44,608 nucleotides of DNA from an uncultured Alphaproteobacteria bacterium (GTDB lineage: Bacteria; Pseudomonadota; Alphaproteobacteria; HIMB59; GCA-002718135). A program made the translations under genes and the position numbers. Below the pieces are notes generated by a model, which worked only from the letters and a program-made list of their open reading frames with translations, had not been told where the DNA came from and made no database searches. Below are positions 1-44,608 of the stretch, piece after piece (positions within the stretch are counted from its first letter, which is position 1; the number at the start of each line of letters is the position of its first letter). The stretch spans positions 1-44,608 of the forward strand of contig CACKSM010000007.1 in assembly GCA_902602885.1 (NCBI GenBank), given 5' to 3'.

Positions 1-1
1 A

Positions 2-286
2 AAAAGAGACTTTTATATAAGTAATCATGCCGATGTATGGCCTGAAGTTTTGAGTGAATTAAAAAAAATTAAGATTAAAAATTATAGTATTTATTTAAAA
101 GAAGATTTTATGTTTGGTTATCTTGAGTATGATGGAGATAATTTTAATAAAGACATGGAAGAAATGCAAAAAATTCCAATTGTAGATAAATGGACAAAAT
201 TAATGATAGATTGTTTCAACCCATTTCCAAATAATGAAGAAAACAATTCATGGGTAATGATGGATGAAATTTTTTACATGGAATAA
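2..286 (+). CDS. L-rhamnose mutarotase family protein (5' truncated by window edge)
   Basis: Open frame from base 2 reads KRDFYISNHADVWPEVLSELKKIKIKNYSIYL...LFGYLEYDGD, like the RhaM/DUF718 mutarotase family; the tracker start at 50 is an internal TTG. Confidence 0.75.
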   Translation, partial: KRDFYISNHADVWPEVLSELKKIKIKNYSIYLKEDFMFGYLEYDGDNFNKDMEEMQKIPIVDKWTKLMIDCFNPFPNNEENNSWVMMDEIFYME

Positions 287-297
287 ATAAAAAAATA

Positions 298-1473
298 ATG
301 TCCAGCATTAAAAAAATTGAAGTATTTTTCTTGGAATATCCTTTTCCTAAAAAATTAAATTATAAATATAGTGCAGGTGTAGTTGAAAACATGATTGTAC
401 CTGTTGTGAAATTGACAGACAGTAATAATAATTATGGTTTAGGGGAAATTACACATGGTCAATTCACTTATGAACCAATTATAGGATTAATAAAACACTT
501 CAGCGATCTACTTAAGAATACAAATTCTGAAAATATAAATCAAGCATGGGAAAAAATGTATGGGTCTAGTGTTTTTTGGAATCGTGAAGGCATAGGAATA
601 GGGGTCATGGGAGGAATCAACATTGCTATGTATGATTTATTAGGAAAGAGGATGAAAACACCAGTTTATAAACTTTTAGGAGGTTTGCAAAAAGAAAAAA
701 TTAGAATTTATGCTAGCAATGGATTGTTTGACAATAGTAAGCAACTTTTAGAAGATGCAAATAGAGCGTACTCACTTGGATTTAGAGTATATAAGATGCG
801 TGTGATAGATCCTGATACAGTCAGTGATTTAGTTAAATCATTCAATAAAAAATTTAAAAATAGAATGCAACTTATAGTTGATGCCGTTCAAGGTTCTTCA
901 GCAAATCCGTGGGCAACTAAAGTCTCTATTAATTTAGCAAAAAAATTAGAAAGAGAGGAAATTGTATTTCTTGAAGAACCCTGTAGAGTTGAAAACATAA
1001 ATGGATATAAAGACATAAAAAAGTTTTCAACTCTTAATATTGCTGGAGCGGAAAGTATACCTACGGCTAGAGCTTTTAAAAAATATTTAGAAGAAGATGT
1101 GTTTGATATACTTCAATTTGATATAGCAACTTCTGGTTTTATTGAAGGGAGAAGAATATGTGATTTAGCATACATTCATAATAAACCAGTTGCTATTCAT
1201 TCTTGGGGCAGTGCAATAAGTATAATGGCTGGAATTCATCTTGGACTTACAGTACCAAATGTGGCTTTCACAGAATACTGTTTTATGGATCACCCTATAA
1301 ATAAAGAATTATTTGAAAATAAAAAAATAAAAATTACCAATGGATGTACTCCAAAACCTAATGGTCATGGCTTAGGCGTGCTCTTTAAAGATATTTTATC
1401 TAAAAAGTTTCAATACAAAGAAAAGATAAATACTATGATCTCCACAGACAATGATGAGATCAAACTCAAATGA
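298..1473 (+). CDS. Mandelate racemase/muconate lactonizing enzyme (enolase superfamily) sugar-acid dehydratase-like
   Basis: KMRV, DAVQGSSANPWAT, FLEEPC, GAES and AIHSWGS motifs of the MLE/MR barrel. Confidence 0.8.
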   Translation: MSSIKKIEVFFLEYPFPKKLNYKYSAGVVENMIVPVVKLTDSNNNYGLGEITHGQFTYEPIIGLIKHFSDLLKNTNSENINQAWEKMYGSSVFWNREGIGIGVMGGINIAMYDLLGKRMKTPVYKLLGGLQKEKIRIYASNGLFDNSKQLLEDANRAYSLGFRVYKMRVIDPDTVSDLVKSFNKKFKNRMQLIVDAVQGSSANPWATKVSINLAKKLEREEIVFLEEPCRVENINGYKDIKKFSTLNIAGAESIPTARAFKKYLEEDVFDILQFDIATSGFIEGRRICDLAYIHNKPVAIHSWGSAISIMAGIHLGLTVPNVAFTEYCFMDHPINKELFENKKIKITNGCTPKPNGHGLGVLFKDILSKKFQYKEKINTMISTDNDEIKLK

Positions 1474-2432
1474 CAATTTTAGTTACAGGTGGTTTAGGAT
1501 TTATAGGTTCTAAAGTTGTAGTGCAGTTACTTAAAAGAGATATCGATGTTTTAGTAACAGATCTTAATATTGAAAAAAATAAAGATAAGCTTGAAAATAA
1601 TATTTTAAAAATTGGAAAAAATAAAGATAGAGTTAATTATCAAAAATTAGATATTACAGATCACAAACAAATTGAAAATATTTTTCAAAATAACAAAATA
1701 GATTCAGTTATTAATTTAGCATATGGAATTGGAACTATATGTGAAGAAAATCCATTACTAGCAAGCAAAATAAATATTGTTGGAACTACTTCAATATTTG
1801 AAATGATAGTAAAATATAAAATTAGACGATTGGTATTTGCAAGTAGCGAAACTGTTTACGGTGCTCACCAAGAATTTTTTGGAAACAGAGCTGTGACGGA
1901 AGAAGACTACTCGGGTATTAACAATCATTTTTATACATATGGTGTGATGAAACTTCTTAATGAGTTTATGGCTGAAAAATATATCAAGAAACATGGTTGT
2001 AGTATTGCCTATACTAGACCATCAGTTGTCTTTGGTTATGGAAGGCAGAACACAGCTATTAATTGGGCTGAGGATTTTGCAGCAAAACCAGCATTAGGTG
2101 AAACGGCTTACCTACCGTTCTCAAAAAATAATAGGGATAATTGGATTTATGTAGATGATTGTGCAGAACAACTTGTTCGCTTAGCATTGAAAGAAACTCT
2201 AAACTATTCTTGCTTTAATACGGGAGCGGAAACTTTAGATGGTACTCAACTAGAGGCAACAGTAAAAAAAATAATTCCAGATGCGGAAATTTATTTTGAT
2301 GAAAATGTAAAATCTACTCCATTAATTGATGATCAGAATGATGAAAGAATTCGAAAAGAAATTAATTTTAATCCAAGGTCATTTGAAGAAGGTGTTAAAT
2401 GTCTTATACAAGATGTAAGAGAAAATAATTAA
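1470..2432 (+). CDS. NAD-dependent epimerase/dehydratase (extended SDR)
   Basis: N-terminal TGGLGFIGS Rossmann motif, YGVMK (YxxxK) active site. Confidence 0.85.
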   Translation: MTILVTGGLGFIGSKVVVQLLKRDIDVLVTDLNIEKNKDKLENNILKIGKNKDRVNYQKLDITDHKQIENIFQNNKIDSVINLAYGIGTICEENPLLASKINIVGTTSIFEMIVKYKIRRLVFASSETVYGAHQEFFGNRAVTEEDYSGINNHFYTYGVMKLLNEFMAEKYIKKHGCSIAYTRPSVVFGYGRQNTAINWAEDFAAKPALGETAYLPFSKNNRDNWIYVDDCAEQLVRLALKETLNYSCFNTGAETLDGTQLEATVKKIIPDAEIYFDENVKSTPLIDDQNDERIRKEINFNPRSFEEGVKCLIQDVRENN

Positions 2433-2435
2433 TAG

Positions 2436-3464
2436 ATGAGTTACACAACAACAGTCACAGGCAGTTATCCAAGAAAAGAAGTACAAAAAGATACACTTCG
2501 TAAACCAAGTGTTTCTGATGAAGAATCTTTTGAAATGATTAAATGGGCAGTTAAAGAACAGTCTGATCTTGGTCTAGATATTATTACTGATGGTGAAGGA
2601 TACAGAGAAAATATGTATTGGTTCTACCAATTACGACTTGATGGAGTGGATGCTATAAATAAAATTCGCAAAGATTTTACACTTGGTGGCTCAATGAAAG
2701 GTGTGGATTTGAGTAAGACTCATGGAACGAAAGGGTTTGGAATTGAGTGCGCAGTTGTAAAAGATGAAGTAAAAAATCTAAAAACTGGTTTGGCAAAAAA
2801 ATGGAGGGTAGCGAGAGACAATACTCCTTCTAACGTAAGAGTGAAGCAAACAATAACCGGACCTCATATGTTAGCAAGATTTAGTGTTAATCAAAGACCT
2901 GATCTCTATCCAGATGATATTGCACTTGCGAAAGCTTATGCGAATGCTTTAATTGCAGAACTAGAAGAAGTTGTACATGAGGGATGTGATTATGTTCAAT
3001 TTGATGAACCTGTTTGGACAGAAAATGTAAATGAAACGAAATGGGCGGCTGAGATACTAAATGGAATTATTGAGAAATTTCCTAATGTAGATTTTAACCT
3101 GCACGTATGTGGTGGTAATGCTCACAGGAAAAGAGGTTTTTTTGGAAAATACACTGATATGATTGAGGCATTTAAGATTTTAAAAGTTGATGAAATACAT
3201 CTAGAGCACTGCAGCTTACATTATAAAATGTTGGATGTTTTTAATGATTGGAAATTTGACGGAAAAGTATCTCTTGGCGTAATTGATCAAAGAATTGATA
3301 GTACAGAAACAGAAGAAGACATTATAATGGCTATCAAACCTGCGCTAGAATATTTTCCTAAAGAAAAAATATTATTAACAAGTGAATGTGGATTTGGACA
3401 TGTTCCAATAGATATTGTAAGAAATAAAATTCAGATTTTAGTTTCAACAGCAAAAAAATTATAA
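2436..3464 (+). CDS. Cobalamin-independent methionine synthase (MetE C-terminal domain-like) family protein
   Basis: TTVTGSYPR start, QFDEP, LHVCGGN and LTSECGFGH motifs. Confidence 0.8.
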   Translation: MSYTTTVTGSYPRKEVQKDTLRKPSVSDEESFEMIKWAVKEQSDLGLDIITDGEGYRENMYWFYQLRLDGVDAINKIRKDFTLGGSMKGVDLSKTHGTKGFGIECAVVKDEVKNLKTGLAKKWRVARDNTPSNVRVKQTITGPHMLARFSVNQRPDLYPDDIALAKAYANALIAELEEVVHEGCDYVQFDEPVWTENVNETKWAAEILNGIIEKFPNVDFNLHVCGGNAHRKRGFFGKYTDMIEAFKILKVDEIHLEHCSLHYKMLDVFNDWKFDGKVSLGVIDQRIDSTETEEDIIMAIKPALEYFPKEKILLTSECGFGHVPIDIVRNKIQILVSTAKKL

Positions 3465-3466
3465 TA

Positions 3467-3871
3467 ATGAAAACCAAATTAGGTTGCGTATTAATTTTAT
3501 CTTTTTTTATTTCAAATTATTGTTATTCTAATGAGATAAAAAATTATAATTGTAATATTAGTTTAAGTACAAATATCAAAAATATCTCTCCTCTTGAAAT
3601 GTCTGCGCCTAAATTAATAAAAGTAATTTATAATTCAGAAACAAATAAATTAATTGATTATATTTGGAATAATAAAAGTGTTGTTGATAATTTTGAATTA
3701 GTTCAAAACAACAATAATTTTGATTTTATTGAAATAGGACGAAAAGGATACAAGAAAACTCTATCTGATGAGAATATAAGAAATGGAATATATTTTAAAA
3801 TTTACTTAAAAGATCTGAAAGCTAATTTAAAAAAACAATTTATAAGACCTGTAAACTATAATTGTTCATAA
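3467..3871 (+). CDS. Hypothetical secreted protein
   Basis: ORF with N-terminal signal-peptide-like segment. Confidence 0.5.
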   Translation: MKTKLGCVLILSFFISNYCYSNEIKNYNCNISLSTNIKNISPLEMSAPKLIKVIYNSETNKLIDYIWNNKSVVDNFELVQNNNNFDFIEIGRKGYKKTLSDENIRNGIYFKIYLKDLKANLKKQFIRPVNYNCS

Positions 3872-3878
3872 ATTTAAT

Positions 3879-4352
3879 TTAAATTTTATTAATTTTAGAT
3901 GAAGATTTAATATCACCACTAAAAATGGACTTAAAAAAAGATTTAAATTCACTAGGCGTATTATCAAATACCTCACATTGACTACCATCAAAAAATGGCT
4001 CTAATGCTGTAACATTAAAAGCCCAAACATTTAAGTTTTCTCTAAAAATATTAAATCCATAATTTATCATTTTATTATTATCTAAGCCTATAATATAAAT
4101 AATTTCTTTAGTTGTATTATATGTTAAAATATTGTCAGTGAGGACATCTACTGTGTCTGAATTCTTAATCAATATTTGAACTGAGTTATCATCAATAAAT
4201 TTAAAACCATACATAGATTTAAAATTATAGTTTCCTTCTGTACAAATTAGAGCTTTATTTATTAATTTTGGAGATCCGTCTGACAATACAACACTTGAAA
4301 TAAATAAAACTATAAAGAATAATAATTTTTTCATTTCAAATATTAATTTCAA
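3879..4352 (-). CDS. Hypothetical secreted protein
   Basis: ORF with N-terminal hydrophobic signal (MKKLLFFIVLFISSVVLSDG). Confidence 0.5.
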   Translation of the reverse strand: MKLIFEMKKLLFFIVLFISSVVLSDGSPKLINKALICTEGNYNFKSMYGFKFIDDNSVQILIKNSDTVDVLTDNILTYNTTKEIIYIIGLDNNKMINYGFNIFRENLNVWAFNVTALEPFFDGSQCEVFDNTPSEFKSFFKSIFSGDIKSSSKINKI

Positions 4353-4367
4353 AAGATAAAATTATAA

Positions 4368-5210
4368 TCAGATTTTGTAAATTCTCTCAGCATTAGAACT
4401 TGCGATTTTCTTTGCTTCATCATCTGAAAGATTGCTTAGGATAGTATGTGTAACTTTAATCCACTCTTGAATACCTTTGCCAGCATTGACTACCGGATAA
4501 TCACTTCCCCACACCATTCTATCAGGACCAAAACATTCTAAAGAATGATCTACGTATGGCTTTATTGTTTCATAAGAAGAAGTGCCAGGTGCACAATAGG
4601 CCATTAAACCTGATAATTTACAAGTAACATTTGGAAGTTCAGAAAGAGATTTAATATCTTTACCCCATTCATCGATCTCTCCAGATGCAATAGGTGGAAC
4701 CCCACAATGATTCAATACTAAATCCATCTGATCACATTCCTTTGCAAATTCTTTTGCAATTTTTAGCTGTGTTGGCAGAAAACAAATATCAAAGGGTTTT
4801 CCAGCTGAACCAATTTTTTTTACATTATTTCTTAATACAGTGTTTTGAGAAAATTCATCAGGCATAACATGAAAAATTCTTCTATATCCAACTACATTCA
4901 TATCAATAGTTTCCTCCAACCATTGATCAAAACCATTTTTTTCTTCTGGTCTTATTGAAACAATTAAACCCTTCATATTACTATCAGGCTGATCCATAAT
5001 AGATTGTATAAATTTTGTTTCTTTTTTATAATCAGAGTCATCTACTCCTGTTTCCATGAATATTGTTCCTTTGATTTTAAAGTCTTTAGTTAGTTCTTTA
5101 TAATCCTCTAATGTAAAATTTCCCTTATCTATAGGTGGAAATTCATTTGCCCAACTATATCGAACTTGGTCCCGGTACATTAAATGCTGATGAGTATCTA
5201 TTAATTCCAT
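4368..5210 (-). CDS. Amidohydrolase 2 family (sugar lactonase-like TIM-barrel hydrolase)
   Basis: IDTHQHL start, LNHCG and WGSDYPVV motifs. Confidence 0.85.
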   Translation of the reverse strand: MELIDTHQHLMYRDQVRYSWANEFPPIDKGNFTLEDYKELTKDFKIKGTIFMETGVDDSDYKKETKFIQSIMDQPDSNMKGLIVSIRPEEKNGFDQWLEETIDMNVVGYRRIFHVMPDEFSQNTVLRNNVKKIGSAGKPFDICFLPTQLKIAKEFAKECDQMDLVLNHCGVPPIASGEIDEWGKDIKSLSELPNVTCKLSGLMAYCAPGTSSYETIKPYVDHSLECFGPDRMVWGSDYPVVNAGKGIQEWIKVTHTILSNLSDDEAKKIASSNAERIYKI

Positions 5211-5298
5211 AAATAATATTTAACACATATTGTTGAGGATGAAACCATTTTTGTTAATATATTTTCAAATAGTCAAATAATGATTTATTATAAAATAA

Positions 5299-6282
5299 AT
5301 GAATATTCTTTTATCAGGTGGAGCTGGTTATATCGGAAGTCATGCAGCTCTTTCTCTTCTAGATGCTGGTCATAATGTTCATGTTATTGATGATTTATCT
5401 ACTGGAAATGAAAGTCTCATTCCTAAAAATGCATTTTTTACAAATTGTAATATTAATGATGAAAAAGTAATTTCTGAGATTATAGAATCTAATAGCTTTG
5501 ATTTATTAATGCACTTTGCTGGTTTTATTCAAGTTGAGGAATCTGTAAAATATCCGCAGAAATATTTTAATAATAATACTGAAAATGCAACTAAGCTATT
5601 TGAAACTTGTAAAAATAATGGATTAAATAAAATAGTATTTTCTTCAACAGCTGCTGCATACGGATCAGTAAGTGAAAATAAATTAATAGATGAAAATACA
5701 AATTTAAATCCTCAAAATCCATATGCTGAATCTAAAATAAAAACAGAAAATTTTTTATTTGAAAATAAAGATGACTACAAATTTATAATATTACGATACT
5801 TTAACGTTGCTGGTGCTGATAAAAAATTAAGATCAGGTCAAATATCTAAAAGATCAACACATTTAATAAAAATTTTATCTGAGGTAGTTGTAGGTAAACG
5901 AGATAATATTGAAATATTTGGCAATGATTATAATACGCCTGATGGAACAGCTATCAGAGACTATATTCATGTCTCTGATCTAGCTGATATCCACTTAGAA
6001 ATTGCAAAATATTTATTAGAAAGTTCAGAATCTAATTTATTTAATTGTGGTTATGGAAATGGTTTTAGTGTTTTAGATGTTATAAATACTGCAAATAAAA
6101 TTTCAGAAGATAAAATTGATTATAAATTTTCAAATAGAAGAGATGGAGATGTTGAACAATTAATTGCAGATACATCAAAAATATTAAAACATATTGATTG
6201 GAGACCAAAACATAATGATCTAAGTGAAATTATAAATTCTTCAATTAAATGGGAAGAAAAAATTAATGAATCAAATACATAA
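5299..6282 (+). CDS. galE: UDP-glucose 4-epimerase
   Basis: GGAGYIGSH, YAESK, RYFNVAGA motifs; overlaps galT. Confidence 0.9.
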   Translation: MNILLSGGAGYIGSHAALSLLDAGHNVHVIDDLSTGNESLIPKNAFFTNCNINDEKVISEIIESNSFDLLMHFAGFIQVEESVKYPQKYFNNNTENATKLFETCKNNGLNKIVFSSTAAAYGSVSENKLIDENTNLNPQNPYAESKIKTENFLFENKDDYKFIILRYFNVAGADKKLRSGQISKRSTHLIKILSEVVVGKRDNIEIFGNDYNTPDGTAIRDYIHVSDLADIHLEIAKYLLESSESNLFNCGYGNGFSVLDVINTANKISEDKIDYKFSNRRDGDVEQLIADTSKILKHIDWRPKHNDLSEIINSSIKWEEKINESNT

Positions 6283-7315
6283 AAGAATTTTTATAAGAAA
6301 TGATAAAAAAGAACTTTATCTTTATGGTTATAATGAACACAAAGAGTCCCCTAGCCAAGAACTTGAGATTACAGAAATTCCTAAACCTCATATGAGATGG
6401 AACCCTTCAAGAGAAGAATGGGTTACCTACTCAGCAGGAAGAAAATACAGAACTTCATTCCCACCAAAAGAGTATTGCCCACTTTGCCCAGGTGCAAATT
6501 TAAATTATCCAACAGAGATACCATTTTCAAATTTTGAAGTTGCAGTCTTTCCAAATCGTTGGGCTAGCTTTAATCCTAATGGAGAAAATATATTTTTAGA
6601 AAATATTTTAAGTAAACCTTCAAAAGGAGAATGTGAAGTAGTTGTATATTCTCCAGCACATCTTGATACAATTTCTGAAATGCCTTTAGAGCGAATTGAG
6701 TTACTAACTAAAGTTTGGATTGATAGATATATGGAGTTGCAAAAGAAACCGGAGGTTAAATATATTCTACCTTTTGAAAATAGAGGGGAAGAATGTGGTG
6801 TTACTCTTCATCACCCTCATGGTCAAATTTATGCTTATCCTTTTATTCCTCCTGCAATTGAAAAAGAAATAAAGGCATTCAAAAAAGAAAATTTTTTAAT
6901 TAAAATCATGAGGGAACTGGAGGAAAAATACTATGTATATCAAAATGACAATTTTATTGCTGCCGTACCACCCTTTGCTAGATATGCATATGAAATATGG
7001 GTAATACCAAAAATTCAAGTTGAGGGACCTTGGAAATTTAATGATAAGCAAATTGAAGATTTTTCTAAATGTATTCAACAGGTTGTAAAAGGATATGATA
7101 CTTTTCTCAATAAAAGATGCCCGTATATAATGGGCTTACACGCTTCCCCTGAATTAAGTGATAATCAGTTTCATTTTCACGTTGAATTTTATCCACCTTT
7201 ACGACACGGCGATAAACCAAAAGTTTTAGCAGGTTCTGAGTCAATGGCTGGTGTTTTCATTATGGATGTATTGCCAGAAGATTCTGCTAAAGTATTAAGA
7301 AAATTTATGTCATGA
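6266..7315 (+). CDS. galT: Galactose-1-phosphate uridylyltransferase
   Basis: CPLCPG zinc motif and HHPHGQIYAYPF HxHxQ-type HIT catalytic motif. Confidence 0.9.
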   Translation: MNQIHKRIFIRNDKKELYLYGYNEHKESPSQELEITEIPKPHMRWNPSREEWVTYSAGRKYRTSFPPKEYCPLCPGANLNYPTEIPFSNFEVAVFPNRWASFNPNGENIFLENILSKPSKGECEVVVYSPAHLDTISEMPLERIELLTKVWIDRYMELQKKPEVKYILPFENRGEECGVTLHHPHGQIYAYPFIPPAIEKEIKAFKKENFLIKIMRELEEKYYVYQNDNFIAAVPPFARYAYEIWVIPKIQVEGPWKFNDKQIEDFSKCIQQVVKGYDTFLNKRCPYIMGLHASPELSDNQFHFHVEFYPPLRHGDKPKVLAGSESMAGVFIMDVLPEDSAKVLRKFMS

Positions 7316-7725
7316 AAACAATAGAAGAAAAAATAAATTACTACAAAGAGAGTCTAGATCTATTCGATGATGGAATGGATAAGTATAAATTTTTAATTGA
7401 TCAGGCGAAAAATGCTAAAAATTTTCCAGAAGAATACAGAAATGACTCCTTTAAAGTTTCAGGATGTCAGGCACAAGTTTGGCTTGTTCCTGAATTAAAA
7501 GAAAACAAACTTTCATTCTATTATGACTCAGATGCATTTATATCAAAGGGTATGGTAACAATTCTATGTGATATTTATGGTGATAGAAATCCATCTGAAA
7601 TTAAAAATTCTGATTTTAGTATGTTAAATACTTTAGAGCTTGATACTCTTTTAACTCCTGGGAGAAGGAATGGAGTTTATTCAATGCTTGAAAAAATAAA
7701 GGAGTACGCAAGTTCTTATGTATAA
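7312..7725 (+). CDS. sufE: SufE-family cysteine desulfuration protein
   Basis: KVSGCQAQVWLVPE motif around the conserved Cys; R-x-N-G-V C-terminal region. Confidence 0.85.
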   Translation: MKTIEEKINYYKESLDLFDDGMDKYKFLIDQAKNAKNFPEEYRNDSFKVSGCQAQVWLVPELKENKLSFYYDSDAFISKGMVTILCDIYGDRNPSEIKNSDFSMLNTLELDTLLTPGRRNGVYSMLEKIKEYASSYV

Positions 7726-7733
7726 AATAGATA

Positions 7734-8336
7734 ATGTTTTATGAGCCAAAAAAGGGAAGTCCTTTTAAAATAGATCCATTTAAATCTCTTATTTTTCCTC
7801 GACCTATTGGATGGATTTCTTCAATCAGTAAAAATGGAATAACTAATTTAGCTCCATATTCATATTTTAACGCTGTGGCTGATGAGCCTCCACAGGTTAT
7901 GTTTTGTTCAAATGGTAGTTCAATACATGGGAAATATAAGGATTCTTTATCAAATATTTTGACTACAAAAGAATTTGTTGTAAATTTTGCAACCTCAACA
8001 TCACGAAATCAAATGAATATATCTTCCAAGGATTTCAAACCAGATGAAGATGAATTTATTTTATCAAATTTAAGAAAGAAAAAATCAAGACTTGTTAAAG
8101 CTCCGTCAGTTAAAGATAGTCCTGTTAATTTAGAATGTAAATTAGTTAAAACAATTAAATTAAAATCAGATTCAAAAAAAATCTCTACAATGATTATTGG
8201 TGAAGTAATTGGAATTTTTATAAATAATAAATTTATTAAGAATAATAGAGTTGATAGCGTTGCAATGAGATATATCGCAAGAATGGGATATAGTGAGTAC
8301 ACGACCATTTCTTCAAAATTTAATCTAAAAAGATAA
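7734..8336 (+). CDS. Flavin reductase-like domain protein
   Basis: FPRPIGWISSISKNGITNLAPYSYFNAV motif. Confidence 0.85.
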   Translation: MFYEPKKGSPFKIDPFKSLIFPRPIGWISSISKNGITNLAPYSYFNAVADEPPQVMFCSNGSSIHGKYKDSLSNILTTKEFVVNFATSTSRNQMNISSKDFKPDEDEFILSNLRKKKSRLVKAPSVKDSPVNLECKLVKTIKLKSDSKKISTMIIGEVIGIFINNKFIKNNRVDSVAMRYIARMGYSEYTTISSKFNLKR

Positions 8337-8405
8337 TCGTAAAAAAATAAATAAATCATTAAAACTAATAGACTAATAATTAAATCCAGAGTAAACCTTA
8401 ACTAA

Positions 8406-8490
8406 GGGAGTATGGCGGAACTGGTAGACGCGCCGGATTCAAAATCCGGTCACTTCGGTGGTGTGGGTTCGATTCCCTCTACTCCTACCA
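8406..8490 (+). tRNA. tRNA-Leu (anticodon CAA)
   Basis: GGGAGTA/TACTCCT acceptor, anticodon arm CCGGA-TTCAAAA-TCCGG, long variable arm, GGTTCGATTCC T-arm, encoded CCA. Confidence 0.95.
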
Positions 8491-8491
8491 A
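8430..8491 (+). repeat. attL (3' part of tRNA-Leu)
   Basis: Identical to 17976-18037. Confidence 0.93.
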
Positions 8492-8529
8492 CAAAAATTA
8501 GCCTCTATCAAATTTCAGATTTAAAAAAG

Positions 8530-8551
8530 TTGCCCTGTGGTTGCCCTACGC
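8530..8551 (+). repeat. Tandem 11-bp repeats (putative integrase arm sites, attL side)
   Basis: TTGCCCTGTGG-TTGCCCTACGC. Confidence 0.5.
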
Positions 8552-8570
8552 TTCTAGAAAGTGAGAAGTT

Positions 8571-9569
8571 ATGGCGTACATACAACGACGTAAAAGACAT
8601 AAAGGTTGGACGTATACTGTTCACGTTAAACGCAAAGGTTTTAAAACTATGGTTAGAACTTTTGATATCAGATCCCAGGCTCAAAAGTGGGCAAGAGGGG
8701 TCGAACGTAAACTAGATATAGGCGATTACTCAGATTATACGGAGGCGAGTAAGTTAACTTTAAGAGATTTACTCAATCGATATAAAACTGAAAACAAGCA
8801 TAAGCGTAAAAAAGATTGGAAGGGCGAGGAATATAAGATCAATTATATCCTTAAAGATACAATCGCTGATACGAATTGTTTGAGATTATCTACTAAACAC
8901 TTAATCGAGTTTAGAGAAAGAAGATTAATGACAGTTAGTGGGTCTACTTTTAATAAAGACCTATCTTTCATTTCTACTATTATCCAAACAGCGATTAATG
9001 ATTGGGGAATATATTTTCCTAGTAATCCTTGTAGAGCTATTAAGCGCGAAAAAGAAAATGATCCAAGAGATCGAGTGTTAGAACCAAGCGAACAAAAGGA
9101 ATTATTAGAAGCCTGTGCTTTAGTTAATAACCCTTACCTTAAACCTATGGTTCAGTTCTCGATTGAAACAGCTGTAAGAAGATCGGAACTATTAGGAATA
9201 CGATATAAAAATATTAACTTCACTAATAGAACCTTGCTTTTAACCAACACTAAGAACGGCAAGGACAGGACTATTCCGTTAAGCGAAAAAGCTTTCTTAA
9301 TCTTGCAATCACAACCAAGACAGTTTGACGGAAAAGTTTTTCCTATGACTAATAATCAAGTGAAACATTTTTGGGACGAAGCTTTACAGAAAACAAACAT
9401 AAAAGGTTTTAGGTGGCACGATCTAAGGCGTCATGCGTGTACTCTTATGTTCGAGAAAGGCTTATCAGTTCCAGAAGTACAACTTTGTTCTGGACATCTC
9501 GATCCAAAGATACTTTTAAAAACTTATACGAAGCTTGATCCAAAGAAGCTCGTTGCAAAATTAGGTTAG
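8571..9569 (+). CDS. int: Tyrosine recombinase/integrase
   Basis: TAVRRSELLGIR, WHDLRRHACT, CSGHLDPKILLKTYTKL catalytic motifs (R...HxxR...H...Y). Confidence 0.95.
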   Translation: MAYIQRRKRHKGWTYTVHVKRKGFKTMVRTFDIRSQAQKWARGVERKLDIGDYSDYTEASKLTLRDLLNRYKTENKHKRKKDWKGEEYKINYILKDTIADTNCLRLSTKHLIEFRERRLMTVSGSTFNKDLSFISTIIQTAINDWGIYFPSNPCRAIKREKENDPRDRVLEPSEQKELLEACALVNNPYLKPMVQFSIETAVRRSELLGIRYKNINFTNRTLLLTNTKNGKDRTIPLSEKAFLILQSQPRQFDGKVFPMTNNQVKHFWDEALQKTNIKGFRWHDLRRHACTLMFEKGLSVPEVQLCSGHLDPKILLKTYTKLDPKKLVAKLG

Positions 9570-9577
9570 GAGGAAAT

Positions 9578-9676
9578 ATGGTAGGATTTATTTTTTGGTT
9601 AGCCTTGTTACCAATTAAGCTTTGGATTGCTTATCACGTAATAATTTTTATTTATTCTGTTTGGCTTGGCTTATAA
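9578..9676 (+). CDS. 32-aa single-transmembrane microprotein (putative)
   Basis: AGGAGG Shine-Dalgarno just before ATG; MVGFIFWLALLPIKLWIAYHVIIFIYSVWLGL; not in the ORF track. Confidence 0.5.
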   Translation: MVGFIFWLALLPIKLWIAYHVIIFIYSVWLGL

Positions 9677-9727
9677 CTAGCGTATAGGCCGATTGGGTTA
9701 GTGGTAAGGCCTATCACTAGCCCTTTT
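9677..9727. terminator. Putative terminator after the integrase operon
   Basis: Inverted repeat CTAGCGTATAGGCC ... GGCCTATCACTAG followed by CCCTTTTTAT. Confidence 0.6.
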
Positions 9728-9741
9728 TATTTTTATCACAA

Positions 9742-10446
9742 TTATATTTTGAATACTGTTTCAAGTGCAACAAAAGATCTGTCATAAATTTTTTCGTTAA
9801 AATCTTCTTCTGTTTTTTCATCCCAAATATCATAATCACCAAGATACCTAGTTCTTATATCGCCAATCATTTGTTGATAATCAGCTTTATAAAAACCTGA
9901 AGGTAAAGTTCTTTCAAGATTAATTTTCTCTTCTAAATCTTCACCTCCAATTCGAAGCTCAAAGTCAATAGCTGTAAAGAATTTAGGATTATATTCTTTA
10001 GCAAATTCACGAGGCGAGAAAACATCTTTTAATTTAGTATATTTTTTGAGCTCATTTTCTCTTAAGTATCTGTGTTTGAGTATAGTTTTATCCATATCAT
10101 CAAGTCTATTTAACCAGTGTTTAGTAAAAGAAAATTGAATTAATTTATTATTATATGAATAAGATTTTATGATTGCTTCTGTTGCCGTTTCTTTTTTTCC
10201 TCCAGGGCCATCTAGTTGTAAATAATTAAATTTATTCCATATTTTATTTGTAGTACTGTTATAGCGCTCTATTACTTCTCTTTTAGCGTCCTCTAGTTTG
10301 AATTCATTGTATTTGACTTTCACATCGACAAAAAAATTTTCTATCACTAATAATTCATTATTTGAAAAGTTTCTTTTCTCTCTAGGGTAAGATTCATCTA
10401 TACCCAAATTATCAAATGACTTTTCTAAAAAACTTTTGATACTCAT
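9742..10446 (-). CDS. Orphan element cargo protein (234 aa), unknown function
   Basis: Long ORF, no family recognised. Confidence 0.6.
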   Translation of the reverse strand: MSIKSFLEKSFDNLGIDESYPREKRNFSNNELLVIENFFVDVKVKYNEFKLEDAKREVIERYNSTTNKIWNKFNYLQLDGPGGKKETATEAIIKSYSYNNKLIQFSFTKHWLNRLDDMDKTILKHRYLRENELKKYTKLKDVFSPREFAKEYNPKFFTAIDFELRIGGEDLEEKINLERTLPSGFYKADYQQMIGDIRTRYLGDYDIWDEKTEEDFNEKIYDRSFVALETVFKI

Positions 10447-10470
10447 TGATTTAATTATACTTTTAGTTTT

Positions 10471-10506
10471 TTCATCACGATTATCTTACCATCAACTAAG
10501 GAGATT
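10471..10506. repeat. Leader repeat copy A
   Basis: 30/36 identical to 11381-11416 by hand alignment. Confidence 0.75.
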
Positions 10507-10508
10507 TA

Positions 10509-10542
10509 AAAGAAGGCTCCATTAATTTGGGGCCTTTTTTAA
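10509..10542. terminator. Putative intrinsic terminator
   Basis: AAGGCTCC-ATTAATTT-GGGGCCTTTTTTAA hairpin with T-tract. Confidence 0.6.
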
Positions 10543-11408
10543 TCACTTCTGTTTAGAATTATATCAATAAAATTAAGATAAATTCCTGTTCCACAAAACT
10601 CCCAAAATCTCTCATCATAGTCTTTATACATCTCTTTTATTTTTATATTTTCTTTAACCATTTGACGACAAAGATCGTAGGTTATTCTTTCATTAAAATC
10701 CAAACTGGAGTCTGAAGGGATATCATTTAAAGCCTTGGTAATTTTGTTTTTAAATTCTTCATTGGTTATTTGTGACTCATTCCATTCTCTAATAATAGAC
10801 AACTTTTTTAATCTTGTTTCTTCGAAAATTTTCTCACATTCTTTGCGAGTTCCATTACTTGAAAATTGAGAAGATATTGAACAATCAACCTCACTTTCTT
10901 TATTTCCTATTCTTGAATTTTCGCACCATTCTTTACTTTTTCGCATTAAGCCATTTTCTTCATGGTGTTTTTTGAAATTATCTAGGTTACCATTACATAG
11001 CTCAGCATATTCACTATATAACTTTGCAACATGTTCTCTATCTTCTTTTTTCGTTATCTTATCTATATCTTTTAGGTGTTTTCTATAAGGATTTAAGTCA
11101 ATACACAGATCTCTAATTGTATATTCATCATTGCAAGCATAGTGATCGTATCTTTTTTCAAGATAAACTAAATTTTCTTCTCTTATTTTTTCAACAATAT
11201 TTATTTCTTCCTCATCACTTCTAGTTACCAAGTTCTCAACAACACTTGTACTAGTATCATAAATTTTTTCAGCTGCTTGAGAAGCTTCTTTACCTAAGTT
11301 GAGTAAACTTTCTCCAGAATAAATTAACAATAAGATAAGAAATATTAATATACCGATTACCAGACCAACAATTTCTTTCTTCATCAGTATTACCCTACCA
11401 CCAACCAA
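10539..11408 (-). CDS. Membrane-anchored Cys-rich element cargo protein, unknown function
   Basis: N-terminal TM helix (VGLVIGILIFLILLLIY) then a ~240-aa hydrophilic domain with 8 Cys; the better start is ATG at 11384 (MKKEIVGL). Confidence 0.6.
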   Translation of the reverse strand: MVGGRVILMKKEIVGLVIGILIFLILLLIYSGESLLNLGKEASQAAEKIYDTSTSVVENLVTRSDEEEINIVEKIREENLVYLEKRYDHYACNDEYTIRDLCIDLNPYRKHLKDIDKITKKEDREHVAKLYSEYAELCNGNLDNFKKHHEENGLMRKSKEWCENSRIGNKESEVDCSISSQFSSNGTRKECEKIFEETRLKKLSIIREWNESQITNEEFKNKITKALNDIPSDSSLDFNERITYDLCRQMVKENIKIKEMYKDYDERFWEFCGTGIYLNFIDIILNRSD

Positions 11409-11416
11409 GGAGATTG
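11381..11416. repeat. Leader repeat copy B
   Basis: 30/36 identical to 10471-10506. Confidence 0.75.
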
Positions 11417-11460
11417 TTAAGGGTTCTAGTCATAGTAACTAATATTTACTATAAATAATT

Positions 11461-11676
11461 GTGTTTATTATCAGATACCTGGTGCTAATTTTCTGTGTAA
11501 TGACAGCAATGCTCATGCAAACAAAGCAAAAGATAAAACAGAATAAAGTTTTAATGACTATATGTTTAGATAAAGAATTACTTAAACAATTTAAAAAAGT
11601 TGCACAAAAAGATTTGCGTAAATACTCAAATATCGTGGAAGGTAGTATTCGTAGATATGTGCAGAGTAAGATTTAA
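11461..11676 (+). CDS. Small putative ribbon-helix-helix-like DNA-binding protein
   Basis: VLMTICLDKELLKQFKKVAQKDLRKYSNIVEGSIRRYV resembles the RHH pattern (strand then two helices); start may be internal. Confidence 0.45.
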   Translation: MFIIRYLVLIFCVMTAMLMQTKQKIKQNKVLMTICLDKELLKQFKKVAQKDLRKYSNIVEGSIRRYVQSKI

Positions 11677-11677
11677 A

Positions 11678-11702
11678 TGGTGGCATCTATTAGATCCCAC
11701 CA
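11678..11702. terminator. Hairpin between convergent genes
   Basis: TGGTGG-c-ATCT-att-AGAT-c-CCACCA inverted repeat. Confidence 0.5.
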
Positions 11703-11739
11703 ATAGGAATTAATTTACTTTATTATTTTTTTTGAATTT

Positions 11740-12117
11740 TTAAAGAGTAATTACTTGATCTGGTGGATTTGATCCAAGAGCAGTGTATAATTGTGGAAAA
11801 CATCCTGCTACCACACCATCAACTAAACCTTTTGCTTTAACATCTCCACTTCCGCATTGTTCTAAAGTTCCATCAGCAAAACCTCTTCTTACAGCACACT
11901 GGTCACATACCATTAATAGCATTTTTTTTTCATTAGCAATTTTTGATAATCTCTCACCAACAGGATCTCCTTTTTTTAGACAAAAAATGTTATCGTCAAA
12001 AAAAAACATCCCAGCAACATCTACTACGTGGGAGTTTTGTTCCAGTTGTGGCAATATCATTGTAGCAAGTTGAAAAGTGCTTGCCATATTATTTCTAAAT
12101 ACATACGCGACTTTCAT
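11740..12117 (-). CDS. DsrE/DsrF-like sulfur-relay family protein
   Basis: DsrE-like fold pattern with VCDQCAVRRG cysteine motif and GVVAGCFPQLY; preceded by AAGGAG. Confidence 0.7.
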   Translation of the reverse strand: MKVAYVFRNNMASTFQLATMILPQLEQNSHVVDVAGMFFFDDNIFCLKKGDPVGERLSKIANEKKMLLMVCDQCAVRRGFADGTLEQCGSGDVKAKGLVDGVVAGCFPQLYTALGSNPPDQVITL

Positions 12118-12140
12118 ATTATCTCCTTATTTTATATTAA

Positions 12141-12162
12141 TTGTTATGTTATAACATAACAA
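12141..12162. promoter_or_regulatory. 22-bp perfect palindrome, putative operator of the DsrE-like gene
   Basis: TTGTTATGTTATAACATAACAA; overlaps a minus-strand -10 (TGTTAT) 17 bp from -35 TTGACT (plus coordinates 12179-12184). Confidence 0.7.
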
Positions 12163-12729
12163 CATCATACAATATTAAAGTCAATATAAAATTGCTTTAA
12201 ATTAGAGGGTTTTCTCAATGAGGTTTTCAGTGAATGTTCAATGAAGTTTGAATTGAAAATAAGAGACACAGAGAAGTCTTAAATACGAAATACTTCTGGT
12301 TGCGTTTATTGATGACCTTCTTCGTCTTCTTGCTATACGATTAGCATAGCAAGTATTGGAAACACAAGTGAAAATATGTTGAAAAAACGATACATGAAAA
12401 ATTATCAAAACGATCATGTTGTTCAACTTCAAGAAAAACTATTTAAAAGAAGTTAAAAGTTAAATAATCACTATCAACAAATAAGGTTTGTATATTCTTG
12501 CAAATTCATTACTTTTTTAATTACACACCCATCACAGCTATAATTGCAATTTCTCAGAATAATCATCTGCACAAACATACGTTAATATTCTCACAATTTA
12601 TTTATTTTGGTGTGTTACGTGTGAAGCAGGCAGAAAAAAAAGAAAAATAGACATGTTAGGGAGTGTGATTGCCTGTGTTGGCCTGTGTCAGTCATTGTGT
12701 CATGCACCTGTTTTAATTATTAATGTCTC

Positions 12730-13224
12730 ATGCCTACATTAATAAAACCGGGAGTGCTGGCAAAAGCATTAAATGTTACCACCAACGCATTGAGGAAACG
12801 CAGAATAAGGGACAGTGATCCATATGACTTTGTAATTGACTCTAGTACAGGAAGAGCAAATTATATTTTGGAAGAACTGCCTGAGAGTGTCCGTACAAAC
12901 GTGGAAAAGATCACGAAAAGAGGGACAAACAGATCACATGAGCAGGCGATGAAAGAGGATTGGAAATATGCAAATACATTAGGCAAGGCAAATGCCAGGC
13001 GTATAAAAATTCATGAAGATGAGGTAGCTGAAAAAGCTAAATTACAAAAAGAAAAAGAAGAAAGACATGCTCTCATGCAGAAAGCGAGACGGGATCCGCG
13101 GCGCGTGGAAAGAGATTATTGCTACTGGACTAATGCTCATGAGGTCAGCAATTATTGGGACAGTATTGAAGATTATGAACGTTACAAAAATAAAAAGAAT
13201 AAGAAATTTACCGGTTATTATTAA
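12730..13224 (+). CDS. Putative HTH DNA-binding protein
   Basis: N-terminal PGVLAKALNVTTNALRKRRIRD resembles a helix-turn-helix; charged C-terminus. Confidence 0.5.
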   Translation: MPTLIKPGVLAKALNVTTNALRKRRIRDSDPYDFVIDSSTGRANYILEELPESVRTNVEKITKRGTNRSHEQAMKEDWKYANTLGKANARRIKIHEDEVAEKAKLQKEKEERHALMQKARRDPRRVERDYCYWTNAHEVSNYWDSIEDYERYKNKKNKKFTGYY

Positions 13225-13332
13225 TCGGTGTGTGAGCCTGTGATAATCACATCATAGCTATCCATTTTATTTGCAACACATATCAAATTTTTATATAAAG
13301 GAGGTCACGCTGTACATTAAGAAAAGAGCTTT

Positions 13333-13704
13333 TTGCCAATCGGTTGCAGGTCAGGTTTCACTAAGTTAAGGCCTTTAGTGGAGTTAGAAAGGAGTCGACC
13401 CGTACTCAACACAAAAGGGGTGGCTTTAGCAGGTATGTTAAAGTTTCAGATGCGAGTGTCCTTGTCGGAAAAATCATTTTACAGAATGAAATTTATGCAC
13501 GACATTGATACTATGTACTTAACTAAAAAAGATTTAGCTAAATCCTTAAATGTTAGTCTATCTACTATTGATAGAAGATTAAAAGAATTACCTCATTACA
13601 AGTGGGGTAATAAACCACAAAGTCGTGTTGTGTTTGTTGCTAGGGAGGTAAGAGATTATTTCGACAGTAACTATTCTGTAAATAAAAAAAGGGAGAGTCA
13701 GTAA
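13333..13704 (+). CDS. Small HTH protein (AlpA/excisionase-like); true start probably 13491 or 13497
   Basis: MYLTKKDLAKSLNVSLSTIDRRLKELPHYKWG winged-HTH-like segment; upstream part of the ORF looks non-conserved. Confidence 0.6.
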   Translation: MPIGCRSGFTKLRPLVELERSRPVLNTKGVALAGMLKFQMRVSLSEKSFYRMKFMHDIDTMYLTKKDLAKSLNVSLSTIDRRLKELPHYKWGNKPQSRVVFVAREVRDYFDSNYSVNKKRESQ

Positions 13705-13720
13705 AATGATTCTCCCTTTT
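13687..13720 (+). terminator. Intrinsic terminator overlapping the 3' end of the HTH gene
   Basis: AAAAGGGAGA ... TCTCCCTTTT perfect 10-bp stem spanning the stop codon at 13702-13704. Confidence 0.75.
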
Positions 13721-13739
13721 ATAGTTTTAGGATACAACA

Positions 13740-13988
13740 ATGACTTATCAGAAAAGAAGAGACTTTAACAGTCTAAGATTACAAAACTACATAGACGTCT
13801 TACCCAAGACAAATAAATTTAAAAAGTTGCGGGAAGATTCATATTTAACAAACTGTCCATGCCATGATGATAACAATCCATCGTTAGCAATCTCACAAGG
13901 ACACAGTAGAGTAATATTTAAATGCTTTGCAGGTTGCAGTCAGCAAGAATTGCTGAATTATTTTTCTAACGAATTGAGGCAGTCATGA
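13740..13988 (+). CDS. CHC2-type zinc-finger primase subunit (stand-alone)
   Basis: NCPCHDDNNPSLAIS...VIFKCFAGCSQQELL matches the CHC2 zinc-finger pattern. Confidence 0.8.
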   Translation: MTYQKRRDFNSLRLQNYIDVLPKTNKFKKLREDSYLTNCPCHDDNNPSLAISQGHSRVIFKCFAGCSQQELLNYFSNELRQS

Positions 13989-14257
13989 CAGAGCATAAAA
14001 AAAATAAAAATCCTCATATCGATTGGTTTGGTAAAAAATTTACAAATACAAAACAGCATAATGATTTTGGTCATTGGACTGAACCAAGAGAATTAAAAAG
14101 ATCAAAAGAGGTGCGTGATCATGGATACGAAAGACCTGAGCTAGAAACTGCTGATCAAATATCCATGCACCATAAGCTGTGCAAACTGCATCGTGAGTTT
14201 TATGACAAGTACGGGTGGACACCAACATTATTAGGAGACATGTATGACAGAGATTAA
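13985..14257 (+). CDS. Hypothetical element protein
   Basis: ORF overlapping both neighbours in the replication operon. Confidence 0.5.
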   Translation: MTEHKKNKNPHIDWFGKKFTNTKQHNDFGHWTEPRELKRSKEVRDHGYERPELETADQISMHHKLCKLHREFYDKYGWTPTLLGDMYDRD

Positions 14258-16436
14258 TTATAAACCTGTCCCGTTTCCTAAAGGCGATAAACAGTATTTA
14301 CAAAAATTTAAACTGCATAAGGAGGGTAAGGATCATCATCTTTACGATACAGGTAAGGCAGGAGAAATTGCATTTGGTGTTAAATTATTTCGTAACCCAG
14401 ACACAAATAAAAAGAGTATGCCTTGTTTTTCATACTGTGCAAATAAAGGAGGTTATGAAAAGAAAAATTTATGGACTAAAGAATTCCATAAAGATAATCC
14501 AAAGTACAAAGGTAAACCATTATTTAAACGCAGTGGTTTGCTGCAAACACAAAAACCCATCATCATGGTTGAGGGTGAGGTTAAGTGTAATACTGCACAA
14601 AAATTATATGCAAATCATTTCGTTACGACATATCAAGGTGGCCGTAGTGGTTGGGGTGATCATGAATTAAAAAAATATCACACAGACTTTTCAGATCTCA
14701 AAGGTAGAGACGTAACTTTATGGCCAGATATAGATCAAGACGGAGAGGGTAAGGTTCAATTTGAAAAACTGTGCAGGGTATTAATAGATGATTTTAAAGT
14801 TAATGCTAAAATAGTTAACCTACCAGAGTTTGATGAGGTTTGTTCTCTATACAAAGAAGAATATCAAGAGGACTTTACAAAAACATCATACGATCTTGAT
14901 GATCTATTGATCTCTCATTGGTCAGAGAACCTAGATGAAATGATCTTAGATACATATGTCCCTGAGCCAAGTGTCTTGGTTGAGATACCATATTCCAATA
15001 TTGCAAAAGACATAAACAATTTAGTGTTTATAGATAATGCTCAAAACCCTGTTTATTATGACATTACAAAAAATAAATTAACAAGTGGTAAAAGTCTAAA
15101 TGAGAAATACCAAAGAGATATAAAAAATCTCAAAGGTCAGCCGCATGCTACAAAATTTTTAAATAGAAATAATTGTGCTATCGTAGACGGGTTGGCATTT
15201 AAACCAGGTGCAGATAAAATTTATAACGGGCATGGTAAGTTTGAGGGACAGAAACTATTAAATAAATATCAGTGGCCTAAGTTTGAAAAAATTGATGAGT
15301 CAGTAAACTATGAAGATGAATTATCCTTTGTCCGTGATCATATAAAAAATATTCTATGTGGTGGTAGTGAATTAGAATTTAACAGATTTGAAAATATATT
15401 TGCATCAGATTTCAGAAATCCTGAGAGAAATAGAAAATATATGGTGGTGTTAAAATCATCTAAAGGTGTAGGCAAGTCATGGTTATGGAATGTTTTATCA
15501 GAGTGTTATGGCGCTAGAAATTGTCAGCCAATAGATTTCAAGCAGCTAACAGGGCAGTACCAAGGTTGCTTAACCGAAAGCTGTTATTTATTTATTGATG
15601 AAGTAGAGAGCAGGGGATTTGAAGATAAGGACAGAAGAGCAAATCTTAAAAGGCTAGTATCTGAATCATATCACACCATAGATATGAAAATGATAAATCA
15701 TTTTACGATAAATTGTTTTTATACAATTTGGGGTTCTACTAACGAGGAGATACCATTAAAGATTGATGAAGATCCAGAAGAAGAACGTAGGCTTTATTAT
15801 TTAGAAATACCTTACGATAAAAAATATATTTATGAAAATTACGGAGAGGATTATTTTAAAAGATTATTTGGGTTCTTTGATCCAGACGTAAGAAGTCATA
15901 AGATGATGAGGAATATTCATCTGTTTTATGATTATTATCGTTACAGATTTAAAGCTGATCCTTTATTTGACATTACTACTGCACCATTAACCGAGGCTAA
16001 AGTTAGATTAGCTAAGTTAAATAGACCTGCATATTATAATTATCTTGATGAAATAATTGCACAAAAGAGAGTGCCTGCCACAAGAAAAGATTTTGTAAAT
16101 CAAAATGAATTCATGGAGGAGGTTATTGATTATGCTCATGAAGATAAATTATCTCCCATCGCACGTAATCAGTGGAAGCCTAATATGTTTGAAATCTATT
16201 TTAAGAAAAACAAAAAACATTTTTCATTACCAGAAGCAGTAAGAGGATTTGACAGAGACAATCCAAACAGGAAGCTGAGGGGACAGTGTATTCGTAACCA
16301 TGAACAGTGGAAAGCATTACAATATAACTATCCTGTCATAGAGGCACACCTTGTTGATAATTCTGTCGATACAAGCAAGCTACAACAGTTTGTAGAACAA
16401 CAAGAGCAAAATAAGGAGGCAACAAATGATAGATAA
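14244..16436 (+). CDS. TOPRIM/SF3-like primase-helicase
   Basis: TOPRIM-like IIMVEGEVKCNTA and WPDIDQDG; Walker A SSKGVGKS; Walker B CYLFIDEVES; NCFYTIWGSTNEEIPL sensor-like motif. Confidence 0.85.
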   Translation: MTEINYKPVPFPKGDKQYLQKFKLHKEGKDHHLYDTGKAGEIAFGVKLFRNPDTNKKSMPCFSYCANKGGYEKKNLWTKEFHKDNPKYKGKPLFKRSGLLQTQKPIIMVEGEVKCNTAQKLYANHFVTTYQGGRSGWGDHELKKYHTDFSDLKGRDVTLWPDIDQDGEGKVQFEKLCRVLIDDFKVNAKIVNLPEFDEVCSLYKEEYQEDFTKTSYDLDDLLISHWSENLDEMILDTYVPEPSVLVEIPYSNIAKDINNLVFIDNAQNPVYYDITKNKLTSGKSLNEKYQRDIKNLKGQPHATKFLNRNNCAIVDGLAFKPGADKIYNGHGKFEGQKLLNKYQWPKFEKIDESVNYEDELSFVRDHIKNILCGGSELEFNRFENIFASDFRNPERNRKYMVVLKSSKGVGKSWLWNVLSECYGARNCQPIDFKQLTGQYQGCLTESCYLFIDEVESRGFEDKDRRANLKRLVSESYHTIDMKMINHFTINCFYTIWGSTNEEIPLKIDEDPEEERRLYYLEIPYDKKYIYENYGEDYFKRLFGFFDPDVRSHKMMRNIHLFYDYYRYRFKADPLFDITTAPLTEAKVRLAKLNRPAYYNYLDEIIAQKRVPATRKDFVNQNEFMEEVIDYAHEDKLSPIARNQWKPNMFEIYFKKNKKHFSLPEAVRGFDRDNPNRKLRGQCIRNHEQWKALQYNYPVIEAHLVDNSVDTSKLQQFVEQQEQNKEATNDR

Positions 16437-16785
16437 GTACGATAAGGGTACGATAGATATTTTTGATCCAGAACATTGGCACCCAGCTAATAAACCAGCA
16501 AAGAAAGAAGAGCATAAAGAGCAGACAGAGAAAGTAAAAAGTCCCTATCAGATGAATAGGCAGGAACTAAGAGAGTATTATAAAAATAAAAGAGAAGAGG
16601 ATCGTGTGAAGCGTTACGTGAACAATCTGCATGCTAGTGATGAGTATGTAAGGAGGTTAGAGGATCAGCTAGTCATGACCAGAGCTTTTATAACATACAA
16701 CAAATTAGAACCAGATTTAGAAAAATATAAACAAAAGGTGCAGGAGGTTAACAATGCCACTAAAAAAGAAAAAACAAAGACGTAA
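16426..16785 (+). CDS. Hypothetical charged element protein
   Basis: ORF overlapping the primase-helicase stop; same operon. Confidence 0.55.
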   Translation: MIDKYDKGTIDIFDPEHWHPANKPAKKEEHKEQTEKVKSPYQMNRQELREYYKNKREEDRVKRYVNNLHASDEYVRRLEDQLVMTRAFITYNKLEPDLEKYKQKVQEVNNATKKEKTKT

Positions 16786-17116
16786 AGTCTTAACAAATGA
16801 TGACGTAGCATTTCTTACGAAACTAAAAGAGCATAGCTACACATGGTATCCATTTGAATACCACCAGACTTATTTTGAAGTGTTACAGGATCTTATAGAT
16901 ACGTGGCCAAAGAAATCATTTACTAAAACACAGACAGGCAAAGACTTTGTTGAGTTTGGTTATGTAGTAGGATTTTTAACGTGTCAGAAATTTCATATGG
17001 AAGTTGATGATAAGCGGCAGATAATAGATGAGTTTCTAACTTCTAATAAAGAAGAAATGATAAAACTGCGGGAGAAATATAAATTAAAAGCATTAGAACC
17101 TAATTTCGATATATAA
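16754..17116 (+). CDS. Hypothetical element protein
   Basis: ORF in the same operon, preceded by GGAGG. Confidence 0.55.
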   Translation: MPLKKKKQRRKVLTNDDVAFLTKLKEHSYTWYPFEYHQTYFEVLQDLIDTWPKKSFTKTQTGKDFVEFGYVVGFLTCQKFHMEVDDKRQIIDEFLTSNKEEMIKLREKYKLKALEPNFDI

Positions 17117-17152
17117 ATTTTAAGCCTGTAGGACTACTGCAGGCCTTAAAAT
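17117..17152. terminator. Bidirectional terminator
   Basis: ATTTTAAGCCTG ... CAGGCCTTAAAAT between convergent ORFs. Confidence 0.75.
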
Positions 17153-17409
17153 AATTTTCCCTCATTAAATAAAAAATAAATAAACATTAAGAAAAAAACA
17201 ATAGCTGCTAAAACAATAAACCACCAAAAAATTATGTAAAACCAATCCCAAAATACTCCAACAAATTTGTATCTTTGTTTTAATTTGGAATTAAACTGAT
17301 CTAAGCGACCAATTATATAAAACACAATAAATAATCCTATAGCCCATTGAATTGCTTCTATTTGAAGTAGGCCTAAAACAGTGGAGTAAATATAATCTAT
17401 TATAGGCAT
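17146..17409 (-). CDS. Small two-TM membrane protein, unknown
   Basis: Two hydrophobic segments in 87 aa. Confidence 0.5.
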   Translation of the reverse strand: MPIIDYIYSTVLGLLQIEAIQWAIGLFIVFYIIGRLDQFNSKLKQRYKFVGVFWDWFYIIFWWFIVLAAIVFFLMFIYFLFNEGKLF

Positions 17410-17826
17410 TCCAAATATTACCTCATTTTATATAAGTTTTTTATAAAAATTTTTTTTGGCTTAGGGACGTTAAAGGTATTTTTCTCAGAATTAGGGTGTA
17501 CTCGTATTGATAAGTTAGTCTGTGTTTGTCTAGATTATTGACCTTTAGTCGTTCTATACAACGACGGGTCATTTAGGGGGGTGGCATGAATATTTTTTTT
17601 TCGATCGCTGACAAAGAAACTTTTTAAGTACCTAACTAATAAATAAACAGGAACAGCTGGAGGCTGTTCCACCGGAGGTGGAGCCGAATTTTGCCCTTTA
17701 AGATTCCAAATTTGATTCTCAGGAATCGAAAACGGGTTAAGCCGAACCAAACTACCCTCGTAAAAATAGATTCAAAAACAGAATCATTTTGAGCTTTTAA
17801 AGAATCAAATAGAACCGTTTTTTTGG

Positions 17827-17848
17827 ATTCCCTATGGATTCCCTGTGG
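17827..17848 (+). repeat. Tandem 11-bp repeats (putative integrase arm sites, attR side)
   Basis: ATTCCCTATGG-ATTCCCTGTGG. Confidence 0.55.
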
Positions 17849-17975
17849 TCAACTTTTTCCTGTAATATTCTTTTATGTCGAGTGATCTCGTGTTAAAGAT
17901 TCAGTTAAGAAGTTAGGTTAACACTTAACTTTTTTAAAATGAATTTGACGAAAGGATATAAGGCGTAGGTACGTT

Positions 17976-18037
17976 GCGCCGGATTCAAAATCCGGTCACT
18001 TCGGTGGTGTGGGTTCGATTCCCTCTACTCCTACCAA
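17976..18037 (+). repeat. attR (copy of the tRNA-Leu 3' part)
   Basis: Identical to 8430-8491. Confidence 0.93.
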
Positions 18038-19192
18038 TTTATCTTCACGCATTATAAAAAACATTAGTAAAGCAATCAAAAACATTATTACGCCTAATGC
18101 ATACATATTAAATGTTAAACCAAAAGCTTCAGCTGAAATTCCAACGACAGCAGGTCCAAATATAGCTCCAACAAAAGCAATACTTGATACATGAGAAATA
18201 GTAACTGGAATTGGATTTTGAGAATTTTTTACTGCCTGTCTAAATACTATGGGCATAACGTTGGAAATTAACATTCCAAAAAGTGTTATTGCTATAAAAA
18301 TAATAATTATATTTTGAGAAAAAATACTTAACACCAATATTGTGGATCCAACCATTGCAAAACATGGACCTACAATTACTTCACCAAGTTTTGTAATTAA
18401 TTTTGATGCAAACATATTACTTATGATCTCACCTAAATTAAAAAAAATAACTATTGAACCGACTAAAAAAATTGGCGCAGAAAGATCAGTAACGAGCCAT
18501 AAAGGTGACCATTGAATTATTATTCCCATAAATGCGATAATACACATGTTAATTGATGCGAACATGATAATTTTATAGTTTGGAATTGAAAATCTAGGAT
18601 TTTTGTTAACTACATCATACTTTACATGCAATCCAAAAAAGTACATTGTCAAAGTTGATATAAAAACAAACAAACCTAAAATAAAAGTAGTATTAACAGG
18701 GTCAATTTCTAAACCTAGACATAAACTAGATATTCCTGCGCCAAAAAGAAATCCAAAATTAAACGATGATTTAAAAATTGGATTAAGAATTTTTTTAGTT
18801 TTTTCTTCTATTATCGCAACTTGTGTAAAAATATTTGGTGCTTGTATGCCAATAGAAATACCCCACAACATAGATACAAAAATAAAAAAATTATAAGAAG
18901 AGAAATAAAAAATAGAAAAAGGAATAAATGCATACAATAGCCTGGCAATAATTAAACAATTTGTGCTTCCTATTTTTGGGAGTAAAAAACGGGTTGTTAG
19001 TTGATTGGTAATTACATTACAAATACCAAAAATAATAAATCCTATAGAAAATTCTGTTTTTGTCATATCAATCAAATCAAAAAGAATTGGTGAATTTACC
19101 ATGAACATACTGAAGGTAAGCGTTGCAAAGAATCCTTGTGAAAAGGTAGCATAAAATGCGGTTTTTAATTCTTTAGTTTCTATATTTTCCAT
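17996..19192 (-). CDS. MFS transporter
   Basis: Multiple TM helices; C-terminal GVEGIEPTPPK is read from antisense tRNA-Leu/attR sequence. Confidence 0.8.
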   Translation of the reverse strand: MENIETKELKTAFYATFSQGFFATLTFSMFMVNSPILFDLIDMTKTEFSIGFIIFGICNVITNQLTTRFLLPKIGSTNCLIIARLLYAFIPFSIFYFSSYNFFIFVSMLWGISIGIQAPNIFTQVAIIEEKTKKILNPIFKSSFNFGFLFGAGISSLCLGLEIDPVNTTFILGLFVFISTLTMYFFGLHVKYDVVNKNPRFSIPNYKIIMFASINMCIIAFMGIIIQWSPLWLVTDLSAPIFLVGSIVIFFNLGEIISNMFASKLITKLGEVIVGPCFAMVGSTILVLSIFSQNIIIIFIAITLFGMLISNVMPIVFRQAVKNSQNPIPVTISHVSSIAFVGAIFGPAVVGISAEAFGLTFNMYALGVIMFLIALLMFFIMREDKLVGVEGIEPTPPK

Positions 19193-19267
19193 GTAGGTAA
19201 TATTTATGATAATTTAGATTTAGTATCATTAATAGTATAAATCAAAATTATAAAAAAAAATAATTAA

Positions 19268-19852
19268 ATGAATTTTCTTAAAAAAACTTACAATTGGACT
19301 TTAGAAAAAGCACAACATAAAAATGCAAAATGGTATTTAAGTTTAATATCATTTGCAGAAAGCTCATTTTTTCCAATTCCACCAGACATATTGTTAATAC
19401 CAATGGCATTAGCTTCCAAAGCAAGGGCTTTGTTTTATGCTTTTATGTGTACACTGTTTTCAGTTCTAGGTGGAATACTAGGATACGCAATAGGATATTT
19501 TTTTTATAATTCATTAGGTATTTATATTGTAGACTTTTATCATTTAGAAAATTCTTTTAATATTTTTGAAAATTATTACAAAGAATTTGGTATATTGATT
19601 GTTCTTGGCGCTGGAATAACTCCATTTCCTTATAAATTTATTACAATTGCGAGTGGTGTATTTGGATTAAATATTTTTTTGTTTATTATTGTTTCTATTA
19701 TTGGTCGAGGATTAAGATTTTTTTTAATTGCAATACTTCTTTATTTTTTTGGTGAAAAAATTAAGTTAATTATTGATAAATATTTTAATATTTTAACTAT
19801 TGTGTTTATTATTTTACTTGTTGGTAGTGTTTTTATAATTAGATTTTTATGA
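19268..19852 (+). CDS. YqaA/DedA-family (SNARE-associated) membrane protein
   Basis: FAESSFFPIPPDILLIPMA motif. Confidence 0.8.
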   Translation: MNFLKKTYNWTLEKAQHKNAKWYLSLISFAESSFFPIPPDILLIPMALASKARALFYAFMCTLFSVLGGILGYAIGYFFYNSLGIYIVDFYHLENSFNIFENYYKEFGILIVLGAGITPFPYKFITIASGVFGLNIFLFIIVSIIGRGLRFFLIAILLYFFGEKIKLIIDKYFNILTIVFIILLVGSVFIIRFL

Positions 19853-20343
19853 TAATTCGTAATTGGACAACACTTTTATTTTTTATTTCGCTTATTTCGA
19901 TATCATCAGCGTTAATTGCAGAATATTTTTTTAATCTTAAGCCATGTGAATTGTGTTTAAAGCAAAGACATCCGTATTATTTAATTTTAATATGTTTAAT
20001 TTTGATATTTTTATTCAAAAATTTAAATAAAATTTGGCTTTATTTAGTTATACAGTTTGCATCAGTTTATGGTCTTTTTTATTCTATATGGCACGTAGGA
20101 GTTGAAAATAAAATTCTTAAAGGACCAGCAGGTTGTTCAGCAATGCTAACTAACAGTGATAATGCTGCAGATCTCAAAGCGCAGATTTTATCAAAGCAGG
20201 TAATTAGTTGTGATGAAGTTATTTGGAGTTTTTATGGAATTTCTGCTGCTTCAATTAATACGCTTGTTTTACTAGTTATTTTTATTTTAAATGCTATTTA
20301 TTTATTTAGAAACTATGGCTCTAAAAAAGAAAAAAACGTCTAA
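19849..20343 (+). CDS. dsbB: Disulfide bond formation protein DsbB
   Basis: PCELCLKQRHPYY and GPAGCSAM cysteine motifs, four TM helices. Confidence 0.85.
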   Translation: MIIRNWTTLLFFISLISISSALIAEYFFNLKPCELCLKQRHPYYLILICLILIFLFKNLNKIWLYLVIQFASVYGLFYSIWHVGVENKILKGPAGCSAMLTNSDNAADLKAQILSKQVISCDEVIWSFYGISAASINTLVLLVIFILNAIYLFRNYGSKKEKNV

Positions 20344-20884
20344 AAAAAAATCTTCGTCAAATAGAACTACTCATAGGGAGATTTTAGAAGAAATTATAAG
20401 AGTCGATCATGCTGGTGAATATGGTGCCACTAAAATATATGATGGTCAAATAGCAGTTTTTGGGAAAAATTCAAAGCTTGGCAAAACTATTCAACATATG
20501 GCTGATCAGGAACAAGAGCATATTGATAAATTTAATGAATTAATATTAGAGCATAGAGTTAGACCAACCGCTCTTTTACCTTTGTGGAATGTTGCGGGTT
20601 ACGCGCTTGGCGCATCCACTGCCTTAATGGGTGAAAAAGCTGCCATGGCATGTACTGTTGCTGTTGAAAAAGTAATTGGTGAACATTACCAAGAACAATT
20701 AGAGCTCTTAGGAGATGACCATAAAGATTTAAAAAAAACAATTTCCAAATTCCGAGATGATGAACTTGAACATCATGATATTGGAATAGAACATGATGCA
20801 GAAAGTGCGCCAGGGTATAAAATTATGTCAAAAGTAATAGAACTTGGATGTAAAACGGCAATCGCTATATCAAAAAAAATTTAA
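20291..20884 (+). CDS. coq7: Demethoxyubiquinone hydroxylase Coq7
   Basis: EIIRVDHAGEYGA, EQEHID, DELEHHDIG di-iron motifs. Confidence 0.92.
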   Translation: MLFIYLETMALKKKKTSKKKSSSNRTTHREILEEIIRVDHAGEYGATKIYDGQIAVFGKNSKLGKTIQHMADQEQEHIDKFNELILEHRVRPTALLPLWNVAGYALGASTALMGEKAAMACTVAVEKVIGEHYQEQLELLGDDHKDLKKTISKFRDDELEHHDIGIEHDAESAPGYKIMSKVIELGCKTAIAISKKI

Positions 20885-21435
20885 TTTTCTAATTCTGTAT
20901 CCCAATATAAATAGTCTCTCCAAGTCTCATGCAAAAAATTAGGAGGGAAATTTCTACCATTATTTTGTAATTGAATTGACGATGGTCGAAGAGGTTTTTT
21001 AAAAAGTTTCATATCTGTATTCTGTATAAGTTTTCTTCCTTTTTTTAAATTACAGGATGTGCACGCAGAGACAACATTTTCCCAAGTAGTTTTTCCATTC
21101 AGACATTTAGGAACTAGATGGTCAAATGTTAGTTCGTTTGCAGGAAAACGATTGGTACAATACTGACAAGTAAAATTATCTCTCAAAAAAACGTTAAAAC
21201 GTGTAAAAGCAGGTCTTCGTTGTGGAGTAACATAATCTTTTAAAGCTATTACACTTGGTAACTTAAAAGTAAGATTTGGAGAATGAACTTCTTGTTCGTA
21301 ATTTTCGATTACTGAAACTCTTTCTAGAAAAACGGCTTTGATGGCATCTTGCCATGAACATAAAGAAAGTGGGTAATAAGATAGCGGCCGAAAATCAGCA
21401 TTAAGAACCAAAGCTGGATTTTCTGCGGTACTCAT
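20881..21435 (-). CDS. HNH endonuclease
   Basis: CQYC...LTFDHLVPKCLNG...NVVSACTSCNLKKG. Confidence 0.88.
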   Translation of the reverse strand: MSTAENPALVLNADFRPLSYYPLSLCSWQDAIKAVFLERVSVIENYEQEVHSPNLTFKLPSVIALKDYVTPQRRPAFTRFNVFLRDNFTCQYCTNRFPANELTFDHLVPKCLNGKTTWENVVSACTSCNLKKGRKLIQNTDMKLFKKPLRPSSIQLQNNGRNFPPNFLHETWRDYLYWDTELEN

Positions 21436-21499
21436 TTTAGTTTCTACTCACCCAAGTCATAATATTCAGATAGTAATATAATATGAAGATTCGATTACT

Positions 21500-22174
21500 T
21501 TAAATATTTTTTTTAATAAAATTTTGGAAAAAAGTTATTGTTTCTTGTGACATTGTATGCTCGTCAGTTTTAATAAGATAATTTTCATAATTGTAGTTAT
21601 ACTTTTTTAAGACTTCAAGTGACTCGTTGTAATTGGAAATAGGCAAAACAGCATCTTGAGCTCCATGAGAAATAAAAATTGGTGTTTTTAAAAATGCATT
21701 ATTAGGCTTATGCTCTTTTGATATAATTCTTGAAGATATAAGTGCTAAGCCTGCCAACTGATTTTGAAGTATTTGCCCAAGTTCAAATGCCATCATACCT
21801 CCTTGAGAAAAACCCATAACAAAACAATCGGTCATTTTTAAATTTAAATTTTCTAATAAAAGAGAAATAGAGTTATAAATTTTTTCAACATTCTCAAAAA
21901 TTTTCTTTTTGGCTACATCATATTCTTTTACACCAGCATTAGAAATATGAGTGCCATTGAGATATAATTGAAACCATTCATGCCCCATAGGATAATCTTG
22001 AATTGTATCTGGTGCATTTAAAGCAACATATTTCATCCCAAATTCATCTTGATCAATTAAATTTGCAATTTGAATAAAATTAGTAGCGTTATCTCCATAT
22101 CCATGAAGCATAATCATCAATTTTTTTGGATTTTGATGTTTAGTAATTGACGGGCCTTTTAAAATATCAACCAT
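21500..22174 (-). CDS. Phospholipase/carboxylesterase family alpha/beta hydrolase
   Basis: MLHGYGD and GFSQGGMM motifs. Confidence 0.85.
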   Translation of the reverse strand: MVDILKGPSITKHQNPKKLMIMLHGYGDNATNFIQIANLIDQDEFGMKYVALNAPDTIQDYPMGHEWFQLYLNGTHISNAGVKEYDVAKKKIFENVEKIYNSISLLLENLNLKMTDCFVMGFSQGGMMAFELGQILQNQLAGLALISSRIISKEHKPNNAFLKTPIFISHGAQDAVLPISNYNESLEVLKKYNYNYENYLIKTDEHTMSQETITFFQNFIKKNI

Positions 22175-22236
22175 AATAAAACACTTTATTCAAGTTATCT
22201 TGTTTCATAGAATAAAAGTTTTATATAGATATTATT

Positions 22237-22431
22237 ATGAGCACAATGCAAATAATACTTGTCTTTTTCATGGCAGCAACTCTAGCAGTTGTTGTTGTTG
22301 GTGTTATTGCCATGGCAGTAAATGGAAAGCTTAACAAAAATCACAGCAATAAACTAATGCGGTTGAGAGTACTATTTCAGGCAATTGCTATATTTGTCTT
22401 TGTTGTAATTGTTTGGTTAGCTAGAAATTAG
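22237..22431 (+). CDS. HIG1-domain twin transmembrane protein
   Basis: Two TM helices with NKLMRLRVLFQ. Confidence 0.8.
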   Translation: MSTMQIILVFFMAATLAVVVVGVIAMAVNGKLNKNHSNKLMRLRVLFQAIAIFVFVVIVWLARN

Positions 22432-22486
22432 CAAATTAGAGTCTAGAAATATTTCATAATATTTAGTATATAGTTGCCAGGTTTAA

Positions 22487-22669
22487 ATGGGCATTCACTT
22501 TAATCACAAATCTAAAGCGGGAGACCGCAAAATGCAGAAAGAGCTTAAACTAAAAATGAAAGCTGAGGAACGCAAAAGAAAACGTGAAGAGCAAGAAAAG
22601 CTTAAAATGGAAGAGGAAATGCGTAAACTGGAAGAACTTACAAGACCTGATAAAGAAGAAAATCGGTAA
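22487..22669 (+). CDS. Hypothetical charged coiled-coil protein
   Basis: Short K/E-rich ORF. Confidence 0.5.
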   Translation: MGIHFNHKSKAGDRKMQKELKLKMKAEERKRKREEQEKLKMEEEMRKLEELTRPDKEENR

Positions 22670-22705
22670 TAGCAGATATTAATTTATAAAAATTTTTAAA
22701 ATTTA

Positions 22706-23521
22706 CTAACTGGGTAAAGGATAATGTTCGGCTATAAATTTCTTTAGAATTTCTAATGTTTGATCTGCTTCTTCTAGGAGCATCATATGACCACAATCTT
22801 CAATGATCTTTACTTCTGATCCTTTAATATAATCAGCAAGAATTTTTCCATCTTTTAAACGGCACATTCTATCTTGTGCACCTAATATAGAAAGAGTAGG
22901 TAAATCCAATTTCTTAGCAACCTCAGGTCCATTTTTATAATTATCACATGCTCTAAAATCAACACCTAGAGTATCTTTAATTTCTTTATTTTGAACAATC
23001 ATGGAACCAACATTTAGGTGATATAAACCTGGAACAGGATGGCCTCCAAAATGTCCTGCAGGCCCGTGCGCAAAATCCATCATAAGATCAACGGCCTTAG
23101 GATTACTCTCTTCAGCAAGCCTTAATAGTTCAGGATTCATTGGAATTGCAGATGCGCCACCCATAAGAGTTAACGTTTTAATTTTTTCTGGGTGTTGAGC
23201 AACACATTCCATTGTTACAAGACATCCTTGGGAATGTCCAACTAGTGAAGCTTCTTTACATCCAACTGCTCCAATTACATCACCAACCCAGTTTCCCATT
23301 TCTTCAATAGTTTTTAGACTTTCACCAGAAGAAAGTCCGTGACCTGGTAAATCAACGGCTAAAACGCTGTATCCACGAAATGCAAAGTAGCGTGTTTGTA
23401 AAACCCAAACCATGTGACTTAGTCCACTACCGTGAACGAAGATTATAAGAGGTTTGTTTTTATCAAAAGGTCTGCCTCCAGTGGAGGCAAACGTATCAAT
23501 TCCGCGAACTTTAAACTTCAT
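22706..23521 (-). CDS. Alpha/beta hydrolase
   Basis: VHGSGLSH, GHSQGC, DCGHMMLLE motifs. Confidence 0.85.
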   Translation of the reverse strand: MKFKVRGIDTFASTGGRPFDKNKPLIIFVHGSGLSHMVWVLQTRYFAFRGYSVLAVDLPGHGLSSGESLKTIEEMGNWVGDVIGAVGCKEASLVGHSQGCLVTMECVAQHPEKIKTLTLMGGASAIPMNPELLRLAEESNPKAVDLMMDFAHGPAGHFGGHPVPGLYHLNVGSMIVQNKEIKDTLGVDFRACDNYKNGPEVAKKLDLPTLSILGAQDRMCRLKDGKILADYIKGSEVKIIEDCGHMMLLEEADQTLEILKKFIAEHYPLPS

Positions 23522-24832
23522 TTATTTGTTTGCAACTAAACGAGGTTTTTTTGCAGCTCTAAATCCATCTTCGAAATCATTTACGATATCTTCAAAGTCT
23601 TCTAGGCCAACAGACAATCTAATCATATCATGAGATAGTCCAGCAAATTTTAAAGTTGCCTCATCCATTTGTGAGTGCGTTGCAGATGCTGGATGTATAA
23701 CTAGTGTTCTCGCGTCACCTACATTTGCTAAATGAGATGCAAGCTTAACATTATTAATGAAAGCTGCACCTGCTTCTTTCCCACCTTTAATTCCAAAGGC
23801 AATCATTGATCCAGTTCCTTTAGGAAGAATTTTTTCTGCTAGTTCCTTATCAGGATGTCCTGGTGCACTTGCATGGGATACCCAAGCGACACTTTCATGA
23901 TTAGATAAATACTCAACCATCTTTAAAGCATTGGAGCAATGTTTTTCCATACGAAGAGAAAGAGTTTCAAGTCCGTGTAAAATGTTCCATGCATTTTGAG
24001 GAGCTAAGCAAGGTCCCATGTCTCTCATTCCTTCAGCTCTTGCCATCATTGTAAACGCTGTTGGGCCAAATTCTTCTGCAAATGACAATCCATGATAGCC
24101 TTCATAAGGTTCTGTCATTGAAGGAAACTTATCATTTTGCATCCAATCAAATGTTCCACCTTCAACTAAAATACCAGCCATAGAAGAACCATTACCACTC
24201 ATCCATTTAGTTAAAGAGTGAACTACAAGGTCAGCTCCGTGTTCAAAAGGTCTACACAAATAAGGAGTTTGATACGTACTATCAATTATTAGTGGGATAC
24301 CTGCTTCTTTTGCTATGTTTGAAACTTCAGGCATATTCATCAATTCATTACCAGGATTACCAACAAGCTCACCAAAAATACCTTTGGTATTTGGTTGAAT
24401 TGCTTTTTTAAAACCTTCTGTATCTCTTGGTTTTACAAAAGTTGTTTTAATACCAAACTTAGGAAGCGTTAATCTAAATAAATTTACAGTTCCACCGTAA
24501 AGCTGAGAAGAAACAACCATGTGATCACCGGCGTTACAAAGGGTCATAATAGTTAAAAATATTGCGCTCATTCCAGATGCAGTTGCAAGAGCAGCTGTTC
24601 CTCCTTCAAGTGCACAAACTCTTTCTTCAAGGACTTGTACTGTTGGGTTGGACATACGACTATAAATATGACCACCTCTTTCTAAATTAAAAAGTGCTGC
24701 CGCATGATCAACATCATCAAACATATATGAAGTTGTTTGATAAATTGGTACTTGCCTTGAGCCAGCGTTTTTACTTGGTTGATAACCAGCGTGTAGACTT
24801 AGTGTGTCAAATTTATAAGTTTTTGGATCCAT
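23522..24832 (-). CDS. O-acetylhomoserine aminocarboxypropyltransferase / Cys-Met metabolism PLP enzyme
   Basis: VHSLTKWMSGNG PLP-lysine motif, YSRMSNPT. Confidence 0.88.
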   Translation of the reverse strand: MDPKTYKFDTLSLHAGYQPSKNAGSRQVPIYQTTSYMFDDVDHAAALFNLERGGHIYSRMSNPTVQVLEERVCALEGGTAALATASGMSAIFLTIMTLCNAGDHMVVSSQLYGGTVNLFRLTLPKFGIKTTFVKPRDTEGFKKAIQPNTKGIFGELVGNPGNELMNMPEVSNIAKEAGIPLIIDSTYQTPYLCRPFEHGADLVVHSLTKWMSGNGSSMAGILVEGGTFDWMQNDKFPSMTEPYEGYHGLSFAEEFGPTAFTMMARAEGMRDMGPCLAPQNAWNILHGLETLSLRMEKHCSNALKMVEYLSNHESVAWVSHASAPGHPDKELAEKILPKGTGSMIAFGIKGGKEAGAAFINNVKLASHLANVGDARTLVIHPASATHSQMDEATLKFAGLSHDMIRLSVGLEDFEDIVNDFEDGFRAAKKPRLVANK

Positions 24833-26464
24833 TTATAACTCCTTTGCTTTTGTTCTTAATTCAAACTTTTGTATCTTCCCAGTTGATGTTTTTGGTAATT
24901 CACCAAAGATTACATGCTTTGGTCTTTTAAATCCAGCCATATTTTCTTTGCAAAACTGAATTATATCATCTTCTGTGGCATTTTTTCCAGGAGCTAGTTC
25001 TACAAAAGCACATGGTGTTTCACCCCACTTATCATCTGGCTTGGCAACTACTGCAACCAAGGAAACAGCTGGGTGTTTAGCAACAACATTTTCCACTTCC
25101 ACAGATGAAATATTTTCTCCTCCAGAAATTATGATATCTTTCGACCTATCTTTTATTTGAATATATCCATCAGGATAGACTACAGCTAAATCACCAGAGT
25201 GAAACCATCCTTTTTTCATAGATGTTTCAGTTGCCTCTTTATTTTTGTAATATCCTTTCATTACAACATTTCCTCGAATTAAAATCTCTCCCATGGTTTC
25301 TCCATCCATTGGAACTTTTTCATAAGTCTCTGGATCTGCTACACAAACTTCTTCAGTGTTTGGATAACGAACACCTTGTCTTGCTTTAATATCAGCTTTT
25401 TTAGATTTTGATTGTGATTCCCATTCTTCATTCCAAGCACACTGAAGAATATGACCGTATGTTTCAGTTAATCCATATACGTGCATAACTTCAAAACCTA
25501 AGTTATCCATCTTTTCAAGTATTGCACTCGTTGGTGGAGCCCCAGCAGTTAATACGTATACTTTATGATTTATTTCTTTTTTATCTTTCTCATCTGCGTT
25601 AGCAATTAAACTTAAAACTATAGGAGCACCTCCAAAATGAGTTACTTTATATTTATCTATTAAGTTATAAATATCTTTTGCAACAATGTATCTGCAGCAA
25701 ATAATCTTTGCATGTATTAAAGCAGCTGTCCAAGGATACCCCCATCCGTTACAGTGGAACATTGGAACTGTATAAAGAAATGTTAATTTATTAGGCATGT
25801 TCCATGCCGTAACACTTCCTGTTGACATTAAATATGATCCACGGTGGTGATACACAACGCCTTTTGGTTTACCAGTTGTACCTGATGTATAGCTTAGTGA
25901 GATTGCTTGCCATTCATCTTTAGGTAAAGACCAATTATAATTATCATCACCTGTTTGTAAAAATTCTTCATATGTCATTTCTCCAATTTTTTCACCCTCA
26001 CCATCTTTAAAAACTGCCTGATCATCATGAATGTCAATAATAGGAATATTCTTCCCATATATTTTTAAAGCCTTTTTCATTGTAGGTGAAAATTGAGTAT
26101 CAGTTATAAGAAGTTTTGCATCACTATGATCTAGAATATACGCAATTGTATCTGCATCAAGTCTAGTATTGATCGTATTAATAACGCCGCCAGTCATTGG
26201 GATAGAATAATGTGCTTCGAATAATTCTGGAGTATTTGCCGCTATGATTGAAACGGTACTTCCTTTTGTAATTCCTTTTTTTGCTAATGCACTAGCAAAC
26301 TTGGTACATCGATTATAGGTTTCAAGCCAAGTGTAACTTCTTTTTCCATAAACTAAAGAGTCATAGTTTGGATAAATATCTTTCACGCGAGTTATAAAAC
26401 TTAATGGTGATAGTGGAACAAAATTGGCTGAATTTTTATCTAGGTTTGTATCAAAATTACTCAT
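24833..26464 (-). CDS. Acyl-CoA synthetase (AMP-binding)
   Basis: SYTSGTTGKPKGV, YGLTET, WFHSGDL, KTSTGKIQK motifs. Confidence 0.92.
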   Translation of the reverse strand: MSNFDTNLDKNSANFVPLSPLSFITRVKDIYPNYDSLVYGKRSYTWLETYNRCTKFASALAKKGITKGSTVSIIAANTPELFEAHYSIPMTGGVINTINTRLDADTIAYILDHSDAKLLITDTQFSPTMKKALKIYGKNIPIIDIHDDQAVFKDGEGEKIGEMTYEEFLQTGDDNYNWSLPKDEWQAISLSYTSGTTGKPKGVVYHHRGSYLMSTGSVTAWNMPNKLTFLYTVPMFHCNGWGYPWTAALIHAKIICCRYIVAKDIYNLIDKYKVTHFGGAPIVLSLIANADEKDKKEINHKVYVLTAGAPPTSAILEKMDNLGFEVMHVYGLTETYGHILQCAWNEEWESQSKSKKADIKARQGVRYPNTEEVCVADPETYEKVPMDGETMGEILIRGNVVMKGYYKNKEATETSMKKGWFHSGDLAVVYPDGYIQIKDRSKDIIISGGENISSVEVENVVAKHPAVSLVAVVAKPDDKWGETPCAFVELAPGKNATEDDIIQFCKENMAGFKRPKHVIFGELPKTSTGKIQKFELRTKAKEL

Positions 26465-26502
26465 CTGTTTCCTAAAAGGATCAAATACTACAAGAAATTA
26501 AT

Positions 26503-28737
26503 TTAATTTACTAATGGTTTTCCAGTTTCAAGTGTATGTTTTATTCGCTCTTGAGTTTTAGGCATCTGGATAAGTCTCATGAAAGCTTCCAATTCAAGAT
26601 TATAAAGATCATCTTCACTTAATTCATTATCAATATTTGTATTTCCACCACTAAGTACAAAAGCAATTTGCTTACCTACTTCTAACCCGTGGTCTAAGAT
26701 TTTATTTTCATTATATAGTGCTTCAAGTTTTTCAAACATTTTATCTCTGACAGCACTACCGCCTAAATTGAATTTAGGTTGAGATGGTTTTTCATAATCT
26801 CCCTCAATATTATTTAATAAATCGATAGCTGTTGATAATTGTCTGTCTCTATTTATTACCACCTTATCCTTTTCTAAAAAGAATTGATTTGGCAGTGCTT
26901 CATTTGGTGAGGTAGCAGTAATAGCATAACCAATAAGATCAAAAACTTTCATAGAAGCATGTTCAGAATTTTCTTTACCTTCTGGAGTTTGTAACCAACG
27001 CCACAGCATTTCCTTACAACCCCCACCAGCAGGAATGAGTCCAACTAAAGATTCAACTAGTCCAAGAACAACATTTGTATGAGCAACGTTATAATCACAA
27101 TGCAATACCACTTCAAAACCACCGCCAATAGCAAGTCCTGATGGCGCAGCAATAAAAGGCTTATCTGCATATTTTATTTTTTTACACGTTTGTTGGAAAT
27201 CAATTATAAATTTTTCAATTTTAGACCATTCATTATTTTTAGCAAATTCCATGACATAATTTAAATTTACACCAGCAGAAAATTGCATTGCATCATTAAT
27301 CACAATTGTGCTTTTATTATTTTGAGCAGCTTCTTTTAAAGCTAACATAGAGTCAGTATCTAAAGCGTTTGCCTTAGTAGTAAATTCAACAACCTGATAT
27401 GATGAAGCATTTTTAATATTAGCAGAAGGGTTCTCAAAAGTTTTTTGTAAATTTAAAGATCTTAAATTATCAATACTTGATTCTAAATATCCTGGTCTTT
27501 TTTTAAATTCAAAAACTCCCTTTAGATCTTTAAAGAAGTTAATATCAGTATTTTGATCAATAAAATTTTTTGTATCAATATTTGAAAGCATTTCAAAAGG
27601 GCCAACAGTCCAATTAAAACCTAATCTTAGTGCATCATCTATGTCTATATATTTTGATGATACATCAGGGATTAAATATGCAGCATACCTAATTACTTTT
27701 GTCAGAATTGATTTTGCATATTCACCATATTTGTCTTTTCTTTGAATGAGTTTATTTATGTCAATTTTATCTCCGATACCTAAATTAATTTTCTGACTTG
27801 GGTGATACTCGCCAGTTTCTAAATTAATTGCTTCAAGAATTTTTTTACCATCAGATTTATTCATTCTATAAAAACCACCCTTACCTTTTCTTCCTGTATA
27901 CCCAGTTTCAATAAGTTTTGTGACCAATGGAATTTCTTGTGCAACCTCGTGGAAAGGATCTTCTTTTGGGAGTTCTTTGATAAAACTTTTTAAAACATCA
28001 GCCATCAAATCGATACCAATTAAATCGTATAGCCCAAAAATTCCAGTCTTCGGGATACCCATTGGTCTTCCAAATACTGCATCAGCTTCTTCAATTGATA
28101 TCTTCATTTTAAAAGCTTCAGTCATAGCAACTTGCATTGCATAAACTCCAATTCTGTTTCCAATAAATCCTGGAGTGTCGTTACAAATAATGACACCTTT
28201 ACCAAGTTTTTCATCACAAAATTGTTTTAATAAATTTATTTTTTCAATATCATTAACTTCTTCAGTTACTATCTCGAGCAATGCCATATATCGAACTGGG
28301 TTAAAAAAATGGGTAATGCAAAAATTTTTTTTCATTTCATCTGACATATTTGCAGATAAGATTTTCAATGGAATTGTAGATGTATTAGATGAAATTATAG
28401 AATTGTTCTTTCTTGTAGTTTGAATTTTATCATAAATGTTATGTTTAATATCTATTCTCTCAACAACAGCCTCCACAACCCAATCAGCTTCTGCAACTTC
28501 ATTAAAGTCATCCTCAATATTTCCAACCTTAATTAATTCTGCTTTGTTTTTTTCTACTAAAAGTGGAGGTCGTGATTTTATAATTCTTTCTTTAGCGTTT
28601 TCTGTAATTTGGTTTCTAGATCCTTCTTTTGAAGGTAAGTCTAGAAGTGTAACATCAATATTAGCATTTGCTATTTGGGCTGCGATTCCACTGCCCATAG
28701 TGCCAGATCCTATTACTACTACTTTTTTAATATTCAT
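26503..28737 (-). CDS. 3-hydroxyacyl-CoA dehydrogenase / enoyl-CoA hydratase bifunctional protein (FadN-like domain order)
   Basis: N-terminal VVVIGSGTMGSGIAAQIA, C-terminal crotonase GLAIGGGFE. Confidence 0.9.
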   Translation of the reverse strand: MNIKKVVVIGSGTMGSGIAAQIANANIDVTLLDLPSKEGSRNQITENAKERIIKSRPPLLVEKNKAELIKVGNIEDDFNEVAEADWVVEAVVERIDIKHNIYDKIQTTRKNNSIISSNTSTIPLKILSANMSDEMKKNFCITHFFNPVRYMALLEIVTEEVNDIEKINLLKQFCDEKLGKGVIICNDTPGFIGNRIGVYAMQVAMTEAFKMKISIEEADAVFGRPMGIPKTGIFGLYDLIGIDLMADVLKSFIKELPKEDPFHEVAQEIPLVTKLIETGYTGRKGKGGFYRMNKSDGKKILEAINLETGEYHPSQKINLGIGDKIDINKLIQRKDKYGEYAKSILTKVIRYAAYLIPDVSSKYIDIDDALRLGFNWTVGPFEMLSNIDTKNFIDQNTDINFFKDLKGVFEFKKRPGYLESSIDNLRSLNLQKTFENPSANIKNASSYQVVEFTTKANALDTDSMLALKEAAQNNKSTIVINDAMQFSAGVNLNYVMEFAKNNEWSKIEKFIIDFQQTCKKIKYADKPFIAAPSGLAIGGGFEVVLHCDYNVAHTNVVLGLVESLVGLIPAGGGCKEMLWRWLQTPEGKENSEHASMKVFDLIGYAITATSPNEALPNQFFLEKDKVVINRDRQLSTAIDLLNNIEGDYEKPSQPKFNLGGSAVRDKMFEKLEALYNENKILDHGLEVGKQIAFVLSGGNTNIDNELSEDDLYNLELEAFMRLIQMPKTQERIKHTLETGKPLVN

Positions 28738-28841
28738 GTAAGTTCTATAAAGGTGAGCTTATATAAGAAAAATTTGCTGTATGAAAATAATTTAAGCATA
28801 AGAGTGGAAATTAATATAAATATCTCTTATAGGCGCGCAAA

Positions 28842-30224
28842 ATGAAAAAAAATCCTTCAAGAAATGTCCATTTTTCAAAAGGACCTAGTGAGATTTTAGA
28901 TGCAATTAATTCGTCTATAGATATCGATCAACGTCTGTATAAAGAAGATATAACTGGGTCAATAGCGCATGCTAGAATGCTAGGTAAACAAAAAATAATA
29001 AATAAAAAAGAACAAAGTGCAATAGTCTCTGGACTTAAAGCAATTGAAAGAGATATTGAAAAAAACAAGGTCGTATTTTCAAAAAAACTTGAAGATATTC
29101 ATATGAACATTGAAAGTTTATTATTTAAGAAAATTGGAAAAATTGCAGGAAAGCTTCATACTGCAAGATCTAGAAATGATCAGGTAGTAACTGATTTAAA
29201 ATTATGGGTTAAAAAAGAATCTAAAATTTTAGATAGTGAACTAAAAAAATTTCAGAGAACTTTAATTAATATTGCAACAAAAAATACTGAAACAATTATG
29301 CCAGGTTACACTCATTTACAGATTGCTCAACCAATAACATTGGCTCATCATGTTTTAGCTTACGTTGAAATGATTGGTAGAGACAGAACAAGACTTGAAG
29401 ATTGTTTATATCGTCTTAATGAAAACCCATTAGGCGCAGCTGCACTTGCAGGGACTTCTTTTCCTATTGATAGAAAATATACAACTAAAAAGTTGGGATT
29501 TAGAGAGCCAACAAAAAATGCTATGGACACTGTCTCAGATAGAGACTTTGTAATAGAATTTTTATTTGTTCTATCACTAATTGCTGTTCATTTATCAAAA
29601 ATAGCAGAGGAAATAGTACTTTGGTCAAATCAACAATTTAATTTTATCAATTTACCAGATGATCTTTCAACTGGTAGTTCAATTATGCCTCAGAAAAAAA
29701 ATCCAGATGGTGCAGAGCTTGTTAGAGGAAAAACAAGTATTATCATTAGTAATTTAAGTTCAATGCTTAATGTTATTAAAGGGTTACCGCTTTCTTATAG
29801 TAAAGACTTACAAGACGATAAACAAATAACATTTAATTCATACGACAATGTTTCTTTATGTATAAAAGTTATGAATGAAATATTATCAAAATCTACATTC
29901 AACAAAACTAGAATGAAAGAGTTGATTGATAATTCAAATGCAACCGCTACCGATTTGGCTAATTGGTTGGCTCAAAATCTTAAATATTCATTTAGAGATG
30001 CTTATGTTGTTACAGGAAAGATTGTTTCTTATTGTTCAAAACAAGATAGAAACATAGATTCATTATCTCTTGGAGAATTAAAAAAATTTGACAAAAATAT
30101 AACAGCTGACGCAAAAAAAGTGCTATCAGCTACTAACAGTGTTAAATCAAAATCAAGTTTTGGGGGTACGGCTCCTGAAATTACTAAAAAAATTATAAAA
30201 CTTGTTATAAAAAAATACTTATGA
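28842..30224 (+). CDS. argH: Argininosuccinate lyase
   Basis: GSSIMPQKKNPD signature. Confidence 0.95.
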   Translation: MKKNPSRNVHFSKGPSEILDAINSSIDIDQRLYKEDITGSIAHARMLGKQKIINKKEQSAIVSGLKAIERDIEKNKVVFSKKLEDIHMNIESLLFKKIGKIAGKLHTARSRNDQVVTDLKLWVKKESKILDSELKKFQRTLINIATKNTETIMPGYTHLQIAQPITLAHHVLAYVEMIGRDRTRLEDCLYRLNENPLGAAALAGTSFPIDRKYTTKKLGFREPTKNAMDTVSDRDFVIEFLFVLSLIAVHLSKIAEEIVLWSNQQFNFINLPDDLSTGSSIMPQKKNPDGAELVRGKTSIIISNLSSMLNVIKGLPLSYSKDLQDDKQITFNSYDNVSLCIKVMNEILSKSTFNKTRMKELIDNSNATATDLANWLAQNLKYSFRDAYVVTGKIVSYCSKQDRNIDSLSLGELKKFDKNITADAKKVLSATNSVKSKSSFGGTAPEITKKIIKLVIKKYL

Positions 30225-30409
30225 TGATCAGATTAATATTATTATCATTTTTATTGTTTACTTTTAGCTGTGGTAAAGTTGGTCCTTTAAGTTTGCCAGA
30301 AGATCAAGTAGACAAATCCGTAATTACATATCCATGTGATGAGGCATGTTTAGAGAAATTAGAAGAAGAGAAAAAACGTCAACAATCCGTTATTATAAAT
30401 ACTGAATAA
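30221..30409 (+). CDS. Small lipoprotein (LptM-like)
   Basis: Lipobox FSCGKVGPLSLP, located upstream of lysA. Confidence 0.7.
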   Translation: MMIRLILLSFLLFTFSCGKVGPLSLPEDQVDKSVITYPCDEACLEKLEEEKKRQQSVIINTE

Positions 30410-31651
30410 ATGCTCACTTATAAAAATAATGAACCGTATATTGAGGGTACTTCTTTATATGACTTAGTTAAAGTTTGTCAGACACCTTTTTATGTGTATT
30501 CACAACAAAAAATTATAAATCAAGTAAATAAAACTAAAGAAATTTTAGGTAACAACATTTTTTATTCAATTAAATCTAATTCAAATCAAGCTATTTTGAA
30601 ATTAATGAACTCGTTAGATATTGGAGCAGATGTAGTGTCAGTTGGTGAATTAAAAAGGGCCTTGGAAGCTGGTTTCGATTCAAAAAAAATAATTTTTGAA
30701 GGTGTTGGAAAATCTGAACAAGACTTACTCTATGCTATGCATAAAAATATACGTTTAATTAATACTGAATCTTTAGAAGAAATAAAACTACTCGATAATT
30801 TAGCAAATGAAAAAAATAAAAACGTTGATATTGGTGTTAGACTTAATCCAAATGTTGATGGTGAGACTTTAAGTAAAATTTCAACAGGAAAAAAAACTGA
30901 TAAGTTTGGTATTGAATTTGAAAATTTAGATAAAATTATCAAATTAGTTAAAAGTTGTAAAAATTTAAATTTAATTGGTATTAGTTGTCATATTGGAAGT
31001 CAAATTAGTAAAATTGAGGCATATAAAAATACGTTTTCTCAAATGAAAATGGCTGCAAATAAGTTTATTGAATCAGGTATTAATATCAAGCATGTAGATT
31101 TGGGTGGAGGTTTTCATGTTAAATATGAAGAATCTGATCCTGATTTTAATATTGAGATGGTAAAAGAAGAACTTGATAATTGTTTTACGCAAACAAACTA
31201 TGAATTATCGTTTGAGCCTGGTAGGTATTTAATTGCTGAGGCTGGAGTTATAGTTACCTCTATTCTTACAATTAAGAATAATGGAGGTATAAATTATTTA
31301 ATTGTTGATGCTGGTATGAATACATTGATACGTCCAGCGATGTATGGTGCACATCATGAAATATCAGCGATAAATGTAAACTCAGAGGAATTTATGGATT
31401 ATGCTATTGCTGGTCCTATTTGTGAAAGTTCAGATGTTTTTTTAAAAAATATTAAATTGGCTAAACAAAAAATTGGCAATCTACTGGTTATAAAAAATAC
31501 AGGAGCCTATGGAAAAGTAATGTCTTCAAATTATAACGGTAGACCACTGCCCTCTGAAATTTTAGTACACAATGATAATTATGCAATTATTTATTCTCCA
31601 GAGAAAATTGAGAAAACAATTGAAGCTGATATTATTCCTAGCTGGTTGTAA
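30410..31651 (+). CDS. lysA: Diaminopimelate decarboxylase
   Basis: FYSIKSNSN, HIGSQI, GPICESSD motifs. Confidence 0.95.
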   Translation: MLTYKNNEPYIEGTSLYDLVKVCQTPFYVYSQQKIINQVNKTKEILGNNIFYSIKSNSNQAILKLMNSLDIGADVVSVGELKRALEAGFDSKKIIFEGVGKSEQDLLYAMHKNIRLINTESLEEIKLLDNLANEKNKNVDIGVRLNPNVDGETLSKISTGKKTDKFGIEFENLDKIIKLVKSCKNLNLIGISCHIGSQISKIEAYKNTFSQMKMAANKFIESGINIKHVDLGGGFHVKYEESDPDFNIEMVKEELDNCFTQTNYELSFEPGRYLIAEAGVIVTSILTIKNNGGINYLIVDAGMNTLIRPAMYGAHHEISAINVNSEEFMDYAIAGPICESSDVFLKNIKLAKQKIGNLLVIKNTGAYGKVMSSNYNGRPLPSEILVHNDNYAIIYSPEKIEKTIEADIIPSWL

Positions 31652-32095
31652 CTAATTTAAAGTATTGTGTATAATTTTAGCTAAGTCTGAAATTATCAAA
31701 TTTAAATTAAAGAAAAATTCCCTAATATAGAAATCAATAATAATAAAAGTATTTACACCGTAGGATCGATAAATCCATATTGCTAAAATTACAACTATAG
31801 CTAGAGCAATTACTATCGTTGAATTAATAACACTTGGTTTTTCTTGTCTTACAACTGTACTTGGTAAATTTCTGACTGGATCTTTTTCTAATTTTTCTTT
31901 TTGGTTATTATTTTTTATATTTTGATCTAATTCTTCTTTTTTTGTAGATGGGACTGATGATGTAATGTCAGTATCATCTAATTCTTGAAACCATTGATGA
32001 TTACAATTTGCGCACTCAACCATTCTACCATTTGGTTTAAGATCTGCAGAATTTACTAAATACTTGAATTCACAATTAGAGCAAACAATGAACAT
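31652..32095 (-). CDS. MJ0042-type zinc-ribbon membrane protein
   Basis: CSNCEFKY...VECANCNHQW plus C-terminal TM. Confidence 0.8.
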   Translation of the reverse strand: MFIVCSNCEFKYLVNSADLKPNGRMVECANCNHQWFQELDDTDITSSVPSTKKEELDQNIKNNNQKEKLEKDPVRNLPSTVVRQEKPSVINSTIVIALAIVVILAIWIYRSYGVNTFIIIDFYIREFFFNLNLIISDLAKIIHNTLN

Positions 32096-32145
32096 AAATT
32101 ATATATAGATCAGTCAGGCTAGTATATAAAACAAAATCATTAAGT

Positions 32146-32853
32146 ATGTTAATTTTAAAAAGTATAATATTTTATATTTCCTTGGTTATCTGGACTGTGT
32201 TGATGGGTATTGTATGTTTACCTTTTCTCTTATTACCAAGTTATTTACTTAAATATCCAACAAAACTTTGGATACGTATTATTTTTATTTTTCTTAATCT
32301 TATATGTAATATTAAACATAAAATTGAGGGTTTAGAAAATATTCCAAATGAAAGTGTTTTAATTACGTCTAAACATCAGTCCGCATTTGAGACACTTGCA
32401 CTCTATTACTATTTAAAAGATTGTTTCTTTATCCATAAAAGAGAGCTTTTCTTTATACCAATTTTTGGACAATATTTATTCAAGTCTAATATGGTTGCAA
32501 TTAATAGAGATGGTGGAACAAAAGCTATGAGAGATATGTTACAAAAAGTTCAATCAAAATTATCTTTTGGATCTTCAATTATTATTTTCCCCGAGGGAAC
32601 AAGAAAGCTGCCTGGGAGCAAACCTGATTATAAGACAGGTTTTATTGGAATTTATAATCATACGAAAAGAAAAATCCTTCCTGTAGCTTTAAATTCAGGT
32701 TTATGTTGGCCAAAACAATCATGGGTACTAGAAAAAGGATTAATTACTATAAAATTTTTACCGACGATTGATGAAGGTTTAGATAAAAAAGTTTTATTAA
32801 ACGAAGTTCAAAATAGAATAGAAACTGCTTCAAATTTATTATTGGATAACTAA
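32146..32853 (+). CDS. plsC: 1-acylglycerol-3-phosphate acyltransferase
   Basis: SKHQSAFET (HxxxxE/D-like) and FPEGTRK motifs. Confidence 0.9.
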   Translation: MLILKSIIFYISLVIWTVLMGIVCLPFLLLPSYLLKYPTKLWIRIIFIFLNLICNIKHKIEGLENIPNESVLITSKHQSAFETLALYYYLKDCFFIHKRELFFIPIFGQYLFKSNMVAINRDGGTKAMRDMLQKVQSKLSFGSSIIIFPEGTRKLPGSKPDYKTGFIGIYNHTKRKILPVALNSGLCWPKQSWVLEKGLITIKFLPTIDEGLDKKVLLNEVQNRIETASNLLLDN

Positions 32854-33761
32854 TTCTTTTCTGTGGGATCAAAAGTTCCTGCTTGACCAATCTCTTCAAT
32901 AATTTTTCTAATTTCTTTTGATTTTATAAATTTTTCTTCCAAATATTTTAAATCATTATTTCTTATTGCTTTTTGATAAGTAAGTAGATCTTCACTGAAA
33001 CGACCAAGCATTTCTAAAACGGCTTCTTTATTTTTTTCATAAACATCACGCCACATTACTGGATCACTACCTGCCAATCTTGTGAAATCTCTAAAACCTG
33101 CAGCTGAATACTTAATTACTTCATCTTTCATTTGAGATTCAAGCTCTGTTGCAGTTCCTACTACAGAATATGCAATGAGTTGTGGAATATGAGATGTCAT
33201 AGCTAGTACTCTGTCATGACGTTTAGGTTCCATGATTTCTATATTCATTCCAAATGACTCCCAAATATCTGAAATTGATCTTGTTATCTCACTCTGAGTT
33301 TCTATTGGGGTCAAAATACAATACCTATTTTCAAACAGCTTTGCGAAACCAAATTCTGGTCCGCTTTTCTCTAATCCTGCAATAGGGTGAGCAGGAACAA
33401 ATAAAATTTTTTTATTATTAATTGATTCTTTAAAATCTTCTATAACACTTACTTTTGTTGAACCAACATCTGTTACTAGTGTTGTTTTATTAACATAGCT
33501 ATTCAATTGCTTAAATATATCCCTATATGAGCTCAAAGGCGTACAAATAAAAATAATATCAAATTGTTGATTATATTTATTTAAATCACTCTCTATTGCA
33601 TCCACAAGATTTAAATTTTTTGAAATATTTATTACCTCACTATCTCTATCAATAGCAAAAATTTTTTTTGATATTTGTTTTTCCTTGATTGCCCTAACTA
33701 TGGATGATCCAATTAATCCCATACCAATGACCAGAGCTGAATCATAAGTTATTTTAGACAT
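32850..33761 (-). CDS. tyrA: Prephenate dehydrogenase
   Basis: VIGMGLIGSSI, FVPAHPIAG, TSHIPQL. Confidence 0.88.
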   Translation of the reverse strand: MSKITYDSALVIGMGLIGSSIVRAIKEKQISKKIFAIDRDSEVINISKNLNLVDAIESDLNKYNQQFDIIFICTPLSSYRDIFKQLNSYVNKTTLVTDVGSTKVSVIEDFKESINNKKILFVPAHPIAGLEKSGPEFGFAKLFENRYCILTPIETQSEITRSISDIWESFGMNIEIMEPKRHDRVLAMTSHIPQLIAYSVVGTATELESQMKDEVIKYSAAGFRDFTRLAGSDPVMWRDVYEKNKEAVLEMLGRFSEDLLTYQKAIRNNDLKYLEEKFIKSKEIRKIIEEIGQAGTFDPTEKN

Positions 33762-35145
33762 TAAATTTCTTCAAACTTTCAACTGTCAAATCCATTTCTT
33801 CTTTTGTACCAATACTAATTCTCAAAAAATTGGGCAGATTATAACTATTTAAACGCCTTATAATAATGCCATCATTCATAAGATGATTACTAATTTTCTC
33901 AGCTTCTTCTTCTGAAGTTTCAATTAAAGTAAAATTACCTTCAGTTTGTCTGGTTTTAATATTTAGGAGTTTGAGCTCTTTTTCAAACCAATCTTTAATT
34001 TCAGAATTTAATTTAACAGAGTTTTCAATATGTTCTTTATCCTCCAAAGCTTTAATTGCAAGAGACTGTGAAATAGTTGTCGTATTAAAAGGAGGTTTTA
34101 TTTTATTAATTATATCAGCTATTTTTTGACTGGTATAACACCAGCCTACTCTTAAAGCTGCGAGTCCATATGTTTTTGAAAATGTTCTTGTTAAAATAAT
34201 ATTCTCATATTCATCCGTTAAACTAAATCCTTTATCATAATCGTCTTTTTGCACATATTCGACATATGCTCCGTCTATAACAACTATAATATTTTTAGAA
34301 ATACTATTCATTAATTTAACAAGTTGGTCTCTAGACAAATAAGTGCCGGTTGGATTATTAGGTGATGCAATATAAATTACTTTGGTAGCGTCATTTGTTT
34401 GATCTATGAGATTTTCAATATTTAAATTGAAATTTACATCTTCCTTAATTTTTTTTGGAACTGCACCAACTACTTTACTGACAATTGAATACATCTCAAA
34501 GCCGTGGTTTGCGTGGAGAATTTCATCGCCATCTTGACAAAATGCCAAAGCTGCAAATAATAAAACTTCATCTGAGCCAGAGCCAAGAATAATTCTATTA
34601 TTATCAATAGAAAAATTTTTAGCTATTGCTTCTCTTAATGATGATCCATCAATTTCTGGGTATCTATGTAAATCATGATTAATATTTTTTGTTTCCAACA
34701 ATTCAATTGCTTTCGGTGAAGCACCATAGGGATTTTCATTTGAAGAAAGTTTGATAACTCTTTTATTGTTATTTAACTTTGCCTTACCACCTTTATAAAC
34801 ATTAATGTTTTCTATAGATCTTTTTGATTGAATATTTTCTTTAGTTAACTTTTGAAGTTTTTCAGAAGATTGAAAAATTTCTCTCCAAAGTCTAACGATA
34901 GTATCTTTTGGATAAGATCCTGTAAATTTAGAACTTAATCTGTCGAGAATTTTTTGTTCTCTATCTAGATCAACAACTGAATTATCTTTTTTGTGTTTTC
35001 CTATTTCTAAAACAATTTTAGATCGATTAGATAATAAAGATAAAATTTCATCATCAATGTTATTAATTTTGCTTCTTAAATTGTCTAATTCTTTATTTTT
35101 CATAATTTTGGACGTTTCTTTACAAACTATCTTACGATAAATCAA
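33754..35145 (-). CDS. Chorismate mutase fused to histidinol-phosphate/aromatic aminotransferase
   Basis: N-term LRSKINNIDDEILSLLSNRSKIVLEIGKHK (AroQ CM); C-term SSNENPYGASP, SPNNPTGT, TRTFSKTYGLAALRVGW. Confidence 0.88.
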   Translation of the reverse strand: MIYRKIVCKETSKIMKNKELDNLRSKINNIDDEILSLLSNRSKIVLEIGKHKKDNSVVDLDREQKILDRLSSKFTGSYPKDTIVRLWREIFQSSEKLQKLTKENIQSKRSIENINVYKGGKAKLNNNKRVIKLSSNENPYGASPKAIELLETKNINHDLHRYPEIDGSSLREAIAKNFSIDNNRIILGSGSDEVLLFAALAFCQDGDEILHANHGFEMYSIVSKVVGAVPKKIKEDVNFNLNIENLIDQTNDATKVIYIASPNNPTGTYLSRDQLVKLMNSISKNIIVVIDGAYVEYVQKDDYDKGFSLTDEYENIILTRTFSKTYGLAALRVGWCYTSQKIADIINKIKPPFNTTTISQSLAIKALEDKEHIENSVKLNSEIKDWFEKELKLLNIKTRQTEGNFTLIETSEEEAEKISNHLMNDGIIIRRLNSYNLPNFLRISIGTKEEMDLTVESLKKFNV

Positions 35146-35181
35146 AATAAAGTAGTATTTAATTTAAAAAATGACGATTTA

Positions 35182-35209
35182 TTGACTTAGAAAGATATAT
35201 AAATATAAG
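35182..35209 (+). promoter_or_regulatory. metX promoter
   Basis: -35 TTGACT, 16-bp spacer, -10 TATAAG. Confidence 0.6.
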
Positions 35210-35216
35210 ACCAATT

Positions 35217-35266
35217 ATCACCGATTTGAGACAGCTTGCGGGTGGAGCAATAATCAGCTAAAGCGT
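35217..35266 (+). ncRNA. SAM-II-like riboswitch upstream of metX
   Basis: TCACC-GATTTGAGACAGCTTGCG-GGTGG...AATAATCAGCTAAAGCG; matches remembered SAM-II features (P1, GAUUU..GCUUGC loop, AGCUAAA). Confidence 0.75.
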
Positions 35267-35312
35267 TTACACTCCTCCTTCATTCTTTCAAATAGTGTTA
35301 GACTAAAAAGAT

Positions 35313-36461
35313 ATGAAAACAAAATTTACTACTGACACAAAACTTGAAAGCGAAATAGCCTATTTCCAGAATATTAATTTAAAACTAGAATCAGGAGATA
35401 TAATAGATAGTTTTAAACTAGCATTCAAAACATATGGCAAATTAAATCCTGATAAAACTAATGCTATTCTTGTTTGCCATGCTTTAACTGGAGATCAATA
35501 TGTTGCTGGGAATAATCCCATTACTGGGAGAGAAGGTTGGTGGTCTAGAATGGTTGGGCCTAATAAACCAATTGATACAAACAAATTTTTTGTAATTTGC
35601 TCAAATGTACTCGGCGGTTGTGCTGGCTCAACGGGTCCTAAAGAGTTACAAAATGGAAGTGATATTGCATATGGTGGTAATTTTCCTTCCGTAACAATAA
35701 AAGATATGGTGAAGGCTCAATCTTTATTGATTGAAAATTTAAATATAGAGAAGTTATTTTCTGTCATTGGTGGTTCGATGGGAGCAATGCAAGCGCTTCA
35801 ATGGGCAATCGATTTTCCAGATAAAATTTTAAATATAATACATATTGCGGGCGCATTAAAACATTCGGCTCAAAATATTGCATTTCATGAAGTTGGGCGA
35901 CAGGCAATAATGAGTGATCCTATTTGGAAAAATGGAAAGTATTTTGAAAATAATGAAGTGCCAGAAAGAGGTCTATCAGTAGCAAGAATGATTGCGCATA
36001 TCACATATTTATCCGAAAATGCAATGCATAGAAAATTTGGAAGAAAACTTCAATCAAGAGATATTATTTCTTTTGGATTTGATGCTGATTTTCAAGTTGA
36101 GAGTTATCTGAGATATCAAGGTAAATCATTTGTTGAAAGATTTGATGCAAATTCATATCTTTATTTAACAAGGGCTATGGATTATTTTGATCATGATGAA
36201 ACATTTAGAAAAAATATTGAGTTTAGTCATAATCCAAATAACCATTTAAAATATTTAATTGTCTCATTTACCTCGGATTGGTTATTCCCTACAATAGAAA
36301 GTAAAATGATTGTAAATCAATTAAATTCTCTATCAAGAGAAGTAAGCTTTCTAGAAATTGATACTGATAAAGGGCATGATAGTTTTTTATTAGAGGAACC
36401 ACAGTTAGATGATGTAATAAAAGGTTTCCTAACAAACAACTTTGCGAAAATAGATGAATAA
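35313..36461 (+). CDS. metX: Homoserine O-acetyltransferase
   Basis: VCHALTGDQYV, GGSMGAMQALQW motifs. Confidence 0.93.
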   Translation: MKTKFTTDTKLESEIAYFQNINLKLESGDIIDSFKLAFKTYGKLNPDKTNAILVCHALTGDQYVAGNNPITGREGWWSRMVGPNKPIDTNKFFVICSNVLGGCAGSTGPKELQNGSDIAYGGNFPSVTIKDMVKAQSLLIENLNIEKLFSVIGGSMGAMQALQWAIDFPDKILNIIHIAGALKHSAQNIAFHEVGRQAIMSDPIWKNGKYFENNEVPERGLSVARMIAHITYLSENAMHRKFGRKLQSRDIISFGFDADFQVESYLRYQGKSFVERFDANSYLYLTRAMDYFDHDETFRKNIEFSHNPNNHLKYLIVSFTSDWLFPTIESKMIVNQLNSLSREVSFLEIDTDKGHDSFLLEEPQLDDVIKGFLTNNFAKIDE

Positions 36462-37137
36462 AATTAATAGCATAAGAAAAGATTGGTCTCTTATTGAAAC
36501 ACTTATCGCAGAAGATAGAAAAATCCTAGATATTGGATGTGGTGATGGCGGTCTTATGGAACAATTAGAAAATAATCGTAATGCGATAACTCACGGCATT
36601 GAATTAAATAGAGACCTAGCTGCAAATGCTATTGCAAGAGGTTTCAATGTTGTACATGGAAATGCCGAATTAGATTTGTCCCAATATTCAAATAATAGTT
36701 TTGATTATGTAATTTTAAGTCAAACTTTACAAGCAATGATGAAGCCTAAAGATATTCTGTCTGAATTATTAAGAATAGGATCAAAAGCAATAGTTTCTTT
36801 TCCTAACTTTGGACATTGGAAAATAAGATTACAGCTTTTAATATCTGGAAGAATGCCAGTAACAGAAAGTTTACCTTATACATGGTATGACACACCTAAC
36901 ATTCATTTTTTTACAATTAAGGATTTTTTGAATTTGTGTAATGAAATGAATATTGTAATTGAAAAAAGTATTGGATTAACATCAAAAGGTAAGCAATTTG
37001 ATATAAGTGAATCAATTACTGGAGTTAATTTTTTCACTCACGAAGCTATCTTTTTATTAAGTTATAAAAATTTTGAACCAATAAAAATTAAATCATCAAA
37101 AAAAGTTTTTGCAAAAAATTCTGTTATTGCAAATTAG
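36454..37137 (+). CDS. metW: Methionine biosynthesis protein MetW
   Basis: ILDIGCGDGGLM; follows metX. Confidence 0.9.
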   Translation: MNKINSIRKDWSLIETLIAEDRKILDIGCGDGGLMEQLENNRNAITHGIELNRDLAANAIARGFNVVHGNAELDLSQYSNNSFDYVILSQTLQAMMKPKDILSELLRIGSKAIVSFPNFGHWKIRLQLLISGRMPVTESLPYTWYDTPNIHFFTIKDFLNLCNEMNIVIEKSIGLTSKGKQFDISESITGVNFFTHEAIFLLSYKNFEPIKIKSSKKVFAKNSVIAN

Positions 37138-37144
37138 TTATTAG

Positions 37145-37897
37145 ATGAAAGTTGAAATTATAAATCAATTAAAAGACAACTACTCTTTTGTTTTATATAA
37201 TGACACACTTAAGAGTTGTGTTATAGATCCTGCTGACAGTAATCCTATATTAAATTTTGCTCTTGAAAACAATTTAACCATAGAAGATATATTTATTACA
37301 CATCATCATAAAGATCATACATCAGGTGTAAAAGGAATACTTAATGCTTTTCCAGAAGTTAATATACACTCTCCCAGTGCTCAGATTGAAAATACAAGAT
37401 TCGTTTTACATGATGGAGATGAAGTCAACTCCTGCTTAAATACATTTAGAATAATAAAAACACCCGGGCATACATTAGATCATATAATTTACTATGATGA
37501 AAACAATGGTGTTTTATTTTGTGGTGATACACTGTTCAGACTTGGTTGTGGTCGTGTGTTCGAAGGAACATTAAATGAAATGTTTAACAGTTTACAAAAA
37601 ATTAATGAATTTGATAAAAATACAATTATTTATTGTGGTCATGAATATACTTTAAACAATTTAAATTTTCTTGAGAAAACACTCAAAACAGAAAGTTCTT
37701 ATTTGACAGTTAGAAACAAAATTAATGATGATTTAAATAATAAAGGAAAATCCGTACCTTTTTTATTAGATGATGAACAACGCTATAACTTATTCCTGAA
37801 TCAAAATTCAAAAATAGGTACTATAATTAAGAAAGAGCTAGGTTTTACAGACTTTGAATTATTTGCTTATTTGCGAAAAGCAAAGGATAGCTTTTAA
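37145..37897 (+). CDS. gloB: Hydroxyacylglutathione hydrolase
   Basis: THHHKDHTSG, FCGDTLFRLGCGRVFEG, CGHEYT. Confidence 0.92.
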   Translation: MKVEIINQLKDNYSFVLYNDTLKSCVIDPADSNPILNFALENNLTIEDIFITHHHKDHTSGVKGILNAFPEVNIHSPSAQIENTRFVLHDGDEVNSCLNTFRIIKTPGHTLDHIIYYDENNGVLFCGDTLFRLGCGRVFEGTLNEMFNSLQKINEFDKNTIIYCGHEYTLNNLNFLEKTLKTESSYLTVRNKINDDLNNKGKSVPFLLDDEQRYNLFLNQNSKIGTIIKKELGFTDFELFAYLRKAKDSF

Positions 37898-37977
37898 GGT
37901 CTTTATTTCCAGTATTTACGCCATATTTTTAATTTGACTATTAGCATAGTTCATTATAAACCCCGCCATCTAAAGAT

Positions 37978-38499
37978 ATGTTAGCAATTTTCAAAACTGG
38001 TGGAAAGCAATACTCAGCAAGAGCTGGTCAGGTACTTAAGGTAGAAAAACTTGAGGGATCCAAAGGTGATAAAGTATCTATTACTGATGTATTAGCGATC
38101 AGTGATAAAAGCACAAATAGCTTAGGCGAGCCATTACTAAAAGATGCTTCAATTGAAGCAAAAATTGTTGATCAAATCAGAGATAAAAAAATAATAGTTT
38201 TTAAAAAAAGAAAAAGACAAAATTACAGACTAACACAAGGTCATAGACAATATCTAACTGTATTAAGAATAGAATCAATTTCTTATGGTGGAAAAAAATC
38301 CACTGCTGAACCTGAAACAAAAAAAGTTAAAAAAACTGAAACTAAAGTTACTAAAGAAAAAATTGAGTCTAAAGAGGTAAGAGTTACAAAAAAGAAGACG
38401 GTTGCAAAAAAAGCAGTAAATAAAGCTTCACCTACTAAGAAAAAATCAGTAAAGAAAACTGTTAAAAAAACTGTTAAAACTAAAAAAGAAGATAAATAA
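37978..38499 (+). CDS. rplU: 50S ribosomal protein L21 with Lys-rich C-terminal extension
   Basis: [29 protein letters not shown]. Confidence 0.95.
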
Positions 38500-38756
38500 T
38501 GGCAACGAAAAAAGCAGGTGGTAGTTCTAGGAATGGAAGAGACTCGGCGGGTCGAAGACTTGGAGTTAAGAAATTTGGCGGTGAAAACGTAATAGCAGGA
38601 AACATTATTATTAGACAAAGAGGTACAAAGTTTCATCCAGGCGATAATGTTGGCATAGGTAAGGATCACACAATATTTGCTACAATAAATGGAAAAGTAG
38701 CTTTTAAAAAAACAAGAGTAAGAACTTTTGTATCAGTTGTTCCCACAGAACAATAA
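38499..38756 (+). CDS. rpmA: 50S ribosomal protein L27
   Basis: [29 protein letters not shown]. Confidence 0.97.
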
Positions 38757-38779
38757 TCCCAATTAATTAAAAATTTATT

Positions 38780-39772
38780 ATGAAATTTTTAGATCAAGCA
38801 AAAATATATATTGCATCTGGTAATGGTGGAGATGGCTGCGCTAGTTTTCGTAGGGAAAAATATATTGAGTTTGGTGGCCCTAATGGAGGCGATGGAGGCA
38901 AAGGTGGAAATATTATTTTTAAAGTGGATGATAATTTAAACACACTAATTGATTTTAGATACCAACAACATTTTAAAGCAAAAAAAGGTGAAAATGGAAG
39001 GGGAAAAAATTTAACAGGAGCGAATGGAAGCAACATGGTTATTAAAGTTCCACCTGGAACAGAAATTTACAATGAAGATAAAACGGTATTGCTAACTGAT
39101 CTAACAAAAATTGATGAAGAATACATTTTATTAAAGGGTGGTAATGGCGGTTTAGGAAATAATCATTTTAAATCATCAGTTAACCAAGCTCCAAGAAAAT
39201 TTACAAAAGGTGAATTAGGAGAAGAACGATGGATATGGTTATCACTAAAATTATTTGCAGATATAGGAGTAATAGGCTTACCTAATGCAGGTAAATCAAC
39301 TCTGTTATCAACAATTTCTAATGCTAACCCAAAAATTGGGGATTATCCATTTACAACCTTACATCCTGTGCTTGGTACCGTGAAGCGCTTTGATAAAGAA
39401 ATTGTATTAGCAGATATCCCAGGGTTGATTGAAGGTGCGCATGAGGGAAAAGGTTTGGGAGATAAATTTTTAGCACATATTGAGAGGTGTAAATATTTAC
39501 TTCATTTGGTAGATATAAATGACGAAAATTGGTACGAAAACTATATCACAGTAAGAAACGAAATTTCAAAATATAGTGAAAAAGTATCCTCAAAAAAAGA
39601 AATAATTGTTTTAACCAAAGTTGATTTACTTAATGAAAATTTAGAGCAAAAAAAAATTAAGATCAATCAAAAGTTAAATTCTGATATTCTTTTTATATCA
39701 AGTTTTAATAATGAAGGTATAGATGATCTAATTGATTATTTATTCAAATATAATGAAATCACAAATGATTAA
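38780..39772 (+). CDS. obgE: GTPase Obg
   Basis: GGxGG N-domain; GLPNAGKSTL, ADIPGLIEGA. Confidence 0.96.
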   Translation: MKFLDQAKIYIASGNGGDGCASFRREKYIEFGGPNGGDGGKGGNIIFKVDDNLNTLIDFRYQQHFKAKKGENGRGKNLTGANGSNMVIKVPPGTEIYNEDKTVLLTDLTKIDEEYILLKGGNGGLGNNHFKSSVNQAPRKFTKGELGEERWIWLSLKLFADIGVIGLPNAGKSTLLSTISNANPKIGDYPFTTLHPVLGTVKRFDKEIVLADIPGLIEGAHEGKGLGDKFLAHIERCKYLLHLVDINDENWYENYITVRNEISKYSEKVSSKKEIIVLTKVDLLNENLEQKKIKINQKLNSDILFISSFNNEGIDDLIDYLFKYNEITND

Positions 39773-40868
39773 AAAATATAAAAAAGTAGTTGTAAAAATT
39801 GGTTCAAATTCAATTGTTGATTCGAAAACAAAAAAGATCAAATCTAAGTGGTTAGATAATTTATGTAAAGACATTGCGGAATTGAATAAAACAAAAAAAA
39901 TTGTGATTGTATGTTCTGGAGCTATTGCTTTAGGTGCGAAAAGTATTTCAAATACAAATTTAAGAAAATTAGAAGATAAACAGGCAGCAGCTTCAGTTGG
40001 TCAAATTGAATTAGCCCATCAATGGCGAAATAAACTAGGAAAATACAAGATAGGTGTTTCTCAAATTTTATTAACATTAGAAGATAGCGAGGAAAGGCGA
40101 CGATATTTAAATGCTAGAAATACAATATCATCATTACAAAGTAAAAACATAATCCCAATCATTAATGAAAATGACACTGTTGCTACTGAGGAAATTCGCT
40201 ATGGTGATAATGATAGACTTGCAGCCCGAGTAGCACAAATGATTGAAGCTGATTTATTAATTTTATTAAGTGATGTTGATGGTTTATATCAAGGTAATCC
40301 AAAAAAAGATAAGGATGTCAAAAAAATTTCAGAGGTATTTAAAATTGATAAAAAAATTGAAGAACTTGGTAATTATCAATCTTCTGAGTTAGGTAGTGGA
40401 GGAATGGCCACAAAAATTTTAGCAGCAAAGATATGTGCTGGAAACGGTTGTGCTACAATAATCACTAATAGTGATAAAAACAGACCAATCAGTAATATTA
40501 ATAAAAAAAATTCAACAATTTTTTATCCCTTAACTTCTACCAATTCGTCCAAAAAGAAATGGTTATTAAATCATTTAAAACCATCAGGATCAATTATTAT
40601 TGATACAGGGGCTCAAAATGCAATTTTGAAAAATAAAAGTCTTCTTCCTGCAGGTGTAATAGATATCAAGGGAAGGTTCAAAAGAGGTGATGTAATATCT
40701 ATCTTAGTTGAGAATGGTCAGAAGGTAGCAATAGGTATATCTGCTTATGATTTTAATGATGCAAAAAAAATTATTGGAAAGAAAAGTAAAGAAATTTATA
40801 AAGTTTTAGGTTTCGAAGGAAGAGAGGAAGTGGTACATAAAGATAATTTAGTTAAGCTTTCTACATGA
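39732..40868 (+). CDS. proB: Glutamate 5-kinase (true start likely 39754 or 39766)
   Basis: VVKIGSNSIV, IINENDTVATEEIRYGDNDRLAA, C-terminal PUA. Confidence 0.94.
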   Translation: MIIYSNIMKSQMIKKYKKVVVKIGSNSIVDSKTKKIKSKWLDNLCKDIAELNKTKKIVIVCSGAIALGAKSISNTNLRKLEDKQAAASVGQIELAHQWRNKLGKYKIGVSQILLTLEDSEERRRYLNARNTISSLQSKNIIPIINENDTVATEEIRYGDNDRLAARVAQMIEADLLILLSDVDGLYQGNPKKDKDVKKISEVFKIDKKIEELGNYQSSELGSGGMATKILAAKICAGNGCATIITNSDKNRPISNINKKNSTIFYPLTSTNSSKKKWLLNHLKPSGSIIIDTGAQNAILKNKSLLPAGVIDIKGRFKRGDVISILVENGQKVAIGISAYDFNDAKKIIGKKSKEIYKVLGFEGREEVVHKDNLVKLST

Positions 40869-42118
40869 GTATTGAAAATAATATTATTGAATTAGGCAAA
40901 AAAGCAAAATCTGCCTCTCTAAATATGAAAGTCTGTAGCAGTGATCAAAAAAATCTTGCTTTAACAAAACTCACTAAAAATTTAGATAAAAATAGAAATA
41001 AAATTCTTGAAGCAAATAAAATAGATTTAGAAAATGGTGAAAAAAAATCTTTAGCTAAGCCTTTAATAAATAGACTTACATTAACTGAAAAATCTATTGA
41101 TGGATTGATTACATCAATTGAAGATATAATCGAAATACCAGATCCAATTGGCATTACGTTAGAAGAATGGGAAAGACCTAATGGTTTAAAGTTTCGTAAA
41201 ATTTCAACACCACTTGGTGTATTAGGGGTAATTTATGAATCCAGACCGAACGTCACTGTTGATGCGTCTTGTCTTTCCATAAAATCTGGTAATTGTATAA
41301 TTTTAAGAGGTGGTAGTGATAGTTTTCATTCCTCTAAAGAATTGGTAAATAATATTACAAATGCTTTCACGGAAGCTGGCCTCCCAGAACATTGTGTCCA
41401 AATGATTAATACACCTGAAAGAGAAGCAGTTGATCATTTACTAAGCATGAGAGATTATGTTGACGTTATTATTCCTAGGGGTGGCAAAGGTTTGATTGAA
41501 AAAATTAATTCAGCAAGCAAAATACCCGTTATCAAACATTTAGATGGTATATGTCATGTGTATGTAGATAAAGATGCTGATTTAAGCATTGCTGAAAAAG
41601 TAGTTTTTAATAGTAAAATGAGACGTCCTGAAATTTGTGGTGCTGCAGAAACACTTTTAATTGATGAAAAAATTAAAGACGAAGCAATGAAAATATTAAA
41701 ACCTCTAAAAGAAGTAAATTGTGAAATTCGAGGCGATGAATATATTCAGTCTTTAGATAACGATTTTAAAACGGCAAGTGAAGAAGATTGGTCATTAGAA
41801 TATTTAGATAAAATTTTATCAGTAAAAATTGTTTCAGGAGTTGATGAAGCGGTTAAGCATATAAATAATTATTCTTCTGGACATACGGAAAGTATAATTA
41901 CACAAAGTGAAAAAACCTTTGAAAAATTTTATAATAAAATTGACAGCGCAATAATACTTAAAAATGCATCTACACAATTTGCAGATGGCGGTGAATTTGG
42001 TTTTGGTGCTGAGATAGGAATCTCAACAGACAAAATACATGTAAGAGGACCAGTGGGAACAAAACATTTAACTACATTTAAATATGTAGTTAATGGTAGT
42101 GGTCAGGAAAGACCTTAA
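40865..42118 (+). CDS. proA: Glutamate-5-semialdehyde dehydrogenase
   Basis: YESRPNVTVDA, KMRRPEICGAAETLL. Confidence 0.95.
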   Translation: MSIENNIIELGKKAKSASLNMKVCSSDQKNLALTKLTKNLDKNRNKILEANKIDLENGEKKSLAKPLINRLTLTEKSIDGLITSIEDIIEIPDPIGITLEEWERPNGLKFRKISTPLGVLGVIYESRPNVTVDASCLSIKSGNCIILRGGSDSFHSSKELVNNITNAFTEAGLPEHCVQMINTPEREAVDHLLSMRDYVDVIIPRGGKGLIEKINSASKIPVIKHLDGICHVYVDKDADLSIAEKVVFNSKMRRPEICGAAETLLIDEKIKDEAMKILKPLKEVNCEIRGDEYIQSLDNDFKTASEEDWSLEYLDKILSVKIVSGVDEAVKHINNYSSGHTESIITQSEKTFEKFYNKIDSAIILKNASTQFADGGEFGFGAEIGISTDKIHVRGPVGTKHLTTFKYVVNGSGQERP

Positions 42119-42697
42119 TTGAAAAAGATTGGACTTCTGGGAGGGTCTTTTGATCCGCCACATCGAGGGCATCTATTTATTTCAAATGAAGCTAAAAAAG
42201 TATTACATCTAGATGAAATTTGGTGGTTAGTTACACCTCAGAACCCTTTGAAGATTTCAAAACCTGCAACATACGAAGAAAGATTACAAAATTGTAAACA
42301 AATTACAAAAAATTTTCCTATAAAAATATTAGAAGTAGAAAAAAAAATTAAATCTCAATACTCTTATCAAACAATTAAATTTCTAATTCAATATTATAAA
42401 AATATTAAATTTTTTTGGTTAATGGGTGCAGACAATTTAGTTAATTTCCACGAATGGGAAAAATGGCAATCAATTTTTCATATTATCTCTATTGTTATTT
42501 TTAGAAGACATGGATATAATACAAATGCTTTGAAAAGTGTTGCAGCAAAAAAATTTATTCATCACAAATATATAGCTCAAGACATAGAACATGTTTCAAA
42601 AAAAATTCCTGCATGGACTTTGATTCAAAATAAAGAAATTAAAATTTCATCATCTGAAATTAGAAATCAAAGAAATAAATTAAGAGGCAAATATTAA
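42119..42697 (+). CDS. nadD: Nicotinate-nucleotide adenylyltransferase
   Basis: GLLGGSFDPPHRGHL, TTG start. Confidence 0.92.
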   Translation: MKKIGLLGGSFDPPHRGHLFISNEAKKVLHLDEIWWLVTPQNPLKISKPATYEERLQNCKQITKNFPIKILEVEKKIKSQYSYQTIKFLIQYYKNIKFFWLMGADNLVNFHEWEKWQSIFHIISIVIFRRHGYNTNALKSVAAKKFIHHKYIAQDIEHVSKKIPAWTLIQNKEIKISSSEIRNQRNKLRGKY

Positions 42698-43046
42698 TAA
42701 AATTACTTCATTAACAGAAAATATTGTATCAATACTAAGTGATGCAAAAGCTGAAGATATAAAAGTAATTGATTTATCTAATAAATCATCCGTTGCTGAT
42801 GCCTTTGTGATTGCTACCTGTAGATCAACTAGACATTCAGATGCTACAGCAGATGAAATGGTAAAAAAATTAAAAAAAGCAGGGATAAAATGTCCGAATC
42901 CTGAAGGAAGACCTCAATGTGACTGGATAATTGTTGATGCAGGTGAGATCATTGTTCATTTGTTTCGACAAGAAATTAGAGAATTATATGCATTAGAAAA
43001 ATTATGGGAAGTAAGCTTTGATTCTTCACAAACTAAACTAGCTTAA
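42693..43046 (+). CDS. rsfS: Ribosomal silencing factor RsfS, likely non-ATG start
   Basis: Conserved N-terminus (LTENIVSILSDAKAEDIKVIDLSNKSSVADAFVIATCRST) lies upstream of the tracker start at 42807; AGAGG precedes ATT at 42693. Confidence 0.85.
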   Translation: MNKITSLTENIVSILSDAKAEDIKVIDLSNKSSVADAFVIATCRSTRHSDATADEMVKKLKKAGIKCPNPEGRPQCDWIIVDAGEIIVHLFRQEIRELYALEKLWEVSFDSSQTKLA

Positions 43047-43051
43047 AATAT

Positions 43052-44347
43052 ATGATAATTTCAAAAAATGTATTTTTAAAAGTAATACTACTGTTCACCC
43101 TCGTTACACTTCTTGCACCTAAAACATATGGATCTTCTTCAGATGAAGAAAAATATAAATATTTAGATCTATTTGGACAAGTATTTGATAGGGTAAGATC
43201 TTCCTATGTGGAAGAGGTTACGGATCAAGAATTAATTGAAAAAGCGATTGATGGAATGTTGTCAGGTTTAGATCCTCATTCTGGTTTTATGAATGAAGAA
43301 GTATTTCAAGAAATGCAAATGGATACTGAGGGTAAATTTGGTGGATTAGGTATTGAAATTACCATGGAGGAAGGTTTTGTGAAAGTCATTGCTCCGATAG
43401 AAGACACACCGGCATATGATGCTGGAGTTCTTGCAGGTGATTATATTATTCAAATAGACGAAACACCTGTTTTTGGTCTAACTCTAAATGAAGCTGTTGA
43501 ATTAATGAGAGGCAAAAAAGGTGAGCCAATAGTAATTACTATTTCAAGAGCAAATACTGAACCCTTTGAGATTGAAATTATCAGAGATTATATCAAAATT
43601 AGATCAGTTAAAAGTGAAGTGCTTAACAATATTGGATACTTAAGAATAACATCTTTTAATGAACAAACAGAAAGTGGTCTTCTAAATGCTATAAAAAAGA
43701 TTGAACAAGAAAAGAAAATAAAAGGTTACGTTTTAGATGTACGGTCAAACCCAGGTGGTCTTCTTACACAAGCAGTTAAGGTAACGGATATATTCTTGGA
43801 AAGAGGAGAAATTGTTTCAACAAGAGGTAGAGATAAAAAAGACATAAGAAGATATCGTGCAAAAAAATCTGATAGAACTAATGGAAAACCACTTGTTGTA
43901 GTTATTGATGGTGGTTCTGCATCAGCTTCTGAAATTGTTGCAGGCGCACTTCAAGATCATAAAAGAGCAATCATTATAGGTACACAATCTTTTGGAAAGG
44001 GTTCAGTTCAAACAATAATTCCTTTCCAAGTTTCAAATAGTGATAATCTAACTGGTATAAGATTAACTACCGCCAGATATTATACTCCTTCAGGTGAATC
44101 AATCCAAGGCAAGGGTATTGTTCCAGATATAATCATTGAACAAGGAGAATTTGAATCTTTTGATTATAAAAGATTTTCTGAATCGGATCTAAAAGACTCT
44201 CTTGATAAAAATAATGAAGAAGATATAGAAGAAAATGAAGATAATGAATTAAGTGAATTTGAAAAACGTTTAGAGATTGATTATCAACTTCGAAGAGCCT
44301 TTGATCTTGTGCAAGGTGTAAGTCTCTTTAATGAAACTCAAGAATAA
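43052..44347 (+). CDS. ctpA: Carboxyl-terminal processing protease
   Basis: PDZ domain; [31 protein letters not shown]. Confidence 0.93.
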
Positions 44348-44349
44348 TA

Positions 44350-44608
44350 ATGCAAAAAAAATATAGAAAATGTGTGGGAATGATGATTCTCAATGCAAGA
44401 AATCAAATTTTAGTTGGTCGAAGATTAGATCATCCAAGTGGATATTGGCAAATGCCTCAAGGTGGTATCGATGAAAATATAAGTGATGTAAGGGATGAAA
44501 TATTTGGCCCCGTTCTTCACGTGTTAACTTTTAAATCGAAAAATTTAAATGAATTATGCAATCAAATAAATTCATTGAATTATGGTTTAACTTTAGGAAT
44601 TCATAGTA
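44350..44608 (+). other. rppH N-terminus fused in frame to PutA/P5CDH-like sequence (probable chimera; runs off the window)
   Basis: [42 protein letters not shown] (RppH) then [37 protein letters not shown] (P5CDH). Confidence 0.8.

Follow-up and report, generated by a model that had tools for sequence, protein, structure and literature searches.

Several kilobases of DNA separate a complete tRNA-Leu(CAA) gene, adjoined by an integrase gene, from a second copy of the tRNA 3′ part in the 44,608-nucleotide stretch analyzed here, raising the question of what has been inserted at this tRNA gene and how it replicates and spreads. This stretch, hereafter the window, makes up an entire contig of a genome of 1.11 Mb that is 75% complete, and has a G+C content of about 30%. 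The family GCA-002718135 of the order HIMB59 was reported to have genomes of 1.70 Mb with 29% G+C (PMC10734472), and HIMB59 is the clade formerly known as AEGEAN-169 (PMC12416821). The host probably belongs to HIMB59/AEGEAN-169. Its clade is numerous in surface ocean waters and strongly streamlined, and little is known of the mobile elements that it harbors; genomic-island exchange within the clade has been ascribed to homologous recombination, with island borders devoid of tRNAs (PMC10734472). We compared the window with 102 genomes of the genus, adding 60 further genomes of the order for searches with the replication gene (rep). We conclude, with a probability of roughly 0.55, that the window contains an intact integrative element that would replicate by itself once excised and move by borrowed machinery, most likely as a PICMI-like satellite. 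Its features are listed in Table 1.

Table 1. Coordinates (window positions) of the element, its attachment gene and its sequence features.
Feature	Position	Strand	Basis or remark
tRNA-Leu(CAA), intact, attachment gene	8406..8490	+	ARAGORN; gene likewise intact at empty sites
att repeat, left copy, 62 bp	8430..8491	+	exact direct repeat
Left arm pair (presumed integrase sites), GTTGCCCTGTGGTTGCCCT, 8-mers spaced 11 bp	8529..8547	+	
Tyrosine integrase, 332 aa	8571..9569	+	Pfam PF00589 2.6e-24; PHROG integrase 3.4e-57
Cargo ORF, 234 aa, no family	9742..10446	-	ORF list; Pfam, PHROG searches
Cargo leader, copy 1	10470..10541	-	ATG at usual distance opens a 6-codon frame; start of cargo ORF lies 27 nt beyond
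Cargo ORF, 281 aa from post-leader ATG (289 aa to 11408 as listed), no family	10539..11384	-	
Cargo leader, copy 2	11379..11450	-	ATG 11 nt after GTTGGTGGTA core
Arc-like repressor, small	11461..11676	+	PHROG 3180 1.4e-6
DsrE/SaoD-family cargo gene, 125 aa	11740..12117	-	NCBIfam NF040913 1.1e-57, 193 bits, above cut-off
oC, 164 aa, predicted winged HTH + long helix (Mu-transposase-type)	12730..13224	+	predicted fold
AlpA/excisionase-like HTH protein	13333..13704	+	PHROG 66 (excisionase) 2.8e-5; HTH_17 0.0058, below cut-off
CHC2 zinc ribbon of primase	13740..13988	+	PF01807 6.4e-7
Small ORF between Zn ribbon and rep, no family	13985..14257	+	Pfam, PHROG searches
Primase-helicase (rep), 730 aa, Toprim-like N-terminal half + DUF5906 helicase	14244..16436	+	
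Two small overlapping ORFs (16426-16785, 16754-17116), end of operon, no family	16426..17116	+	
Small membrane-type ORF	17146..17409	-	97.6% identical copy in G021:C4
Non-coding region, conserved, with AT box, AGGGACGTTAAAGGTATTTTT, TAAGTACCTAA and GC hairpins; candidate origin of replication	17425..17740	+	
GANTC cluster, 9 sites	17702..17902	+	
Right arm pair (presumed integrase sites), TGGATTCCCTATGGATTCCCTG	17824..17845	+	
att repeat, right copy, displaced tRNA 3′ part	17976..18037	+	exact direct repeat, empty sites

An earlier note on this DNA had described a complete tRNA-Leu with a neighboring integrase and a distant, identical copy of the tRNA 3′ part; ARAGORN, the exact repeat and the PF00589 match confirmed all of this. 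The two copies of the repeat are identical over their 62 bp at a spacing of 9,546 bp and form by far the longest repeat of the region, with the integrase gene starting 80 bp past the left copy. The empty attB that the note had proposed to look for was found in six congeners (G012, G088, G027, G054, G095 and G048; loci L060-L063, L065 and L066), where the left flank leads into a single tRNA gene and then directly into the sequence from 18038 onward, the insert missing exactly. Identity between the window and these congeners is 93-94% on each side (up to 8491 and from 17976). The exact empty sites thus demonstrate a discrete integrative element at tRNA-Leu(CAA) and fix its limits. ARAGORN also called a tRNA at 17952-18036, which we rejected as a real second gene: its tRNA-Leu sequence is confined to 17976-18036, with unrelated sequence in place of the 5′ part, which makes the call a displaced 3′ fragment. 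The element is present in a single copy in its host genome, and most congeners have only integrase-less inserts at tRNA-Leu, as would be expected of a domesticated island, once mobile and now fixed, that has lost excision. However, the integrase, rep and both att copies are intact, and clean empty sites in congeners as close as this indicate recent gain or ongoing loss; we consider a domesticated island improbable.

The gene content is that of an element able to integrate and, potentially, to replicate. The integrase keeps R203, K228, H283, R286, H309 and Y319, the residues expected in a tyrosine recombinase, and is not an integron integrase, scoring 25.1 bits with the IntI model against a cut-off of 265. 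It would both excise the element from tRNA-Leu(CAA) and insert it there, likely assisted by the AlpA-like HTH protein as the excisionase of the element; this protein is listed with a TTG start, and an internal ATG is likely the true one. Pfam matches to a CHC2 zinc ribbon and a DUF5906 helicase domain upheld the earlier claim of replication genes inside the element; these amount to a split primase-helicase, with the Zn ribbon in one protein and the Toprim-like and DUF5906 parts in another. The genes for the HTH protein, the Zn ribbon, the small ORF, rep and the two small ORFs form one overlapping series, an operon. The helicase domain of Rep matches PF19263 at 4e-13 (50.5 bits, cut-off 27.6), and the Rep profile compared with solved structures finds the primase 6k9c/6lrb (3.6e-26), which we take to be the primase-polymerase of phage NrS-1. 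Matches of Rep comprise 90 phage records and five plasmid records, every one of them weak; judged by these sequence comparisons, Rep is of phage type. The predicted model of oC is of moderate quality (pLDDT 72); among solved structures it comes closest, in a weak match (E 0.015), to 1tns, the DNA-binding domain of Mu transposase. Among the cargo genes, the product of the 281-aa ORF is probably membrane-anchored.

Homologues of rep occur in 6 of the 102 genomes of the genus, the window included, and none was found in the 60 other genomes of the order. Rep genes of the window's kind occur in two uncultured Alphaproteobacteria, AG-893-O09 and AG-915-O06. All six homologues in the genus have an integrase homologue and a duplicated part of a tRNA gene nearby, defining six elements at tRNA-Leu (window), tRNA-Ser (L037, L040), tRNA-Gln (L038, L039) and tRNA-Gly (L046). 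The oC gene is also present in L037 and L038, and these have the same gene order as the window, oC - HTH - Zn ribbon - rep. We searched 80 ORFs from the six elements with PHROG, Pfam and PADLOC; the matches listed are those of the 25 commonest families, reaching to about 1e-4 for PHROG and 2e-3 for Pfam. They comprise integrases, primases, HTH proteins and cargo (sulfotransferase, DUF4268/PDC-S11, SH3 and MORN), and no structural, packaging or relaxase family is among them. PHROG families recurring across elements were considered as conserved accessory genes and rejected, as they do not come from the small syntenic ORFs. The relatives carry a candidate defense gene, PDC-S11. A decayed prophage stripped of its structural genes could account for an integrase and a primase of phage type. 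However, the five relatives at other tRNAs are likewise without structural genes among the matches listed, indicating a lineage of its own, and the ORFs of the window element are intact and arranged as an operon, leaving a decayed prophage very unlikely.

The wider context of the window extends beyond what the earlier note had covered, and includes paired arm sites, cassettes that lack an integrase, and a leader that cargo genes have in common. Inserts at tRNA-Leu(CAA) duplicate either the tRNA 3′ part, as in the window, or the 5′ part, as in G070, and the integrases of the two are 85% identical despite this difference. Where the fragments are clear, those of the two types have tRNA positions 37-42 in common, which places the crossover in the anticodon loop; a few degenerate fragments are uninformative. 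We then analyzed the ends of 29 insert units and found pairs of near-identical 8-mers with 11-bp spacing at 20 of 29 left ends and 18 of 27 right ends, compared with 3.2 and 4.3, respectively, in shuffled sequences, although related cassettes have common ends and these cases are not independent. The offset of 11 stood clearly above fifteen others. The left pair lies about +121 to +124 from the tRNA start in both types, and the right pair at about -90 in both types, with that of the window at about -125. Within L040, and likewise within L046, the left pair matches the right one, and both differ from the pairs of the window. We presume from these patterns that the 8-mer pairs are the arm sites of the integrase, which would bind them on both sides while recombining at the anticodon loop.

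Inside the right end, downstream of the operon, a non-coding region is conserved across the elements, while their proteins are only about one-third identical. Its AGGGACGTTAAAGGTATTTTT is exact in L037, and TAAGTACCTA is common to the right ends of the window, L037, L038 and L040. The copy of the small membrane-type ORF in G021:C4 adjoins the same right-end block as in the window. A block of this kind in G088:C1 was rejected as a sign of an element, being a relic within a sugar-biosynthesis-like island that is without one. GANTC, the motif of the methylase CcrM of the Caulobacter group, in all six elements occurs at a higher density some 80-280 bp from the right end than in other parts (Poisson probabilities from 2e-9 in the window to 0.01 in the weakest element, nominal and uncorrected for the scan over positions), and two of the clustered sites of the window fall in its right arm pair. 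The host genome has a RAMA-domain methylase-type gene; a RAMA search of 14 control genomes was positive only in Caulobacter. We regard the right-end region as a candidate origin of replication; alternatively, it may be a packaging site. Once excised, the element may replicate itself from this region using the Mu-type winged HTH protein, the Zn ribbon and the Toprim/DUF5906 primase-helicase, perhaps under the control of host GANTC methylation.

Extra tRNA-Leu fragments lie next to tRNA-Leu in about two dozen congeners. Intact integrases of the window kind occur at this gene only in G000, G070 and G004, with a truncated one in G066, and most inserts are integrase-less cassettes with few genes, 0.6-4.8 kb in length and bounded by tRNA parts. 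Some stand in tandem, with three units in G058 and two each in G073, G021 and G004. Cassettes in G011, G021 (two), G023, G080, G086 and G094 have 41-84 bp of left-end sequence in common with the window, at 85-98% identity, retaining its left-arm stretch; in other cassettes, the left end is that of the G070 element, with 85-99% identity. There are thus two groups of cassettes, each with an integrase-bearing element whose ends match. An HNH nuclease gene was seen in cassettes. Integrase remnants in the G066 and G021b cassettes indicate that decay of full elements contributes to the cassette population. Differing cargo behind shared ends is a prediction of mobilization in trans, not proof of it, and the window integrase probably acts on, and would move, the integrase-less cassettes that share its ends.

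A further common feature is a leader sequence, CTTAACAATCTCCTTGGTTGGTGGTAGGGTAAT, which occurs twice in the window and is found ahead of unrelated cargo genes in many elements. In 14 of 14 listed cases, an ATG is located 9-11 nt past the GTTGGTGGTA core. A leader model built from 15 copies has matches in 61 of the 102 genomes, and the two matches in the window's genome are both in the element. For 13 of 20 further leader loci, a tRNA-Gly, -Gln or -Arg lies in the fetched stretch, mostly with a duplicated tRNA part. A 606-bp unit of leader end and gene is 94% identical between tRNA-Leu (G087) and tRNA-Gly (G011, G021, G014 and G091), and a second unit, about 640 bp long, is found at tRNA-Arg and tRNA-Gly with 96-97% identity; in such units, similarity ends near the gene ends. 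Folding of the leader as an RNA structure was unsupported (RNAalifold, -0.35 kcal/mol), and our guess is that it serves as a promoter or translation leader. Tentatively, tRNA anticodon loops may be the sites of an integron-like cassette economy in this marine lineage. A few autonomous satellites, the window element among them, would supply integrases that act in trans on many integrase-less cassettes with matching arm sites, and leader-and-gene units with a common start-associated expression leader would pass between backbones and tRNA sites.

How does the element pass between cells? The earlier note had recognized no capsid, portal, terminase or relaxase gene, and none is among the matches listed from our Pfam and PHROG profile searches of the ORFs. 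It had left a satellite and a replicating integrative plasmid side by side; the repeat and the empty sites establish the integrative element, and the choice between the two we infer. Since capsid, packaging and relaxase genes are missing from these matches, spread as a minimal satellite in helper-phage particles, as in PICMI, appears the most likely route, and we give transfer by a helper phage about even odds. A replicating integrative plasmid or cryptic mobilizable element, passed on without a phage by a conjugative helper via oriT, by vesicles or by transformation, is the less likely alternative. In its favor, the replication operon is self-contained and accompanied by a candidate origin, no phage packaging gene was found among the matches listed, and the DsrE/SaoD cargo is metabolic, not antiphage. 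However, a relaxase family is likewise absent from the matches listed for the 80 ORFs, rep matches phage records far more than plasmid records, and PDC-S11 in the related elements and the HNH nuclease in cassettes are of kinds frequent in satellites. The element DNA had no match among 50,697 phage records, and neither did scans of IMG/VR viral contigs with rep, the integrase, oC and a 20-bp right-end motif. The Rep contig scan used three Reps, the alignment of all six being too diverse, and these empty scans are a weak negative because the collection was picked by viral genes.

The window offers an autonomous element that is complete, with its ends mapped, together with empty sites, candidate arm sites and a candidate origin; the relatives of the element hint at a route by which small cargo genes trade at tRNA genes. 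Cassettes with matching ends at these genes represent a possible gene-shuffling system in streamlined marine bacteria, and two questions become testable, namely whether one integrase moves cassettes in trans and whether newly arrived genes are expressed at once by virtue of a common leader. To a specialist, the surprising part would be the cassettes together with the shared leader. The cassettes resemble CIMEs (PMC5704250) in having retained their ends and lost the integrase, and in accreting in tandem at a tRNA gene; they have neither integrase nor transfer genes. Unlike CIMEs, they are very small, of one to few genes, and very frequent, their two groups fit two integrase-bearing elements, and leader-and-gene cargo crosses tRNA sites. 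The window element itself is not a CIME. The leader recalls the start-associated sequences of cluster K mycobacteriophages (PMC3203893), which are likewise conserved directly upstream of unrelated start codons, but differs from them in sequence and length and stands before cargo genes of numerous elements and hosts.

Among known mobile elements, PICI, P4-like and cfPICI satellites are set apart by capsid, capsid-remodeling and packaging genes, none of which is among the PHROG and Pfam matches listed for the 80 ORFs, and no relaxase family, the mark of an IME, is among them. As far as the cited accounts go, VEIMEs (Eppley et al., 2022, cited in PMC11389934) are similar in being marine, integrase-bearing and without a virion of their own; they are defined by presence in virions, and for the window element the viral-contig scans, a weak negative, were empty. 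Tycheposons, to the extent that the sources describe them (PMC10872708, PMC11389934), share with it a marine streamlined host, integration at a tRNA by a tyrosine recombinase, cargo and a replication gene; the window element is smaller than most of them. The closest parallel is PICMI, the core of which consists of an integrase, AlpA and a DUF5906-type primase (PMC10803314). Both are small, with direct repeats, an integrase and a DUF5906-type primase, and without capsid or packaging gene, for the window element among the matches listed, and the PICMI size range of 5-14 kb overlaps. The window has the integrase (PF00589) and the DUF5906/DUF3987 primase (PF19263). Its HTH protein, a candidate counterpart of AlpA (PF05930 or PF12728), reaches 17.3 bits with PF12728 (cut-off 27), the best match among the six elements being 3.6e-9. 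PICMI lies next to fis in Vibrionaceae hosts, whereas this element occupies tRNA-Leu in a marine alphaproteobacterial host and has in addition a Mu-type HTH and a separate Zn ribbon; packaging by a helper phage belongs to PICMI and is a putative trait here. The element is best read as a minimal satellite that resembles PICMI and occupies a tRNA gene; it would work like PICMI but is not to be filed as one.

Units made up of a conserved start-associated leader and the cargo gene behind it were found again at different tRNAs, with 94-97% identity in sequence comparisons between loci. The cargo genes that follow this one leader are unrelated to one another and lie in islands situated at several tRNAs. 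Elements whose integrases are close relatives (75-85% identical) did not always duplicate the same half of the tRNA, some having the 5′ part in duplicate and others the 3′ part. At tRNA-Gly(GCC) there was a second clade of integrases, less closely related (about 33% identical), whose loci (L049-L053) had different multi-gene cargo and repeated tRNA parts.

At tRNA-Leu(CAA) we also observed cassettes of 0.6-4.8 kb that have no integrase and are bordered by parts of this tRNA. Some of them were arranged in tandem, and paired 8-mers with a spacing of 11 bp, presumed to be integrase arm sites, were present at both ends. Some congeners had the MFS transporter gene to the right of the att site twice, as diverged copies in tandem, and others lacked it; the host flank is therefore variable too.

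The conserved non-coding block at the right end of the window element was also copied outside any complete element, in two congener contigs (G088:C1 and G021:C4). In the latter it was accompanied by a 97.6% identical copy of the small membrane-type ORF at 17146-17409 of the window.

Features and loci compared
Feature	Position or loci	Strand	Remark
Leader, window copies	10470-10541; 11379-11450	(-)	ahead of cargo genes
Leader, outside window	L038, L044, L053, L056, L115, L119, L122, L129, L178-L197		
5′-part vs 3′-part tRNA duplication	L041, L042, L055 vs window; L038 vs L039		compared pairs
Integrase-less cassettes	L114-L127, L130, L131, L136, L137, L139-L144		
MFS transporter gene	17996-19192 (window)		right flank of att site
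MFS gene variation	L121 (G037), L123 (G002), L127 (G073), L115 (G021)		
Right-end block, G088:C1	L147:9050-9400		relic within sugar-biosynthesis-like island
Right-end block, G021:C4	L146:7839-8164		at contig end
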